Positions 1-64,000 of a stretch of 64,000 nucleotides of DNA are shown in pieces. The stretch is taken from positions 1 to 64,000 of the forward strand of contig NZ_JAOYTH010000016.1 of NCBI RefSeq assembly GCF_025847205.1, in the 5' to 3' direction. The stretch is from Pararhizobium sp. YC-54. Lineage in GTDB: Bacteria > Pseudomonadota > Alphaproteobacteria > Rhizobiales > Rhizobiaceae. The notes beneath the pieces were generated by a model. The model saw nothing but the letters and a program-made list of their open reading frames with translations. It did no database searches and was not told where the DNA came from. The translations under genes were made by a program, and so were the position numbers. Positions within the stretch are counted from its first letter, which is position 1. Each line of letters starts with the position of its first letter.

Positions 1-41
1 GCCTAAATGCGATATTCGGCGTCAGCCGAATGCACAGATAA

Positions 42-121
<80 letters not shown>

Positions 122-205
122 CAATTATAAAGTAAAATTAGAACTTTGCCTCCCCACTAGGGAGTGCCCCCCTTCCTCAGAAGCTACCAAAATTTCGTGG
201 CGAAT

Positions 206-222
206 CGTCACGGGGTCGTCAC
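206..222 (+). repeat. Candidate integrase arm-type site, left end
   Basis: CGTCACGGGGTCGTCAC recurs at 32188-32204 with one mismatch and in the same orientation. Each copy contains two GTCAC units. The left copy is 88 bp inside attL and the right copy 126 bp inside attR, the kind of distance at which arm-binding sites of tyrosine integrases lie. The role is inferred. Confidence 0.5.
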
Positions 223-314
223 AAAAATCTCCGTATTTTTTGGTCGCATGCTAAGGACCATACAGTTGGAAAGCTGAGGCGCCGATTATAGCATATCGGA
301 TTGGGAGCCACGAG

Positions 315-596
315 TTAGGTGATCTTAATGCCTTGATGCGGATGCTGCGGCTTCCATCGAAGTCCCACTCCGTCCAGCACTCCCGTGTCGTTGTTCGCCG
401 CAATGAATTGAATATCGGCGATGACAAAGGCGTCGTAAAGTTTCTCTCTCACCTTCGGCGAAGCAGCCTCGTTCCCGTTCTCGAAGCGGGTCAGAGATCG
501 GATGCTAACGCCCGACTTCCCAGCTAGATCTGCCTGGCTCCAACCAAGCAGAATCCTAGCGGCTTTGCACAAGGTCGGGGTAAGAACGGAAGACAT
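315..596 (-). CDS. XRE-family transcriptional regulator
   Basis: This 93-residue protein carries one Cro/CI-type helix-turn-helix at about residues 8-60, including LLGWSQADLAGKSGVSIRSL followed by the typical FENG turn. The remainder is a short tail with no effector domain. Single-HTH proteins of this size usually repress their own promoter and neighbouring mobile-element genes. It is the first gene inside the left end of the island and is divergent from the metallophosphoesterase gene. The 176-bp gap between them holds a perfect inverted repeat (637-653) that is a plausible operator. A TTGACA-like box (629-634, minus strand) lies directly upstream. The target genes are not known. Confidence 0.85.
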   Translation of the reverse strand: MSSVLTPTLCKAARILLGWSQADLAGKSGVSIRSLTRFENGNEAASPKVREKLYDAFVIADIQFIAANNDTGVLDGVGLRWKPQHPHQGIKIT

Positions 597-636
597 AATT
601 ACGCGAGAAACCGGCTCGCAAGCGAAATGTCAAATA

Positions 637-653
637 TGGCGTCCTAGACGCCA
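637..653. promoter_or_regulatory. Inverted repeat, candidate XRE operator
   Basis: TGGCGTC-CTA-GACGCCA is a perfect 7-bp inverted repeat around a 3-bp centre. It lies between the divergent XRE regulator (start at 596) and metallophosphoesterase (start at 773) and touches a possible -35 box of the regulator. Binding is inferred from position and symmetry. Confidence 0.45.
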
Positions 654-772
654 AAACTGGCTTGCAGAATGCCTGCGTTGGCGTAATATCTGATAGTTGG
701 ATCCCAGCCGCCGAATCAACGTTTTTTCGCGCGACTTTTCGTCAAGTTTGTCAGTTAAAGGTCGGGTGCGGA

Positions 773-1609
773 ATGAAGGCCTGGATATTTTCTGATCTGC
801 ATGTTGAGTGCACGGGCACCGCCTCCCGTCTCGAGGTTCCCGATGCCGATCTTTGTATCTGCGCGGGCAATATTCTTGAACGCGGTCTTGAGCCAAGCGT
901 CGATTGGCTGGCGAAGAATGTCGCAAAACATATGCCCGTTTTACTCGTGCCGGGGAATCGTGACTACTATCATTCGTCCATCAAGGAAGGCTTTGAAAAA
1001 GGCGTTGAGCTGGCAAGAAGCTACGAGGGAATCTTTTTACTGGACGAAGGATTCGTCGTCCTTGGCGGCATTCGCTTTGTCGGCGCCACGCTATGGACGG
1101 ATTTTGCCTTGTTCGGTGATCCACGCCTCCCAATGCTAGAAGCTGCTGAGCACATCGACGACTATCGAAGGATTAAGATCTCCAATCTGCCGGCGAAGCG
1201 TTTCAGTCCGCGCCAAGCAATGCGTCTGCATCTCAATGCTCGGCTGATAATCGAAGACTTGCTTGCCGCGTCGTGTGATCTCCCCACCGTTGTAATCACA
1301 CATCACGCCCCGAGCTTGCTGTCGATGTCGCAGGATTGGATTGATAACCCGCTCGCGCCGAGCTTCGCCTCGAATCTTGACAGGACCATCCTTCGGTATC
1401 AACCGCAATTCTGGATTCATGGGCACCTTCATAATGCGGCCGACTACATGATCCGGAACACCAGGGTAATATGCAACCCGAGGGGATATCCCAGGTGCAG
1501 AACGGGCTTTAATCCGACCTTGGTTATAGATTTAGGCGTCGGTACGCCACAGCGATCACAGGAATTGGCGCGCGGGATCACAGGACTCGAGGGTGCGCCC
1601 GCCGGATAG
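773..1609 (+). CDS. Metallophosphoesterase (calcineurin-like)
   Basis: The 278-residue protein has the ordered metal-binding motifs of calcineurin-like phosphoesterases: SDLH at the N-terminus, AGN (where GD is commoner), PGNRDYY (a variant of GNHD/E), THHAPS and GHLH near the end. It should be a soluble two-metal phosphoesterase. The substrate (nucleotide, nucleic acid or phosphoprotein) cannot be read from the sequence. I start it at the ATG before KAWIFSDLH because this puts the first metal motif at the usual N-terminal position. An upstream in-frame extension looks non-coding. It is followed 60 bp later by the DUF6634/AAA pair in the same direction and may be co-transcribed with them. Confidence 0.85.
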   Translation: MKAWIFSDLHVECTGTASRLEVPDADLCICAGNILERGLEPSVDWLAKNVAKHMPVLLVPGNRDYYHSSIKEGFEKGVELARSYEGIFLLDEGFVVLGGIRFVGATLWTDFALFGDPRLPMLEAAEHIDDYRRIKISNLPAKRFSPRQAMRLHLNARLIIEDLLAASCDLPTVVITHHAPSLLSMSQDWIDNPLAPSFASNLDRTILRYQPQFWIHGHLHNAADYMIRNTRVICNPRGYPRCRTGFNPTLVIDLGVGTPQRSQELARGITGLEGAPAG

Positions 1610-1669
1610 CGTCGTAAGACTCACATGGACCGGAACGACGCAGGAAAATCCTTAAGGGAAGATCGATTT

Positions 1670-1978
1670 ATGCCCACCCGCATCACCGAGGAAATCGGTC
1701 GGTTGAGGAAACTGCTCACCGACCTCGAGCGGCTGGAGGCCGGCACCATCTCGCCGCCAGCGCTTATGGCCGTACCCTTCCTGGATCAATGGATTCACTC
1801 ACCGCGAGAAGTGCCTTGTCTGGAGGGCGTCGTCGAAGGGCACCCATCGCTGTTCGATGGGCACCAGATCCTCACCAGCGAAGTCTATGCGCACCTCTAC
1901 GCGGACGACGAACACTTCGTCCGCACGCTGAACCGCTGGTATCGTCTTGGTAGCCCCAGACGGAGGGCAAGGTGTTGA
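1670..1978 (+). CDS. DUF6634-like small protein
   Basis: This 102-residue protein resembles the small alphaproteobacterial DUF6634 family, seen as an N-terminal RLRKLLTDLERLEAG helix, a central FLDQW, then GHP..DG..ILTS and a C-terminal TLNRWYRLG. Its function is unknown. The ATG at 1670 gives the usual family length; an ATG at 1625 in the same frame is the alternative. Its stop codon overlaps the GTG start of the AAA protease (GTGTTGA), so the two are translationally coupled and probably work together, perhaps as an adaptor or substrate of the protease. That partnership is inference. Confidence 0.7.
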   Translation: MPTRITEEIGRLRKLLTDLERLEAGTISPPALMAVPFLDQWIHSPREVPCLEGVVEGHPSLFDGHQILTSEVYAHLYADDEHFVRTLNRWYRLGSPRRRARC

Positions 1979-3819
1979 AACATCGAATGACCCCGGCGGC
2001 TTTCAAACAGGTGAGGAAAAGGCCGGGTTCGATGCTCGCATACTTCCTCCTGCGTCGGGCACTGAAAGGGACGCGTCAGTTCCGCGGAGACGTCGGCGGG
2101 CTGGTGGTCGTCATTGTTGACAAGCGTTGGTTCCCTCGTTTCGAACGCGCCGCCGAGCTCCTGTTTTCCGGACAGGCACGCGCGTTTTTCAACGCGGAAA
2201 CATCCATGCACCGAGTGGTGTCGAAAGAGTACGGTTCGAAAACCAAACTCGACCTCGACGTTTTGTCGTACAATGCGCAGACCATCTTGCTCACCGATAA
2301 CATCGAGGCACTTCCGCCGAAGGTCCGGATCGCGGCTGAGGACACGGTTACCGTCGAGAAGCCCACCGTTCGGCTGTTGAACGCAGTCCGGAAGTTGGCG
2401 GGCAGACCTTGCCTCGATGATAGGACGGCAGAAGCCGTGGCCGGTGAAGACTGGGACATGATCGAGGCACTCCTCTGCCGGTATTCACTTACTGAGGTGG
2501 ACTTCGACAACCTTCACACGGCAAAGGATTCAGACGCCTCCGAAGGGCCGCGACTTAGTGAGCTGCCGGGTTTTGAGCCGGCTCGGGAGTGGGTGTCTAA
2601 ACTTGCGACGGACCTTTCGTCATGGAGAGACAAGTCTCTCGCGTGGTCGGCTTTGGATAGGGCCGCCCTTCTGGCCGGTCCACCTGGCGTTGGAAAGACC
2701 ATGTTCGCGAAGGCGCTTGCAGCGGAGCTCGGCGTCACACTGGTCGCGACGTCTGCCGGACGTTGGCAGTCCGTCGGGGACGGATACCTTGGGGACATGC
2801 TTCGCGCAATGCGTGGATCCTTTGACGAGGCACGGTCGAAATCACCCGCGTTGTTGTTTATCGACGAGCTCGACTCGATCGGAAACCGCGAGCACCGGAG
2901 CAGTCTTAACGCCTTTTACGAGACACAGGTCGTCAACTCTTTTCTCGAGCTCACCAGCACCGCTTCCGACTGGCCTGGAGTGATTTTGCTCGCGGCCACC
3001 AACCGGCCAGGGGATATAGAACCGGCAATCCTTAGGTCAGGACGCTTCGAACAGCACATCGAATTCGAGCTTCCTACGCCAGAAGAGCGAGCCGCCATCC
3101 TCTCTTACCACCTCGGGTCGATATCACCGGAAACGCTAGCGCCGCTGACCGAGCATCTCGACGGTCACACGCCCGCCGATCTCGAACGTTTGGCACGGGC
3201 AGCGAAGAGGGTCGCACGTGGGAACGGCCGGAGTGTTGAATTTGCCGACGTTGAAGCAAGCATGCCGGCATTGACCAAACTCGATGAAGCTTCCCTCCTG
3301 CGCATTGCGACGCATGAGTGCGGGCACGCGCTCGTTGCTCTGAAATCAGGGTTCGTCGACGGCGTAACTGTCAAACTCAAGGACATAACCGTCTTAGGCA
3401 GCCCTCAGAGCGCAGGCAGCGTTATCTGCGATTTCACGGAACATGTCTTACCGACGGAACAGCTCCTCCGCGCAAAGATCCGCATTGCTCTGGCGGGAAT
3501 GGCGGCTGAAGGCGTCGTTCAGCAGGACCGCTCCGTTGGAGGCGCGGGCATCGTTGGCTCGGACTTGGATGAGGCCACACGGATCGCGACGCGGATGGTG
3601 GCAAGCTACGGGATGGGGGACAGTCCCCTTTTCGAGATCGACTATCGTCGGGTGAATGAATCCTATCGGCCGCCTGCCTACCTCCGCAGTGCGATCGATC
3701 GCATTCTCCGGGAGGAGTGGGACGGCGCGAAGCATATTCTGAACGAACACACGGACAGGCTAAGGCATATGGCAGGGAAGCTCGTCTCTCAACGGAAGAT
3801 GAGAGTGTTGGCAACATAA
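1972..3819 (+). CDS. FtsH-like AAA+ ATPase with M41 zinc-protease domain, no membrane anchor
   Basis: The 615-residue protein has an uncharacterised N-terminal region (about 1-210), an AAA+ module with Walker A GPPGVGKT (about residue 236), Walker B LLFIDELD (about 293) and the AATNRP/SGRFE second region of homology. An M41-type peptidase domain follows, with HECGH (about 446) matching HExGH, and SDLDEAT (about 529) giving the third zinc ligand in FtsH style. Unlike housekeeping FtsH it shows no N-terminal transmembrane segments, so it should be cytosolic. It starts with GTG behind a GGAGGG ribosome site, overlapping the DUF6634 stop. An ATP-driven protease in a defence island may destroy a toxin, antitoxin or phage protein; this is inference. 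Confidence 0.85.
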   Translation: MLKHRMTPAAFKQVRKRPGSMLAYFLLRRALKGTRQFRGDVGGLVVVIVDKRWFPRFERAAELLFSGQARAFFNAETSMHRVVSKEYGSKTKLDLDVLSYNAQTILLTDNIEALPPKVRIAAEDTVTVEKPTVRLLNAVRKLAGRPCLDDRTAEAVAGEDWDMIEALLCRYSLTEVDFDNLHTAKDSDASEGPRLSELPGFEPAREWVSKLATDLSSWRDKSLAWSALDRAALLAGPPGVGKTMFAKALAAELGVTLVATSAGRWQSVGDGYLGDMLRAMRGSFDEARSKSPALLFIDELDSIGNREHRSSLNAFYETQVVNSFLELTSTASDWPGVILLAATNRPGDIEPAILRSGRFEQHIEFELPTPEERAAILSYHLGSISPETLAPLTEHLDGHTPADLERLARAAKRVARGNGRSVEFADVEASMPALTKLDEASLLRIATHECGHALVALKSGFVDGVTVKLKDITVLGSPQSAGSVICDFTEHVLPTEQLLRAKIRIALAGMAAEGVVQQDRSVGGAGIVGSDLDEATRIATRMVASYGMGDSPLFEIDYRRVNESYRPPAYLRSAIDRILREEWDGAKHILNEHTDRLRHMAGKLVSQRKMRVLAT

Positions 3820-4053
3820 ACGGTCGCGATGTTTGCTGTCGCGCACCCCCGGCGATCCCTTTTGCGACAGCGTCTGTCATTAAAGCCTCCTTCTGATGTT
3901 CTAGCCGCGAGTGTTTCGACCAGCCATCGATCGACGCCGGACGGTCGCGCGGTGCTCAGTAAAAGAGCGGGCGGATCGCGCATTGGATGAAACAACGACG
4001 ACGCCACGTCATTGTGAAACTCTTCAAGCAACCGACGGCGGGAGAAGGTGGAG

Positions 4054-4527
4054 ATGGACAAGATTAGCGAATTGGCCGAGCGATATCCGCACCTGACATT
4101 CGGGAACCTAAGATTCGGCATCGAGTGCGGAGACGGCTGGGCTGATATCATCCATGCCTTCCTCGCCACGGCAGAAGAGGTAACTGCCGCCGGCGGCGGG
4201 ACCCTTCATTTGCTTCAGATCAAAGAAAAAATGGGAGGTCTGAGGATTTACTACAGGATGGCGGATACCCCGCAGAAGAGTTGGATGGGGATAGACGAGG
4301 CATACTACTTGGCTGAGGCGAGGTCATTCCACGTCTGCGAGCATTGTGGACGCCTCGGTCTCTTGACTTACAACGGACTACTGTATGCCACGCGCTGCGC
4401 CGAGCACGCCGCTGAGCTCGAAGCCGAGCTGGTTTCTCCGGGGCCCTGTATGAAAATCGTAGTTGCAGGCGCTGTCGAACCCTACGATCCCGATGCCGAC
4501 CCCTTCATATCGACGCTATCGGATTGA
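4054..4527 (+). CDS. Hypothetical protein with LQIKEKMGGLRIYY motif and Cys/His knuckle
   Basis: I do not recognise a named function. The 157-residue protein has a LLQIKEKMGGLRIYY segment (about 50-64). Similar KEKFGGLRFYY motifs recur in phage- and island-borne hypothetical proteins. A later CEHCG...RCAEH pattern (about 91-113) could bind zinc. The ATG at 4054 is preceded by a purine-rich GGAGAAGGTGGAG ribosome site; a GTG two codons upstream is an alternative. It stands alone, 230 bp after the AAA protease and in the same direction. Confidence 0.65.
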   Translation: MDKISELAERYPHLTFGNLRFGIECGDGWADIIHAFLATAEEVTAAGGGTLHLLQIKEKMGGLRIYYRMADTPQKSWMGIDEAYYLAEARSFHVCEHCGRLGLLTYNGLLYATRCAEHAAELEAELVSPGPCMKIVVAGAVEPYDPDADPFISTLSD

Positions 4528-5239
4528 CGCCTGGTCTCGCTGCATTCCGACGAGCGCATCTATACATTCTGGAAGTAGTTTCGAAATGCGTTTGCCCGCG
4601 ACGCTGGTCTAAGGATCGATCATTTCCTTCTCAGCTCGGAGGCGGCGTCGAGGCTTTCGAAGGCGCAGGCGGAGAGGCACGCGCGCGGCTGGGAGCACAC
4701 AAGCGATCATGCGCCCGTTTCGATCGAACTGACCGATAAGCCTGCAAAACGAGCGACGACGAAATGAGCGAGACCCATTGGCAAGATGGGTTGTCAATCG
4801 GCACGCAATGTTCCACGCCGAGCCACAGCCATGGAGCGCCAGATGCCGCCTCCGGTTTTGATCGCGCGTCCTCAGACGCTGGGTAACCCCTTTTCAAAAT
4901 CCACGGGACTATCTTACGGGGAAATCAAGCCAGACCCAAAAGCGGCAAAGCTAATATGCTGTAAAGGTATAACGCGGATGGGTTTTGAAACTTGGCCGAT
5001 AACGTTTTATCCATCGATAGGGCCTGTCGTCGAGCCGCGGCACATTCTATTCGCCTATCCCGGCGAGGCATAGACATTCAGAACGGGAACTATTGTTTAA
5101 CGTTCACAATGTCCGGCTAGGGGCCGAAGGCAGACTGACGGTGTTTGGTGCCACGCACCAAAAAGCAGCCGTTGAGCTGTCCACTACTCCGGCAAGGTCA
5201 TAGAAAACACAATGAACGCTGACGACTTATCGATCTTGG
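4528..5239. other. Gap without a supported gene
   Basis: The 712 bases between two convergent genes contain only short ORFs on both strands with no recognisable motif and no convincing ribosome sites. I see no tRNA, IS end or strong terminator in it. Confidence 0.5.
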
Positions 5240-6883
5240 TCACTCCTCACTTTGGAAAACCGGATGGATTCGCTTGTCAATCTTTGTCCAAAGCTTCGCG
5301 GCACGGCCTGCCAGGAAAGCTCCGTAATCGTCCTCGTCGATGCCCATGCCGTGCCTGTCGATCAGGTGTGTTGCAAGGCTGCCACCAATCGAGTGGTTCG
5401 ATGCCTCGAATTTCGAAATATAGACCTTTGGTGGTTTGGCGTTGATCTGGCGCTTGTTGAGGTCGGCGCCGATCAGCGTAATGTTGACGACAGAGTTTTC
5501 GTTGCCGACGCCATTGGTACGCAGATGATCCTTTGGAAAGAAATGGTGGAAGTTCTTTGACGAGGCGATTTTGAGATAGCTGTTGTCCAGAAGGACGGTC
5601 CCATCGTTGTGGAAGTTCCGAGGCTGCTCGAAGGCGAGCAGGCATAGGATAGCCTTGCAGAGCGAGTTTCCCGTCGCGAAGTTGGTTCCGATCAGGCCCT
5701 CAGCACCGGTAATGTTGACGGGGATATCCCATGTACCCCCGCCGCCGGCGATGATGTCGTCGATGGCTCGTTTGTCGGCGGCTAGCTTAGATTCGACGGC
5801 GGACGAGTATCGGTAGCCAAGCGACGAACGCCAGAAGAACTTCCTCATCCGCAGATGATCGTTACCCGCGGGCTCGTAGCGCTTGATGAAGAACCAATAC
5901 GCGAATGGAACAATGAGTGAGTCATAAGGTAGCAGCGCGGAAACCGGAATGCGGTACGCGGTGCGGAAATGGTCCACCGCACTCTTGATCGCGTTGACCG
6001 CCTTCGGCCAGGTCTCGATCACCTTGACCTTATCCAGGCCGAGGATTGTCGACCGCTTGGCTTCGCCTGCCAGTACGAGGGCCAGCAACTGCATTACGGT
6101 GGAGGGCGAAACACCGTCGTACCCTACTTCCTCAAGGTCGGTTTGGACCTTGCTCCACTCGACCTGCATGTCGAATTTTCTATCTTCGTCATACGTCTTG
6201 GCGACCATGATCTCGAATAGGGTGAGCACTGAACCACCGGTGTTGATGCGGGTGAAAACTTCGATAGCGCTGTCGATGTCCTCGCGCGTCAGCGTTACGA
6301 GGCTGAAGTCGTATGTCGCAAAAGCCTGTTTGAACTTGTCCGCAGCGTCGAGATCGTCATCGGTGAGACTGAGTTCCGCGACGAGGCGCTTTTCCGCTTC
6401 GCGGTTCAGCGCAAGAACATCCTTTAGCGAAACACACTTGCCCGCGTTTTCGGGCAGCTCATGAACGACGATCTGCGCATCATCTGGCAGCGTCGGGTCG
6501 AGGTTAACGTAGATTTCGGCGAAATTGGTGATCTTCCTCGAGCCGCTGCGAGGTATTTTTGCTCCCCGATAGGCCGCGAACAGCGAGGTCATGCGCTGCT
6601 GTCCGTCGAGAACGTATTCGACCTGTCGGTCGTCCGGTGTAGGCGGAAGGGAAATGCTGCCCACTTCCTTAACGTCCGCCATACGCTGGTTAGTTTTCCA
6701 AAGGATGAAAGTGCCGATCGGATAACCTTTCACGATACTGTCGAGCAGCGCCGCAGTCTTCTCGATCGGCCACACGAATTCGCGCTGGAATTTCGGGATC
6801 TTTATGACGCCCTTTTCGATATCTGAAATGAGGTCCTGATATTTACGGCTGTCGGGCTTCGGCTGCGGGCGGGGTGTGGTCAT
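5240..6883 (-). CDS. DUF262 and HNH (GmrSD-like) nuclease
   Basis: The 547-residue protein joins the two halves of GmrSD-type enzymes. The N-terminal DUF262 (ParB/Srx-like fold) is seen in IPKFQREFVW and the signature LDGQQRMTSL (about residue 90), which binds NTP or DNA in the family. Near residue 445 a His-Me finger (HNH/DUF1524-like) site NFHHFFPKDHL is followed by NITLIGADLNKR. Family members include type IV restriction enzymes that cut modified phage DNA (GmrSD, BrxU). This copy seems complete but smaller than many. It is a monocistronic gene convergent with 4054-4527. Which DNA modification it recognises cannot be told. Confidence 0.85.
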   Translation of the reverse strand: MTTPRPQPKPDSRKYQDLISDIEKGVIKIPKFQREFVWPIEKTAALLDSIVKGYPIGTFILWKTNQRMADVKEVGSISLPPTPDDRQVEYVLDGQQRMTSLFAAYRGAKIPRSGSRKITNFAEIYVNLDPTLPDDAQIVVHELPENAGKCVSLKDVLALNREAEKRLVAELSLTDDDLDAADKFKQAFATYDFSLVTLTREDIDSAIEVFTRINTGGSVLTLFEIMVAKTYDEDRKFDMQVEWSKVQTDLEEVGYDGVSPSTVMQLLALVLAGEAKRSTILGLDKVKVIETWPKAVNAIKSAVDHFRTAYRIPVSALLPYDSLIVPFAYWFFIKRYEPAGNDHLRMRKFFWRSSLGYRYSSAVESKLAADKRAIDDIIAGGGGTWDIPVNITGAEGLIGTNFATGNSLCKAILCLLAFEQPRNFHNDGTVLLDNSYLKIASSKNFHHFFPKDHLRTNGVGNENSVVNITLIGADLNKRQINAKPPKVYISKFEASNHSIGGSLATHLIDRHGMGIDEDDYGAFLAGRAAKLWTKIDKRIHPVFQSEE

Positions 6884-7142
6884 TTATCGTCTGAACCTCA
6901 AAATATTGGAGAACTTTAACGGTGCCTACGCCAGCCGTCCATGCTCCCGATGCGAAATGGCTCGGGGCCAGCTTGTGGCAACTAGGCAGGTAATTCACCG
7001 CGGCGACGGTCGCCGCGAGCTTCACAAGTTAATGTAAGTCTGACGGGAATCCGGTTGAGGCGCTGGCAGTCCGCTATTCGCTCTCATTCCCCCAGTACCA
7101 ACGTCTCGGCTGACGTCCACCGATAGTCCTTGACTGCCTGAA

Positions 7143-10100
7143 CTATCCGACAGTCTCTACGACCGCCTTCCTGATCAAACTTCCCAAGAGAATTTCAATC
7201 TCGTCGCCAGCTTCGGCATCCATGACAGCTTTCGCCAGAGGAGCATTCTGATTGACGAGTCCTTTCTCAGGTGCACTCGGTTCCTTGATGATCGTGAATT
7301 GAAAGATTTCCTCGCCGCGATCGAGGTAGCGTAGCCGAACCTTGCTACCGAGCCGGATACTCTTCCTAGCTTGCGGGCGCACCACCTCTGTTTTTATTGA
7401 TCGTTCGGCAGGCTCGATTGGAAACGCCAGTTGTTCAGCTAAAACAGCGGAACGACCTGTCGAATGCGCAGGAACCGATATCTGCGCCAACTCGACCATT
7501 TTAACCGGAGCTTGAGGCAGTACGACCAGCTTTTCTTTCAACTCTTCGAGGCGAGCCGCGATCAAACCGCGCAATCTGTCGGCCTCGCGTCTGGGATTGT
7601 CGAACCAATCGGTCGACCAAACACGTTGAATATGCCACCCCAGATTTTCGAGAACCTCCTGACGATGCCTGTCTCTGTCTCGCGCTGACTTTGAGGAATG
7701 GTAGGTCGCACCGTCGCACTCGACCCCCATGAGGAAACCGTGCGGCCAATGCGGATGGCGTACTCCAAGATCGATTGAATATCCGCCAGCGCCGACCTGG
7801 GGAACTGCGACGCATCCCATGGCTTCGATCTGGGCTGCGACGAACTCCTCAAGCGGTGAATCGAAAGCCCCGTGGGTACCGACGCCAGCCTCCAGCGGGC
7901 CGCCCGCGCTATACTCGAGCCACCGTTTGAGCATCCACGCTCCGGCGTTCGAATCCTTCTCCGCGGTGATGTCCGATGCAGACATCGACGTAAAGGTGCG
8001 GATCTGCTCCTTCGCTCTCGTGAACAGGACATTCAGGCGTCTGCGACCGGAAGGCCCTGCTATCGGACCGAAATGCTGTGCGACCTTCCCTCCTTCCGAC
8101 GGTGGACCGTAGACGGTGGACACGAATATCACGTCACGCTCGTCGCCCTGCACGTTCTCAAGGTTCTTGACGAAGAATTCTTCGAGGCCGTCCCGCTCGG
8201 TCAGCCAACGATCTACGTAGTCAGTCGCTGACCGCTCCCGCGCGATTTCGTACTGGATGCGCTCGTTGATGTACTCGGCTTGCGCCTTGTTCACGGCGAC
8301 GACTCCGAGGGACCGGCCGGCGTCGCGTCTCATGAAATCGAGAGCCGCTTCTACAACGGCGTGCGCTTCGGTCGTGTTCACGCCGGCTTTGTAGATGCCG
8401 CTCGTTTGCACCAGCGAGACGCCCATCTTGGGATTGTCCTCATTGGCTGAAGGAAAGACGGTGAGACGATCGTCGTAGATGATGTTGTTGGAGAAATTTA
8501 TGAGGCCAGAATGCTTGGAACGATAGTGCCAGGTGAGCATCCGGCGGGGGCGGAACGCGGCGTTGGCCATCTCCAGCACGGACTCCTCTGTCACGGCATC
8601 GGTCTCCTCATCGTCGGCCGTGTCAGAAATGCTCTTATGGAAGAAGTTCGACGGCGGAAGCTGTTGGGTATCGCCCACGATCATCGCTTGTCGGCTTCTG
8701 AACAAGGCCCCGATTGCGTCTTCTGGCGGCATCTGGGATGCCTCGTCGATAATGCACACGTCGAACTCAAGCGTGTTCTTCTGAATGTACTGCGCGACGG
8801 CTAGAGGCGACATCATCCAGCACGGCTTTAAGGCAAGCAGTGCGCGGCTCGCACGCCTCGTGATGTCACGAACGGGCACCCGCACCCTCTTCTGCCCGGC
8901 AAGCAGCTCAAGGAGCCCCATTTCCGTCAACTCGCCCACTCGCCCACGTGAAATTCCGGCAGGAGGGCGTTGCCCCTTCAGCAACTGGCACCGGAGCTCC
9001 TTGCGCGACATAGATGTTATCTCATCGTCGAGCTTCTTCAGTTGCAGCCGCAACGCTTCGAGGTTCCTTCCTGAATAATTGACCAGTTCGGAACCATACT
9101 TCTTGTAAACTCGGCCGGCGGAGGCCCGACGAAGTAGTGCTTCTGCATGGCCGGCGACATCCGCGCGGTTGAGCTGCGACGACAACAGATCGACAGTCTC
9201 AATCATTCCAAGTCGGTCGATTTCGGATCTCGCCTTGGCCACTCCGATCCAGTGCTCAAGCGCATCGGCGTCGCTACCCGCCTCTGCAAGAAACTGGGAA
9301 GCTTGATCGAACGAAAAGCCGTCAACCTTCGCGGACAGGTCGGACAGGGATTCGTCGGAGGCCTTTCCTACCAGTTCCTTGGCTCTCTCCGCATCTTCGT
9401 AACACGTGTTGGCCAGCGCCAAGAGCTCCTGCAACCTGCCCTGCTCGGTGACGGCTGCGAAGAAATCGCCGAACTGGTAACCCTGATAGATCTCGGAAAC
9501 CTCGATCAAGTATTCAAAATCTGATGGATCGGACTTCCACCCAGCGAAAAAGTCTCCAAGCACCTCCGAAACAGGACTTGCCTGGAGTTCGGACACCGCG
9601 TTCTGAAGATACCCAAGTTCTTCGAGCAATTTGCCCAACGAAGCAGGCGAAACATTTGCCGGTCGGTGGAATACTCTGCAGAGCTGCGTCAGTTCGCTGT
9701 CGATAGATCTCATGTTTGAGACGTCGGCTTTCAGTTTCTCGCGAGTGGTCTCGACATTGCTGAGCTTGGTGTCAGGAGGCAGGTGGCTAAGATCCGGCAT
9801 TGCCTGCAGGACCGGAAACTGGGCAGACAGCAGGAAATCGCGAAGGTCGCGATTGGCAAAACCTGCGAACTCGCTTTCGACCCGTTCGTAAAAATCCACC
9901 AATTGCTCAAAGCTGTCGAAACTCGTGTGGATACCGTCAAAACGGGCACCGAATACCCCACTCCGCACGGAACGTTCTTCGAACCTGGCCTCTTCCTCGA
10001 GCTGGCTCCGGGCGCGATCGAGAACCTCTACAGCTTCCGCTTTGTTGAACTTTCCTGATTTTGAAATCGAGGAATAAAACCGTTTCGCTTCCTTGAAACT

Positions 10101-12596
10101 TGAGGAAAGGAAGCTGAGCGCGCCCGCGCTGCGGATCACTGACAGATGCTGATCGATATCCGAACCACGCAATCCCGGTCGCAGATCCAAGCTGGCGTCG
10201 AGGCCGCGACGTTTGTCTGCTAGGATTCGGCCAGTATTTATAAATTCCTTCAACGCTTCTACGGCGCTCGGATCGATCAGCGCAGGCGTTCGCATCGCAA
10301 GCACGCTTTTGGGCAGAACCTGTACAAATGCGGACAATTTTCCTAGGGCACTCATAGACCAGTTGCTGCTCGGGGGGTATTGGGCGATGAAATCCCTGCT
10401 ACTGGTCACCGACTTGTCGAAATCCTCGATTGCTGCTGCCATCGCCGCGATTTGCCTGCCCCGTTCCGATGCATCTAACGAACGGACACCTGTCGAGCGG
10501 CATATTTCGTTGATCCTGCCGAGCCTGCCTGCGGTGTTGGGTTCGGTTGGATCTATAAGGATCTGGTCTAGTGATTTGGCATGATCGCCGGCGCTCTCAC
10601 ATTTCGCGACGAAGGCCCTCAATGCAGATGGATCTTCACAAAGTGCCACGCGCACTTCGTCGTCGGACAGCTCTCTAGTGACAATGTTTCGAACGTAGGT
10701 GGCAAGTCCTTCGATCGCGGAGACGTCCGCTAAAGAAAGTGGATCAATGAAACCGAACTCTTGCAGTCCCTCGGTGGTTGCTGCAAGTTTACGAAAGGCA
10801 TCCGAGGCTTTTTGAGCGTTTGCGAGGATCAGCGATCGTTTAAACTGGCTCGTGTCTAGGCACGTCGTTCCCTGCCAGTGCGTCCGTTTCGATTCCGGCA
10901 AAGGCGCCATATCGGCGAGAATTTTGAGATTGGAGACTAATTCGTCGATCTCATGCCCCCGGAATTCGCGAGCAGGAAGAGAGTGTTCCGATAGGTCCAC
11001 TGCAGACATTCCGTCAAGTAGACGCTGGGTGGCGATCGCCCGTCCCAGAACTCGGTGTACAGTTTCGCCCGTCCCTTCCCATTCTCCAGCAAGGATCGAG
11101 ACGTATCGAGACAGCTTGTCCCGGACTTGGACGAACCGCTCGCGGCTGTCCTGCAGGCCTCGAGGCATCGACTCTGTTAGCCCGATACGATCACGGATCG
11201 AGCGCATGAACTCATCTTTGGAGCTTTTACCTGCTAAAAGCGGCAGTACGAAATCACCCAAGCCGACCGCTTCAAGCCGGCTTCTAACCACTTCGAGCGC
11301 AGCCGACTTCTCCGCTACGAAAAGAACCTTTTTCCCTTTTGACAAAGCGGTCGCAATCGCGTTCACGATCGTGTCAGACTTCCCGGTACCAGGTGGCCCT
11401 TCCACAGCGAGGTTGCGACCGCGCGCGACATCGACCAGCACGCTGAACTGGCTTGCGTCTGCCTTTTTCACCAAATGAGGGACTTCTGACTCGACGTCGG
11501 CCGCATCGACCTCATATTCTTCTGCGACGGCTCCAGCTTCCGATCCTTCCGCCCCGACAAGGATCGTTTCGATGATCGCATTTCGCGCAAAGTTCGACGC
11601 TTTGGTGTCCAGATCCTCGTACATGGCCATACGAGCAGCCGGAAACACGGAGAACGTGATCCGCCGACGGACCTGCCATGGAAGCTTTGCGTGTTCAATT
11701 TTCGCGATCTCGTCGAAATAGTCCTCCAGCGACCCACCCTCGAAAATGGGTAGGTCTATGGCGAACTCGCGCTTGAACTTTTCTCGGAGAACCAGATTGG
11801 TTTCCGCCTCTTCCCCAGTCCCTTCGACGGAAAAGATCGGACCGCCGGCACTTCTCTTTCTTTCGACGAGGACAGGAGCCAGGACAAGTGGTGACAGATA
11901 GACCCGTCCGTCAGCCCGTGCAGGGTCTTTCCATTCAAGAAAGCCAAACGCGCCGCGGAGAAGGTTCAGACCTGTTTCCTGCTGCGCGGTCCTCGCTTTG
12001 GTCACAAGGCCATTCAGTTTACGCTCAAGATCAGGACCGAGAAGCAGCGTTTGGATGTGATCATCCTCAAACCGACCGTCATCGGCGACTGTGTCCGGCA
12101 GTGGCAGCTCGAAACTCGGATCGATTCCGTTGTTTCGCGCATGCTGTGCAAGAGACTCGTCTTTCCGGGTGATCCGTTTCGGCATGCCACGCGCCAACCG
12201 CACGCGGTCACGAAGCGCCCTCTCAGCCATTCTGAGCCGATCTGGGTAGTCCGGTGCCTCAGTATCAAGTTTCTGCGTCTCGGCGAGGTAATGTTCGTCA
12301 GTGCGGAGCGCGATTGAAACCGCTTCCACGAATTCTGTCGTAAGTTCGTCCTTGCTTTCTTCTTCGAAAGCCGGAAGAGGCTTGAACTTCAGTGTGAAGT
12401 CGTTGTTAAGGCTGTAGAAGATACGATCCGGGAGTTCATCGACGATCCGGACCTGGCTTGCGGATCTCCCATCGAAGCTCATGTTCACAAGCGGATTTTT
12501 TGGTGTCAGATCAAGCAGCCGCGGCCTGATGTCTTCGATCTTGGAAGCGACAAGCTTGGAGAAGTCGCGAACGGAGTTGTTGATTGGCCCGTTCAT
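7143..12596 (-). CDS. DUF4011 superfamily 1 helicase with MTES_1575 nuclease and GreA/GreB-like C-terminus
   Basis: This 1817-residue protein opens with DUF4011 (RLLDLTPKNPLVN). An SF1 helicase follows, split by a long coiled-coil-rich insert: Walker A EGPPGTGKS (about 400), Walker B IIDEASQMPPEDA (about 1285), GDTQQLPP, then HYRSKH, VQGDERDVI and LNVLFTRAKE. Residues about 1578-1690 form a VSR-like MTES_1575 nuclease domain (FDSPLEEFV, GVECDGATYH, RDRDRHRQEVLENLGW). The last 70 residues read like the GreA/GreB C-terminal domain (GSKVRLRYLDRGEE...APLAKAVMDAEAGDEIEI). Related giant helicases sit in defence islands and resemble the helicase of Mokosh-type systems. No kinase or PLD partner is seen nearby. 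It appears intact and is probably transcribed alone. Confidence 0.88.
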   Translation of the reverse strand: MNGPINNSVRDFSKLVASKIEDIRPRLLDLTPKNPLVNMSFDGRSASQVRIVDELPDRIFYSLNNDFTLKFKPLPAFEEESKDELTTEFVEAVSIALRTDEHYLAETQKLDTEAPDYPDRLRMAERALRDRVRLARGMPKRITRKDESLAQHARNNGIDPSFELPLPDTVADDGRFEDDHIQTLLLGPDLERKLNGLVTKARTAQQETGLNLLRGAFGFLEWKDPARADGRVYLSPLVLAPVLVERKRSAGGPIFSVEGTGEEAETNLVLREKFKREFAIDLPIFEGGSLEDYFDEIAKIEHAKLPWQVRRRITFSVFPAARMAMYEDLDTKASNFARNAIIETILVGAEGSEAGAVAEEYEVDAADVESEVPHLVKKADASQFSVLVDVARGRNLAVEGPPGTGKSDTIVNAIATALSKGKKVLFVAEKSAALEVVRSRLEAVGLGDFVLPLLAGKSSKDEFMRSIRDRIGLTESMPRGLQDSRERFVQVRDKLSRYVSILAGEWEGTGETVHRVLGRAIATQRLLDGMSAVDLSEHSLPAREFRGHEIDELVSNLKILADMAPLPESKRTHWQGTTCLDTSQFKRSLILANAQKASDAFRKLAATTEGLQEFGFIDPLSLADVSAIEGLATYVRNIVTRELSDDEVRVALCEDPSALRAFVAKCESAGDHAKSLDQILIDPTEPNTAGRLGRINEICRSTGVRSLDASERGRQIAAMAAAIEDFDKSVTSSRDFIAQYPPSSNWSMSALGKLSAFVQVLPKSVLAMRTPALIDPSAVEALKEFINTGRILADKRRGLDASLDLRPGLRGSDIDQHLSVIRSAGALSFLSSSFKEAKRFYSSISKSGKFNKAEAVEVLDRARSQLEEEARFEERSVRSGVFGARFDGIHTSFDSFEQLVDFYERVESEFAGFANRDLRDFLLSAQFPVLQAMPDLSHLPPDTKLSNVETTREKLKADVSNMRSIDSELTQLCRVFHRPANVSPASLGKLLEELGYLQNAVSELQASPVSEVLGDFFAGWKSDPSDFEYLIEVSEIYQGYQFGDFFAAVTEQGRLQELLALANTCYEDAERAKELVGKASDESLSDLSAKVDGFSFDQASQFLAEAGSDADALEHWIGVAKARSEIDRLGMIETVDLLSSQLNRADVAGHAEALLRRASAGRVYKKYGSELVNYSGRNLEALRLQLKKLDDEITSMSRKELRCQLLKGQRPPAGISRGRVGELTEMGLLELLAGQKRVRVPVRDITRRASRALLALKPCWMMSPLAVAQYIQKNTLEFDVCIIDEASQMPPEDAIGALFRSRQAMIVGDTQQLPPSNFFHKSISDTADDEETDAVTEESVLEMANAAFRPRRMLTWHYRSKHSGLINFSNNIIYDDRLTVFPSANEDNPKMGVSLVQTSGIYKAGVNTTEAHAVVEAALDFMRRDAGRSLGVVAVNKAQAEYINERIQYEIARERSATDYVDRWLTERDGLEEFFVKNLENVQGDERDVIFVSTVYGPPSEGGKVAQHFGPIAGPSGRRRLNVLFTRAKEQIRTFTSMSASDITAEKDSNAGAWMLKRWLEYSAGGPLEAGVGTHGAFDSPLEEFVAAQIEAMGCVAVPQVGAGGYSIDLGVRHPHWPHGFLMGVECDGATYHSSKSARDRDRHRQEVLENLGWHIQRVWSTDWFDNPRREADRLRGLIAARLEELKEKLVVLPQAPVKMVELAQISVPAHSTGRSAVLAEQLAFPIEPAERSIKTEVVRPQARKSIRLGSKVRLRYLDRGEEIFQFTIIKEPSAPEKGLVNQNAPLAKAVMDAEAGDEIEILLGSLIRKAVVETVG

Positions 12597-13115
12597 TGAA
12601 GCATGATCCGCGTACTGATTTAAAGTTGTAAATGTGTTCCACAGTCACCCCTAGCAATCAAGGGGCGGCTTTCGGCAAATAGCAATTGTTGACAAACAAT
12701 TATTGGGAACTGGATCGCCGGCGCTGTCGGCGAAGTTGTTTGTGCTCCGATGTGATACGATTGGAACGGTGAACGCACTCGGCGTATGCTCGCTATGAAG
12801 TGTATACTGATCGCTGGTCTGGTCACCACCCTAGTCGCGATTAGGCTCGTACCCCTTCGCTTTAAAGCACGCCGCACTCATATAGCTGGTGATGTCCGGT
12901 TCGGGGCCGGAAGAGGACTGCCTGCTCAGCGACGTCCAGAGGTCGTTAGCTGACGTTCGATTTGCCTGGGTGAAATGTCGATATTGCCGTAAAGCGGATC
13001 GTCAAGGCTCGTATTTGTTATGCGTTCACCGACAGATCTCCAAAGCACCAAAGGAAGGTGTAGCAAAGTTGCGGCGTGCCAACAGATAACCGGAAATTTA
13101 AATTAGAATCGCGCC
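12597..13115. other. Intergenic region upstream of the giant helicase
   Basis: These 519 bases hold the promoter region of the helicase on the minus strand and the 3' side of the nuclease operon. I find no gene in them, only the inverted repeat at 12684-12701 and AT-rich patches near it. Confidence 0.5.
12684..12701. promoter_or_regulatory. AT-rich inverted repeat upstream of the helicase
   Basis: AATTGTT-GACA-AACAATT is a perfect 7-bp inverted repeat, about 90 bp upstream of the helicase start. Its size and position fit an operator over the helicase promoter. No dedicated regulator is adjacent. Confidence 0.35.
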
Positions 13116-13750
13116 CTATTTGTCCTGGGGGTCCCAGTACAGGGCGATGGCTTTGTGACGCACGTGAAAGTCTAGCCCTGAGGACGCATGCTTTTGTTTT
13201 GAATGGAACACGAGGGCATTACTCTCCGAGGAGTCGGCCGTCTCCACATCCGAGTTGCGCGCATGCAACTCCTCGCGCCATTTTTTAAGCATTGCCTTAG
13301 CATCACTGATGTAACAATAGACCAACACTTCACCATGGTCTTGTCCCATCTTGCCAGTGGAATATCGTGTCGAAAGCTGCTGGAAGCCTTTGTTTAGCCA
13401 GTCATAGCTATCATGTTTCTTGGCCTCCGCCAGCCAGAGGAAGTGGTTCTTCCCCTTGACCACAATATCGCAGTGGCCTCCGATTTCGGTATCGTGGGCG
13501 GCCTGAAAGCCCGCCATCTCAAGCATTTCGCAGATCTGCAAGGTGATCTCGTCCTCACTAAGGCCTTTCTTTTTTTCGCCTTGTTTTTTGTGCTTGTGTT
13601 GCTCCAGCAGATTGCATGCGAAATCCAGTGCAGATTGAAGAGCGGCTAGTCTTGCAGCATAGTCTTGTGCAAGAACATATTCCAGACTGGCGCCGAAAGG
13701 TGTACCGGCATACTCGTCCCGAAGCTTTGAAATTGTCTGATCTGGGCGCT

Positions 13751-13754
<4 letters not shown>
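13116..13754 (-). CDS. PD-(D/E)XK-type restriction nuclease-like protein
   Basis: The 212-residue protein starts with a helical region rich in charged residues. It then shows the core GHCDIVVKGKNHFLWLAEAK (about 90-110), where D and the spaced EAK fit the PD-(D/E)XK nuclease site on adjacent strands, as in restriction enzymes. It is the last gene of a four-gene operon. Its ATG overlaps the stop of the GIY-YIG helicase gene by 4 bp (13751-13754), so translation is coupled. It probably provides DNA cleavage for the methyltransferase/helicase proteins upstream. The target is unknown. Confidence 0.7.
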
Positions 13755-16700
<2,946 letters not shown>

Positions 16701-16708
<8 letters not shown>

Positions 16709-18356
16709 CTTCGCTGGCGTCCACCGTGACGTCGCCCAACAGATCGCTCTCCAACCCCATAGGGCGGACAATCTTCTCGATGAACGCGATATCATCTTCG
16801 GACAGCCCGTAGTGGGCGTAGAGGGCCGCATCGGTCCATGTCCGCGTCCAGTCTTGGACAGGAACGAAAGTATAGACCTTTCGCGTCGTGTCCTGCGATG
16901 GCTTGTGTAACAAAATAAGGAGGCGCGTCAAACGACAAGACATGTATGTCAGAGCGCTTTCGGCCTCCTCTTTCGTGGCGAAAGGGCCAATGCACAAGTA
17001 TGTTTCAGAAGAGATCGTACCCGGTCCCGCGACGAACGGGGTGCTAATAATGCGATGAGGATAGGTGTCCCTATTCCCCGTTCCTGGTGCGGCGCGGCCC
17101 ACAAAAATCTTCCAAGCGTCGATCAGGCCGGTGCCTGTGGTGATGGAGCTACGTGGTGTGAATCCGGTGCCCCCGTTCTGGTAGACCATCAAGTCGGCTT
17201 CGGATTGCTTCTTCACCCGCCCCTTGAACTTGGTCTCAAGGCCGAACGGCTTTCGCGAACTAACGAGCCGTTCAAAGCGTTGGGTTTCAGGCAGCGTCAA
17301 AACCTCGGTCTGCCCTGTTTCACGGATCATGACCTTACGAAGGATCGATACGCCTTCGTTAAAGCGGATGAAGATGTCGGCGCCGTTCTCCAGAAGCGGC
17401 CTTGTAATTTCAGAAACCGGCCAGTCCTTGAAATGGGTTGCGACGCGGCAAGGTCCGCGATTTTCCTTGTCCCAAAGGAAATAGCAGACCCCACCTTTCA
17501 AACCGACACCGGGGAACACATCGGCGGCGCTTAGGTAATCGTGGATCGAACGCATCCTATCGTCCGACAACATCGATTCACGGAAATCATCAAGACCTTT
17601 GCCGCCTGCGAACCAGCGTGAAGGGATGACCATTGTTAAATATCTTGGCTCGAGCATTTTCGCCTGTTCCACAAAGAGCTGGTAGATTGGCGCTGCGCTG
17701 GTGCCGTGCCCGCCGTCGTCAAGTTGATAAGGCGGGTTTCCAATGATCACGTCGAAATGCATGTCGCCTCCAAACAGCTCGGCGATCCGAGTCTTGATAT
17801 CGTCGGTGTGGATGAACGCATAAGCATGGGTTTCAAGTCCCGCGCCGCGGTCTAAGGTTTCCTGGCTCGCGCCGCAGAATTTGCACTTTCCTGCCACCCA
17901 TGTGTGCTCTGTGCGTTCGAACCAGATGTTCCCGCTATCGGTCTCGAGGCTGCGGGCTATTGAGTGCACACCATTGGCATGCTTAGAGCAATACAGGCTC
18001 CGTCGAGCGAGTAGGCTAGTAAGCTGCGTAATGCCGATGCCAAAAACCTGATGGGTAAGGATATGATCCACGCGAGTCTGGAGATCAGGGATCTCACTCG
18101 CGAGCCCGGCGCTTAGGCGACTGGCAATCTCCCGCAAGAACACGCCCGACTTCGTGAACGGATCGAGGAACTTTACTGTCTTATCTACCCAGATGTTTGC
18201 GCCTCTATGGTTTGCCGCCCAGGCAGCGGCAAGAGTGTCGAGTATGCGGTTCGCGAACTCAGGCGAGGTAAACACCTCGTCGTTAGACAGGTTCGCGATG
18301 CAGGTCAGCACATCGGGATTTCTACCCCGCAGCGTAAATGCCGCTTGGCTGTTCAT
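16701..18356 (-). CDS. Eco57I-type adenine-specific DNA methyltransferase
   Basis: The 551-residue protein has the N6-adenine methyltransferase motif IV NPPY (about residue 207) in [16 protein letters not shown]. It is preceded by [12 protein letters not shown] (about 64), a degenerate AdoMet motif [10 protein letters not shown] (about 160) hints at a small zinc site. The second half resembles the target-recognition part of Eco57I-like enzymes. It overlaps the upstream gene by ATGA (18353-18356) and the downstream helicase by 8 bp. The operon therefore reads as modification genes first, motor and nuclease last. Activity as a true methylase with its partner, or as a DNA-sensing subunit, is open. 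Confidence 0.8.
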
Positions 18357-19006
18357 GCCGCCTCCTTTGGGACGCCACCATAACCGGTAGCCAGATCGCT
18401 TACCGTCATCGTTGGCCAGGTTTTGATTGGGGTGAAAATCTCGTGCTTGCCAAGGCGGGCAAACAACGATCCCTCAGCGCTGAAAGCCGATGATCCTGTC
18501 AGAACATCGAGACGGAAATCCCGGCGCTGGAACTTGCCTTTGCCGAGATAACCCCACTCGGCGAAGGTGATCGGCTTGCCGTCCTGTGCGCGCATTGTCA
18601 GCGCATCACCATGCACAAGGTTCTGCGACAGCACGAAGTACGCGGCCCGGTATAAGTTGTCCGTATCGTCGATGTTCAGATACCCTGCCAGAACATCGAG
18701 CATGTTCGCTCGGCATTCCGCGATATTGTCGGCCAGGAGCTCGATCCCATATGTGCACATCAGCCCGAGAAGTGCGTAGTGCCTCTTTTCAAATTCTGAT
18801 TTGCCGAATTTTGATTCGACGGCGGCGAGCTTCCGTTGAAAAACCTTGACCAAGAAATTGCCACTGCCGCAGGCGGGTTCCAGAAAGCGCGCATCGACAC
18901 GTTCGGCCTCGCCCTTGACGAGGTCTAGCATTGCGTCCACCAGCCAGGAGGGAGTGAAGACTTCCCCGTGGTCTGCAACGCGCTTCTTTGATTTGATTAG
19001 GCTCAT
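18353..19006 (-). CDS. N-terminal-type DNA methyltransferase subunit (AdoMet motif only)
   Basis: The 217-residue protein starts with the [14 protein letters not shown] segment common at the front of type I and IIG methyltransferases. It has a strong AdoMet motif [13 protein letters not shown] (about 42). No NPPY/DPPY catalytic motif follows; the next gene carries that instead. It is the first gene of the four-gene operon, and its TGA overlaps the next ATG. Either the pair forms one split methyltransferase, or two methyltransferase-like subunits act together. An ancient split of a single gene is also possible, but the neat 4-bp overlap and the second motif I in the next gene argue against a recent frameshift. 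Confidence 0.78.
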
Positions 19007-19781
19007 TTGCGATACATGACAGATTGCGTGCCTACGGTAAATGTGACCTCCGCCTACTTGTTGTTGCTATCCTGTAGAAGCGCAGGCTGCCAGGTTAGGT
19101 TCACCCTGCTTGGTTAGGCATGAGCTTCCCCTCGCTGCGTTCGAATGCCATCTGCTTGTGGCCGGTCTCCTCGAACAGCGCTGCGACCGCTTCTCCGGTG
19201 GAGAATGACGCACGCGCATCACGGCGTTGATCTGTCCGAGCGTCACAGCCTACCTAGCAACCGAAGTGAACGGGATCGGCGGATACCCGAAGACGAAGAT
19301 GTCCGAGAGCACGAAGATCGACCCGAAAGACCGCAACATCGAGATCATCTGGACCAAAAATGGGATCATCGGTAATCTCCAGCCGTCGTGGCGGGGGCCT
19401 TCTTTCCGCAGGCTTATTCACCTAGGTGCGCCGACTTTGTGGTTGCGATCCCCTCTAAGGTCCCACCGTCGACGACATACCGCGCCGTAACGAAAATTCT
19501 TTCGCCTAAGTGAGCGAGCCGATTCCCTCGTCCCCTTTCGCATCAGCACGAGCGACGAAAGCTACGGCGCCCCCGCGCGGGCATCGGTTTCTTGCAACGC
19601 ACTCTCCTCAGTCATCAAAATGCATTTCTAGTTCGACAACAGCCGAATCCCACTAACCGATCGAACAGAGATTTTGACATCTCGACGTGGAAAGCGTCGT
19701 GCATGCGGAAGTATTTTCACTACGAAGGCTGCATCCGCTTGATCTTGATTGGATTACGGATTTTGGCCGACAGGGAAAATT
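19007..19781. other. Gap with a possible coding remnant
   Basis: No convincing gene is seen. On the plus strand around 19215-19385 one frame reads smoothly (...AYLATEVNGIGGYPKTK... then ...IEIIWTKNGIIGN) with GC-rich third positions, but it lacks a good start, a domain or a sensible end. It may be a decayed gene fragment. The 100 bases left of 19007 should include the promoter of the methyltransferase operon. Confidence 0.3.
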
Positions 19782-20069
19782 ATGCGACAACCAACGAGAA
19801 AGACCGTGATTGATATGTTATCGGACAAAGATAGAAGCAAACTCGTACGAAATCTGGCGCTTTCAACACAAACCGTGGCCTCGTGCGGCCACGCCATGAG
19901 GGTAGCGGTGGCCGACATGCTTCAGGATTTTGACAACATCCGCGCCATGTCGGAGTCAGATCCCCAAGTGTTACGTCTTTGTGAGGCCCTGGAGCGGGCT
20001 GTTCAAGACGATATAGCGCAGAACCGGCGGGTCTTTCAGATCTTAGGTTTGAAAATACCGCAAAACTAA
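19782..20069 (+). CDS. Small hypothetical helical protein
   Basis: I do not recognise this 95-residue protein. It is predicted mostly helical and acidic, with no membrane segment or signal peptide. It has single cysteines at CGHAM and CEALE and ends FQILGLKIPQN. The ATG at 19782 follows AGGGAAAATT, an acceptable ribosome site; an internal start at MLSDKDRSK is possible. It lies 620 bp upstream of the reverse transcriptase in the same direction, so a link to that system is possible but unproven. Confidence 0.5.
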   Translation: MRQPTRKTVIDMLSDKDRSKLVRNLALSTQTVASCGHAMRVAVADMLQDFDNIRAMSESDPQVLRLCEALERAVQDDIAQNRRVFQILGLKIPQN

Positions 20070-20690
20070 GGACGTAAGTGCACCAGCAGATCGCAGTCGC
20101 ATAGCTGTCGATTGAGAGATCGAACAGCGTCCGATCTCTCATGCGCCGCTGCCTATCGAGAAAGAAACGAATTGCCATGATCTGGCGCTGCTGTAAGGGG
20201 CTTCTTAACGTCGCCGTTCCGGCTGGCGTTCCATGCCGGTCGAACCAGTGCAGCGGGGTCGTATTTTGCGATACTGATGTGTGTTTCCCGTCGGCCACCA
20301 TTGCCCGTCGGAACAACGCGCGAACGCAAGATGACGGGGCCGACAGCAGGCTGGCCAATTATGGCTCAGGGCAAGAGCCGACATTCAATCGACCCCGCCT
20401 GATGCTAGCCAATGGCGTCCGCTTGAGATACGCCATCGATTTGCCGCCTGAGGCGTTGCACTGGCTGCGATCTGCCGGAATGTTTGGGGCCGGTGGCATA
20501 CTGGCAGGTTCTGGCTTCCACCAAGCAAGTAGAAGACGTCGAACTCGAAGTGCGAAGGCATTAGTCCCGGCTTATGGCACGCGGACGAAAGGCCCAATCG
20601 GCCCTCCGCCGACGTCGGAGCCAGTGAGAGGCTTAGAAGTTTGAGTTGTCCTCTTGCGAATGACAGCAAAGTCTGATTTCGACATACGCG
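20070..20690. other. Long leader region before the reverse transcriptase
   Basis: These 621 bases hold a perfect 10-bp stem-loop (20113-20141) and no supported gene. A 167-codon plus-strand ORF (20141-20644) has no motif, unusual composition and no good ribosome site. A structured non-coding RNA for the reverse transcriptase is conceivable, since several defence RTs use one. Confidence 0.35.
20113..20141 (+). other. Perfect 10-bp stem-loop upstream of the RT
   Basis: TGAGAGATCG and CGATCTCTCA pair perfectly around a 9-nt loop. It starts 44 bp after the stop of the small gene 19782-20069. No T-run follows, so it is not a textbook terminator. It may be a terminator-like element, an operator or part of an RNA. 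Confidence 0.4.
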
Positions 20691-23600
20691 GTGCGGATCG
20701 TACAACGTGGTGATTGGGTGGCTTTTACTTATTTGGTACCAACAATCGAGTGTTTAGCGGACGAAACGGTGCTTATTCAAGCCTGGAGGAAGACATCCAA
20801 CTACATCCGCTACCACAACTGGTTCTCGGATACCCTTGAGCTCGACCGCACTGCGGTAAACCTTCGGGAGTTTATTTCTGACATCTCCCACCAGATCAAA
20901 TCCGGTGCCGCCCACCATTCGGAGCCAATCCGAATGGTGCCGGCACCCAAAAGCCATGCGTGGCGAGTTGAGAAGGATGGCCGCTGGAATCCTGTCGGCG
21001 CGAAAGGCGACGTGGTAAAAATTCGCCCGCTTGCTCATGTCAGCCTGCGGGATCAGGTAATAGCAACGGCGTTGATGATGTGCCTGGCAGACCGAGCGGA
21101 GACGCTCCAAGGGGACCCTACCACGCCTTTGGCTAGCCCCGGTATTGGTTCGATCGTGTCGTACGGCAATCGCTTACTATGTGATTACGATGACGGATTC
21201 GCCAAGCATCGATGGGGGTCCTCTAATCTCTATCGCGGGTTCTACGAAGACTATCAAAAATTTCTGGCTAGACCTGAAATGATGGCGGAGGCGATTTACG
21301 GACATGCTCCCAAAACATTGGTGGTACAGTCGGACCTGAAGCAATTCTATGATCGCGTTACCGAGGAGCTTCTGCACGGCGCGATACGCGGGCTTCAACA
21401 TCAGGCCGACGACCTTGACTTCTTCGATCTGGCGACCAACTTCCTGTCATGGAACTGGGCCCCCGTAGATCGGGATGAGGCAAAGATCTACGCGAAACAG
21501 TGCGGCATGCCGGACTTTAGCAGGATCTTCCTCCCTCAGGGGCTCGTCGCAGCCGGCTTCTTCGCTAACATCGCTCTTTCGAAATTTGATCAGCACATTC
21601 GGGAACAGATCGGGTTCGAGATTCTGCAGGACGTTAAACTTCACGACGCCGCTCGCTATGTGGACGATCTTCGTTTCGTGCTTACGGCACCAGCAACCGC
21701 GGATATAGAGCGAATCAGGGTCGATGTCTTCGGATGGATTGCTGAATGCCTAGACCGGTTCGCGCCAGGGCTCAGCCCGTCGGACGAGAAAACTCAGGTG
21801 TCACCATTCCGCGCCGACGAAAGGCCTATGGTCCAGCAGAGCAAGCGCATGGCGCGCATTCAATCTGCGATCTCGGGCGGTTTTGATCCAATCGCGGGAG
21901 GAGAGATCCTCGATTCAGTTCTAGGCCTAATCCGAGCGCAGGAACGCTTGGCCAAGGCCGAATCGATCAATCGTTACGATCCATTTAGACCAATTCCTGA
22001 CGTACGCGACTCAACTGTCGATCGCTTCGTCGCTGGACGCTTCCGCAGCACGTATCGCTCACTTCGTCCCCAGCTCTGGCAAACCGCCGAAGAGCAAAAG
22101 CAGCAAGGCGACGATGAACTGTATAGCCAATTCAAAGGGGTTCGGACTCGAGATGAGCTGGATGATGAGACCCGCGCATTTGCTTTAGAGCTGGTCTCCA
22201 GGTGGAGCAACGATCCGTCGAACGTTCGCTTGCTGCGGATAGCGCTGGACCTTTGGCCTGCACCTGATCTTCTTGAGCGCGTTCTCAGGTTGCTTCAACG
22301 TTTCACCAAAAAGGGGGGGCCGCGTAAGGCGCCGCGCCGGATAGCTTGGTACTGCCTTTCGGAGATCCTGAGAGCTGGCGCCGTCGAGACCGGGTTCGTC
22401 GAGGATGACGAACAGTTACCCTCGACAGTGGATGTTGACGGATACCGCCGCGTCCTTCGTGAGGAGGCATTGCGGATTGTCAAGACAACTGAAACGAGGC
22501 TCCCGTGGTACCTGATACAACAGGCTTACTTGTTGTTGGCTACGGCTCCACCCTCCCTCGATGAATTACCCAGGCTCAAGCGCAAGAATAGCTGGCCCTA
22601 CGTTCGGCTCCTGCAGTTCCTGAACGGCTCTGCCGGCAACCTGGTGGCGGAGGAATTCGCGACGTACGCCGTCTTGGCGCGACGCTCCTTCCTAAACCAA
22701 AACCGTGCGTCGAGACTCGTAGGTCGTCAATTGGGACCGGCGAGACTGAATCAGATTGCATCCGTTGATCCCAACTTCGCTGCCGAATTGGTCGAACATG
22801 TGGGCAAGGCGTCTTGGCTCACCCCGCGATCTAAGGCGGACTTAGGCATTTCCGAGCAGTCGACTGCGAAAAGTACACTCGCCCAGATCGTGCTTGCGCC
22901 TCAAACTCGACACACTTTACGCAATGAGCTAGCTCTGCTTTCTTTTGCCTCAAAGTTCCTGAACGCTCTTAACGGTGGCGCGGAGACCGGTACAATCACT
23001 CCCTCCGAAATCGCATTGACCATAGGGGTTGAGGCAAGCGACATCGTCGATCTGCAAATCAACCAGCGTGTTCTGGTTGGTGCCTCCCTGTACGACCCAC
23101 CTTCATGGGCGCCAACAAAGGATCATTGGCGCTTTCAGTTGGGCTTCCTGCTGCGCTTCATTCTCACTGCACAAGCAGACTTCAGCAGACCTTCACGGAG
23201 GCCTCACTGGAAGGAAGATCGACAAATCTATAGGCCGCCCAGGGGGCATTGGCACGAACGACTGTATGGCTTCTACAATGGTCATGCGGGCTTCGGCGAC
23301 GATTGGCTGCCAATCTCCGATTGGTTGGAGAAGTTACTCTTTGGCCTCCTATGGTGGCCCGGTTGCGCTGGCCGAGTTCTCGACTCTCCGGTGGCAGAGA
23401 GTCTCCAAGAGACGCTCGAAGTCGTCGATCGGCGGCTCGATGTTATGCGTGACCTACAGGGTACAAGCGTTAATCTTCTCCCTCTAAGGGCGCCGGGATC
23501 CTTTCAGCGCCATGGGAAGCCACTGCGTACATGTGTTGTACAGATGGCATTTCCTTCACTAACGGATTTTGACGCGGCAGATCTAAGTATGTCCTCGCCT

Positions 23601-24383
23601 ACCCGTCGGATCCGTCACCGTCGACATTTGTCAGCCGCTCTGGCCGCGGTTCGGAGTTCCCTTGCCCTCCGCGAGACCCACAAAAAAATCGAAGGCCGGC
23701 TTGATTGGCTCATACTGCCCGAACTGTCGGTACACCCTAACGACGTGCAAACGCATCTAGTGCCTTTCGCGCGAGCGCATAAAACGATCATTCTCGCGGG
23801 CCTGACATACGAAGAGCTCTTTCCCGGTCAGCCGTTGGTAAACTCCGCGATATGGGTTTTGCCGAGTCAAGATCCGACACGTGGTGTGCAAATTCTGGTT
23901 AGGCGGCAAGGCAAGCAACACCTCGCGCCGGACGAAAAGGCTTACGAGACCAGCGGACTTCTTCAACCGTTTAGACCCTGTCAATGGCTAATTGGATACG
24001 ACTGGTCGGCCGACGATGATGCGGACCCGCTGTGGTTGAGTGGCGCGATCTGCTTCGATGCCACCGATCTTCGATTGGCAGCCGACCTGAAGAACAGGTC
24101 TGATGTCTTCGCGATACCGGCCATGAACAAGGACGTTAACACGTTCGACAATATGGCGATCGCACTCCACTATCACATGCATCAAATGATAGTCGTAGCG
24201 AACAACGGGCACTTTGGCGGAAGCAATGCGTATGCGCCGTTCAAACAGTCCTGGGAACGTCGCGTTTTCCACACGCACGGCCAGCCACAGGCTTCGATCG
24301 CGTTTTTCGAGTTGGACGACATCGCCGCGTTTAAGGACCGCCGGGCAAGTGGTGGTCCCTTTAAGCCGCCCCCGGCGGGGTAG
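20691..24383 (+). CDS. Defence-associated reverse transcriptase fused to nitrilase domain (DRT class 1, UG1/UG5-like)
   Basis: The 1230-residue protein has an N-terminal reverse transcriptase. It shows motif A SDLKQFYD (about 214), FLPQGLVAAGFFANI as motif B, and the catalytic RYVDD (about 321). A long helical middle follows. A C-terminal carbon-nitrogen hydrolase (nitrilase) domain retains all three catalytic residues: Glu in LPELS (about 1010), Lys in the DEKAYE/GKQHL region (about 1075-1082) and Cys in GAICFDATD (about 1118). RT-nitrilase fusions belong to the unknown-group RTs known as DRT class 1, which protect against phages. No group II intron or retron parts are present. The start is uncertain: GTG at 20691 or GTG at 20718; neither has a strong ribosome site. 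Confidence 0.88.
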   Translation: MRIVQRGDWVAFTYLVPTIECLADETVLIQAWRKTSNYIRYHNWFSDTLELDRTAVNLREFISDISHQIKSGAAHHSEPIRMVPAPKSHAWRVEKDGRWNPVGAKGDVVKIRPLAHVSLRDQVIATALMMCLADRAETLQGDPTTPLASPGIGSIVSYGNRLLCDYDDGFAKHRWGSSNLYRGFYEDYQKFLARPEMMAEAIYGHAPKTLVVQSDLKQFYDRVTEELLHGAIRGLQHQADDLDFFDLATNFLSWNWAPVDRDEAKIYAKQCGMPDFSRIFLPQGLVAAGFFANIALSKFDQHIREQIGFEILQDVKLHDAARYVDDLRFVLTAPATADIERIRVDVFGWIAECLDRFAPGLSPSDEKTQVSPFRADERPMVQQSKRMARIQSAISGGFDPIAGGEILDSVLGLIRAQERLAKAESINRYDPFRPIPDVRDSTVDRFVAGRFRSTYRSLRPQLWQTAEEQKQQGDDELYSQFKGVRTRDELDDETRAFALELVSRWSNDPSNVRLLRIALDLWPAPDLLERVLRLLQRFTKKGGPRKAPRRIAWYCLSEILRAGAVETGFVEDDEQLPSTVDVDGYRRVLREEALRIVKTTETRLPWYLIQQAYLLLATAPPSLDELPRLKRKNSWPYVRLLQFLNGSAGNLVAEEFATYAVLARRSFLNQNRASRLVGRQLGPARLNQIASVDPNFAAELVEHVGKASWLTPRSKADLGISEQSTAKSTLAQIVLAPQTRHTLRNELALLSFASKFLNALNGGAETGTITPSEIALTIGVEASDIVDLQINQRVLVGASLYDPPSWAPTKDHWRFQLGFLLRFILTAQADFSRPSRRPHWKEDRQIYRPPRGHWHERLYGFYNGHAGFGDDWLPISDWLEKLLFGLLWWPGCAGRVLDSPVAESLQETLEVVDRRLDVMRDLQGTSVNLLPLRAPGSFQRHGKPLRTCVVQMAFPSLTDFDAADLSMSSPTRRIRHRRHLSAALAAVRSSLALRETHKKIEGRLDWLILPELSVHPNDVQTHLVPFARAHKTIILAGLTYEELFPGQPLVNSAIWVLPSQDPTRGVQILVRRQGKQHLAPDEKAYETSGLLQPFRPCQWLIGYDWSADDDADPLWLSGAICFDATDLRLAADLKNRSDVFAIPAMNKDVNTFDNMAIALHYHMHQMIVVANNGHFGGSNAYAPFKQSWERRVFHTHGQPQASIAFFELDDIAAFKDRRASGGPFKPPPAG

Positions 24384-24403
24384 GTCAGGCGCGGGGGCGG
24401 GAA

Positions 24404-25651
24404 ATGGATAGCATCACAGACATCGTCGTAGTGGGGGCGGGCGCCGCAGGCATTTCTGCTATGCGTGTGTTGGCCAGAGCCAATTGCACTTCGTTGCTGC
24501 TTGAGGCGTCGCCGCGAATTGGAGGCCGTGCCTGGACCGTCATGCCGAAAAGGGAACAGCACGTTGATTTGGGATGTGGGTGGTTACATTCGGCGGAGCA
24601 GAATCCGTGGGTACAGGTTGCCGAAGAGGCGGGCGTTTCAGTTGATCGCCGACAGGCTGCTTGGGGGAAGCAATACCAGAACTTGGATTTTAATCCGGAG
24701 GAGCAAAAAGCGGCACGGAAATTCCTGAGAGATTGGAATTCGGAGATGTGGGAGCGCCCCCCTGAGACCGACAGCGCTTGGGACGCCGCATCGCGGGTGG
24801 AGGGTGTGGAGCGCTGGCGGCCATATCTCGAACGGGTCGTCGGTGCCGTCAGCGGAAAACGGTTGGATGAAGTGTCCGTCACCGACTTTATGAACTATCA
24901 CCAAGCCAGTACGGAAGCCGATTGGCGTCTTCCAGTGGGCTTCGGGCATTTAGTGGCTGCGAGCCTACCGCGAGAGGCGAACACGTTAGTGGCCACCCCA
25001 GTAACCGGCATTGTGCTTGAGCCGTTTGGTGTAAGGCTGGAAACAAGGAGCGGCACTTTACGGGCGCGTGCTGCAATCCTTACAGTTTCCACAAACGTGC
25101 TGGCCTCGGGTTCCATTGCTTTGCCAACAGCGCTGACGGATTGGCAAGCGGCAGCGTCGGATCTGTCGCTAGGAAGCAATGAGAAGGTTTTCTTAGAGAT
25201 TGTATCTCCCTCAGACTTCGAGCCTGAAACTCAGGTCGTCGGAAATCCGCGGTCTTCCATCACGGGAGCTTACTACATACGACCGCTCGGGAGGAATGTG
25301 GTTGAGAGCTTTTACGGTGGGGAGGCGGCATCTGAGATTTGGTCCTTGGGTCCTGCCCACGCTTATGACTTCGCGACCAATGAATTAGTTCGACTGTTCG
25401 GTTCCAAGGCGCGTTCAAGTCTCCGACCGCTCACCATCTCCGGATGGAAACAGGACCCATGGGTATTGGGAAGCTACAGTTGCGCTTCGCCTCGCAAATC
25501 GATCGCCAGAACTCAGCTCGCACGAGCTTACGACGGCAGGATTTTTTTCGCAGGCGAAGCGACGCATCGCACCGCTTTTTCAACAGTGCACGGCGCATTC
25601 CTCAGCGGGGAACGCGCGGCGCAAGAAGCGCTACATGCCTTGTCGGTTTAG
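24404..25651 (+). CDS. FAD-dependent amine oxidase family protein
   Basis: The 415-residue flavoprotein opens with the dinucleotide-binding motif VVVGAGAAGISA (about 8-19), then EASPRIGGRAWT (about 34-45), the second FAD contact of the monoamine oxidase/phytoene desaturase superfamily. It ends with FFAGEATHRTAFSTVHGAFLSG, the C-terminal FAD motif. It probably oxidises an amine or similar substrate with oxygen. It has no signal peptide. It starts only 20 bp after the reverse transcriptase stop in the same direction, so they are very likely one transcript. A flavin oxidase is an unusual companion for an RT defence gene. Confidence 0.85.
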   Translation: MDSITDIVVVGAGAAGISAMRVLARANCTSLLLEASPRIGGRAWTVMPKREQHVDLGCGWLHSAEQNPWVQVAEEAGVSVDRRQAAWGKQYQNLDFNPEEQKAARKFLRDWNSEMWERPPETDSAWDAASRVEGVERWRPYLERVVGAVSGKRLDEVSVTDFMNYHQASTEADWRLPVGFGHLVAASLPREANTLVATPVTGIVLEPFGVRLETRSGTLRARAAILTVSTNVLASGSIALPTALTDWQAAASDLSLGSNEKVFLEIVSPSDFEPETQVVGNPRSSITGAYYIRPLGRNVVESFYGGEAASEIWSLGPAHAYDFATNELVRLFGSKARSSLRPLTISGWKQDPWVLGSYSCASPRKSIARTQLARAYDGRIFFAGEATHRTAFSTVHGAFLSGERAAQEALHALSV

Positions 25652-25809
25652 GAGGACAGCTCCACTCTCGTCGTTCACGCGCTTGGGCGAAGGTGGCCTG
25701 TAACCTCGATGGCGCAATCTAACAATATGCCGTGCACCACTAACCTCTCAGCTCCAGCCGGAGGTCTCATTCTCGTGGCTAACAAAGATCGAAAGAAATG
25801 GGGTGCGCA

Positions 25810-26700
25810 ATGAGTGACCTCGACCTCGCCTCAATGGCTTCAACCTTAGAAGCCAGTGGACAGTACCGTGTACTGCGCCGACTTATCCCGCGACCTCCGC
25901 GCCCTCATCCTGATGGCGCAAAGCTTCGTACCGGCCTTTTCGTCGACGTCGAGACCACCGGTCTGGATGTACGCCAGGACGAGATCATCGAACTCGCCAT
26001 GGTACCGTTCCGGTACGGTCTCGATGGCACAATCTACGAGGTACTGGAGCCTTTTCACGGATACCGGCAACCGTCGCGCCCGATCTTGCCCCTTATCACA
26101 TCGCTCACCGGTATCGATGACGCCACCGTTGAGGGTACGGACATCGCTCCCGCGAATGTCGCGAGTTTTGCTGCGCCCGCTGCGTTAGTCATCGCACATA
26201 ACGCGTCATTCGATCGGCGCTTTTTGGAACGATATAGCGAAGTCTTCAAAACCAAGCCTTGGGCTTGCTCCATGAGCGAAATCGACTGGAGTTCCGAGGG
26301 CTTTGAGGGAACCAAACTTGCGTATCTCGCCATGGGAGCAGGATTTTATTATGAACGTCACCGTGCGACCAGTGATTGTCTGGCGGCAATCGAGCTCCTC
26401 GCGCTACCACTTCCGAAGAGCGGCAAGACCGGACTTTATCGACTACTCCAAAATGCTCGAACTCCCAAATGGCGCATTTGGGCGGAAGGCGCTCCTTTCT
26501 CGATGAAAGATGCACTCAAGGCTCGGGGATACAAATGGAACGGAGACGACAGCGTACCTCCACGCTGCTGGTCCATCGAAGTGACGGACGCAGACAAGGA
26601 TGCGGAGCTAAGATTTCTCCGCGAGAGCATATATGGAGCGGACGTCGAGCCGTTGATGCGAATGATAGATCCTTACGATCGCTTCTCTGATCGTTGCTGA
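25810..26700 (+). CDS. DEDDh 3'-5' exonuclease (DnaQ-like)
   Basis: The 296-residue protein contains the three Exo motifs of the DnaQ/epsilon superfamily: GLFVDVETTGLD (about 42-53), AHNASFDRRFLER (about 127-139) and HRATSDCLAAIELL (about 184-197), giving D, E, D and the HxxxxD pair of the DEDDh type. The C-terminal third (RIWAEGAPFSMKDALKARGY...) is an accessory domain often seen in stand-alone bacterial exonucleases. The ATG at 25810 is preferred because of a GGGGT box 5 bp upstream; an in-frame ATG four codons earlier (25798) is possible. It follows the oxidase by 158 bp in the same direction and may be a further member of the cluster. Confidence 0.85.
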   Translation: MSDLDLASMASTLEASGQYRVLRRLIPRPPRPHPDGAKLRTGLFVDVETTGLDVRQDEIIELAMVPFRYGLDGTIYEVLEPFHGYRQPSRPILPLITSLTGIDDATVEGTDIAPANVASFAAPAALVIAHNASFDRRFLERYSEVFKTKPWACSMSEIDWSSEGFEGTKLAYLAMGAGFYYERHRATSDCLAAIELLALPLPKSGKTGLYRLLQNARTPKWRIWAEGAPFSMKDALKARGYKWNGDDSVPPRCWSIEVTDADKDAELRFLRESIYGADVEPLMRMIDPYDRFSDRC

Positions 26701-27068
26701 GGATAACGTCACCTCGGTCCCGAAACCGCGACTTCTACTTGATCACTGCCCTGTGTCCACTTCAGGAAACGGCGGAACGGATTTGAATGACCGAAATGAC
26801 AGCGCGTTTCGGACAGGCTGCTCTAGCCAAGATGGGTCAGCAAATCTGGGGTCGAAGCGGACTGACGGCTTCAATTTGCTAGGGTACCAATGCACACCAG
26901 CAAATCCGCGTTGGCCTTAGGTTCCTCACGGATCGTATGGGAGCGACTTTCTGCGTAAGACAACATCTTCCTGGCTAGAACTGTTTTGAAGTGATGGTAG
27001 CATTGCGTTACGCCTTACGAGCAGGAGGCGGAACGCCAACGGATCAAGTTGCAGGTAGGCCGGACCCT
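26701..27068. other. Intergenic region before the GHKL nuclease gene
   Basis: I see no gene or strong structural element here. The last 75 bases could instead be the N-terminus of the next gene if it starts at GTG 26991 or ATG 26994. Confidence 0.4.
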
Positions 27069-29141
27069 ATGAACCAAATCATTGCCCTGCAGCCAGGAAT
27101 GCTTCGTACCAACCTCAGGGGGCAGATCCGCCAAACACAGCTTCCGAAATGGAAGGCGCTACTCCCGCTGTTCGAGGCGGTGATGAACTCTTTTCAAGCA
27201 ATACAGGACGCGAAGTCCGACAAGCGGCACCGTGTCACGATCGTCGTGGAGCGTAACGAAGATCTGCTTGGCGAGGACAACGCCCCTATCGTCGGCTTCG
27301 AGATCAGGGATACCGGCATCGGCTTCACCGACGAGAACTTCGACTCCTTCAACACTGCGTATTCGGAACATAAGTACGAACGAGGCGGGAAGGGCCTCGG
27401 CCGGTTCATGTGGCTCAAGGCCTTCGAGACGGTTCACGTCAAGACGACTTTCCAAGCTCAGGACGGCGACGAGGAGCCAAGTCACTGGCTGCGGGATTTT
27501 GAGTTCGGCTTCAGCTACGACCCCGACGCGGCCAGCGCGACGCAGATCGATAGCGAAGCATCAGGAACCACGGTCCGACTCGGGGGCTTCCTTTCGCCCT
27601 ACCGCGAGGAATGCCCGGCCGACATCGAGATACTTGCGCAGCGACTGGCCGAGCATTTCATCCTTGTCCTGATGCAGCCGGAATGTCCCGAGGTCGAAAT
27701 TCATGATGGCGGCATCAAGCTGTCCCTCAACAAAGTGTTTGATGAGAACTTCCAGCGCGGCGGGCGCAGCGAGAAATTCGAGATAGCCGGACGGAGTTTC
27801 CGCATCGACGGGTTTCGTTTGCACTCTCCTCGCGCATCGAAACATCGCCTGATCTACGCGGCAAACTCCCGCGCGGTGATCACCGAAAGGCTCGACCAAT
27901 TCATCCCTAACTTCATTGGGCGGCTGCAAGACGAGAAGGGAGATACTTTCGTCTATCTCGCGGTGGTCCAAGGGGACTACCTCAATGACAGGGTAAACAA
28001 TTTCCGCACCGACTTCGACATGCGCGACGAACTGGAGGACGGACAAGGCGATCTTCTTCAAGTAGAAGACCTGCGACGGTCCGACATTCGAATGGAATGC
28101 CTAGCGTTCGTGCAACGGGACCTCGCCGAATTGATCGATGGCCTTAACGCCGCAAAAGCAAAGCGGGTCCGGGATTACGTCCGAACCGAAGCTCCACAGT
28201 ACAAACCCCTCCTTCGTTATCTGGATCAGTTCATCAGCTTAATCTCGCCGAACGCCTCCAAAATGGACATGGAGTTGGCGCTCCACCGGGAACTCCATCA
28301 ACGCGAGGTCAGCCTAAAAAGGGAAGGTTCGCGCATCCTGACCGAGGCAGCCAAGCAGGAGGACTACGAAGGGTACCGTCAGCGCCTATCGGAATTCATG
28401 GAGCGTTCGAACGAACTCGGTGTCTCGGCTCTTGCCCAGTACGTGTCCCACCGCAAGATCATCATCGAGCTGTTGGAGAAGGCGCTTTCCAACGACAAGC
28501 GGACCGGCAAGTACCCGCTCGAAGAGGCGGTCCACAATATCCTGTTTCCGATGAGGGCAACGGACCAAGATATCCTTTATTCGCAACAGAACCTTTGGAT
28601 CATCGACGAACGCCTCAACTTCCATTCGTTCATTGCTTCCGACCGGCCTCTAAACTCCCACACCGATTTCACCTCGGAATCCCGAAAGCGGCCGGATCTT
28701 TTCATCTTCGACCGGAAGATTGCGTTCTCCGAAAAGCCCGACGACGGGCTGCCTCTCAATAGCATCACCGTCATCGAGTTCAAACGACCGCAGCGAGACG
28801 ACTACACTGGCGACGACAATCCGCTCAGACAAGTGTTCGAACAGATACAGCTCATTCGCGGTGGCCAGTTTAAGGATGACAACGGCAGGCCGTTGTCGGT
28901 TGCGGGGGACAAGATCCCCGCTTTCGCCTACGTCGTCTGCGACATCACGCCGACCATGCACGCCGAACTGAAGATGTCGGACGCAATGCCTACGCCGGAT
29001 CAGCGCTCCTATTACGGATATCACCGGACATTCGGGATCTATTTCGAGGTTATAGACTACGGCCGGCTTCTTGCCGATGCCAAGCGTCGTAACCGCGTCT
29101 TCTTCGACCGTCTGAACCTCATGGACGCGCAGCGCCCCTAG
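27069..29141 (+). CDS. GHKL ATPase fused to PD-(D/E)XK nuclease domain
   Basis: The 690-residue protein starts with a histidine-kinase/Hsp90-type (GHKL) ATPase: N-box FEAVMNSFQAI (about 34-44), G1 box IRDTGIGF (about 79-86) and G2 box GGKGLGRFMW (about 104-113). There is no phosphoacceptor domain. A long helical region leads to a C-terminal nuclease-like core with RPDLFIFD (about 541) and ITVIEFKRPQRD (about 566-577), fitting D...ExK of PD-(D/E)XK enzymes. A nucleotide-driven clamp that controls a nuclease is the most likely action, as in MORC/MutL-like defence ATPases. I prefer ATG 27069 because the conserved LRTNLRGQIRQT segment follows soon after; GTG 26991 is the longest alternative. Confidence 0.78.
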   Translation: MNQIIALQPGMLRTNLRGQIRQTQLPKWKALLPLFEAVMNSFQAIQDAKSDKRHRVTIVVERNEDLLGEDNAPIVGFEIRDTGIGFTDENFDSFNTAYSEHKYERGGKGLGRFMWLKAFETVHVKTTFQAQDGDEEPSHWLRDFEFGFSYDPDAASATQIDSEASGTTVRLGGFLSPYREECPADIEILAQRLAEHFILVLMQPECPEVEIHDGGIKLSLNKVFDENFQRGGRSEKFEIAGRSFRIDGFRLHSPRASKHRLIYAANSRAVITERLDQFIPNFIGRLQDEKGDTFVYLAVVQGDYLNDRVNNFRTDFDMRDELEDGQGDLLQVEDLRRSDIRMECLAFVQRDLAELIDGLNAAKAKRVRDYVRTEAPQYKPLLRYLDQFISLISPNASKMDMELALHRELHQREVSLKREGSRILTEAAKQEDYEGYRQRLSEFMERSNELGVSALAQYVSHRKIIIELLEKALSNDKRTGKYPLEEAVHNILFPMRATDQDILYSQQNLWIIDERLNFHSFIASDRPLNSHTDFTSESRKRPDLFIFDRKIAFSEKPDDGLPLNSITVIEFKRPQRDDYTGDDNPLRQVFEQIQLIRGGQFKDDNGRPLSVAGDKIPAFAYVVCDITPTMHAELKMSDAMPTPDQRSYYGYHRTFGIYFEVIDYGRLLADAKRRNRVFFDRLNLMDAQRP

Positions 29142-29850
29142 AATTCGACCTGAAAAGGCTGTGTATGGGATCGAGGGCTGCATCCCACTGTCGCATTCTG
29201 CCGCGAGGATGGAGACATCCGAGATATCCTTTCGATCGGAAGACTGCCGCGCATCGGCTAAGGCGGTCTTAACTCAGTGCCAACGGGGGAGGTCTACTTT
29301 CGCGCTCCCCTTCAGCTCAGAACGTCGGATTAAGCCGAATGGCAGCTTCTGGGCATTCGATATATGTTCTGAACGGCCGATATGACGGCGCAAAGCGGCC
29401 GCAGTACAACTGCTCCCGATGAAGGGGCGTGAGGGCCGCTTTCGGCGATACAGTTGAAAAACTCGACGGATTGACCGCTCATGGAACAGTCTCGATTATA
29501 AGACGATCAATCCCAACGATGGCTATACAGCGCACCACGGCTTTTGCGACAAGACCGGGCAGTCAATACTGACCTCACCGGATCATTCTGGAGTGTGCCA
29601 TTCGCCGACCGTGACACGCGGACATTCGTAGCTACGCTCATCCTGTACGCTTCTTCGATGCACTACTGATCGCTATTCACATGGGTCTCAAGGATGGGTT
29701 AACCTCCACGCTTACGCGCCCGGACGAACTGTTGCCCACGTTGTGAGCTTCATAGGATTCCTAAAGCTCTCGTTTGAACCACCCTTGGCTGGACGTGCTG
29801 ACAATGTAAGCTGAAAAGCCTCGCGAAGGATCGGAGGCCTTTCGCGTCGG
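29142..29850. other. Gap without a supported gene
   Basis: About 700 bases separate the convergent GHKL gene and the HTH gene. Only short ORFs without motifs occur, and no insertion-sequence end is recognisable. Confidence 0.5.
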
Positions 29851-30084
29851 TTAAATTTGGCGAAACTCAGGTAACTCTCCGCCATCGCGCGAAGTAGACG
29901 CCCTGACGTGTTTGTCGATCCACGCCTCCAGGTCGCTCGGGCGGTAGAATACGCGCCGCCCAAGCTTTAGAAAGAGCGGGCCTCCGCCCTTTACACGAAG
30001 TTTCTCAAGATAGGGTCGTGAGAGGTGGCAATGGTCGGCCGCCTCGCTGGTCTCTAGCAGTCTTTGCATCGAAGGTACTGACAT
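29851..30084 (-). CDS. AlpA/excisionase-type helix-turn-helix protein
   Basis: The 77-residue protein is a winged MerR-like HTH of the excisionase/AlpA type: LLETSEAADHCHLSRPYLEK, then GPLFLKLGRRVFYRPSDLEAWI. Such proteins bind the ends of tRNA-integrated islands, bend the DNA and direct the integrase toward excision. I choose the start at MSVPSM because AGGAGG lies 5 bp upstream; a longer frame to 30141 has no such site. It is the third gene behind the integrase in the same direction, consistent with an integration module. Confidence 0.8.
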   Translation of the reverse strand: MSVPSMQRLLETSEAADHCHLSRPYLEKLRVKGGGPLFLKLGRRVFYRPSDLEAWIDKHVRASTSRDGGELPEFRQI

Positions 30085-30179
30085 AACATCCTCCTGTCCT
30101 TTGGACCCGCAACGCGGCAACAGTGACAGGATTGCCCCCAACGGTCACCGCTGGTTGGCAAAATAGAAAAAAAGTCAAA

Positions 30180-30857
30180 CTACCGGACTTTGGAGAATCT
30201 ATCGAACAGCCAATCTACGAGCGGACGATTGCTCTGGTTTGGGAACCCGTAGGCCTCCCAGATCAGCGCGGCGAATTCAATAACACCCTTCCGCGCGACC
30301 CCGGCCTCGTGGCCCGTGATATTGAACCACACTTCACGCATGGCTCGCACGAAGGCATTGTCAAACGGACGATGATAGCCGCCAGCACCTTGGAAAATTA
30401 GCGTTTGAACGGTGGTCCACCTCGTCAGCGATTCTATCGCTTTAGAAAGATCGCCCATCGCCTCCATGAATTCGGGTCTGGCCCTGGAAGGTTCTTTGAG
30501 CGCCTGAAGTTCGAATTCAGCAAACATCCGGGCGTCCGCTTCCAATTCGGCATGCAAATGCCTCAATTTTTCAATCTCGACCATGCGTTTTGCATTGAAC
30601 TCACGGGCCGTTCGCCGATACCTCGAGCTTCGTCGCACCGCCTCAGCAGAAAAGGCCGCCCAAATCATTCCGTTAGCGATTTCTCGCTCGGCGTCCGCCT
30701 CGGTTACGATCAGCCCGTCAACGCTTCTCGCCATGGCAATGGCTTCGCTGACATCAAATTCTGGGTTCCTCAATGACAGCATGACCAGCATAACTGCGGG
30801 ATCGAGCCCCGCAGCCAAAACCGGTTGATAAGTGAGACGATTGGCTCGCATGGTCAC
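30180..30857 (-). CDS. Integrase-linked hypothetical protein
   Basis: No known domain is recognised in this 225-residue protein. It is mainly helical, with an arginine-rich stretch AVRRSSRYRRTAREFNAKRM (about 74-93) that could contact nucleic acid. Its GTG start overlaps the integrase TGA (GTGA at 30854-30857), so it is translationally coupled to the integrase; an ATG two codons later (30851) is the alternative start. It lies between the integrase and the excisionase-type gene, so a role in regulating or aiding recombination is likely but inferred. Confidence 0.65.
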   Translation of the reverse strand: MTMRANRLTYQPVLAAGLDPAVMLVMLSLRNPEFDVSEAIAMARSVDGLIVTEADAEREIANGMIWAAFSAEAVRRSSRYRRTAREFNAKRMVEIEKLRHLHAELEADARMFAEFELQALKEPSRARPEFMEAMGDLSKAIESLTRWTTVQTLIFQGAGGYHRPFDNAFVRAMREVWFNITGHEAGVARKGVIEFAALIWEAYGFPNQSNRPLVDWLFDRFSKVR

Positions 30858-32146
30858 GTCCGCTCGGGCGAGGCGTCCTCCGTAACTGGATTTCCAATTG
30901 CGCTACTTATGTGCGCCGCCGCTTTTGCAAGAGCCTCGCGAACCGGATTGTCGGCAAGGTGTGCATACCTTTGCGTGGTTTTAGCATTGGTATGGCCTAG
31001 GAGCTTTCCAACCACGGGGAGGGATGCTCCGCCGGAGATCGTGACACTAGCGAACGAATGCCTCAAATCGTGCAATCTGACGTCTACAAGGCCGCAATAT
31101 CTGCGAATGGCGTTCCACGGCCCGTCAAGGGTGTTGAGGGGCTTTTTCTTGTCCTTCTCCTGAGGGAAGACATACCCGCTCAACCTTGGCATCTTTCGGA
31201 TGATGTCCATCGCGGGCTCGGGCATATGCAGATTGCGTCGTCCGGCCTTGGTAAAGATGGTGAGAATGTTTCGTTCGAAGTCTATGTCTGTCCATCTCGC
31301 GTGCAGAATTTCTCGTAGGCGTCGGCCAGTCAGTATGAGTACCCTGAGCGCGTTGGTCACAGTCGTGCTTACAATGTACGGCGGGCGGGATCGAGCTATA
31401 TGCTTCGCCTTCTTGCCGGGCTTCGCCTGCGGGGTCGGGTAGGGAATGCCGGTCGTTTCAGCGACGGTTATCGCCGAGCCCAACGCCATCAGCTCGTCGT
31501 CCGACAGAAACCGCTCCCGTGCGTTTTCCTTGTTCTTGCCCACCCCGAAAGTAGGGTTTGTACCCCTTGGAACCAGCCCTGCGACGGCTGCCGAGCCGTA
31601 AAGGCTGCTGATCAACTCGCGACACCTGTTCGCGGTAGCGGGGTTGGTTTTGCTGAGCGTATTGTGAAAGTGCAGCACATCGCTAGAAGCGATCTGATCC
31701 AGTCTCAGTTTTCCAAAGGCAGGACCGATGTGGACCCGCATGTAGGAGCGGTATGTACCGATCGTCTTCTTGGTGAGCTTGGCGTTTTCAGGATGCGCGA
31801 TAGCCACCGCCTCGGCCGCGTCCAGCAGGGTTTTCGCGTACTCGGCTAAGGTTGGAGTTTTCTTGGACTTGCTCCGCTCGGCTGCCGGGTCGCGTCGGCT
31901 GGCAATAGCAAGGACGTGGGACTTCGCCTCGTCGCGGGCCTGATCGGGAGTCATCGCGCCACTATGTCTCCCGATCTTTATTCGCCGTACCTCGCTCTCT
32001 CGTCCTCCCGTTCTATATTCGAAATGATACGTCACCCCGGTTGTCGTGCGTCTTGCTTGAAAGCCCTTCAGATCCGAGTCTCTCAGGACTGTTTTGGGCG
32101 GCTCTTTCATCAGGGCATCGATTGTCGACTTCATGATCTTTGGCAT
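30854..32146 (-). CDS. Tyrosine-type site-specific integrase
   Basis: The 430-residue integrase has an N-terminal arm-binding region (SDLKGFQARRT...YHFEYRTGGRE), a core-binding domain (about 100-210) and the catalytic domain. The catalytic residues are R in TGRRLREIL (about 274), HDLRHSF (about 360), LGHTNAKTTQ and the nucleophile Y in QRYAHLAD (about 393). It should catalyse insertion and excision at the 47-bp tRNA-fMet core. The ATG at 32146 follows AGGAGG by 11 bp; the open frame extends to GTG at 32158, which lies inside the ribosome site. It reads away from attR, 184 bp from the core. Confidence 0.95.
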   Translation of the reverse strand: MPKIMKSTIDALMKEPPKTVLRDSDLKGFQARRTTTGVTYHFEYRTGGRESEVRRIKIGRHSGAMTPDQARDEAKSHVLAIASRRDPAAERSKSKKTPTLAEYAKTLLDAAEAVAIAHPENAKLTKKTIGTYRSYMRVHIGPAFGKLRLDQIASSDVLHFHNTLSKTNPATANRCRELISSLYGSAAVAGLVPRGTNPTFGVGKNKENARERFLSDDELMALGSAITVAETTGIPYPTPQAKPGKKAKHIARSRPPYIVSTTVTNALRVLILTGRRLREILHARWTDIDFERNILTIFTKAGRRNLHMPEPAMDIIRKMPRLSGYVFPQEKDKKKPLNTLDGPWNAIRRYCGLVDVRLHDLRHSFASVTISGGASLPVVGKLLGHTNAKTTQRYAHLADNPVREALAKAAAHISSAIGNPVTEDASPERT

Positions 32147-32187
32147 GGCTGTCAACACCTCCTGTTGATGTGAATGCGGCTCACGTC

Positions 32188-32204
32188 GTCACCGGGTCGT
32201 CACC
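32188..32204 (+). repeat. Candidate integrase arm-type site, right end
   Basis: CGTCACCGGGTCGTCAC matches the left-end copy at 206-222 in 16 of 17 positions and lies 126 bp inside attR, just upstream of the integrase gene. Binding by the integrase or the excisionase-type protein is inferred from the symmetrical placement. Confidence 0.5.
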
Positions 32205-32329
32205 ACAAGGGAAATCGTGGCCAACCACGGAACAGCATGGTGCAAGCAAAACGCCCAGAAAACAAGGTTTTTTCTATCCCGTACGACGGCAGGAAAGCCG
32301 GCATGTCTGTTTGGAAACCTGACCTGTCT

Positions 32330-32376
32330 GGCTCATAACCTGAAGGCCGCAGGTTCAAATCCTGCCCCCGCAACCA
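32330..32376 (+). repeat. attR: second copy of the tRNA-fMet 3' half
   Basis: These 47 bases are identical to 72-118 and include the anticodon loop, T arm and CCA. No 5' half precedes them, so this is a remnant of the target site rather than a functional tRNA. It also encodes, on the minus strand, the last codons of the serine recombinase. Confidence 0.95.
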
Positions 32377-34183
32377 CTGAAACTTGCAAATTCTCCCACT
32401 CGGGATATTTGCACCGAAGCTCCTCCGCGTAAGCGTCGAGGAGCTTTTTGCGTTTCTGCTCCGTGTCGATCTCGCCGGAAGCGATCTTCGCCATCAGATC
32501 ATTCTGCGCGGCTGCGATGAATTGCTGCTCCAGCAGGTCCAGAACCTCCATCGAGGCCATGATGTTGGCGATCGAGCCGTGGACCTGCAAGGATGCCGGC
32601 TGGTGGCCCGGCGTCTTGCCGATCACCACCGTTTGGATAAGATCGCGCACGATCGGCATCAGGCGCGTCTTGGCATAGTCGTCGGCATTGTTGCGGGCAA
32701 TGAAGAGCAGCCTGCGGATGGCAATCTCGACGTTGGCCGGATTGAACTGCGTCTTCAGCTTCGCGATCTTCTCCTGAAAATCTTCTGCCGGCGCTTCTGC
32801 GTTGGCGAGTTCCTGCACCAGCTTCTCGCGAGTGACTTCCAGTTCATCGAGTTGGTCATCCAGGATGGCAAGCCGCGGGCGGCCTTCGGTATGGCGGTCG
32901 TGGATCTGCTGCATGAGGCTCTTCTGGGTTGCCTTGATCGTCGCAAGCTCGGCGTTCAACGCATCTTTGCGGGAAGGCGTACGCTTCAACATGCCGACTT
33001 CATGCGCGACCATCTTCTCCGAAATCCGGTCGAAGATATCGAGAGAGTAGAAGGCGACGGGGATGCAGTTCAGCACCCGTTCCTCCAGGTCCTGGCGCTT
33101 GATGGTTTTAGTGTTGCTGCAGCATTCGCCGTCAAGCTCGTCGATCGGCAGCCGCTTGCGATGGTTGGTGCAGCTATAACGGTCCTTGCCGGAGATTGCG
33201 TAAGGGCCACCGCATTCCGCGCATTCAAGCATGCGGCTCAGGAGATATTCCGGGCGCTGCGTTGCATTTAGCCTGTTGCTCTGCCCGAAATCAAACAGAT
33301 CACCGATCTCCTTTTGCCGGCTCTTCACGCGCTGCCAGAGTTCATCAGGGACAATGCGCATGGACGGTACATCCGTCAGCACCCATTCGTTTGCATCATT
33401 GACGCGGGCTGTTCTGCGCTCGGTATCTGGGTTCTTGCGATAGTTGCGCTTGTTCCAGACCATGCGGCCGATGTAGCTCTCGTTGTTGAGGATGCCGGTA
33501 CCACGGCTGACATGGCCGCGAATGGCCGTGTCGCGCCACTTTTTGCCACGTGGACCGGTAACGTCTTCATTGTTCAACAGATGCGCGATGTCGCGCGGCG
33601 ACATGCCGTCGGCATAGAGCTTGAAGATGCGTTGGACGATCTCGGCCTTATCTGGTTCGATCTCGCGAAGCCCCCTCATACGATCGCCGTTTGCATCGCG
33701 CTGCTGGGACAGCATGTAGCCATAGGCAAGGCAGGTCGATGCCTTGCCCTTGCGCACGGCCGTCTTCATGCCCTCGCGCGTGCGGTAGCGAATCTGTTCG
33801 ACCAGTTCATGGCTGAGCGCGGCACGCATGGCCAGCTCAAGGTCGGTGACAGGTGTGCCGGCATGGACGGTCCACAGTTCGACGTCACGATAGCGAAGCT
33901 CCTTGAGGATCTTCGCGCTGTGCTCGACGTCACGCGACAGCCGGTCAACGGTGACACAGAGAACGACATCGATGCGCTCACGCTTCACATGGGCGATAAG
34001 CTTCTGGATGCCGGGACGAAGCTGATAGCTGGTTCCGCTGATCGCGGCGTCGCAATAGGTCTCGACCAGCTTCCAGCCCTGCCTTTTGACAAAGGCCTCG
34101 CCGAGTTCGATCTGCGTTTCGATCGACACCTCGTGCTGGCGGTCGGTGGAGTAGCGGGCATAAAACAGGACAGTCTTCGTCAT
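32333..34183 (-). CDS. Large serine recombinase (second element)
   Basis: The 616-residue protein has a resolvase-type catalytic domain with the nucleophile in FYARYSTDRQ (Ser12) and DRLSRD (about 84-89). A recombinase domain follows (EIEPDKAEIVQRIFKLYADG...RGTGILNNESYIGRMVWN). It then has a zinc ribbon (CAECGGPYAISGKDRYSC...CC) and a coiled-coil/C-terminal region: the layout of phage and ICE integrases of the large serine family. The C-terminus (VAGAGFEPAAFRL) and stop are encoded by the antisense of the tRNA repeat, a known pattern in recombinases seated at tRNA genes. The start is MTKTVLFYAR; a seven-codon-longer ATG exists upstream. It probably mobilised its own element into this tRNA before the 32-kb island arrived. 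Confidence 0.92.
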   Translation of the reverse strand: MTKTVLFYARYSTDRQHEVSIETQIELGEAFVKRQGWKLVETYCDAAISGTSYQLRPGIQKLIAHVKRERIDVVLCVTVDRLSRDVEHSAKILKELRYRDVELWTVHAGTPVTDLELAMRAALSHELVEQIRYRTREGMKTAVRKGKASTCLAYGYMLSQQRDANGDRMRGLREIEPDKAEIVQRIFKLYADGMSPRDIAHLLNNEDVTGPRGKKWRDTAIRGHVSRGTGILNNESYIGRMVWNKRNYRKNPDTERRTARVNDANEWVLTDVPSMRIVPDELWQRVKSRQKEIGDLFDFGQSNRLNATQRPEYLLSRMLECAECGGPYAISGKDRYSCTNHRKRLPIDELDGECCSNTKTIKRQDLEERVLNCIPVAFYSLDIFDRISEKMVAHEVGMLKRTPSRKDALNAELATIKATQKSLMQQIHDRHTEGRPRLAILDDQLDELEVTREKLVQELANAEAPAEDFQEKIAKLKTQFNPANVEIAIRRLLFIARNNADDYAKTRLMPIVRDLIQTVVIGKTPGHQPASLQVHGSIANIMASMEVLDLLEQQFIAAAQNDLMAKIASGEIDTEQKRKKLLDAYAEELRCKYPEWENLQVSVVAGAGFEPAAFRL

Positions 34184-34258
34184 CGGGGACTCTTGAGTTC
34201 GCATGGAGTATGGGGACATGGTAGCCGGCGGGACGGGGTTTGGGAGCCCCGGCGCCTT

Positions 34259-34314
34259 GCCAAGCCATCATGGCTCGGCGAGCGGCGGATGTTGGCGGCA
34301 ATTATTGCCGCCAA
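34259..34314. promoter_or_regulatory. Two adjacent palindromes upstream of the serine recombinase
   Basis: Positions 34292-34314 form a perfect 23-bp palindrome (11-bp arms TTGGCGGCAAT around one T). Positions 34259-34279 form a 21-bp palindrome with one mismatched pair (GCCAAGCCAT/ATGGCTCGGC). Both lie between the stop of the upstream unknown gene and the recombinase start, on the promoter side. They could be operators or recombination/terminator structures. Confidence 0.5.
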
Positions 34315-34334
34315 TAACGGGCTGCTGCTCAGCG

Positions 34335-35252
34335 CTAGAAGCCCATCGCCGTCCGGTATGCCGTGGCCTCCGGAGTATCGCCACAGAGATAACCGCCGGT
34401 ACGGGGCTCCAGGAGCGATCGCTGGACGTTGCTAATCTCACCGACCCATTCCCAGTGGCTGTCGCTTGGAGTCCGGGTGTGAACATCGCCAGACGAGGTG
34501 ATCATTACACGCGTCGCGCCTGTTTCTGCCTTGATTGCTTCGCGAAACAGCCGATCCTGCTCCTTCAGTCGCCGCTTGTCCTCTGCGGTCGCATGTGTCG
34601 TCGGAACGCGCGACGAAGGTTTGGACGGGATGTGCGCCGCGAAGATGCGGCCGGTGACAACGAATACGTGGTTGACCAACTTGCGACGACCGGGGGCTCG
34701 GTCGATATCAATCATCACGCCGTTGTTGGTCAGATCGCAAAACAACTCACCACTAATTGCGACGCAGTGGTCGGTCAGGAAAACAATGCACGGGTGGCCT
34801 TTGTGAATTCCGGTCCTGTTCTTCAGGTAAGCCGCGAGCGTAGGGCAGCCTTTGACGCTGTGCCACTGGCCAATGTAACCCAGCACTCGCATCGTTTCCT
34901 CAATCTCCGTATCAGACATTGAACTGATAATTGGAGACCGGGGGCGGTGTACCCAATCTGCACCGAAACGAACGAGCCGGACCGCGTCGCGCACCCGGGA
35001 TACCGGCTCACCAGTAATCGAGGCTACCGCGTTGGGACGGGCGTATACGTAGCTGTTGGTGTCGTTATCGACGTCGTGGAGGTGGTGCGTCTTAATCGCA
35101 CCGATAGCGGAAGGGAGGTAGTTCGCCTCGACCCAGAAGCGGATATGGAGGTGACTGTGCTGAAGGTCTCGGCCGCGCCAATTCTGACTTTCCCGCCAGC
35201 CACAGCGAAGGTCGCGATAAGACTCTTTTCTGCCTCCTTCAGTTCGCAACAA
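34335..35252 (-). CDS. Hypothetical protein upstream of the serine recombinase
   Basis: This protein of up to 305 residues is not recognised. Its middle part reads as a well-formed globular domain (VASITGEPVSRVRDAVRLVRFG...ETMRVLGYIGQW...GHPCIVFLTDHCVAISGELFCD). The C-terminus has charged helices (EDKRRLKEQDRLFREAIKAE). The PVSRVRDAVRLVRFG segment may be an HTH-like helix pair. It is in the same direction as the recombinase, 150 bp upstream of it, and likely belongs to the same element. The TTG start at 35252 sits near a GAAGGAGG sequence but is uncertain; translation may begin further in. Confidence 0.55.
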   Translation of the reverse strand: MLRTEGGRKESYRDLRCGWRESQNWRGRDLQHSHLHIRFWVEANYLPSAIGAIKTHHLHDVDNDTNSYVYARPNAVASITGEPVSRVRDAVRLVRFGADWVHRPRSPIISSMSDTEIEETMRVLGYIGQWHSVKGCPTLAAYLKNRTGIHKGHPCIVFLTDHCVAISGELFCDLTNNGVMIDIDRAPGRRKLVNHVFVVTGRIFAAHIPSKPSSRVPTTHATAEDKRRLKEQDRLFREAIKAETGATRVMITSSGDVHTRTPSDSHWEWVGEISNVQRSLLEPRTGGYLCGDTPEATAYRTAMGF

Positions 35253-35512
35253 CCAGATCGACGTATAGGCGACGGTACCAAATCCACCGCGATAGGAGGG
35301 CAGGCTTGGTATGGATCACACTGCCTGCCTCCATCGATGTCTGCGTCAACTGCCGCACAGTCCACGCTCGATGAGATAACCCGCAAGGCAGGCAAGCGAT
35401 GACCGTCGTCGGCGTCTAAAACTTCTCATCCTGCATTGACCCTGGCAACATTAACTAGCCCAGCAGCGCAATTCGGCTTCTTACCTGCGGACGATGCCGC
35501 TATGATCCGGTC

Positions 35513-36790
35513 ATGGATACCCGTGACCGCAACGAGATCGCCGCGTGGTTGGCCGAGGCCGGCCTGCTGGGGATTCGAGACGAGGCCTCGCTGACGCAGG
35601 CATTCTGCGAACGATGCGTCGAGGCCGGACTGCCGCTAGGCAAAGTCTTCGTGATGATCGACACGCTTCATCCGATGTATGAGGCGCGCGCGTTTTTCTG
35701 GGACGAGGATCCCGAAAACCCTTTCCGCGAAGAAGAACATGTTGGCAGTCGTGATCCGGAAGGTACGGCTCAGTGGTCGCGTAGCCCCTTCCTGCAAATG
35801 CTGCGTCGACGCGAGACGTCGCTGCGCTGCCGGTTGGCGCACGGCGAAACCCACGGCTATCCAGCGATCCAGGAATTATGTGACGCTGGTCAGACTGACT
35901 ATCTCGCTTTCGTCTATCGCACGCGGCAGGCAGTACGCGTCGAAGATGTCGACGCATTCTATGCGCGTTTCACCACGGCTCGGCCGGGCGGATTCAGCGA
36001 CGTTGATGTGGCCTGCCTGGCGCAACTTACGCCTCACCTCGGCCTCGCCATCAGGTCCGCTGCACAAACCCGGCTGACGAAGACGCTCGCCGAAGCATAT
36101 CTCGGTCGCGATGCCGGCCGGCGTGTGCTCAGCGGCGCGATTCGACATGATGCTGTAAGGCGTATCCGGGCCGTGCTCTGGTATTCGGACATCACCGGCT
36201 ACACCCATCTCTCCGAGTCCGTGCAGGTCGATCAGTTGATCCCGCTGATCAACGACTATGCAGAGGCGGTGATTGGGGCGGTCAGGTCGGCCGGCGGTGA
36301 TGTCCTGAAGCTGATCGGAGACGGTGTGCTGGCGATGTTTACGAGTTCCCGGCCGGAATATGCGTGCCGAGCGGCCGTTGACGCGGAGCACGATCTACGG
36401 CTGCGGCTCGGCCAGCTTGCACGCCGCCGCAAAACAGAGGGCCTGCCTGTCGCCGACATCCATCTCGGTCTGCATGCGGGCGATGTGTTCTATGGCAACA
36501 TCGGCACACCCGACCGGCTCGATTTCACTGTGGTTGGCCAGGCAGTCAATGAAGTAAGCCGCATCAGCGACATGTGCCAATCCACAGGGCGAAACATGCT
36601 CTGCTCCTCAGAGTTCGCCGACCTCCTGCTGGGGGAGGAACGAGACAAGCTCGTTTCCGTCGGGCGATTTGCGTTGAAAGGAGTTGGAAAAGCCAAGGAA
36701 TTGTTCACGCTCGATCCAAGCCTTGCAGCCGCCGGTACGACACCGAAAATGAGGACCTCTCGCCGGCGGGCATCTGGGGCGAGGCATTGA
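35513..36790 (+). CDS. Class III adenylate/guanylate cyclase
   Basis: The 425-residue protein has an N-terminal sensory region without clear membrane segments (about 1-200). A class III cyclase catalytic domain follows, with metal-binding aspartates in VLWYSDITGYTHLSE (about 222) and GGDVLKLIGDGVLAMF (about 262-277), and the C-terminal GLHAGDVFYGNIG and FTVVGQAVNEVSRI (about 337-350) segments. It should make cAMP (or cGMP) in the cytoplasm. Rhizobia carry many such cyclases. Its TGA overlaps the ATG of a truncated methyltransferase (TGATG), implying a former two-gene operon that has lost its second gene. Confidence 0.9.
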   Translation: MDTRDRNEIAAWLAEAGLLGIRDEASLTQAFCERCVEAGLPLGKVFVMIDTLHPMYEARAFFWDEDPENPFREEEHVGSRDPEGTAQWSRSPFLQMLRRRETSLRCRLAHGETHGYPAIQELCDAGQTDYLAFVYRTRQAVRVEDVDAFYARFTTARPGGFSDVDVACLAQLTPHLGLAIRSAAQTRLTKTLAEAYLGRDAGRRVLSGAIRHDAVRRIRAVLWYSDITGYTHLSESVQVDQLIPLINDYAEAVIGAVRSAGGDVLKLIGDGVLAMFTSSRPEYACRAAVDAEHDLRLRLGQLARRRKTEGLPVADIHLGLHAGDVFYGNIGTPDRLDFTVVGQAVNEVSRISDMCQSTGRNMLCSSEFADLLLGEERDKLVSVGRFALKGVGKAKELFTLDPSLAAAGTTPKMRTSRRRASGARH

Positions 36791-36954
36791 TGGGACAAGA
36801 CCTGTCGCTGCGCCTGGCCGCCTGTATCAATGCGCTTCCGCTTAGACAGGGCATGCCCGTATTGGAGATCGGATGCGGCTGCAGCCCGCGACTCGCGGCG
36901 AGCCTTGAACGTCCGCTTGATAAGAACCGAGACCAAAAGCTGACAGTCCGCTGA
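36790..36954 (+). pseudogene. Truncated SAM-dependent methyltransferase
   Basis: The first 30 residues (LSLRLAACINALPLRQGM then VLEIGCGCSP) match the start of a class I methyltransferase with its motif I (VLEIGCG). The reading then loses similarity and stops after 54 codons, where the intact family runs to about 200 residues. The break falls right after the AdoMet glycine motif, probably at a rearrangement joint. Confidence 0.6.
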
Positions 36955-37203
36955 CGGCCCCGGAAGTGCCGGGCGGCAACGCGCCGTCATTCCGGTCGTT
37001 CGCAACGCCCGTGGAAGTTCCTGAAAGCTGCCTTTCAAGCTTGATGGTGACAGTCGCTCAGGCGGGCCTATTGAAATGGCCGATTCTACAGATCTCTTCG
37101 CACTGTTCGACTTGCGGTGTAGGTTCGTTGGCCAGCCAAATCAGGAATTTTGTGATTTCCGCCCGCCAGTTCGATTTCTCCCTCTGGTCGCTCGATCGGT
37201 TCC

Positions 37204-37242
37204 CCGAAGATTATGCTGTTCGATGAACCAACGTCGGCCCTA
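37204..37242 (+). pseudogene. Shard of an ABC-transporter ATPase (Walker B)
   Basis: One frame reads PKIMLFDEPTSAL, the Walker B and following turn of polar amino-acid-type ABC ATPases, with unrelated sequence on both sides. At 13 residues it is only a shard, flanked on the right by an insertion-sequence remnant. Confidence 0.45.
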
Positions 37243-37302
37243 GGCTCAGGACCTATTCATTTGGTTTGATATGTGATTCTGGCTTCCAACAGGAGGTCTG
37301 TG

Positions 37303-37425
37303 ATGGGTGATTTGTTTCTGCTGAGCGAGCGCCAAATGGCGCGGATATCGCCGTTCTTCCCGCAGCGTGGCGCGGGGTTCCGCGGGTCGATGACCGGCGG
37401 GTGGTGAATGGTATCGTGGCAATGG
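37303..37425 (+). pseudogene. Frameshifted IS5-type transposase remnant
   Basis: The start MGDLFLLSERQMARISPFFP is typical of IS5-family (IS1031/IS427-like) transposases and is preceded by an AGGAGG ribosome site. Near 37375 the frame shifts and continues in another phase as GVPRVDDRRVVNGIV, the expected next segment. Everything beyond is missing, so only about 40 of some 250-270 codons survive. Confidence 0.7.
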
Positions 37426-37578
37426 CGTCGAAATCTTCCAACAGGCAACGCCCTGGAAGCTTTCCTCAGCCTCGGACTGGGGCTGCAGAGCAATCCGGGC
37501 TCCCGATGAAACCCGACGCCGGCTACTCAAGGGGCACCCGCGGCAGGATTGTTGCCACTGCCTACCGTCGAAGCGCCG

Positions 37579-38580
37579 CTACTGCACCGTGATCACGACC
37601 TTGCCCTTCGCTCGACCAGTCTCGACATAGGCCAAAGCCTCGGGCGTCTGGTTGAAGGGAAATATCTTGTCCACGACGGCGCGCAAGGCCCCACTGTCGA
37701 TCAACCCGGCGATTTGATCGAGCTGCCGACCATTAGCGCGCATGAACAGGAAGGAATAATGAACGCCACGCTTCTTCGCCTTCTTGCGCACGCTGAGGCT
37801 CAACAGCCGGACGACAAGCTTCAAGAGCGCATTCAGTCCGAGATCCTCGGCAAAGGCCGGGTCCGGCGGGCCTGAAATAGAGACGAGATGGCCGCCAGGT
37901 TTCAGGACATTGAGTGACTTCGCAAGCGTCTTTGGGTCCTGGCTGTTCAGCACAACGTCATAACCGGAGAGAATTTTTTCAAAGTCCTGGCTGGTGTAGT
38001 CGATCACCACATCCGCGCCGAGGCCTTTGACCAGCGCTGCATTCTTCGCGCTCGTCGTCGTGGCGACCGTCGCGCCCAGATGCTTGGCAAGCTGGATCGC
38101 GATCGTCCCGACGCCGCCCGAACCCGCCTGAATAAAGACCTTTTGGCCCGGCTGCACCTTCGCGATATCCACCAGGGCCTGCCACGCGGTCAGTGCGACC
38201 AGCGGGATGGACGATGCATCTTCCATATCGAGCGTGCGGGGTTTCAATGCTGCATCATCTTGGTGGATGGCGATCAATTCCGCAAACGTGCCGACGCGGT
38301 GATCCCTCGGCCGGGCGTAAATCTCGTCGCCGATCTTGAAACGGCTAACGCCGGAGCCGACCTTGACGACCGTTCCGGCAACGTCGTGGCCTAGCACGAA
38401 GGGCGGACGGTAGGGCAGGAAAATCTTGAACTCGCCGGCCCTGACCTTTGAGTCCAGCAAGTTGACGGCCGTAGCATGAACGCGCACGAGGACGTCGCCG
38501 TTTTGCAACTGGGGTTCCGGCAATTCGGCGAGGCGTAGTGCGCCCTTCTTCTTGTACTTGTCGACGACATAAGCTCTCAC
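37579..38580 (-). CDS. Zinc-free NADPH:quinone oxidoreductase-like MDR protein
   Basis: This 333-residue medium-chain dehydrogenase/reductase has GroES-like and Rossmann domains. FVLGHDVAGTVVKVG (about 61-75) and the nucleotide motif IQAGSGGVGTIAIQLAK (about 149-165) are clear. The cysteine and histidine ligands of the zinc alcohol dehydrogenases are absent, placing it with quinone/enone reductases. It should reduce quinones or activated alkenes with NADPH. It lies behind the TetR gene on the same strand and opposite the SDR gene, and is probably controlled by the TetR protein and induced by an electrophile or xenobiotic. Confidence 0.88.
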   Translation of the reverse strand: MRAYVVDKYKKKGALRLAELPEPQLQNGDVLVRVHATAVNLLDSKVRAGEFKIFLPYRPPFVLGHDVAGTVVKVGSGVSRFKIGDEIYARPRDHRVGTFAELIAIHQDDAALKPRTLDMEDASSIPLVALTAWQALVDIAKVQPGQKVFIQAGSGGVGTIAIQLAKHLGATVATTTSAKNAALVKGLGADVVIDYTSQDFEKILSGYDVVLNSQDPKTLAKSLNVLKPGGHLVSISGPPDPAFAEDLGLNALLKLVVRLLSLSVRKKAKKRGVHYSFLFMRANGRQLDQIAGLIDSGALRAVVDKIFPFNQTPEALAYVETGRAKGKVVITVQ

Positions 38581-38732
38581 TGGAAATCTCCGGTCTGTGT
38601 TGTTTCTTGCCTTGCAAGGTTTTGATTTCGCCGTGCGCTCTGCACAGATTCAGGAATCGTCGGAGGCAATGACTCCGCGTGTGACCTCGTCCGAAAACTC
38701 ATGGAGCGCGCGCTTTTGTATGGATTTCAGAC

Positions 38733-39314
38733 TCAAGACGCCGGTGGGTGCGTAAGGCCCACCAAGGCGCGTATCGCGTTCTTTCCAGCCTGCAGAATGC
38801 GATCCGACATTTTCTTATCGACCGCGCGTGCTAGCTGGAGCGTCCCGATTAGGGTCGCAAAAATCGCGCATGCCACATCCTCCCTCGTTTCAACTTCTGC
38901 TGGAAGCGCTTCGGCAAGCAGGAGCACAAGGATGCGAGACTGTTTGGCATACATGCCGCGCGTCTCCTCCGGCTGCCGCGCAAGCTCCGGCAGCAGTGCT
39001 GCAGATGCGCAACCCAAGCCCGGATTGTCCCGGTGTTCGGGCGAGAGGTAGATGTCTATCAAGCGGTCGAGTCCCCCTTCATCCAGCACCTCGCGCAGCC
39101 ATACTGCTTGTTTGCTCAGGGCATCAGACAAGGTTTCCCGGACGAGATCGGCCTTCGAGGGAAAGTGGGGATAGAAGGCGCCGTTGGTCAGACCGGCATC
39201 CTTCATGATAGCCGCGAGGCCCGAGCCCGCAATTCCATCCGCGCGAAACCGCCCGACAGCGACATCCATGATCCTGCGGCGTGACGTGTCTTTTCGACCT
39301 TTTTCGTATCGCAT
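38733..39314 (-). CDS. TetR/AcrR-family repressor
   Basis: The 193-residue protein has an N-terminal TetR HTH (about 9-55: RRRIMDVAVGRFRADGIAGS, then LTNGAFYPHFPSKADLV) and a helical ligand-binding C-terminal domain. The C-terminal half resembles regulators that sense xenobiotics and control short-chain dehydrogenases. It is divergent from the SDR gene and followed by the oxidoreductase gene. The intergenic palindrome 39338-39370 is a strong operator candidate, covering both promoters, so autorepression together with repression of the SDR is likely. Confidence 0.9.
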   Translation of the reverse strand: MRYEKGRKDTSRRRIMDVAVGRFRADGIAGSGLAAIMKDAGLTNGAFYPHFPSKADLVRETLSDALSKQAVWLREVLDEGGLDRLIDIYLSPEHRDNPGLGCASAALLPELARQPEETRGMYAKQSRILVLLLAEALPAEVETREDVACAIFATLIGTLQLARAVDKKMSDRILQAGKNAIRALVGLTHPPAS

Positions 39315-39337
39315 GACGGTTTTTCAAATCCTATTGA

Positions 39338-39370
39338 ATTACGGTCATAATATCAGTAAATGAACGTAAT
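39338..39370. promoter_or_regulatory. TetR operator palindrome
   Basis: ATTACGGTCAT and ATGAACGTAAT form an inverted repeat with 10 of 11 matching pairs across an 11-bp spacer, between the divergent TetR (start 39314) and SDR (start 39422) genes. The 33-bp span suits a TetR dimer pair. Confidence 0.6.
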
Positions 39371-39421
39371 GCAACCGGTCTCCGGAGCCGAAATCCGGGG
39401 TATTCGCTTTAGGAAAAAAAC

Positions 39422-40228
39422 ATGGACGCCGTCAGAACTGCAATTGTGACCGGAGCATCCTCCGGCATAGGCTATGCCACCGCCGAAGGTCTTGCTTGCG
39501 CGGGTTTTCGCGTTTTCGGAACGAGCCGGAAAATCGCCAGTGACGGGCCGAAGGGCGTCACGATGCTGGCATGCGACGTGACCGACGATGCGTCCGTCTC
39601 GGCGTTGGTCGCGGACGTGGTCTCGCGCACGGGGAAGATTGACCTCCTTGTCAACAATGCCGGTATTGGCATGTTCGGCGGTGCAGAGGAGTCCTCGATT
39701 TCGCAGTCGCAGGCCCTGTTCAACGTCAATGTCTTCGGTACAATGCGTATGACGAACTCAGTTTTGCCGGTGATGAGGCGCCAGGGCGGAGGTCGCATCC
39801 TCAACTTGGGATCAATTCTCGGCGTTATCCCGGCGCCGTACTCGGCACATTATTCCGCTGCCAAGCATGCGATCGAGGGCTATTCGGAATCGCTCGATCA
39901 TGAGGTCCGGGCCTTTAACATCCGCGTTTCCGTCATCGAGCCGGCTTACGTGCGCACGGTATTCGATCAGAATGGCATGGAGGCCGACCAGCAGAAGCCC
40001 GAGTATGATCAGGCGCGCGCGGCTGTCGCGGCCTTGCTGCGGGATGTCATGCCCAAGGCCGACCTGCCGAATGTTGTAGTCAAAGTGGTCATCAAGGCAG
40101 CCAATGCTCCGATCCCGCGCCGACGCTACACCGCAGGCAATGCGGCGCGGATGGCAAGCCTCCTGCGCCGTTTCGCAACCGCTGGTGTATTCGACAAGTT
40201 CCTGCGTAAGCAGTTCTGCATCGCATAA
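39422..40228 (+). CDS. Short-chain dehydrogenase/reductase
   Basis: The 268-residue protein is a classical SDR with cofactor motif TGASSGIG (about 11-18), structural NNAGIG (about 78) and catalytic S...YSAAK (about 140-150: GSILGVIPAPYSAHYSAAKH). The GTSRK after strand 2 favours NADP(H). It probably oxidises or reduces a carbonyl compound. The gene is divergent from TetR and shares its operator. It carries no signal peptide. Confidence 0.9.
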   Translation: MDAVRTAIVTGASSGIGYATAEGLACAGFRVFGTSRKIASDGPKGVTMLACDVTDDASVSALVADVVSRTGKIDLLVNNAGIGMFGGAEESSISQSQALFNVNVFGTMRMTNSVLPVMRRQGGGRILNLGSILGVIPAPYSAHYSAAKHAIEGYSESLDHEVRAFNIRVSVIEPAYVRTVFDQNGMEADQQKPEYDQARAAVAALLRDVMPKADLPNVVVKVVIKAANAPIPRRRYTAGNAARMASLLRRFATAGVFDKFLRKQFCIA

Positions 40229-40460
40229 TCACATCACAGTATCTTGGCGTGGCCGGACGCACACGGATCGAAAGTGGCTGGGGAACGCACAATGGCTATT
40301 CTGCGTGGCAGTCGCACTGGCCCGTAAGCTATCGAAGCTAATAGCCTAGAAACAATAGGGTCGTTGGTTCGGATCTCGTCGAGAGCTTGCTGATATACGC
40401 TCGGTGCGGATTTGTTACCGATCCTACGACCACATCTGGCGTCGGACACATATTCGCGAC

Positions 40461-42497
40461 TCAGGAAACTGACCTGCTCTGTCTCGAGTGGTCACTGCGA
40501 TTTGCCGGAGAAGCACCGCTTGCCAAGTCGCCCGTGGTCAGATGGCAGCGGATGAACCCGTTATCTGTTTCCTGGACGGGCGGTCTGGTTTCGGCGCAGA
40601 GGCTACCGATCTGGCGCGGACAACGGCCGGCAAGAGGACAGCCGACGCCCGGTGCGGCCTTCGAATTCGGAGCGGAGGGCGGGCGGGAGACGTAATGGTC
40701 TTTTCGAAGGCCCGGTGCGGCTTCCAGCAACATTTCCGTATAGGGGTGCAGCGGCTCGGAAAGCAGCGTGGCGGTGTCGGCGAGTTGCATGAGTTCGCCG
40801 CGATAGAGCACGGCCACGCGGTTGGCGAATTCCTGCACGACGGCAAGGTCATGCGAGATGAAGAGCATGGCGACAGCGTGTTTTTCCTTGAGCGAGCGCA
40901 GCAGTTCGACGATGCGCGCCTGCACCGAGACGTCGAGGGCTGAGAGGATCTCGTCGCAGATCAGGAGTTTTGGATTGACTAGCAGGGCGCGGGCGATGGC
41001 GATGCGCTGGCGCTCGCCGCCGGAGAGCTGGTCGGGAAAACGGTCGAGATAATCGGCATGCAGGCCGACGTTGTCGAGCACGGTTTCCAGCGCCTTCTCA
41101 TCGACCGCTATGCCGAAATGGTCGATGGCGCGCGCAAGGATCGAACGGATGCGGCGGCGCGGATTGAGCGAGGCGTCCGGGTTCTGAAAAATGTACTGGA
41201 TTTGCCGCAGTTCCTCGACCGAACGGTCTTTCAAGGCCGGCGCAAGCGCGGCGCCGTGGAGGCTGATGATTCCGGCGCGAGGCGGCAGACGGCCGCTGAT
41301 GGCGCGGGCGATCGTCGACTTGCCGCTGCCGGATTCGCCGACGAGCGCCAACACCTCGCCGGCCCGCAGGTCGAGATCGATGTCGCGCACCACGGCGGGG
41401 CTGGTGCGGCCGAGCAGCCGGTCGAACGGGCCGGGGCGCGCGTAGGAGAGGGCGAGGTCGGTGACCGAGAGCAGGCGGGCCGGCGCTTCGGCAGCCTTTT
41501 CCTCCTCTCGCTTCACCGGCACCGGAAAATGCGGCGCTACGGCCTCGCGCCAGCGCATGCAGGCGACGGCGCGGGCCTCCGCGACCGGTTCGAGCGCCTG
41601 CGGCGTGGTGCGACAGGCGGCGGTGGCGAAATCGCAGCGCGGCTCGAACTTGCAGCCTGTCGACATCTGGTCGCGGCGCAGCACGCCACGCAAGCCCCGG
41701 CCCGGCTGGGCCGCACCGTCCATGGTGGGAATGGAGGCGATGAGGCCGCGGGAATAGGGGTGTGCGGGAGCGGAGAGCAGCTTTTCGCAGGGCGCGACCT
41801 CCACGAGCTGGCCGGCATACATGACGCCGACGCGGTCGGCGATCTGGGCGAGCAGCGCAAGGTCGTGCGTGACATAGAGCATCGCCATGCCGATACGCGC
41901 GCGCAGGCCGGCGAGGAGCTGGACGATCTGGCGCTGGGTGGTGACGTCGAGGCCGGTCGTGGGTTCGTCGAGCACCAAGAGGTCGGGATTGCAGGCGACG
42001 GCCATGGCGATCGTCACGCGCTGCTGCTGGCCGCCGGAAAGTTCATGCGGGTAGCGGTGGCCGACATCGGGCAGGCCGACGAGGGCAAAAAGCTCGACGA
42101 TGTGGCGTTCCATCGTCATGCCCTCGGGCAGTGCCTTGTGTGTCGCGATCATCTCGCGGATCTGCGCGCCGACGCGCATGCCGGGGCTGAGCGAGGTCGT
42201 CGGGTTCTGCGGGACGAGGGCAATGCGCTCGCCGCGCAGGCGCGTCAGCGCGGCGGCGTCGAGTTTCAGCAGGTCCGTACCATCGAACAGCACCTCGCCG
42301 GTCTGCACTAGGCTGTTGATCGTGCCGTAGCCGAGCAGCCGGTACGCGACGGTGGACTTGCCGCAGCCGGATTCCCCGACAAGGCCGAAGGCTTCGCCGC
42401 GGGCGATCTCGAAGGAGACGCCCTGAACCACATTGGTCCAGCCGGCGGCGCTGCCATAGGCGATGTTGAGATTGCTGACTTCGATGAGCTTTTTCAT
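40461..42497 (-). CDS. Opp/Dpp-type ABC importer, fused double ATPase
   Basis: The 678-residue protein has two complete ABC domains in tandem, like a DppD-DppF or GsiA fusion. Half one has GESGCGKST (about 39) and LSGGQQQRV, with VLDEPTTGLD; half two has GESGSGKST (about 390) and LSGGERQRI, with ICDEILSALD. The oligopeptide-type C-terminal extension with CKFEPRCDFATAAC lies after half one, and CPLAGRCPRQIGSLC lies at the end of half two. It energises the importer formed by the two permeases upstream in the operon. The gap to the permease gene is 3 bp. Confidence 0.92.
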   Translation of the reverse strand: MKKLIEVSNLNIAYGSAAGWTNVVQGVSFEIARGEAFGLVGESGCGKSTVAYRLLGYGTINSLVQTGEVLFDGTDLLKLDAAALTRLRGERIALVPQNPTTSLSPGMRVGAQIREMIATHKALPEGMTMERHIVELFALVGLPDVGHRYPHELSGGQQQRVTIAMAVACNPDLLVLDEPTTGLDVTTQRQIVQLLAGLRARIGMAMLYVTHDLALLAQIADRVGVMYAGQLVEVAPCEKLLSAPAHPYSRGLIASIPTMDGAAQPGRGLRGVLRRDQMSTGCKFEPRCDFATAACRTTPQALEPVAEARAVACMRWREAVAPHFPVPVKREEEKAAEAPARLLSVTDLALSYARPGPFDRLLGRTSPAVVRDIDLDLRAGEVLALVGESGSGKSTIARAISGRLPPRAGIISLHGAALAPALKDRSVEELRQIQYIFQNPDASLNPRRRIRSILARAIDHFGIAVDEKALETVLDNVGLHADYLDRFPDQLSGGERQRIAIARALLVNPKLLICDEILSALDVSVQARIVELLRSLKEKHAVAMLFISHDLAVVQEFANRVAVLYRGELMQLADTATLLSEPLHPYTEMLLEAAPGLRKDHYVSRPPSAPNSKAAPGVGCPLAGRCPRQIGSLCAETRPPVQETDNGFIRCHLTTGDLASGASPANRSDHSRQSRSVS

Positions 42498-42500
42498 ATC

Positions 42501-43379
42501 TTACGCTCCCGCGACGGGCCGCTGGCCGAGCATGCGCGACAGGCCGTCGGTGAAAAGGTTGAAGCCGATAACGAGGGAGGCAAGGCCGAGGCCGGGGCCG
42601 AAGACCGTCACGGGCGAGGCGATCAGGAGGTTGCGGTTCTCGCTGATCATCAGGCCCCACTCCGGCGTCGGCGGGCGGATGCCGAAGCCGAGGAAGCCGA
42701 GCGCGCCGATGAGGATGGGCGCATAGCTGAGGCGCAGCGAGAATTCGACCAGCAGCACGTTGGCGGCGTTCGGCAGGATTTCCCGGAACACGATCGACCA
42801 GGTGCCTTCGCCGCGCAGTTCCGCGACGGCGACATATTCGCGCGTCGCGATCTCCATGGCGGCGGCCCGCGCAATGCGGGTGATGCGCGGCGCATAGACG
42901 AGGCCGACGACGAAGACGATAAGGACCGGCGTACCGGCGAGCGCCGGGCCGGCGGCGATGATCATCACCAAAGCGAGCGCCAGGAAGGGAATGCTGATCA
43001 TGGCCTCGACGACGCGCTGGGTGACCGCGTCGAACCAGCCGCCGACATAGCCGGAGAGGAGGCCGAGCGTCGTGCCGGCGACCATGCCGAGCATGGTGCC
43101 GGCAAAGGAGAGCAGCAGCACGATATGCGCGCCATGCATGAAGCGGCTGAAGACATCGCGGCCGATCTGGTCGAGGCCCATCGGATGCCCCCAGGAGATG
43201 CCGGACAGCGGCAGGCCCGCGCCCATTTCGGCGAAACCATAGGGTGCCCAGAGGGCGCCGATCACGGCGAAGAGCGCATGAGCGGCGAGGATGACCACGC
43301 CGACCTTGAAGGGGCCAGGCGTCGCGCGCCAGCGGTCGGTGCTGAAACGCCGGGAGGGGGTGGAGGTGACGAGGGTCAT
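42501..43379 (-). CDS. ABC importer permease (DppC/OppC type)
   Basis: The 292-residue protein has the DppC layout: a short cytosolic N-terminus, a first membrane helix (VGVVILAAHALFAVIGALW) and five more in the binding-protein-dependent transport domain. The EAA-type loop is AVAELRGEGTWSIVFREILPN. Its ATG overlaps the stop of the DppB-type gene by 4 bp. It also carries the characteristic PLSGISWGHPMGLDQIGRD segment of dipeptide permeases. It pairs with the next permease to form the channel. A much longer frame to 44123 in the same phase is antisense shadow of the partner gene. Confidence 0.92.
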   Translation of the reverse strand: MTLVTSTPSRRFSTDRWRATPGPFKVGVVILAAHALFAVIGALWAPYGFAEMGAGLPLSGISWGHPMGLDQIGRDVFSRFMHGAHIVLLLSFAGTMLGMVAGTTLGLLSGYVGGWFDAVTQRVVEAMISIPFLALALVMIIAAGPALAGTPVLIVFVVGLVYAPRITRIARAAAMEIATREYVAVAELRGEGTWSIVFREILPNAANVLLVEFSLRLSYAPILIGALGFLGFGIRPPTPEWGLMISENRNLLIASPVTVFGPGLGLASLVIGFNLFTDGLSRMLGQRPVAGA

Positions 43380-44329
43380 CGGCTGGTCCTCAGGCGCGGT
43401 TGGAGCAGGACGGCAAGCACATCCGCCACGAGATTGGCGGCGACATAGACGGCGGCGCTGATCATCACGGTCGCCTTGATGAGCGGGATGTCGCGCAGTT
43501 GCAGGGCGTCGATCAGCAGCGTGCCGAAACCGGGATAGGAAAAGACGCGCTCGACGATGACGACGCCGCCGATCAGGAAACCGAGATTGAGTGCGGTGAC
43601 GTTCAGCGCCGGCACGATGGCGTTCGGCAAAGCATGGCGGAAGAGCACGGCGCGCGGGCGCAGGCCCTTCAGTTCGGCAAGGCGCACATAGTCGGAGCGC
43701 AGCACCTCGATCAGGCTGTCGCGCAGCACGCGGATGGCATAGACGGCCATCATGATGGCGAGTGTGACGGCTGGCAGCACCATGGCGCGCAGCATCTCCT
43801 GCCAGGTGCTGTTTTCCGAAATGGTCGCGAGCGCTGGCAGGATCGGCACGGCGACGGCGAAGAGGAAGAGCAGCATCGTCGCGAGAAGGAAATCCGGCAG
43901 CGAGAGCAAGAGCAGCGTGATGACGGAAATGACGTTGTCGATGGGCTTGCCGCGGTTTACCGCCTGAATGACGGCCGGAACGAGCGCGAGCACAAGATAG
44001 ATGGCGAAGGCGAACAGCGAGAGCAGCAGCGTGTTGACGATGCGCGGGCCGAGCACGTCGGCGATCGGGCGGCCTGTCGCGATGGACACGCCAAGATCCC
44101 CACGCAGGAAATCTCCAAGCCACTGGGAATACCGCCCGAAGGCGGGCTGATCGAGATGGAGCTGGCTGCGCAGCACCTCCAGCGCCTTCGCGGTAGCCTC
44201 GCGACCGAGGATGCGGGTGGCGACGTCACCCGGCAGGGCTTCCAGGATCAGGAAGATCAGGATCGAGACGAGGAGGAGCGTCAGGGCCGAAAGCAGGATC
44301 CGGCTGGCGAGAAGACGAAAAACGCTCAT
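43376..44329 (-). CDS. ABC importer permease (DppB/OppB type)
   Basis: The 317-residue inner-membrane protein begins with the N-terminal helix LLASRILLSALTLLLVSILI and the LPGD motif of OppB/DppB proteins. Five more membrane helices and the EAA loop (RLAELKGLRPRAVLFRHALPN) follow. I start at MSVFRLL, where the ATG overlaps the stop of the cupin gene (ATGA). It forms the translocation pore with the DppC-type protein. Confidence 0.92.
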   Translation of the reverse strand: MSVFRLLASRILLSALTLLLVSILIFLILEALPGDVATRILGREATAKALEVLRSQLHLDQPAFGRYSQWLGDFLRGDLGVSIATGRPIADVLGPRIVNTLLLSLFAFAIYLVLALVPAVIQAVNRGKPIDNVISVITLLLLSLPDFLLATMLLFLFAVAVPILPALATISENSTWQEMLRAMVLPAVTLAIMMAVYAIRVLRDSLIEVLRSDYVRLAELKGLRPRAVLFRHALPNAIVPALNVTALNLGFLIGGVVIVERVFSYPGFGTLLIDALQLRDIPLIKATVMISAAVYVAANLVADVLAVLLQPRLRTSR

Positions 44330-44997
44330 GTTGCATCCAATCCTACGGAAACGAGGGCGGTATCTGCCGTTACGGTGTCGGGAATGAAGGCGGCGTCGGT
44401 GTCTAGGTCGCCCTCCCATATGTAGAGAAGCACAAGAGGGCGCTCTGCAGAAAGCGTCGCATGGGGCAGCCATGGCGGATGATGGATGATCGCATCCGTG
44501 CCGTGGCCGGTCCAGTCGGCCGTGCCGGCGCGCCAGAAGGAGGGGCCGGTGACGGTGTAGTACAGTTCGTCAGCCGGGTGGTGGTGCAGCGGATAATGGG
44601 TTTTCGGGCCTAGAAACATCAGGCCGAAGGCGATCTCGGGATCGCGGATCAGCGCCGGTGGCCCGCCCTCGGGACCGCAGATGACGCCGTAGCCATAGTT
44701 CTCGCCGAAATCGCCGCTCGGAGGGTTGGCGAGGTAACTCTTGCTACGGGTGATGTGGAGGGCAGGCAGGAGGTCGGCAAGTGCGCTGGCAAGCGGGGAT
44801 TGCACAGCGTATGTGGCAAGCTCCGTCTCGCAGGCCGCCTGGATCGGCACGCGGCTCGGTGAAGCGTCCGACACCTGCGGCAGGTTCTCTGCCATTCGAC
44901 GCAGCCGGAGAGCGTGGGATCGGGAGACAGGGCGCGCATCGTTGTCGAGTACATCGGCGAAATGGTCGAGAAAAGTCTTGAGGGCGGAAGCGGTCAT
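44326..44997 (-). CDS. DMSP-lyase-like cupin (DddQ-type fold)
   Basis: The 223-residue protein is a cupin of the dimethylsulfoniopropionate lyase family. The metal site reads HYPLHHHPADELYYTVTG (about 137-154), with His/Glu/Tyr in the arrangement used by DddQ, and a later HHPPWLPHATLSAERP (about 176-191) supplying the last histidine. The LLYIWEGDL near the end is also typical. DddQ lyases cleave DMSP into acrylate and dimethyl sulfide, but relatives may act on other compounds. Here it sits inside a peptide-type ABC operon, overlapping the permease start and 70 bp from the binding-protein gene, so it likely acts on the imported substrate. That substrate could be DMSP or a related zwitterion; this is inference. 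Confidence 0.75.
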   Translation of the reverse strand: MTASALKTFLDHFADVLDNDARPVSRSHALRLRRMAENLPQVSDASPSRVPIQAACETELATYAVQSPLASALADLLPALHITRSKSYLANPPSGDFGENYGYGVICGPEGGPPALIRDPEIAFGLMFLGPKTHYPLHHHPADELYYTVTGPSFWRAGTADWTGHGTDAIIHHPPWLPHATLSAERPLVLLYIWEGDLDTDAAFIPDTVTADTALVSVGLDAT

Positions 44998-45067
44998 GCG
45001 GCGATCCTCTTCCACGGGGCGATCTGCCCCGTGGATGTGGGTGGTCTCGGAAGGATGAAAGGGCGGG

Positions 45068-46594
45068 TTATTCGCCGCAGGCCAGCGCGGCGTAATCGAT
45101 GCGGTTGACGTCGACATTCGGCGTATAGCCGGTGCAGCCCTTGCGCAGGCCAGCGACAACCGACGTGAAGACCGGCAGGATCATGCCGCCTTCATCCGCG
45201 ACGATGCGCTGGGCCTCGCGGTAAAGGTCGTTGCGCTGTTTCTCGTCCGCCGTCTGGCCGGCCTTGACGACGAGCGCGTCAAAATCGTCGCGCTTCCAGT
45301 GCGTCTCGTTCCATTCCGACTTGCTGTTCAGCGACAGCGTCAGGGCTTCGGCGGGCGGGCGGGCGCTGGTGTAGGAGATGACGGCGGGCTTCTTCAGCCA
45401 GATCGTGTCCCAATAGCCCTCGGCCGGCGAGGTGATGACGTTGACGCGGATGCCGGCGGGCGCAGCCATCTGGGCGTAGACCTGTGCGAGCAGCATCATG
45501 CCGGGGTAGGAATCCGAGGTGTAGAGGTCGAAGTCGATGCCATCGGCATGGCCGGCTTCGGCCAGCAGCGTCGTCGCCTTCTCGATATCGGCCGACTTTG
45601 CCGGCGTGCCGAGGCCGAGCGGCGAGGAGAGCGGGATCGGCGTGTCGGCTCCGACCTCGCCGTAACCGAGCAACACCGTGTCGAGGATTTTCTGGCGATC
45701 CATCACGAGCTTCATCGCCTGGCGGACCTTGACGTTGTCGAAGGGCGGTGTGTCGGTCCAGACGGCGAGGTAGAGCGATGTCGCGCCCGGTGTCGCGACA
45801 AGCTCGACCGCGGGATTGTCCTTCAACGTGATGAGGCTTGCGGGATCGACGGTCAGCGACAGGTCGACTGTGCCTGACAGCAGCGCGGAAAGCCGCGAGG
45901 TCGGCTCCAGGCTGGTGGTGATTTCGAGGCATTCGGCCTTCGGCAGGCCGGCGCGCCAGTAATTCGGGTTCTTGCGCATCACACGCACGGCGCCGTTGAT
46001 CGTAAATGTCTCCTGCAGGAAGGGGCCGGTGCCGGTGCCCTTCATGCGCAGGTCCTCCGCCTTGGCGTTTTCAGGCACCATCAGCGCATATTTCGTGGCG
46101 ATCAGCATCGGCAGTTCGACGACCGGCTGCTTCACCTTGAAGCGTACCGTGTGGTCGTCGACGGCGGTGATGCCCTCGGCGTCAAGGAAGGCAAGGGTCG
46201 AGAAGCCGCCCGGCGAGACGGCGGGATCGAGCAGGCGGCGGTAGGAATAGACGACATCCTTGGCGTCAAAGTCCGAACCGTCGTGGAATCTTACGCCCTT
46301 GCGGAGATGAAAGGTCCATTCCGTCGCATCGGCATTGGCCTCCCAGGATTCTGCCAGAACCGGCACCGGCTGCATGGTGTTGCTGCGATCGACCAGCGGC
46401 TCATAAACCGAACGGATATGGTACACGCTGTCCGTACCGATCAGCGCGGCCGGGTCCATGGTCTGCTTCTCGCCGTCGGATTCATAGCCGAGCACGCGCG
46501 CGCAGCCCTCCTGGGCGGCGGCGGGCATTGCGGAAAGCGCAGAGGCGCTCATGGCCACGGCGAACGCCGTGCCCTTCAGAAGATGTCTCTTCAT
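45068..46594 (-). CDS. Periplasmic substrate-binding protein, SBP family 5 (DppA-like)
   Basis: The 508-residue protein begins with a Sec signal peptide (positively charged MKRHLLK, hydrophobic core, cleavage near AAAQEG). The family 5 extracellular solute-binding fold follows, with [27 protein letters not shown] (two segments, about 62-88), the conserved signature of peptide/nickel/glycoside binders. It collects the substrate and delivers it to the permeases. It is the first gene of the operon, divergent from a LysR regulator. The specificity is not readable from sequence. Confidence 0.92.
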
Positions 46595-46673
46595 TTCGGT
46601 TCCCCATTTTTGGATTATGACCCGAGTATGAAAAGATGCCCGCCGCCTTGCAAACGATTAGAATTAACGTCTA

Positions 46674-46690
46674 CATGAGTAAAATTCATG
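46674..46690. promoter_or_regulatory. Candidate LysR box
   Basis: CATGA-N7-TCATG is a perfect short palindrome in the 109-bp divergent region between the binding-protein gene and the LysR gene, close to the regulator start. It fits a LysR-type recognition site in size and position. Confidence 0.4.
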
Positions 46691-46703
46691 TGGGTTGACA
46701 AGC

Positions 46704-47582
46704 ATGGTTCAGCGTATCCTGCCTCCCCTGACGACACTACGGGCTTTCGAGGCGGCAGCGCGTCTCGTCAGCTTCAAGGCGGCGGCCGAAGAGCTGTGCG
46801 TCACGCAATCGGCGATCAGCCACCAGGTCGCGTCGCTGGAGCGCCACCTCGGCACGCCGCTGTTCCTGCGCCTGCCGGGGCGGGTGGAGTTGAGCGAGGC
46901 GGGTGCGGTCTACTTTCCCGTCGTGCAGGACGCGCTTGACCGGATCGCGCTGACCACGGATCTCATCCGCCAGACGAATGTACCGGTCTCGCTGACCGTG
47001 CAGGTCTATGTCACGGTCGCCGTGCGATGGTTGATCCCGAGGCTCCAGACGTTCAAGGAGGCGTTTCCCGAGGTCGCCGTGAACCTCGATGCGAGCTTGC
47101 TCGACTGGGAATTCAATCCGGATCGCGCCGATATCGGTTTCATCTACACGCGCACGCCGAACCGGCCGAACCTGTCCTATACGCTACTACGCCGGGAACG
47201 GCTCGTCGGCGTCTGCTCTCCCGCCATCGCCCGCGCTATCAAGGCGCCGGAGGATCTCAGACACTTCTCCTTCCTTGCCGTCAGCGGAACCACCGAGGAC
47301 GCTGCGATATGGGCGGCAAGCGTTGGCGCGACGGGCGTTTCACAGAAACCCGCGCCGCTTTTCGACAGCAACCTGCTCGCCATCGAGGCGGCGATCAACG
47401 GACAGGGGATGGTAGTCGTGCCGCAGTTCCTGGTCGAGGCCGATATCGCCGCCGGTACGCTCATTGCGCCGCTTGGCTCCGATGTCATGCAGCCCGGCGG
47501 ATGGTATCTCGTCCACCAGGAGCGGCGGGGTAACGAGAAGGCGATGCGCAAATTCCTGCAGTGGATTCAGGGGCTGGTGTGA
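46704..47582 (+). CDS. LysR-family regulator (GcvA-like)
   Basis: The 292-residue protein has the N-terminal LysR HTH (LTTLRAFEAAARLVSFKAAA, then ELCVTQSAISHQVASLERHL) and a periplasmic-binding-like effector domain. It most resembles the GcvA subgroup (LFLRLPGRVELSEAG). ATG 46704 is used; the frame extends three codons to TTG 46695, which is less likely. Divergent to the ABC/cupin operon, it is the probable activator of that operon. Confidence 0.9.
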   Translation: MVQRILPPLTTLRAFEAAARLVSFKAAAEELCVTQSAISHQVASLERHLGTPLFLRLPGRVELSEAGAVYFPVVQDALDRIALTTDLIRQTNVPVSLTVQVYVTVAVRWLIPRLQTFKEAFPEVAVNLDASLLDWEFNPDRADIGFIYTRTPNRPNLSYTLLRRERLVGVCSPAIARAIKAPEDLRHFSFLAVSGTTEDAAIWAASVGATGVSQKPAPLFDSNLLAIEAAINGQGMVVVPQFLVEADIAAGTLIAPLGSDVMQPGGWYLVHQERRGNEKAMRKFLQWIQGLV

Positions 47583-47671
47583 TGCTCGCCAGAGCGGGCT
47601 TCCCGGAACGCTAAAACGGCCCGCAACGGTCGGGTTGCAGGCCGAAAGCGTCAAAGCCTTGCCGGGCGAAA

Positions 47672-48000
47672 TCAGTTTGTCAGCGCATATTCCTTCAGGA
47701 AGACGGATCCGGCGGCGATATCGGGGGGCATGGACCGGTCATGATCCAGGAACGGCACCTTTTGGCGAAATGCATCGTGGAACGATTTGGTCGCCGTTGC
47801 CAGCTTGCGTTCCGCGTGCTCCTTCAGCCGCAAATCCGCCGCCTGCGCGGCATGCAGCAACTCCATGGAGAGAATCTGGAACTGCCGCGGAAAACGTCGT
47901 GCCTTGGATCCAAGAAAAACGCGCTGCGACCACGGGGCAAGCTCCCGACGAAACGGGGAGACGTGGTGATTGCCATCTTGCGTCGCGGTACTTGAAAAGC
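47672..48000 (-). pseudogene. 3' remnant of a histidine ammonia-lyase family gene
   Basis: The minus-strand frame ends with ILSMELLHAAQAADLRLKEH, then FHDAFRQKVPFLDHDRSM and PPDIAA. This matches the C-terminal 60 residues of aromatic amino acid ammonia-lyases (the HAL/PAL family: ...ILAIELL.AAQA...VPFL..DR...DI). Weaker traces (FSSTATQDGNHHVSP) extend upstream. The family runs to about 500 residues and the catalytic ASG region is absent, so this is a decayed fragment. Confidence 0.5.
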
Positions 48001-48752
48001 TCACCTTGAACCCACATTTGGGGCTCTCACCCGTATCGATAACTTCCTGCAACGACAACGTCGTGCGTTCGAAGCTGTCCGGGTTTGCGAGGGCGCTCCC
48101 CGAAAGGGTCGAGCGTCCTTCGTATTTTCGCCGATGGAGTCATCGGCGGCCTCTCCTCTTTCCCTGTACACGACTGGCGTCGGCTCAGTGACAAGCGCTG
48201 AGTGACGATCAGAGAGCTGGTAGGCAAGATGGCGGGGCGAAGGGAGACGTCAATCCTGCGGTTTTGCGGTGGTGCTCGGCTCTTCGATCGCCTTTGCCAA
48301 CCGCTCGAGTTCCTGGGAGTAGCAGAACAGCGCGAACAGGACGATCACGACCTCGCATGTCCCGAAGGCAATCCGGGCAAATGATGGAAGCGCTTCGAGT
48401 GCGGGTAAGTGGCGGAAGAAGACCGCCGAGAACAGCGCGCCCCCGAAAAAGAAACTCACGCGACTTGCAAACGAACAGAGATGCGCCACGAACAGGTTGT
48501 GAAATGGCGCGACGACGGGCACCCACTTCAGCCGGGTCCAATAGCAGACGTGAAGCTATGCGCCCCTCGTCCACACCAACTGTTTTAATTCCCGGAAGCA
48601 GTCCGTCTGCAAATCGAGTGGTCGCGTCCGCAACGCGCGCCCATTTCGGTCGTAGACGCAGGTGTTACCTCTGCCCAAAAGCCGACATCAGACTGCTTTC
48701 AACGCGATCATTACACTCTAGGGAGCCGGTCGCGCGGACGACGATCAGCGCC
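48001..48752. other. Degraded region with little coding signal
   Basis: Apart from the small membrane frame at 48250-48522 I see no gene between the lyase remnant and the LacI gene. Composition is mixed and several short frames lack motifs, which fits an area of gene decay. Confidence 0.4.
48250..48522 (-). CDS. Small membrane protein or truncated membrane gene
   Basis: This 90-residue frame has two hydrophobic stretches (VSFFFGGALFSAVFF and FGTCEVVIVLFALFCYSQEL), so a small inner-membrane protein is plausible. The same frame continues upstream in good coding style (CYWTRLKW) before a stop, hinting at a truncated start. GTG is the only usable start. No family is recognised; it could be a remnant. 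Confidence 0.4.
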   Translation of the reverse strand: MPVVAPFHNLFVAHLCSFASRVSFFFGGALFSAVFFRHLPALEALPSFARIAFGTCEVVIVLFALFCYSQELERLAKAIEEPSTTAKPQD

Positions 48753-49793
48753 TCAAGTCCAGATACTCTCAGGTGTCAGAATTTCGAAAGGCACGATGCG
48801 CTGCTCGACGGATTGCGTATCCCGGCTCTCGATGCGTCGCAGCATTACCCCGATGAGCTCTTGCGGCATCTTGTCGAGGGGGTGGGAAAGCGAGGCCGTG
48901 ATCAGGCCTTCGCTTAGTCCCTTACGCGTTTCGGGTCCTATGTCGCTGCAGACGATCTTGATTTCCTGCTGACGTTCGCTGGGTAATTCTCGCATCGCGC
49001 GAAGGACCCCGGAGATACCGCCTCCATTGACGAATATCCCCTTCAGGTCTGCTGCCGAGCCCATGAGCTCACGGACTATTGTGTAGGCGTTCTGCGGTTC
49101 TTCATGCGTCAACAGGGTGTCGTTAATGATCAGCTCAGGCGAATTTTCGCGCATATAGGAGCGAAAGCTCGCGTCCGATACATCCTGGCATTGATAGCGA
49201 TTGCTTCCTATTAGCGGAGCAACGCGGCCGCCGCCTTTGACCGTCTGGCTGATGAACCATGCCGCGGTTCGGCCTCTTTTCCAACTGTCTGTCCCTACAA
49301 AGCCGGCACGACTCGCGGCGGACAGATCGGATACGTAGGTTATGACAGGGACGCCTTTGCCCCGAAGTTCATCAATCGCCTGACTGACCAGGGGGTGGTC
49401 GGCAGTAACGACTGCGATCGCTGCACACGTTTCCCCCATTCTCAAAAGATTGGATGAGACCGCTTCCGGAGCCAAGTCATCTTCGAAAACGACGTCTGGC
49501 TCAATGATCGAGTCCGTGCGCTGTCGTGCAGCAGTCACGATGCCGTCCGCCCAGAGTCGATACAACGGCCGATGGGACTGCTGGAGCAAAAATCCTAGCT
49601 TGTGGTGAGGCATGGCATCGCGCCGCCGCTCTCGGATGGTTCCCAAGCCATAAAAGCCAATTTCCTCGGCGGCCCTTAATATCTGATCGATCGTGTCCTG
49701 ACGGACCGTATCCGATCCGTGAAGCAATCGGTTGACAGTCGATACGCTCACGCCCGCCGCTTTCGCCAGATCGGAAATTTTTGGTCTACTCAT
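48753..49793 (-). CDS. LacI-family transcriptional regulator
   Basis: The 346-residue protein starts with the LacI HTH and hinge (KISDLAKAAGVSVSTVNRLL, about 5-24). A periplasmic-binding-like sugar-sensing domain follows, of the long type close to the substrate-binding proteins of CUT2 transporters (GFLLQQSHRPLYR...VFVNGGGISG...). The ATG before SRPKIS is used; a longer frame to 49859 runs into the promoter. It is divergent from the sugar ABC operon (49944 onward) and probably represses it until the sugar binds. Confidence 0.92.
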   Translation of the reverse strand: MSRPKISDLAKAAGVSVSTVNRLLHGSDTVRQDTIDQILRAAEEIGFYGLGTIRERRRDAMPHHKLGFLLQQSHRPLYRLWADGIVTAARQRTDSIIEPDVVFEDDLAPEAVSSNLLRMGETCAAIAVVTADHPLVSQAIDELRGKGVPVITYVSDLSAASRAGFVGTDSWKRGRTAAWFISQTVKGGGRVAPLIGSNRYQCQDVSDASFRSYMRENSPELIINDTLLTHEEPQNAYTIVRELMGSAADLKGIFVNGGGISGVLRAMRELPSERQQEIKIVCSDIGPETRKGLSEGLITASLSHPLDKMPQELIGVMLRRIESRDTQSVEQRIVPFEILTPESIWT

Positions 49794-49810
49794 TTTTAGC
49801 TCCCATAGAG

Positions 49811-49862
49811 TGTCAAAACTGAATGAGACAAAATGATATGAAACGTTCCCAATTGTCAAAAC
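49811..49862. promoter_or_regulatory. Control region of the sugar operon
   Basis: GAAACGTTCC (49840-49849) is a near-palindrome with the AACGTT centre common in LacI-family operators. TGTCAAAAC is directly repeated at 49811-49819 and 49854-49862. Both lie between the LacI and binding-protein genes, so they are candidate sites for the regulator and RNA polymerase. Confidence 0.4.
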
Positions 49863-49943
49863 ACTATTCCATTATGGAGAAAGGTAAAGATATAAATCGT
49901 CTCGTCATTTGGAGCCCTTGGGAGAAGGGACTGGAGGAAAACG

Positions 49944-50906
49944 ATGGCATTCAAGAGAATTTTGATAGCCGCTCTGGCGGCAACTGCAGTGGTTTCAACT
50001 GCGTCGGCCGCCAATATCGCGGTGATCGGCGGCAAGAACGACGATGCGTTCTGGAACATCATCAAGAAGGGCGTCGACGACGCTCGTCTCGTTGTCGAAG
50101 CCAATGGCGGTACGGTTAACTACCTCCGCCTGCAGACCTATGACAACTTTGCTCCGGATGTCGTGCAATTGATCCAGACGGCCATCAGCCAGAAGGTTGA
50201 CGGTCTTGTTATCCCGAACTGGGTACCTGAAGGAGAGGACCCGGCGATCAAGGAAGCCACCGCTGCCGGCATCAAAGTCATTTTGATGAACGCGGGTGGG
50301 ATCGATAAGGCGAGGGAACTCGGCGCCATCAACTATGTCGGTTCCGATGAGTATATCGCTGGTGTCGCAGGCGGCGAATACTTCTTCAAGAACGGTAAGA
50401 AAAATGTCCTCTGCGTGAACACGGTACCGGGGGCCGCCAATCTGGAAGCGCGTTGCAAGGGCGTGATCGACGGCATCTCCAAAGCCGGTGGTGCCGGTAA
50501 GCAATTGCCGCTTCCCGCAACGAGCTTTGGCGACGCGACGGCCGTTGCTGAGGCGATCAAGGCAACCCTGCTCCAGGACGGCGGTATCGACGGTGTCATC
50601 ACGATCTCTGCCGGAGATGCAGATTCCGCTGCAATCGGCGTCATGCAGGCCGGCAAGACCGAAGGCGTGCTGCTGGGCACATTCGATCTCAATCAGTCCG
50701 GTCTCGATCGCATCAAAGATGGAACGCAAGGATTTGCGATCGACCAGCAGCCGTATCTCCAGTCGCTCCTGGCTGTGACGCTTCTGGCATCGGCAATTGA
50801 CTTTGGCACGGATCTGCCGACGTCGCCGCTTCTGACTGGACCTGGCATCGTCGATAAGGGCAACATCGACGCGACCCTGGCAGGGGTCGGCAAGGGCGCT
50901 CGCTGA
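49944..50906 (+). CDS. Sugar ABC transporter periplasmic binding protein (CUT2)
   Basis: The 320-residue protein has a Sec signal peptide (MAFKRILIAALAATAVVSTASA, cleaved before ANIAVIG). The ribose/inositol-type two-lobed fold follows (IAVIGGKNDDAFWNIIKKGV, then VDGLVIPNWVPEGED and GAINYVGSDEY). GGAGG lies 6 bp before the ATG. It is the first gene of the LacI-controlled operon. The closest assignable group is binding proteins for pentoses, hexoses or cyclitols; the exact ligand is unknown. Confidence 0.92.
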   Translation: MAFKRILIAALAATAVVSTASAANIAVIGGKNDDAFWNIIKKGVDDARLVVEANGGTVNYLRLQTYDNFAPDVVQLIQTAISQKVDGLVIPNWVPEGEDPAIKEATAAGIKVILMNAGGIDKARELGAINYVGSDEYIAGVAGGEYFFKNGKKNVLCVNTVPGAANLEARCKGVIDGISKAGGAGKQLPLPATSFGDATAVAEAIKATLLQDGGIDGVITISAGDADSAAIGVMQAGKTEGVLLGTFDLNQSGLDRIKDGTQGFAIDQQPYLQSLLAVTLLASAIDFGTDLPTSPLLTGPGIVDKGNIDATLAGVGKGAR

Positions 50907-50922
50907 TCTCAAAATACATAGC

Positions 50923-50952
50923 TCCGATCCGCGGGGCATTCTGCGGGTCGGA
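50923..50952 (+). other. Intercistronic stem-loop after the binding-protein gene
   Basis: TCCGATCCGC and GCGGGTCGGA pair over 10 positions (one G-U pair) around a 10-nt loop, 17 bp after the stop. Such hairpins after a binding-protein gene commonly stabilise its mRNA or reduce readthrough into the permease, giving excess binding protein. Confidence 0.5.
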
Positions 50953-51030
50953 CGTGAAACGCGCGCAAGCAGCGATCGAGCCTATGCGCCATCTGCTGGC
51001 TGCTTCCGGTAAACACTGGAGTTAAAATCC

Positions 51031-52035
51031 GTGAACACTTTCTCATTCAGCGATCTTTTGCGACGTCCGGAATCCGGCGCCGTGCTCGGTCTTCTCTTCG
51101 TGCTGGTCTTCTTTGTCATCTTCGGCAGCGTCGAGTTTCTGAAGCCGGCTGGTGCTGCAAGCTGGCTTAACGTCGCCGCCAATCTTGGCATTGTTGCAAT
51201 CCCCGTCGGACTTTTGATGATATCCGGCGAACTCGACATTTCGATCGGCGCGATGATCCCAGCGGGGGCACTGACCGTCGGGATCATTTCAGGTCAATTC
51301 GGCTTGCCGATATGGGTGGGTATTGCCGGTGCTCTGGGGCTCGGGGTTATCGTTGGCTTGATCAACGGGCTGCTGGTCGTCAATACAGCCGTCCCCTCCC
51401 TGATCGTCACGCTCGGCACCTTGTTTGCCGTCCAGGGCCTTGCACTTGGCTTCTCCGTTTTGCTGACAGGCACGACAAGTGTCGCGCTGAGCCCGGCCGA
51501 ATCCGGTGCGATTGCCAAGGCGCTTTTTGGTCAGTTCATAGGTGGCGGTTTTCAGGTGACCATCTTCTGGTGGCTTCTGTTCACCGCAGTCTACGTCTTT
51601 TATGTGCACTACTCTCCGTTCGGAAACTGGTTGTTTGCCATGGGCGGCGACCGGGTGAGCGCGCGCAATGCCGGTATTCCGACAGACAAGCTAACCATCA
51701 CGCTTTTCGTCCTCTCTTCTGTGAGTGCCGCGTTTGTCGGAATGTGCCAGGCCATTCTCTTCAATGTCGCTCAGGTCTCCGCTGGCATGACGTTCATCTT
51801 CAATTCGATCATCTCCGTCGTGGTCGGGGGAGTGTTGCTGACCGGTGGTTTCGGCTCGGTAATCGGCATTTTCCTGGGCACAATCACTTTTGCGATCGTC
51901 AACCAGGGCATCTATTTCACCTCGTTTGATCGGAACTGGTCGAGTCTGATCATCGGCGCGATGCTTTTGCTGGCGGTGCTGATGAACAACACCTTCCGCA
52001 TCATGGCGTTGACCTATTCGCCGAAGAAGAAGTGA
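51031..52035 (+). CDS. Sugar ABC transporter permease (CUT2, RbsC-like)
   Basis: The 334-residue inner-membrane protein has at least eight hydrophobic segments. The CUT2 signature is clear: GLLMISGELDISIGAMI, then LIVTLGTLFAVQGLALGF and FAMGGDRVSARNAGIPTDK. It starts with GTG behind GGAG. It forms a homodimeric channel with the ATPase encoded next. The distance from the binding protein gene is 124 bp and contains a stem-loop. Confidence 0.92.
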   Translation: MNTFSFSDLLRRPESGAVLGLLFVLVFFVIFGSVEFLKPAGAASWLNVAANLGIVAIPVGLLMISGELDISIGAMIPAGALTVGIISGQFGLPIWVGIAGALGLGVIVGLINGLLVVNTAVPSLIVTLGTLFAVQGLALGFSVLLTGTTSVALSPAESGAIAKALFGQFIGGGFQVTIFWWLLFTAVYVFYVHYSPFGNWLFAMGGDRVSARNAGIPTDKLTITLFVLSSVSAAFVGMCQAILFNVAQVSAGMTFIFNSIISVVVGGVLLTGGFGSVIGIFLGTITFAIVNQGIYFTSFDRNWSSLIIGAMLLLAVLMNNTFRIMALTYSPKKK

Positions 52036-52043
52036 GGCCGACG

Positions 52044-52856
52044 ATGACCGCTGCAATCCTCGAACTCAGGAACGTCAACAAGTCCTTTGGTCCGATCGAT
52101 GTTCTCCACGACATCTCGTTGAAGGTCCACGCAGGCGAAGTTCTTTGTCTGCTCGGAGATAACGGCGCCGGCAAATCCACGCTCATCAAGACGCTTGCGG
52201 GCGTGTACCAACCCACCAGTGGCGAGCTTCTCATGGATGGCCAGCCGGTATCCTTCGAAGGTCCGCGTGAAGCTCAGAAGGCGGGAATTTCCACCGTGCA
52301 TCAGTTTGGAGGTACATTCCCGCTGATGAGCATTGGCCGATCCTTCTTCATCGGCGCTGAGCCGACCAAAGGATTCTGGCCCTTCAAGATCTACGATCGA
52401 AATAAGGCCAACGAAATCGCGGTCAAGGCCGTGCAGGAGTTCGGTATCACGCGCATCGATGACGGAGATCGATTGATAGGCGGACTGTCGGGTGGCGAGC
52501 GCCAATCGTTGGCCATCGCCCGTGCCGTCCACTTCGGCGCGCGCGTTTTGATCCTCGATGAGCCGACAGCGGCGCTCGGCGTCAAGCAGGCCTCCCATGT
52601 CCTGCGTATTGTTCTCGAGGCCCGAAAGCGTGGCATTGCCGTGATCTTCATCACGCATCAGGTCACGCACGCCATGGCTGTCGGCGATCACTTTGCCGTC
52701 CTCATTCGCGGGGCTGTCGCCGCCAACTTCCGCAAGGGAGAAAAGTCTCGCGAAGAGATCACCGATCTGATGGCCGGTGGAGAGGCAATGGCCGCCCTTG
52801 AGGCGGCGATATCCAGCCACAGCCTGGCATCTGAAACCAATCCTCCCGCGGCATGA
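52044..52856 (+). CDS. Sugar ABC transporter ATP-binding protein (single-domain, FrcA-like)
   Basis: The 270-residue ATPase has Walker A GDNGAGKST (about 38), signature LSGGERQSLAIARA and Walker B RVLILDEPTAALG. It is only one ABC unit long, like FrcA of rhizobial fructose transport, whereas RbsA/MglA have two units. ATG 52044 is preferred over a longer frame beginning inside the permease gene. The aspartate after the Walker B switch is a G (TAALGVKQ), as in this subfamily. Confidence 0.92.
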   Translation: MTAAILELRNVNKSFGPIDVLHDISLKVHAGEVLCLLGDNGAGKSTLIKTLAGVYQPTSGELLMDGQPVSFEGPREAQKAGISTVHQFGGTFPLMSIGRSFFIGAEPTKGFWPFKIYDRNKANEIAVKAVQEFGITRIDDGDRLIGGLSGGERQSLAIARAVHFGARVLILDEPTAALGVKQASHVLRIVLEARKRGIAVIFITHQVTHAMAVGDHFAVLIRGAVAANFRKGEKSREEITDLMAGGEAMAALEAAISSHSLASETNPPAA

Positions 52857-52870
52857 CTGCCTACAACTGT

Positions 52871-52890
52871 CCCGGCTGATTTCAGCCGGG
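52871..52890 (+). other. Intercistronic stem-loop after the ATPase gene
   Basis: CCCGGCTG and CAGCCGGG pair perfectly around ATTT, 14 bp after the stop. No T-run follows, so it more likely tunes mRNA decay between transporter and enzyme genes than ends transcription. Confidence 0.5.
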
Positions 52891-52927
52891 GCCTTCCAGG
52901 CCGCAGCCGACATTTGGAGCAATACCC

Positions 52928-53824
52928 ATGAAAATCGCCCTTGACCCCTTTATGCACCGCCATCTCAGCCTTGAAGCTCTTCCCGCAAAGGTGAAGGAAC
53001 TCGGCTTCGACTGGATCGAACTGTCACCGCGCGCCGACTTTCTCGAATGGTTCAAAGCGCCGCGCGTTTTTCCTGAGCGCATCAAAACCTTCAAGAAGGC
53101 ATTGAAGGACGCCGATGTCGGCATCGCCTCGATCCTGCCGATGTATCGTTGGGCTTCGAACGACGAAACCGAACGCAAAGCGGCGGTGAAGCACTGGAAG
53201 CGCGCGATCGAGATCGCGGTGGAGATGGAAGTCGACACGATGAATTCCGAATTCGGCAGGGGACCGCATCCCGACAGGGGATCGTGTTATTGCTGCCATA
53301 CGGGTTCGATGATCGAAGCCTGCGAGGACGCCTGGTGGCGTTCGATGGAGGAACTTGTCCCGATCTTCGAACGCGAGGGCATCCAGCTTAATGTAGAACC
53401 GCATCCGGAAGACTGGTGCGAGACGTTGCAGCCGGCTCTCGACATTATTCGTACGGTCAATTCCAAGAGCGTCAAGTTTCTCTATTGCGCGCCGCATACC
53501 TTCTATTTCGGCGACGATACCAAGGCGATGCTGCGTGAGGCCAAGGATGTTCTCGCCCATGTCCATGTAGGCGACACGTTCAATCATAAGGCAAGCTCTG
53601 GTCTGCGCTATATCTTGAATCCACCTGGCACACAGGCGCGTGTGCATCAGCATCTCAACATCGGTCAGGGCGAAGTTCCGTGGGATGATTTCTTCGGAAC
53701 CCTCGCCGAAATCGGCTTCGACGGGGTGATGACGTCGTGTGTTTTCGCCTGGGAGGACAAGGCGGATGAATCTGGTCGCTTCATGTGCACTGAGATGCAG
53801 CGGTACGTAGACAAGCACCAGTAA
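52928..53824 (+). CDS. Sugar phosphate isomerase/epimerase-family TIM barrel (AP endonuclease 2 fold)
   Basis: The 298-residue TIM-barrel protein has the typical N-terminal KVKELGFDWIELSPR and a metal-site histidine/glutamate arrangement (NVEPHPEDW at about 156; HVHVGDTFNH at about 214). GEVPWDDFFGTLAEIGFDG gives the conserved last strand. Such enzymes isomerise, epimerise, dehydrate or lyase sugars and keto-inositols with a divalent metal. It is the first catabolic gene after the transporter. The reaction cannot be fixed from sequence. Confidence 0.85.
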   Translation: MKIALDPFMHRHLSLEALPAKVKELGFDWIELSPRADFLEWFKAPRVFPERIKTFKKALKDADVGIASILPMYRWASNDETERKAAVKHWKRAIEIAVEMEVDTMNSEFGRGPHPDRGSCYCCHTGSMIEACEDAWWRSMEELVPIFEREGIQLNVEPHPEDWCETLQPALDIIRTVNSKSVKFLYCAPHTFYFGDDTKAMLREAKDVLAHVHVGDTFNHKASSGLRYILNPPGTQARVHQHLNIGQGEVPWDDFFGTLAEIGFDGVMTSCVFAWEDKADESGRFMCTEMQRYVDKHQ

Positions 53825-53871
53825 TAGGCCCGAAATTCGGTCCTAGCGGTCCATCATCTGACGGGCCTATT
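53823..53871 (+). other. Intercistronic inverted repeat
   Basis: AATAGGCCCG and CGGGCCTATT are perfectly complementary over 10 bp with a 29-nt loop. The left arm overlaps the last two bases of the stop codon of the preceding gene. It probably protects or separates the mRNA segment; no poly-T tail follows. Confidence 0.5.
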
Positions 53872-53965
53872 TCAAACAATCGTTCGCACAGACGGCGGGT
53901 GAATTCGCCGTTGGGCGAAGCTTTGTCAAACGCAAGAGCCGGCCGGCGCCGGAGGAGAAACGAGA

Positions 53966-55138
53966 ATGATCAATGGTGAAAGACTGATACCGCGTCCGCT
54001 GCGCTGGGGCATGGTCGGTGGCGGCCGAACCGGACAAGTCGGATACAAGCATCGCACTGGTGCCCAACGCGACGGGACTTACAAATTGGTCTGCGGCGCA
54101 TTTGACCTTGATGCGGCCCGTGGTCGCGATTTCGGTGTGAACCTCGGCGTCGAGGCGGATCGGTGCTACGACGACTACAAGGAACTGATCGCAAAAGAGA
54201 CGGCGCGCGATGATGGTGTTGAAGTCGTTTCCGTCGCGACGCCAAACTTCACCCACTACGAAATCACCAAAGCATGCCTCGAGGCAGGCATCCACGTCAT
54301 CTGCGAAAAGCCGCTGTTTTTCACGGTCGCGGAATGCGAGGAAATCGAGAAACTCGCAAACGAGAAGGGGCTCATCGTCGGCGTGACCTACGGGTTTACC
54401 GGCCACCCGCTCGTCCACCAAATGGCGGCGATGGTTGCCAAGGGAATGCTCGGTGAGATCCGCATCGTCGATCTCCAGTATACGCATGGCTTCAACGCGG
54501 GTGACGACATCGGCGCGCCGGAGGCGGTGAAGTGGCGGACCAATCCCAAGACGGCAGGTCCGACCTTCGTCCTCGGTGATATCGGAACGCACCTTTATTA
54601 TCTCTCGGAAGTCGTGCTGCCGCATTTGAAGATCGAGCGACTGCTTTGCGACCGCAAGGCCTTCATCCCGAGCCGCGCGCCGTTGGAAGACCACGCGACT
54701 GTATTGACGCACTACGATAACGGTGCGCGCGGGCGTCTCTGGGTCTCCTCCGTCAATGCCGGAAACATGGGCTCGCAACGTTACCGTTTCGTCGGTTCCA
54801 AGGCTTCCATCGAATGGTCCGACAGCCATCCGGATCAGTTGCTCTATGACGTCCAGGGCGAGCCAAACCGAATTCTGCATCACGGCATGCCCTACCTTGA
54901 AGCCGAGAGCCTTGCCGCCGACCGTATGGGGGCCCTGCATACTGAGGGTCTCGGAGACAGTTGGGCCAACATCTACCTCTGGATCGCTCGGGCGATCGAC
55001 GCGAAACAGCGCGGCGATGAAGCATTCCTGAAAAACCATCATTATCCGGGCATCAAAGCCGGCACTGAAGGCGTGCGTTGGTTGGAAAACTGCGTCCGCT
55101 CGGCCGACGCAGACGCCACCTGGGTAGAATTCAAGTGA
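53966..55138 (+). CDS. Gfo/Idh/MocA-family sugar dehydrogenase
   Basis: The 390-residue protein has the N-terminal NAD(P) motif GMVGGGRTGQVGYKH (about 14-28) and the active-site EKPL (about 114) of the family. The C-terminal part carries the GPTFVLGDIGTHLYYLSEVV segment, whose GDIGTH histidine is catalytic in many members. It should oxidise a sugar or inositol hydroxyl to a ketone. GGAGGAG lies upstream of the start. It sits between two TIM-barrel genes, matching pathways in which a keto-sugar made here is next isomerised or eliminated. Confidence 0.88.
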   Translation: MINGERLIPRPLRWGMVGGGRTGQVGYKHRTGAQRDGTYKLVCGAFDLDAARGRDFGVNLGVEADRCYDDYKELIAKETARDDGVEVVSVATPNFTHYEITKACLEAGIHVICEKPLFFTVAECEEIEKLANEKGLIVGVTYGFTGHPLVHQMAAMVAKGMLGEIRIVDLQYTHGFNAGDDIGAPEAVKWRTNPKTAGPTFVLGDIGTHLYYLSEVVLPHLKIERLLCDRKAFIPSRAPLEDHATVLTHYDNGARGRLWVSSVNAGNMGSQRYRFVGSKASIEWSDSHPDQLLYDVQGEPNRILHHGMPYLEAESLAADRMGALHTEGLGDSWANIYLWIARAIDAKQRGDEAFLKNHHYPGIKAGTEGVRWLENCVRSADADATWVEFK

Positions 55139-55146
55139 CCTTAAAG

Positions 55147-55182
55147 GCGGACCAGGTTTCTCGATCGGTATTCCGGGTCCGC
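55147..55182 (+). terminator. Stem-loop with T-run after the dehydrogenase gene
   Basis: GCGGACC and GGTCCGC pair (7 bp) around a 22-nt loop, then GCTATTTTC follows. It could act as a partial terminator, but the next gene starts only 29 bp later, so it likely attenuates rather than ends the operon. Confidence 0.4.
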
Positions 55183-55210
55183 GCTATTTTCTTTGTTGAA
55201 AGATGAAGCC

Positions 55211-56152
55211 ATGAAACTTTCTATTTGCACCGACGTGATGGGAGACCTCTCTTTCACGGACATGCTCGACAAATGCGTCCGGCTGGGCGTCGAAGGTATC
55301 GAGATGACGGGTGGCGGCTGGTCTCGAGCACCGCACTTCCGCGCCGACGAGCTTCTGGCGGACAAAGGCTTGCTCAAATCCAAGCTGAAAGAGATAGAGG
55401 CACGCGGCCTCGAGATCGCCGCCCTGAATTGCTCCGCGAACCCGCTCGATCCCGGCGACATGGGTAAGCGCCATCGCAAGGAAATGGAGCAGACGATCCG
55501 TCTTGCTGGTGAGATCGGTATCAAAACGATCGTCACGATGTCCGGACTTCCGGAGGCTGCTCCAGGCGACATGGTGCCAAACTGGCTCGTCTATACCAAG
55601 AGCTGGCCGGATGAGATGCCGGAGCGGGACCGCTATCAGTGGGAAGATCGTGCTTTCCCGCTGTGGCATGATCTGGTGAAGCTCGCCAAGGAAGTCGGCG
55701 TCGAGAAATACGCGCTTGAGAACTTCTCGGCAATGCTGGTCTGGAACCCGGAAACGCTTTTCCGTCTCCGTAACGAGGTTGGAACGACTGTCGGAATGAA
55801 CCTCGATCCCAGCCACCTTTTCTGGAAGGGCGCCGATCCGATCGCGTCGGCACGAGCGCTGGGAAGCGCAATTCATCACTGCCACGGCAAGGACACCCGC
55901 ATCGAGCGGGGACTTGCCGATGTCAACGGCCTTCTGGAACTCAAGGATGTCACCGACGTCGCCAACCGAAGCTGGAACTACGTGGCGGTAGGCGCTGGGC
56001 ACGATCTGCAGTGGTGGAAGGAATTCTTCTCGGTCGTGCGCATGGTTGGTTACAACGGCTGGGTCAGCCTCGAAATGGAAGATTTCACGATGTCGACGGA
56101 TGCCGGCATCCAATCCTCCATCGACGCCCTTCAGGCCACGATCAGCCGGTGA
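55211..56152 (+). CDS. Sugar phosphate isomerase/epimerase-family TIM barrel, second copy
   Basis: The 313-residue protein shows the fold of the AP endonuclease 2 superfamily: DKCVRLGVEGIEMTGGGW, then YALENFSAMLVWN (about 176) and GMNLDPSHLFWKG (about 203), HCHGKDTRI (about 233) and the final NGWVSLEMED (about 289) with the expected metal ligands (E, D/H, H, E). The ATG at 55211 is used; a TTG six codons upstream is less likely. It probably acts on the product of the preceding dehydrogenase. Confidence 0.87.
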   Translation: MKLSICTDVMGDLSFTDMLDKCVRLGVEGIEMTGGGWSRAPHFRADELLADKGLLKSKLKEIEARGLEIAALNCSANPLDPGDMGKRHRKEMEQTIRLAGEIGIKTIVTMSGLPEAAPGDMVPNWLVYTKSWPDEMPERDRYQWEDRAFPLWHDLVKLAKEVGVEKYALENFSAMLVWNPETLFRLRNEVGTTVGMNLDPSHLFWKGADPIASARALGSAIHHCHGKDTRIERGLADVNGLLELKDVTDVANRSWNYVAVGAGHDLQWWKEFFSVVRMVGYNGWVSLEMEDFTMSTDAGIQSSIDALQATISR

Positions 56153-56199
56153 ACGATGTCGAGGGTGCGGATCGCATCCTGAACTTCCGCGAGGACGCA

Positions 56200-57129
56200 A
56201 TGACCAATCCCATCACAATCACGACGGCCCCCTGCTGCTGGGGGGTCGATGATGTTAAGAACGCGCATCTGCCGGCTTGGCAAAAGGTGTTGGACGAAGC
56301 GAAGGCTGCCGGGTTCGGTGGCCTGGAGCTTGGGCCTTACGGCTACTTGCCATTGGATCTCGCGCAAGTCTCAGCAGCACTCGATGATCGCAGTCTGAAA
56401 ATCGTTGCTGGAACGATCTTCGACGATCTTGTTTCAGCTTCAAATCGCGACAACCTTCTTCGTCAAGCCGACGAAATCTGTGCGCTGATCACGCGTTTGC
56501 CGAAGCCGGAGACGCATCCAGGGCAGAGGTTCAGCGCGCCTTACTTGACGGTGATGGATTGGGGGCATGACGATCGCGATTACGCAGCCGGTCATTTCGA
56601 TCTCGCACCGCGCCTCGACAATCGCGCCTGGCAGACGATGATCGAAAATATCAGGGCGATCGCCACTCTTGCGCGCGACAAATATGGCGTTCGAGCCACG
56701 ATCCATCCTCATGCTGGTGGCTATATAGAGTTTGCCGATGAGCTGGAGCGTCTGGTCCATGATGTGCCGGCCGACCTTGCCGGTCTGTGCCTTGATACAG
56801 GGCACATGACCTATTCCGGCATGGATCCGGTCGCCACGCTTCGACGGTATTGGGACCGCGTCGATTACATTCACTTCAAGGATATCGACGCCGAAGTCTA
56901 CGAAACGGTCATGAGCGAACATATCCGCTTTTTCGACGCGTGCGCCAAAGGCGTGATGTGCCCGATCGGTCGCGGCTCGATCGACTACACCGCTGTAAGG
57001 GCACTTCTCGGTGAGCTCGGCTACGGCGGATACATCACGATCGAGCAAGAGCGGGACCCGAGAAATACGGGCGGCATTTTAGGTGATCTTGCTGCCAGTC
57101 GCTCCTTTCTGGCGCAGGCGGGATTCTAA
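56200..57129 (+). CDS. IolE-like TIM barrel (isomerase/dehydratase family), third copy
   Basis: The 309-residue protein starts TITTAPCCWGVDD, like the beginning of 2-keto-myo-inositol dehydratase (IolE) and its relatives. It contains ATIHPHAGGYIEFADELERL (about 166-185), GLCLDTGHMTYSG (about 196), DYIHFKDID (about 222) and a late GYGGYITIEQERDP, the metal-binding pattern of the family. It should act on a keto-sugar or keto-cyclitol. It begins with ATG 47 bp after the preceding stop. Confidence 0.87.
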   Translation: MTNPITITTAPCCWGVDDVKNAHLPAWQKVLDEAKAAGFGGLELGPYGYLPLDLAQVSAALDDRSLKIVAGTIFDDLVSASNRDNLLRQADEICALITRLPKPETHPGQRFSAPYLTVMDWGHDDRDYAAGHFDLAPRLDNRAWQTMIENIRAIATLARDKYGVRATIHPHAGGYIEFADELERLVHDVPADLAGLCLDTGHMTYSGMDPVATLRRYWDRVDYIHFKDIDAEVYETVMSEHIRFFDACAKGVMCPIGRGSIDYTAVRALLGELGYGGYITIEQERDPRNTGGILGDLAASRSFLAQAGF

Positions 57130-57166
57130 CCACGAAAGCCTGGGCGGCTGCATAAGGAGGCGAGCG

Positions 57167-58192
57167 ATGCGGATTGGACTGGTAGGTTACGGAACGGGTG
57201 GGCGGCATTTTCATGCACCGTTTATAGCCGCTGCTCGCGGCGTCGAGTTGGTCGGCGTCGTTGCACGTGCCCCAGAAACGATTGCTCGCGTTCGTGCTGA
57301 TCTCCCGTCCGTTCCCATCTATGAGAGCCAAGCGGCAATGATCGAGGCCGGGGGCATCGATGCCGTGACCATCACCACACCGCCGCAGACCCGCCGCGAC
57401 CTGGTCCTTGAAGCGATCAATGCCGGACTTCACGTCATCGCCGACAAACCTTTCGCTCCAAATGCGGAGGCCGCAGGCGAGCTCGATCTAGCCGCCAAAC
57501 GCAAAGGCGTCGTACTTGGCGTCTTCCATAACAGGCGGTTTGATGCAGATGTCCTGACGCTTCGCAAAGTTCTGCAGTCTGGACAGCTAGGGCGCCTCTG
57601 GCGTCTTCATTCCCGCATGGACCTCGATGACCTTTATACGCTGGAAGCAGGCCCCTCCGGCGGTCTCCTGCGCGATCTCGGAAGCCACCTCGTCGATCAG
57701 GTGCTCTGGCTCCTCGGCCCGGCGAAATCCGTGACGGCAAATTGGGATATCGTCGCGCGTGCGGAAGGTGAGACCGATGCGAGTTTCGTCCTGACGATTA
57801 ATCACAAGTCCGGTGTCCATTCGCATCTTTCCGCCAGCAAGCTCAACCGTCTCGCCGCCCGTGAATTCCGCGCTTATGGCGAAGGCGGGAGTTATGTTTC
57901 TTCGGGCACGGATGTGCAGGCGCAGGCAATTTTCGCCGGAAAAAGGCCGCTCGATGATCTCACGGCATGGGGTTATGAAACACCCGAGCAATGGGGTACC
58001 CTCCGGACGGTCGAGGGCGTGGAGCGCGTCCCATCCGAGCAAGGCCGTTATCACGACTACTACGAGGCTTTTGTGCAGGCGGTGATGACGAACGGCTCGC
58101 CGCCGGTAACCGCACAGGAAGCGGTTGCGGTGCTCGCTGTGCTGGATGCTGCACGTGTGAGTGCGATTGAAGGGCGCACGGTCGATGTCTGA
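57167..58192 (+). CDS. Gfo/Idh/MocA-family oxidoreductase, second copy
   Basis: The 341-residue protein begins with the Rossmann motif GLVGYGTGGRHFHAP (about 4-18). Its active site is ADKPFAPNA (about 92), where EKP is replaced by DKP, and the second catalytic region is GGLLRDLGSHLVDQVLWL. AAGGAGG lies just before the ATG at 57167; a longer frame overlaps the previous gene. It resembles the short-type members such as YdgJ/YhhX rather than the 390-residue one upstream, so the two should catalyse different steps (for example an oxidation and a reduction). Confidence 0.88.
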   Translation: MRIGLVGYGTGGRHFHAPFIAAARGVELVGVVARAPETIARVRADLPSVPIYESQAAMIEAGGIDAVTITTPPQTRRDLVLEAINAGLHVIADKPFAPNAEAAGELDLAAKRKGVVLGVFHNRRFDADVLTLRKVLQSGQLGRLWRLHSRMDLDDLYTLEAGPSGGLLRDLGSHLVDQVLWLLGPAKSVTANWDIVARAEGETDASFVLTINHKSGVHSHLSASKLNRLAAREFRAYGEGGSYVSSGTDVQAQAIFAGKRPLDDLTAWGYETPEQWGTLRTVEGVERVPSEQGRYHDYYEAFVQAVMTNGSPPVTAQEAVAVLAVLDAARVSAIEGRTVDV

Positions 58193-58595
58193 TCGTGGGT
58201 TCGCCACGCCCAGTCCGGCAGTGCCCGACACCGGCGGCGGCGCATGGGTGGCGCAGGCCGATTTGCAACTCGGCGCGGCTGCACTGCTGGCGGGAAGCGG
58301 CTGGTTGTTTTCCATGAAGGCGCTCGCGGCATTTCCACCCCTGTTCTTCATGGGAAGTCGGTTTGTCATTGCCGGTGTGCTGATTGCGTTTTTCGCTGAT
58401 TTGGGAGACGTTCGACGGACCCTCAAAAGATGTTGGCCGCTTGTCGTTTCCTCTGTTGCCATGGCGCTTTCAATGATCGCCTGGATCTTGGCGCTCAAGC
58501 ATACGACCCATGCCGGTGTTGCGGCATTCATCTCCGCGACGGGCAATCTGATGGTGCCGCTACGCAAATGGGCTTTGTTGCCGATCCTTCGGTAA
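58185..58595 (+). pseudogene. Truncated EamA/DMT-family transporter
   Basis: The frame starts with ATG overlapping the previous stop by 8 bp and encodes the first four membrane helices of an EamA (drug/metabolite) transporter, up to HAGVAAFISATGNLMVPL. It then reads RKWALLPILR and stops at 136 residues, less than half of the usual 290. The rest is not found in any nearby frame, so the gene was cut by a deletion or rearrangement near 58560. Confidence 0.65.
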
Positions 58596-59005
58596 AGTGG
58601 ATCATGGAGCGTGACAGCAAAGAGTGAGAACCGCAAATTTGGAATGTGAGGGGATATGCATCGGGTAGGTGTTGAATAGGATTACCTGCCGTCAGATCGC
58701 AGAACGCTTTCCGGTAAGGGCGATTGCGGGACGGTGGCAATGGCGATCCAAAAATTTGGGTTCTTAGTTGCCAACAATATCGCCTGCCGTGCCTAAATCT
58801 CGACGAAACAGCTCACCTAAATCGTGTATAAATTATCGTTGACACCGAACGCCTGCTATCGTGGCCGGGGCAGTTGATATAATTCAGCTCACGAAACGAC
58901 TTCACCTCTTAACTACTTCAATACATCCATTATTCTCGATATTTGGAATCAAAGAGCAGACGCAGCCAGGCTGGAGCTACGGGTGCAGTCGAAGTCTAAC
59001 TGATG
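58596..59005. other. Gap after the truncated transporter
   Basis: About 400 bases with lower GC than their surroundings show no gene and no recognisable IS end. This is the probable scar of the event that removed the end of the EamA gene and the original 3' boundary of the operon. Confidence 0.4.
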
Positions 59006-60217
59006 TCAGCCGGCGGCGACGAGGCTCCGTCTCGTCGTCATCGCGACGCTGGCAAAGGCCGCCATTCCGACCATACCGAGGGCGGCGGTGGCAAACAGAG
59101 ACAGCCCGATGCCCACCTGCTCCATGGCCACTGCGAAGACAAAAGGCGCGGCAGCACCCATCGCCAGCCGCGCCGCCGCCATCTTGCCCGTGATAGAGCC
59201 GTAGCCGTCGCTGCCGAACAGATAGAGCGGCAAACTTCCCTGCGCGATCGAATTGATGCCCGAACCGAGACCAAGGCAGATGGCGAAAGCGACGGCGCCG
59301 GGCAACCAACTTCCGGTAACGGCGAGGATGACGATCCCGGCGACCATGAGCGCAGCGGAGATGACGGCAAGCATGGGCGGTGAAAGACTTGTGCCAAAGA
59401 TCATGTTGATCAGCCGGCTCAGGACTTGCGCAGGTCCGAACAATGAGCCGACGACCACCGCGGCAGTCCCGAGACCCACATTGCCGAGCATCGGGACCAT
59501 GTGCGCCAGTATTGATGCAAGCGTGAACCCGAGGATCGCAAACGCGGCCGAGACCACGATCATCGCACTACGCCGTCCTTCCGGCGCGACCGCGCCGATC
59601 ACGCGCTCCCGCTCGCGGACGGGTCCGCCCGCTTTCGCCCGCTTGCCCTTCCGCATCATCCAGAAGTGAAGCGGCATGCAGAGGAAGAGATTGAGCGCCG
59701 CGAATACCAGATAGATTTCCCGCCACGACAGATATCCCATCAGGGCGGCCGAGATCGGCCAGAAGATCGTCGATGCGAAGCCCGCGATCAGCGTGAGGTA
59801 GGTGATGCTTCTCGAGGCAGTCTTGGGATCGTTCTCAACCAAGGCTGCAAAGGCCGCCTGGTACTGAACCATCCCTGAGGACACTTCGAGCAGCACGATG
59901 GCTAGAGCGAAAACCGCTAATGAGGGCGACCATGCGCAGAGAACGAGCGTCAGCGCCGACAGGATGGAGCCTATGGTCAGGACCGTCGCTGCCCCGATGC
60001 TGTCCATCTGTTTTCCGATCATCGGAGCCGAGAGCCCGCCTACGAAAAGGGAAATCGAGAAGACGCCGAATACTTGTTCGAGCGTGATGCCGAGGTCTTT
60101 CGCCATCCCTGGCGCGAGGATAGAGAACGAATAATAGAGTGTCCCGTAACCGACGATCTGTGTGAGACCCAGTGCTGAAATGGTCGGGAGCGAGATGGTC
60201 GTTCTGGCTTCAGGCAT
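59006..60217 (-). CDS. MFS efflux permease linked to ArsR-type regulator
   Basis: The 403-residue protein has about twelve membrane helices and MFS loop features (YLSWREIYLVFAALNLFL, FGPAQVLSRLINMIF). The first gene of the pair is the ArsR-type regulator, whose stop overlaps this ATG by 8 bp, so it is co-transcribed. Its setting recalls the ArsK-type arsenite/antimonite MFS exporters of Agrobacterium, but the substrate is inferred only from context. Confidence 0.88.
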   Translation of the reverse strand: MPEARTTISLPTISALGLTQIVGYGTLYYSFSILAPGMAKDLGITLEQVFGVFSISLFVGGLSAPMIGKQMDSIGAATVLTIGSILSALTLVLCAWSPSLAVFALAIVLLEVSSGMVQYQAAFAALVENDPKTASRSITYLTLIAGFASTIFWPISAALMGYLSWREIYLVFAALNLFLCMPLHFWMMRKGKRAKAGGPVRERERVIGAVAPEGRRSAMIVVSAAFAILGFTLASILAHMVPMLGNVGLGTAAVVVGSLFGPAQVLSRLINMIFGTSLSPPMLAVISAALMVAGIVILAVTGSWLPGAVAFAICLGLGSGINSIAQGSLPLYLFGSDGYGSITGKMAAARLAMGAAAPFVFAVAMEQVGIGLSLFATAALGMVGMAAFASVAMTTRRSLVAAG

Positions 60218-60572
60218 GTTGATTCAAGTCCGGGCCTGCGTCCGAGCAACAGCCTCCGTCGCTCTCGGAAACACCAAGCACCTGCGGATGTCCCGCACAG
60301 CAGTCGTGCATCAGGAACATCACCAGTCCGGAGAGCGCTTCGTACGCCGCGCTATACACAAGCGAGCGTGATTCCCTCCTCTGTGTGATCAAACCGGCAC
60401 GCTCCAGTTCCTTGAGATGGAAGGAAATGTTCGACGGCGAAACGCCCATCTTTTCGGCGATCGCGCCCGCCGCCAATCCTTCCGGACCAGCGATCACCAA
60501 GGTGCGAACAACAGCCAGTCGGGTTTCCTGCGACAGGGCGGCGAATGACATGAGGGCTTGACGTTGATCCAT
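60210..60572 (-). CDS. ArsR/SmtB-family metalloregulator
   Basis: The 120-residue winged-helix protein has the ArsR HTH (AIAEKMGVSPSNISFHLKEL, then AGLITQRRESRSLVYSA). It has paired cysteines in the C-terminal part, HDCCAGHP (about 89) and DGGCCSDAG (about 105), similar to the arsenite-binding Cys pairs in rhizobial ArsR proteins. It should dissociate from DNA on binding As(III)/Sb(III) or another thiophilic ion. The divergent DUF6428 gene starts 44 bp away, so both promoters share one operator. Confidence 0.88.
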   Translation of the reverse strand: MDQRQALMSFAALSQETRLAVVRTLVIAGPEGLAAGAIAEKMGVSPSNISFHLKELERAGLITQRRESRSLVYSAAYEALSGLVMFLMHDCCAGHPQVLGVSESDGGCCSDAGPDLNQHA

Positions 60573-60574
60573 AT

Positions 60575-60599
60575 TTCAACAATCCTTGAAGCATTGAAT
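60575..60599. promoter_or_regulatory. Candidate ArsR operator
   Basis: TTCAA-N6-TTGAA (60575-60590) is a perfect half-site pair, followed by a third TTGAAT (60594-60599), all in the 43-bp divergent promoter region. The A/T-rich TTGAA-type half sites match those of ArsR-family operators. Confidence 0.45.
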
Positions 60600-60615
60600 C
60601 AAAGGAGTAACGCAT

Positions 60616-61134
60616 ATGGATTCGATCATCAAGACCGGAACGCCGGCGCTGGACATTTCCCTCGGAAAACTCCTTGCATCCATTACCTCCACACCCGACC
60701 TTCCAATCGTTTTCACCTACGAGGGAAGGGAGATCAAAGGCGGATATCATGTCACCGAGGTCAAGGCGGGGCAGTTTTCCGCTCTCGATTGCGGAGCCAA
60801 TCCCGAAGCGTGGGCTGAAATTTTCGTGCAGCTATGGGATATCGACGAAGATGATCGAACCCATATGAGGGCCGGGAAGTTCTCGGCCATCATCCGGAAG
60901 GTGTCCGAGCACGTCGGCCTAGACGACTCGGCGAAGTTGACCTTCGAAGTCAGCGACGGGATCAGACCTATGCAACTGTTCTGTGCCGATGCCTTGGAAC
61001 AAGCTGAGGGAAAAATCATCGTCCCGCTGGTGCCGCGTCCCGCGAGCTGCAAACCCCGTGATAGGTGGCTGTCAGAGCAATCTCAGGCTACCGCTTGTTG
61101 CGGATCGGTGGCCGCGACAGGGTGTTGCGCCTAG
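60616..61134 (+). CDS. DUF6428-like protein
   Basis: The 172-residue cytosolic protein matches the DUF6428 family commonly found beside arsR genes. It has VFTYEGREIKGGYHVTEVK near residue 35, a conserved middle (ALDCGANPEAWAEIFVQLWD) and a cysteine-rich end (TACCGSVAATGCC). The C-terminal cysteines could bind the metalloid. AAAGGAG lies 8 bp before its ATG. Its biochemical role is unknown. Divergence from the regulator implies co-induction with the MFS gene. Confidence 0.75.
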   Translation: MDSIIKTGTPALDISLGKLLASITSTPDLPIVFTYEGREIKGGYHVTEVKAGQFSALDCGANPEAWAEIFVQLWDIDEDDRTHMRAGKFSAIIRKVSEHVGLDDSAKLTFEVSDGIRPMQLFCADALEQAEGKIIVPLVPRPASCKPRDRWLSEQSQATACCGSVAATGCCA

Positions 61135-61284
61135 CGTGTTACCGTAGATCGCTTCCGCTTCGCGCCGTCAAGTCGGTCATTCACCTCACCCGCTTGGGCT
61201 CCTGGAAGCCGTCAGTCTGCTATTCGAGAGGTCACGACCGGGACGCGCCTCATCATGGGTCGGCCTCTGACGGTGCTCCCTCCC

Positions 61285-62172
61285 TCAGAAGCGCAGGGCA
61301 TCCACCACGACCTTGAAGGCGGGAGAGTTCTGCCGCCTGCTCGGGTAATAGAGATAGTAGCCAGGAAACATCGGCGACCAGTCGTCGAGGACCTGAACCA
61401 GCCGCCCGGAAGCGATGTCGTTGGCGACGATGTTCTCGGGCACGTAGGCGATCCCATAGCCATTGGCCGCAGCATCGATCATTGCATAGGACGTGCTGAA
61501 GGTGAATTGCCCATCGACACGGACACGCAGTTCCTTGTCTCCCTTTTCGAACTCCCAGGTGTAGAGGCCGCCGGATCGGGACTGGCGATGGTTGATACAG
61601 TTATGCGCCATCAGTTCCTGCGGCGTACGGGGAGCGGGTCGCGCGGCAAAATACTCCGGCGAGCCGACGGCTACGAGACGCCAGTCCGGTCCGATCCGGA
61701 CGGCGATCATGTCCTTGTCCACACTCTCGCCCAGCCTCACCCCGGCATCGAACCTGTCCTCGACGATGTTGCGGAAGGCGTTGTCTGTGTCGAGTTCAAC
61801 CTTGATGTCAGGATAGTCCTTCAGGACACGACACAGCTTTGGCCAAACCAGGCTTTCCAGCGCGTGGTCGGACAAGGTGATCCTGACCGTGCCGGATGGC
61901 GTGTCCCGGATTTCCATCAACTCGTCGATCTCGGTCTCGATCTCTTCGATGCGAGGAGCGAGCGACCGAATGAGCCTTTCCCCAGCTTCGGTCGGCGAGA
62001 CGCTTCGCGTCGTACGGGTCAGAAGCCGCAGGCCCATCCGCGCTTCGAGGTTTTTGATCGTATGGCTGATCGTCGACTGCGAGGTGCCGAGCTTTGCGGC
62101 TGCTTTGGTGAAACTACGCTCTTCGGCGACCACGAGGAACCAGAGCATGTCGTTCAGGTCTTCTCTCTTCAC
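61285..62172 (-). CDS. LysR-family regulator
   Basis: The 295-residue protein has the LysR HTH (LVVAEERSFTKAAAKLGTSQ, then STISHTIKNLEARMGLRLL) and effector-binding domain. Its TRTTRSVSPTEAG motif is typical of the subgroup next to MFS and oxidoreductase genes. I choose the GTG at 62172 because GGAGG lies 5 bp upstream and because family members start with the KREDLND-like sequence; an ATG 14 codons upstream (62214) is the alternative. It is divergent from the MFS gene and its probable regulator. Confidence 0.88.
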   Translation of the reverse strand: MKREDLNDMLWFLVVAEERSFTKAAAKLGTSQSTISHTIKNLEARMGLRLLTRTTRSVSPTEAGERLIRSLAPRIEEIETEIDELMEIRDTPSGTVRITLSDHALESLVWPKLCRVLKDYPDIKVELDTDNAFRNIVEDRFDAGVRLGESVDKDMIAVRIGPDWRLVAVGSPEYFAARPAPRTPQELMAHNCINHRQSRSGGLYTWEFEKGDKELRVRVDGQFTFSTSYAMIDAAANGYGIAYVPENIVANDIASGRLVQVLDDWSPMFPGYYLYYPSRRQNSPAFKVVVDALRF

Positions 62173-62264
62173 GTAAACCTCCAAATCACTTATGTCACCA
62201 TTCGATAAGTCCATCCTAATTGCAACGGCTAATCGGTGAAGTAGGTGCGCTGTATATTGCTCTC

Positions 62265-63488
62265 ATGACACAGCAAGCACTCACACTCGATATGGACACC
62301 GGCGCCACCTCGGGAAGCGACGATCCGTCGCGGTCCATGACAGCAGCCTGGGGAGCGGTGTTCTCCATGGCGCTCTGCGTCGCCGTGCTGATTGCCTCGG
62401 AATTCATGCCCGTCAGCCTGCTGTCGCCAATCGCAACGGACCTCGGCGTAACCGAAGGCCATATGGGCCAGGCGATTTCGATCTCGGGCATCTTCGCGGT
62501 CGTCACCAGCCTGTTCGTGTCGTCGTTCACACGCCGACTGGATCGCCGTCTCGTGGTGATGTCTCTTACGCTTCTCTTGATCCTATCCGGAACGATCGTC
62601 ACGTTCGCGCCGAACTACGGGGTGCTGATGATCGGCCGCGCACTACTCGGCGTTGCCATTGGCGGCTTCTGGTCGATGTCGACCGCCATCGTCATGCGAC
62701 TTGTGCCTGACGATGCCGTCCCGAAGGGACTGGCGATGCTGAACGCAGGCAATGCCATCGCCGCGACGATATCCGCGCCGCTGGGCAGCCTGCTCGGTTC
62801 CTATATCGGCTGGCGTGGTGCGTTCTTCGCCGTGGTGCCGCTCACCCTGCTGGCCTTAGTCTGGCAATGGATCAGCCTGCCATCTCTCCCGCCCCGTCGC
62901 AAAGAAGGCTCGCCGAACGTCCTGCGCCTGCTTGCCCGTCCGCAGGTGGCGATCGGCATGGCCTCCGTCATGCTGCTATTCATGGGGCAGTTCGCTCTGT
63001 TCACCTATCTGCGCCCGTTCCTCGAAACAGTGACCCAGGTCCCGATCTCGACCCTTTCCCTGCTGCTGCTTCTGATGGGATTAGCGGGTATCGTCGGCAC
63101 CTATTGCGTCAGCGGGCTTCTTCAGACGCGCCTCTTCAGCATCCTGGGATCGATCCCGCTGGTGATGGCGGCCATCGCACTATTGCTGATCGTATTCGGC
63201 ACGTCGTCCGTCATCACCGCGATCCTCCTGGTCGCATGGGGCCTGTTCGGCACGGCCGCTCCGGTCGGCTGGGGGACATGGCTGAGCCGGACCATGCCCG
63301 ACGATGCGGAGGCAGGCGGCGGTCTGCAGGTTGCCACCATCCAGCTCGCCATCACCATGGGGGCATCTCTCGGTGGCGTTCTGTTCGACACGATGGGTTG
63401 GTGGACCACATTTGCCTTTGCCGCCGTGCTTCTGGCTGGCTCTTCCGCGCTTTCCGCTGTCGCGTGGCGTTACAACCGGAGCAACTGA
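62265..63488 (+). CDS. MFS transporter (AraJ/YdhP-type)
   Basis: The 407-residue inner-membrane protein has about twelve helices. It has the DHA1-type start (ALCVAVLIASEFMPVSLLSP) and the LLGVAIGGFWSMSTAIVMRL helix 4 signature of sugar or drug effluxers. ATG 62265 is preferred; a frame extending to TTG 62220 overlaps the LysR promoter. The next gene starts 1 bp after its stop, so they are co-transcribed. Confidence 0.88.
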   Translation: MTQQALTLDMDTGATSGSDDPSRSMTAAWGAVFSMALCVAVLIASEFMPVSLLSPIATDLGVTEGHMGQAISISGIFAVVTSLFVSSFTRRLDRRLVVMSLTLLLILSGTIVTFAPNYGVLMIGRALLGVAIGGFWSMSTAIVMRLVPDDAVPKGLAMLNAGNAIAATISAPLGSLLGSYIGWRGAFFAVVPLTLLALVWQWISLPSLPPRRKEGSPNVLRLLARPQVAIGMASVMLLFMGQFALFTYLRPFLETVTQVPISTLSLLLLLMGLAGIVGTYCVSGLLQTRLFSILGSIPLVMAAIALLLIVFGTSSVITAILLVAWGLFGTAAPVGWGTWLSRTMPDDAEAGGGLQVATIQLAITMGASLGGVLFDTMGWWTTFAFAAVLLAGSSALSAVAWRYNRSN

Positions 63489-63489
63489 C

Positions 63490-63963
63490 ATGGTTTCCAA
63501 TTCGAAGACACTCAGCCGCCGCAGCGTTCTCGGGTCGATCATTGCGACGACGATGTTCCAATCGCTGGCCCGAGCACAACAGGGAAATGATCCCGCAAGC
63601 CAGGAGCCGAGCAAGGTGAAGATCAGGATGATGTTCAACGGTCAGACGATGGCCGCGACCCTCTACGACAACGCGTCGGCCCGTGACTTAGCGTCGATGT
63701 TGCCGCTCTCCCTCAAGATCGAAGACTACTCGACCAACGAGAAGATCACCTATCTGCCCCGTAAGTTGACCGAGGCGGGAAGCGGTCCGTTCAAGAACGA
63801 GCGCCCTGGCGATCTTTGCTACTACGCCCCCTGGGGCAACCTGGCGCTTTTCCATAGCGGCTACCGATATTCATCCGGCCTGATTCGTCTTGGCCGGTTC
63901 GACGATGGCTTCGAACCCCTGCTGATGCGCGGCGAGTTCCCGCTGCACATCGAAAGGCTCTGA
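63490..63963 (+). CDS. Cyclophilin-like fold protein with Tat-type signal
   Basis: The 157-residue protein has an N-terminal SRRSVLG twin-arginine leader (cleavage after SLARA). A cyclophilin-like domain follows (KVKIRMMFNGQTMAATLYDN, later FKNERPGDLCYYAPWGNLAL and RLGRFDDGFEPLL), as in small secreted proteins beside MFS genes. Export through the Tat route is predicted. Peptidyl-prolyl isomerase activity is not assured, as the canonical active-site residues are not obvious. It overlaps the upstream MFS stop region (TGACATG). Confidence 0.75.
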   Translation: MVSNSKTLSRRSVLGSIIATTMFQSLARAQQGNDPASQEPSKVKIRMMFNGQTMAATLYDNASARDLASMLPLSLKIEDYSTNEKITYLPRKLTEAGSGPFKNERPGDLCYYAPWGNLALFHSGYRYSSGLIRLGRFDDGFEPLLMRGEFPLHIERL

Positions 63964-64000
63964 CGACACCCAAGTTTGCGTTCCCCTTTCCCTTACCCAC

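What the first reader, a model, noticed from the sequence alone, without database searches (positions are those of the whole stretch)
20691..25651. RT-nitrilase defence gene with an FAD amine oxidase 20 bp downstream
The RT carries YVDD and a nitrilase with its Glu-Lys-Cys triad intact (DRT class 1 layout). An intact flavin amine oxidase follows 20 bp behind in the same direction. Nitrilase and amine oxidase both act on C-N bonds, so a small-molecule step (making or destroying a signal or toxic product) may be part of this version of the system. I know of no described RT defence system with this enzyme.
Basis: partly seen in the sequence, partly recalled or inferred. Interest (0 to 1): 0.7.

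Follow-up and report, generated by a model that had tools for sequence, protein, structure and literature searches.

The report
RT-nitrilase defence gene with amine oxidase
A known bacterial anti-phage gene (a reverse transcriptase fused to a nitrilase) sits next to a flavin amine oxidase gene, a pairing that recurs in some relatives and hints at what the nitrilase, whose target is unknown, may act on.

Summary
Window 20718-24383 is a full-length DRT1a (PADLOC 1281 bits) with YVDD and the Glu-Lys-Cys triad. A flavin amine oxidase starts 20 bp behind it. Both lie in a 32.3-kb element bounded by a 51-nt repeat of the tRNA-Met 3' end.

0 of 79 DRT1a loci from genome contigs hold the oxidase, including five at 71-73% RT identity. 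Protein lists point the other way for part of the clade. Three RT/oxidase pairs share exact contig lengths (6,664, 19,414, 13,360 bp; mean 0.19 and at most 2 in 400 shifted controls), the first named Agrobacterium tumefaciens on both proteins. One record joins such an RT to such an oxidase in frame. These oxidases form one clade apart from 48 relatives (100/100), mostly with a cysteine where relatives have Tyr or His.

I read it as a recurrent but optional two-gene variant of DRT1, not found in print in my searches. The published DRT1 works alone and its nitrilase substrate is unknown (PMC13275509), so the oxidase is a testable lead. A shared small-molecule pathway is inference.

The parts
   Evidence: PADLOC PDLC03745 1281 bits; starts of P0121-P0125; solved relative 9yfd E 2.6e-110
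21657..21668 (+). RT catalytic YVDD
   Evidence: read in sequence; invariant; aligns with the YVDD of 9yfd
23721..24053 (+). nitrilase triad: Glu1011 (23721), Lys1075 (23913), Cys1121 (24051)
   Evidence: invariant columns; Cys1121 aligns with C1116 of 9yfd, whose C1116A mutant lost immunity
24384..24403 (+). 20-bp gap between the two genes
   Evidence: sequence; no promoter- or terminator-like site in a weak scan
24404..25651 (+). DRT1-linked flavin amine oxidase (415 aa); Lys261 codon at 25184, Cys360 codon at 25481
   Evidence: PF01593 5.2e-44; clade and residues; fold model pLDDT 82 with amine-oxidase matches
25798..26700 (+). DEDDh 3'-5' exonuclease (PRK09182 type), 146 bp behind the oxidase; possible but unproven partner
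   Evidence: NF006615 404.6 bits, cut-off 207
42..118 (+). tRNA-Met; left repeat of the element at 68-118
   Evidence: ARAGORN; 51-nt direct repeat, 98%
32326..32376 (+). right copy of the tRNA-Met 3' end: right end of the element
   Evidence: sequence
30854..32158 (-). 434-aa ORF at the right end, read as a tyrosine integrase
   Evidence: ORF; named by eye, no profile run

Best explanation
This is a two-gene variant of the DRT1 anti-phage system, carried by a 32.3-kb element integrated at a tRNA-Met gene. The first gene works as the published DRT1 does: protein-primed, template-free DNA synthesis builds dormant tetramers and filaments, phage infection releases them, and the nitrilase domain then attacks a C-N bond of a cell metabolite (all inferred by homology). 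The second gene, a flavin amine oxidase of its own clade, is co-expressed and acts on the same small molecule or on the nitrilase product. Most likely it oxidises a released amine to an aldehyde and hydrogen peroxide and so strengthens the shut-down of the infected cell. Shown here: DRT1a identity, intact catalytic residues, 20-bp spacing, repeated linkage by database records, a separate oxidase clade. Inferred: co-transcription, shared pathway, order of the steps, toxicity of the product.
For: Drt1a profile 1281 bits over residues 14-1230; catalytic residues invariant in 11 of 11 aligned DRT1a. Three exact contig-length matches between 120 oxidase and 120 RT records, each pair with the same source labels; on contigs of 4.9 kb or more, 3 observed against a mean of 0.19 and 0 of 400 shifted controls with 3 or more; over all lengths 3 of 400 controls reach 3. 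Both proteins of the 6,664-bp pair are named Agrobacterium tumefaciens. P0140: an RT (66%) joined to residues 115-420 of an oxidase 99.3% identical to P0009, same gene order. All 16 clade oxidase rows on one branch, 100/100, against 48 relatives. Identities of 5 RT/oxidase pairs co-vary (Pearson 0.97, Spearman 0.73; 3 of 120 relabelings as high). Cys360 in 14 of 14 full-length clade rows against 7 of 143 relatives; Lys261 in all 157. PMC13275509 (sections 5 and 10; passages): RT and nitrilase activity both needed, nitrilase substrate unknown.
Against: 0 of 79 genome contigs DRT1a loci hold the oxidase, 73 of them with at least 1.3 kb downstream, among them 7 members of the same RT clade. Over the 97 DRT1a loci other than the window's own the count is 0 (88 with 1.3 kb), and 0 of 4 more. 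Two of the window's nearest RTs (P0123, P0124, 85%) lie on contigs of 17,840 and 10,932 bp with no listed oxidase. Of 10 other clade oxidases on contigs long enough for both genes, 3 share a length with a listed RT, 1 (P0009) is linked only through P0140, 6 show none. The identity correlation leans on one close pair, and the finer branching of the oxidase tree differs from the RT tree, with weak support. P0140's oxidase part has Tyr, not Cys, at position 360. The published DRT1 protects without an oxidase. Linkage rests on contig-length metadata and one joined protein, not on DNA that I read. No transcript, substrate or phage assay exists for this pair in what I saw.
Confidence: 0.42

Rival explanations
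1. The oxidase is a passenger: an amine oxidase that travels with some members of this DRT1 lineage on mobile elements and has a metabolic role of its own.
For: Present at 0 of 79 genome-contig loci; six clade oxidases on long contigs and 17 of 21 clade RT records on long contigs show no partner in the lists; the exonuclease behind the window's oxidase has relatives beside two ordinary oxidases of one genus (L118, L119).
Against: Three contig-length matches, one joined record, one separate oxidase clade; 20-bp spacing.
Confidence: 0.25
2. The oxidase is a safety partner: it removes the nitrilase's substrate or product in uninfected cells and so restrains leaky DRT1 toxicity.
For: PMC13275509 stresses the risk of a contextually toxic immunity protein. 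The oxidase is optional across the clade, as an added safeguard could be.
Against: The published DRT1 already restrains itself by filament formation. Nothing here separates a detoxifying from a toxifying enzyme.
Confidence: 0.2
3. The order of the two steps is reversed: the oxidase works like an amino-acid monooxygenase that makes an amide, and the DRT1 nitrilase domain hydrolyses that amide, as lysine monooxygenase DavB and the amidase DavA do.
For: The enzyme pair DavB/DavA exists (start of the abstract of PMC4980613 in the listing); that DavB is of the flavin amine oxidase family and DavA of the nitrilase superfamily is recalled.
Against: No sequence evidence of substrate; the fold model is closest to monoamine, nicotine and polyamine oxidases and LSD2. 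The tested DRT1 works without an oxidase.
Confidence: 0.1

Closest known systems
DRT1 (RT-nitrilase; PMC13275509, structure 9yfd)
   Same: Full-length RT-nitrilase, YVDD, Glu-Lys-Cys triad, C-terminal stretch with the PAG motif
   Different: An amine oxidase gene follows 20 bp behind; the tested DRT1 works as a single gene, and about 18% of drt1 genes have the membrane partner drt1b. The word 'oxidase' occurs 0 times in that paper's main text.
DRT1 with drt1b membrane partner
   Same: RT-nitrilase plus an accessory gene directly downstream; ORFs of about 140-170 aa follow the RT in L007-L009 (not tested as drt1b)
   Different: The accessory gene here is a flavin enzyme; only 20 bp lie between RT and oxidase, so no small ORF fits.
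Bacterial monoamine and polyamine oxidases (8p84, 9h5p; spermine oxidase 7oxl)
   Same: Same Pfam family and fold, TM about 0.76; lysine at position 261 kept
   Different: 24-25% identity to 8p84; Cys360 aligns with the second Tyr of GSYSY of spermine oxidase; separate clade from its nearest relatives.

Membership tests
DRT1 | RT domain with YxDD | tested here: met
   YVDD at residues 323-326, invariant in 11 rows
DRT1 | C-terminal nitrilase domain with Glu-Lys-Cys | tested here: met
   E1011, K1075, C1121 invariant in 11 rows; C1121 aligns with C1116 of 9yfd
DRT1 | whole-length match to the Drt1a profile | tested here: met
   PDLC03745, 1281 bits, residues 14-1230
DRT1 | serine primer equivalent to S402 | tested here: inconclusive
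   S402 of 9yfd aligns with Gly397; the nearly invariant Ser395 lies two residues earlier
DRT1 | protein-primed DNA synthesis and abortive anti-phage defence | not testable with these tools
   needs the bench
Flavin amine oxidase (PF01593) | family match and N-terminal GAGAAG FAD motif | tested here: met
   151.7 bits, cut-off 19.8; five of the six motif columns invariant in 14 rows, the sixth nearly so
Flavin amine oxidase (PF01593) | lysine near the flavin (role recalled) | tested here: met
   Lys261 in 14 of 14 clade rows and 143 of 143 relatives
Canonical polyamine oxidase / LSD1 type | aromatic residue at the last position of GSYSY (cage role recalled) | tested here: not met
   Cys in 14 of 14 full-length clade rows; relatives Tyr 99, His 32, Cys 7, Phe 1, other 4 of 143. 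The joined record P0140 has Tyr.

The most novel reading that the evidence does not exclude
DRT1 nitrilase and this oxidase form a two-step effector that turns a cell metabolite into a toxic aldehyde and peroxide on phage infection, the first RT defence system with a redox small-molecule step, and the oxidase reveals the chemical class of the unknown DRT1 nitrilase substrate (an amine or amide, perhaps a polyamine).
Probability: 0.22. Interest if true: 0.85.

Novelty: new variant of a known kind. Interest (0 to 1): 0.6.

Why it matters
[quoted passage not shown] A linked amine oxidase narrows the candidates and makes the question testable by metabolomics with two knock-outs. It would also add oxidative amine chemistry to the effectors of RT-based defence.

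Tried and rejected
A single-protein scan of genome contigs gave no confirmed locus; the alignment scan found 200 candidates and kept 79 loci, so the survey is capped. My first conclusion, a chance neighbour (note), was dropped when the two protein lists shared contig lengths. P0140 as a working fusion is rejected: it lacks the RT's C-terminal stretch and the oxidase's first 114 residues with the FAD motif, so it is a deletion or an assembly join. The control of 0.0175 matches for the top 14 oxidases by top 41 RTs was chosen after seeing the matches; I use the controls instead. Oxidase scans of viral contigs gave no locus or three distant or partial ones; the RT scan gave three at 28-30%. Blastn of both genes against plasmids found no pair; tblastn of each against plasmids found oxidases at 47.5% and RTs at 49.7% in the best rows. 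The 30 loci of ordinary oxidases (L099-L128) carry no RT within their 1.5-kb flanks. Residues that separate 5 linked from 7 unlinked RTs: only position 1145, Met against Leu. The scan for tightly spaced downstream genes took a wrong ORF for the RT in some loci and is not used for counts. No metagenome scan was allowed and the Mestre 2022 survey is not held.

Rows dropped: P0156, P0158, P0159 from the RT tree (partial); P0014 (301 aa) from alignment A2 and from the residue count. L024's row in the RT tree is probably not its RT (branch length 10) and L057 is a long branch; I draw nothing from either.

Full report
What is there. YVDD and the triad E1011, K1075, C1121 are intact and invariant in an alignment of 11 DRT1a proteins. 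The one solved sequence matched at 1e-3 is DRT1, 9yfd. The downstream gene (24404-25651) is a full-length flavin amine oxidase, modelled with mean pLDDT 82 (residues 355-359 under 50). Its top fold matches include a bacterial monoamine oxidase, NicA2, LSD2 and acetylpolyamine oxidase.

Setting. A 51-nt copy of the tRNA-Met 3' end (68-118) returns at 32326-32376 at 98% identity, beside a 434-aa ORF that looks like an integrase, so both genes lie in a 32.3-kb element. Profiles put restriction-modification-like genes (13751-19006) and a DEDDh exonuclease (25798-26700) in it.

Is the pairing recurrent? First answer: no. An alignment scan of genome contigs kept 79 DRT1a loci of 200 candidates. Tblastn of the oxidase hit none of the 79 at 1e-3; 73 have 1.3 kb or more downstream. 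Five of these RTs are 71-73% identical to the window's (L019, L020, L021, L059, L067). With the loci from plasmids, viral contigs and genome searches, 0 of 97 loci other than the window's own hold it (some are fragments, and L006 and L036 carry the same protein). Of 394 genomes of the family 5 have a DRT1a, the window's own included; the other four also lack the oxidase.

Second answer: yes, in part. With one list shifted by 1-200 bases either way, 3 of 400 controls reach three matches over all lengths (mean 0.405); on contigs of 4.9 kb or more, which could hold both genes, none does (mean 0.19, at most 2). P0140 is a 1486-aa record whose first 1180 residues are an RT of this clade and whose rest is 99.3% identical to residues 115-420 of oxidase P0009. 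It lacks parts that both enzymes need, so I read it as a deletion or an assembly join, but it shows the same gene order.

Against it. Of the 23 database RTs in the 31-row clade, 21 have a longest contig of 4.9 kb or more; 3 of these share a length with a listed oxidase, P0140 is joined to one, and 17 show none, among them P0123 and P0124, 85% identical to the window's RT. Of the 14 other clade oxidases (P0002-P0015), four lie on contigs too short for both genes (P0002, P0005, P0010, P0013); of the other ten, three are matched, P0009 only through P0140, and six are not (P0004, P0006, P0007, P0008, P0012, P0014). The lists show 120 rows and one contig length per cluster, and cut-off RTs score too low to be listed, so these are weak negatives.

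History. In the RT tree (quick method) the linked RTs fall in two places of one 31-row clade: window with P0122, and P0146 with P0139 and P0140. Seven loci of the clade that I could read are unlinked. In the oxidase tree the 16 clade rows are one side of a branch at 100/100 against 48 relatives, and the split between window/P0003 and P0011/P0015/P0009 agrees with the RT split. Below that the orders differ: the RT tree puts P0139 with P0140, the oxidase tree puts P0015 with P0009 (support 86/77). Identities of the five pairs co-vary (Pearson 0.97, Spearman 0.73; 3 of 120 relabelings as high), but the Pearson value leans on the one close pair. One acquisition with later losses fits; two acquisitions are not excluded.

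Chemistry. Lys261 is kept in all 157 rows compared; Cys360 is in 14 of 14 full-length clade rows but in 7 of 143 relatives, where Tyr (99) and His (32) prevail. P0140, not in that count, has Tyr. The position aligns with the last Tyr of GSYSY in spermine oxidase. Its role as an aromatic-cage residue is recalled. This suggests a changed substrate pocket.

Mechanism. From PMC13275509 (abstract, sections 5 and 10, and passages): DRT1 makes protein-primed, untemplated DNA, forms dormant filaments, needs both active sites, and its nitrilase substrate is unknown. I infer the same for this RT. A second enzyme of amine chemistry, 20 bp behind and linked in relatives, most simply shares the metabolite. 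Toxic amplification, restraint, and a reversed order of steps remain open.

Literature. No held paper has both 'amine oxidase' and 'anti-phage defense'; one paper, on Cronobacter, has 'defense-associated reverse transcriptase' and 'oxidase' (listing only); two plant papers have 'DRT1' and 'amine oxidase' (listing only). The Mestre survey of UG/Abi neighbours is not held, so it could list this gene. Novelty is stated against these searches only.

Noticed in passing
L020 4401-5798, L059 4412-5803, L067 4543-5931: An exonuclease I-like ORF lies directly upstream of the RT in three Rhodobacterales DRT1a loci, 87% alike; name by eye.
   Followed up: partly
window 25798-26700; L010, L019, L118, L119: The PRK09182-type exonuclease behind the oxidase has relatives beside two other DRT1a genes (62%, 46%) and beside two ordinary amine oxidases of one genus (47%, 46%).
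   Followed up: partly
G000:C16:65433-65612 (-), just outside the window: A 180-bp piece like DRT1a (72 bits), perhaps the fossil of a second copy.
   Followed up: no
window 32333-34219 (-): A 628-aa ORF that looks like a large serine recombinase abuts the right repeat, as if a second element sat in tandem.
   Followed up: no
window 26991-29141: A 716-aa protein with a weak HATPase match below the cut-off and no other family, inside the element.
   Followed up: no
L082, L083 directly downstream of the RT: Two DRT1a loci have an ORF of 656-665 aa that starts within 20 bp of the RT stop, perhaps another accessory gene.
   Followed up: no
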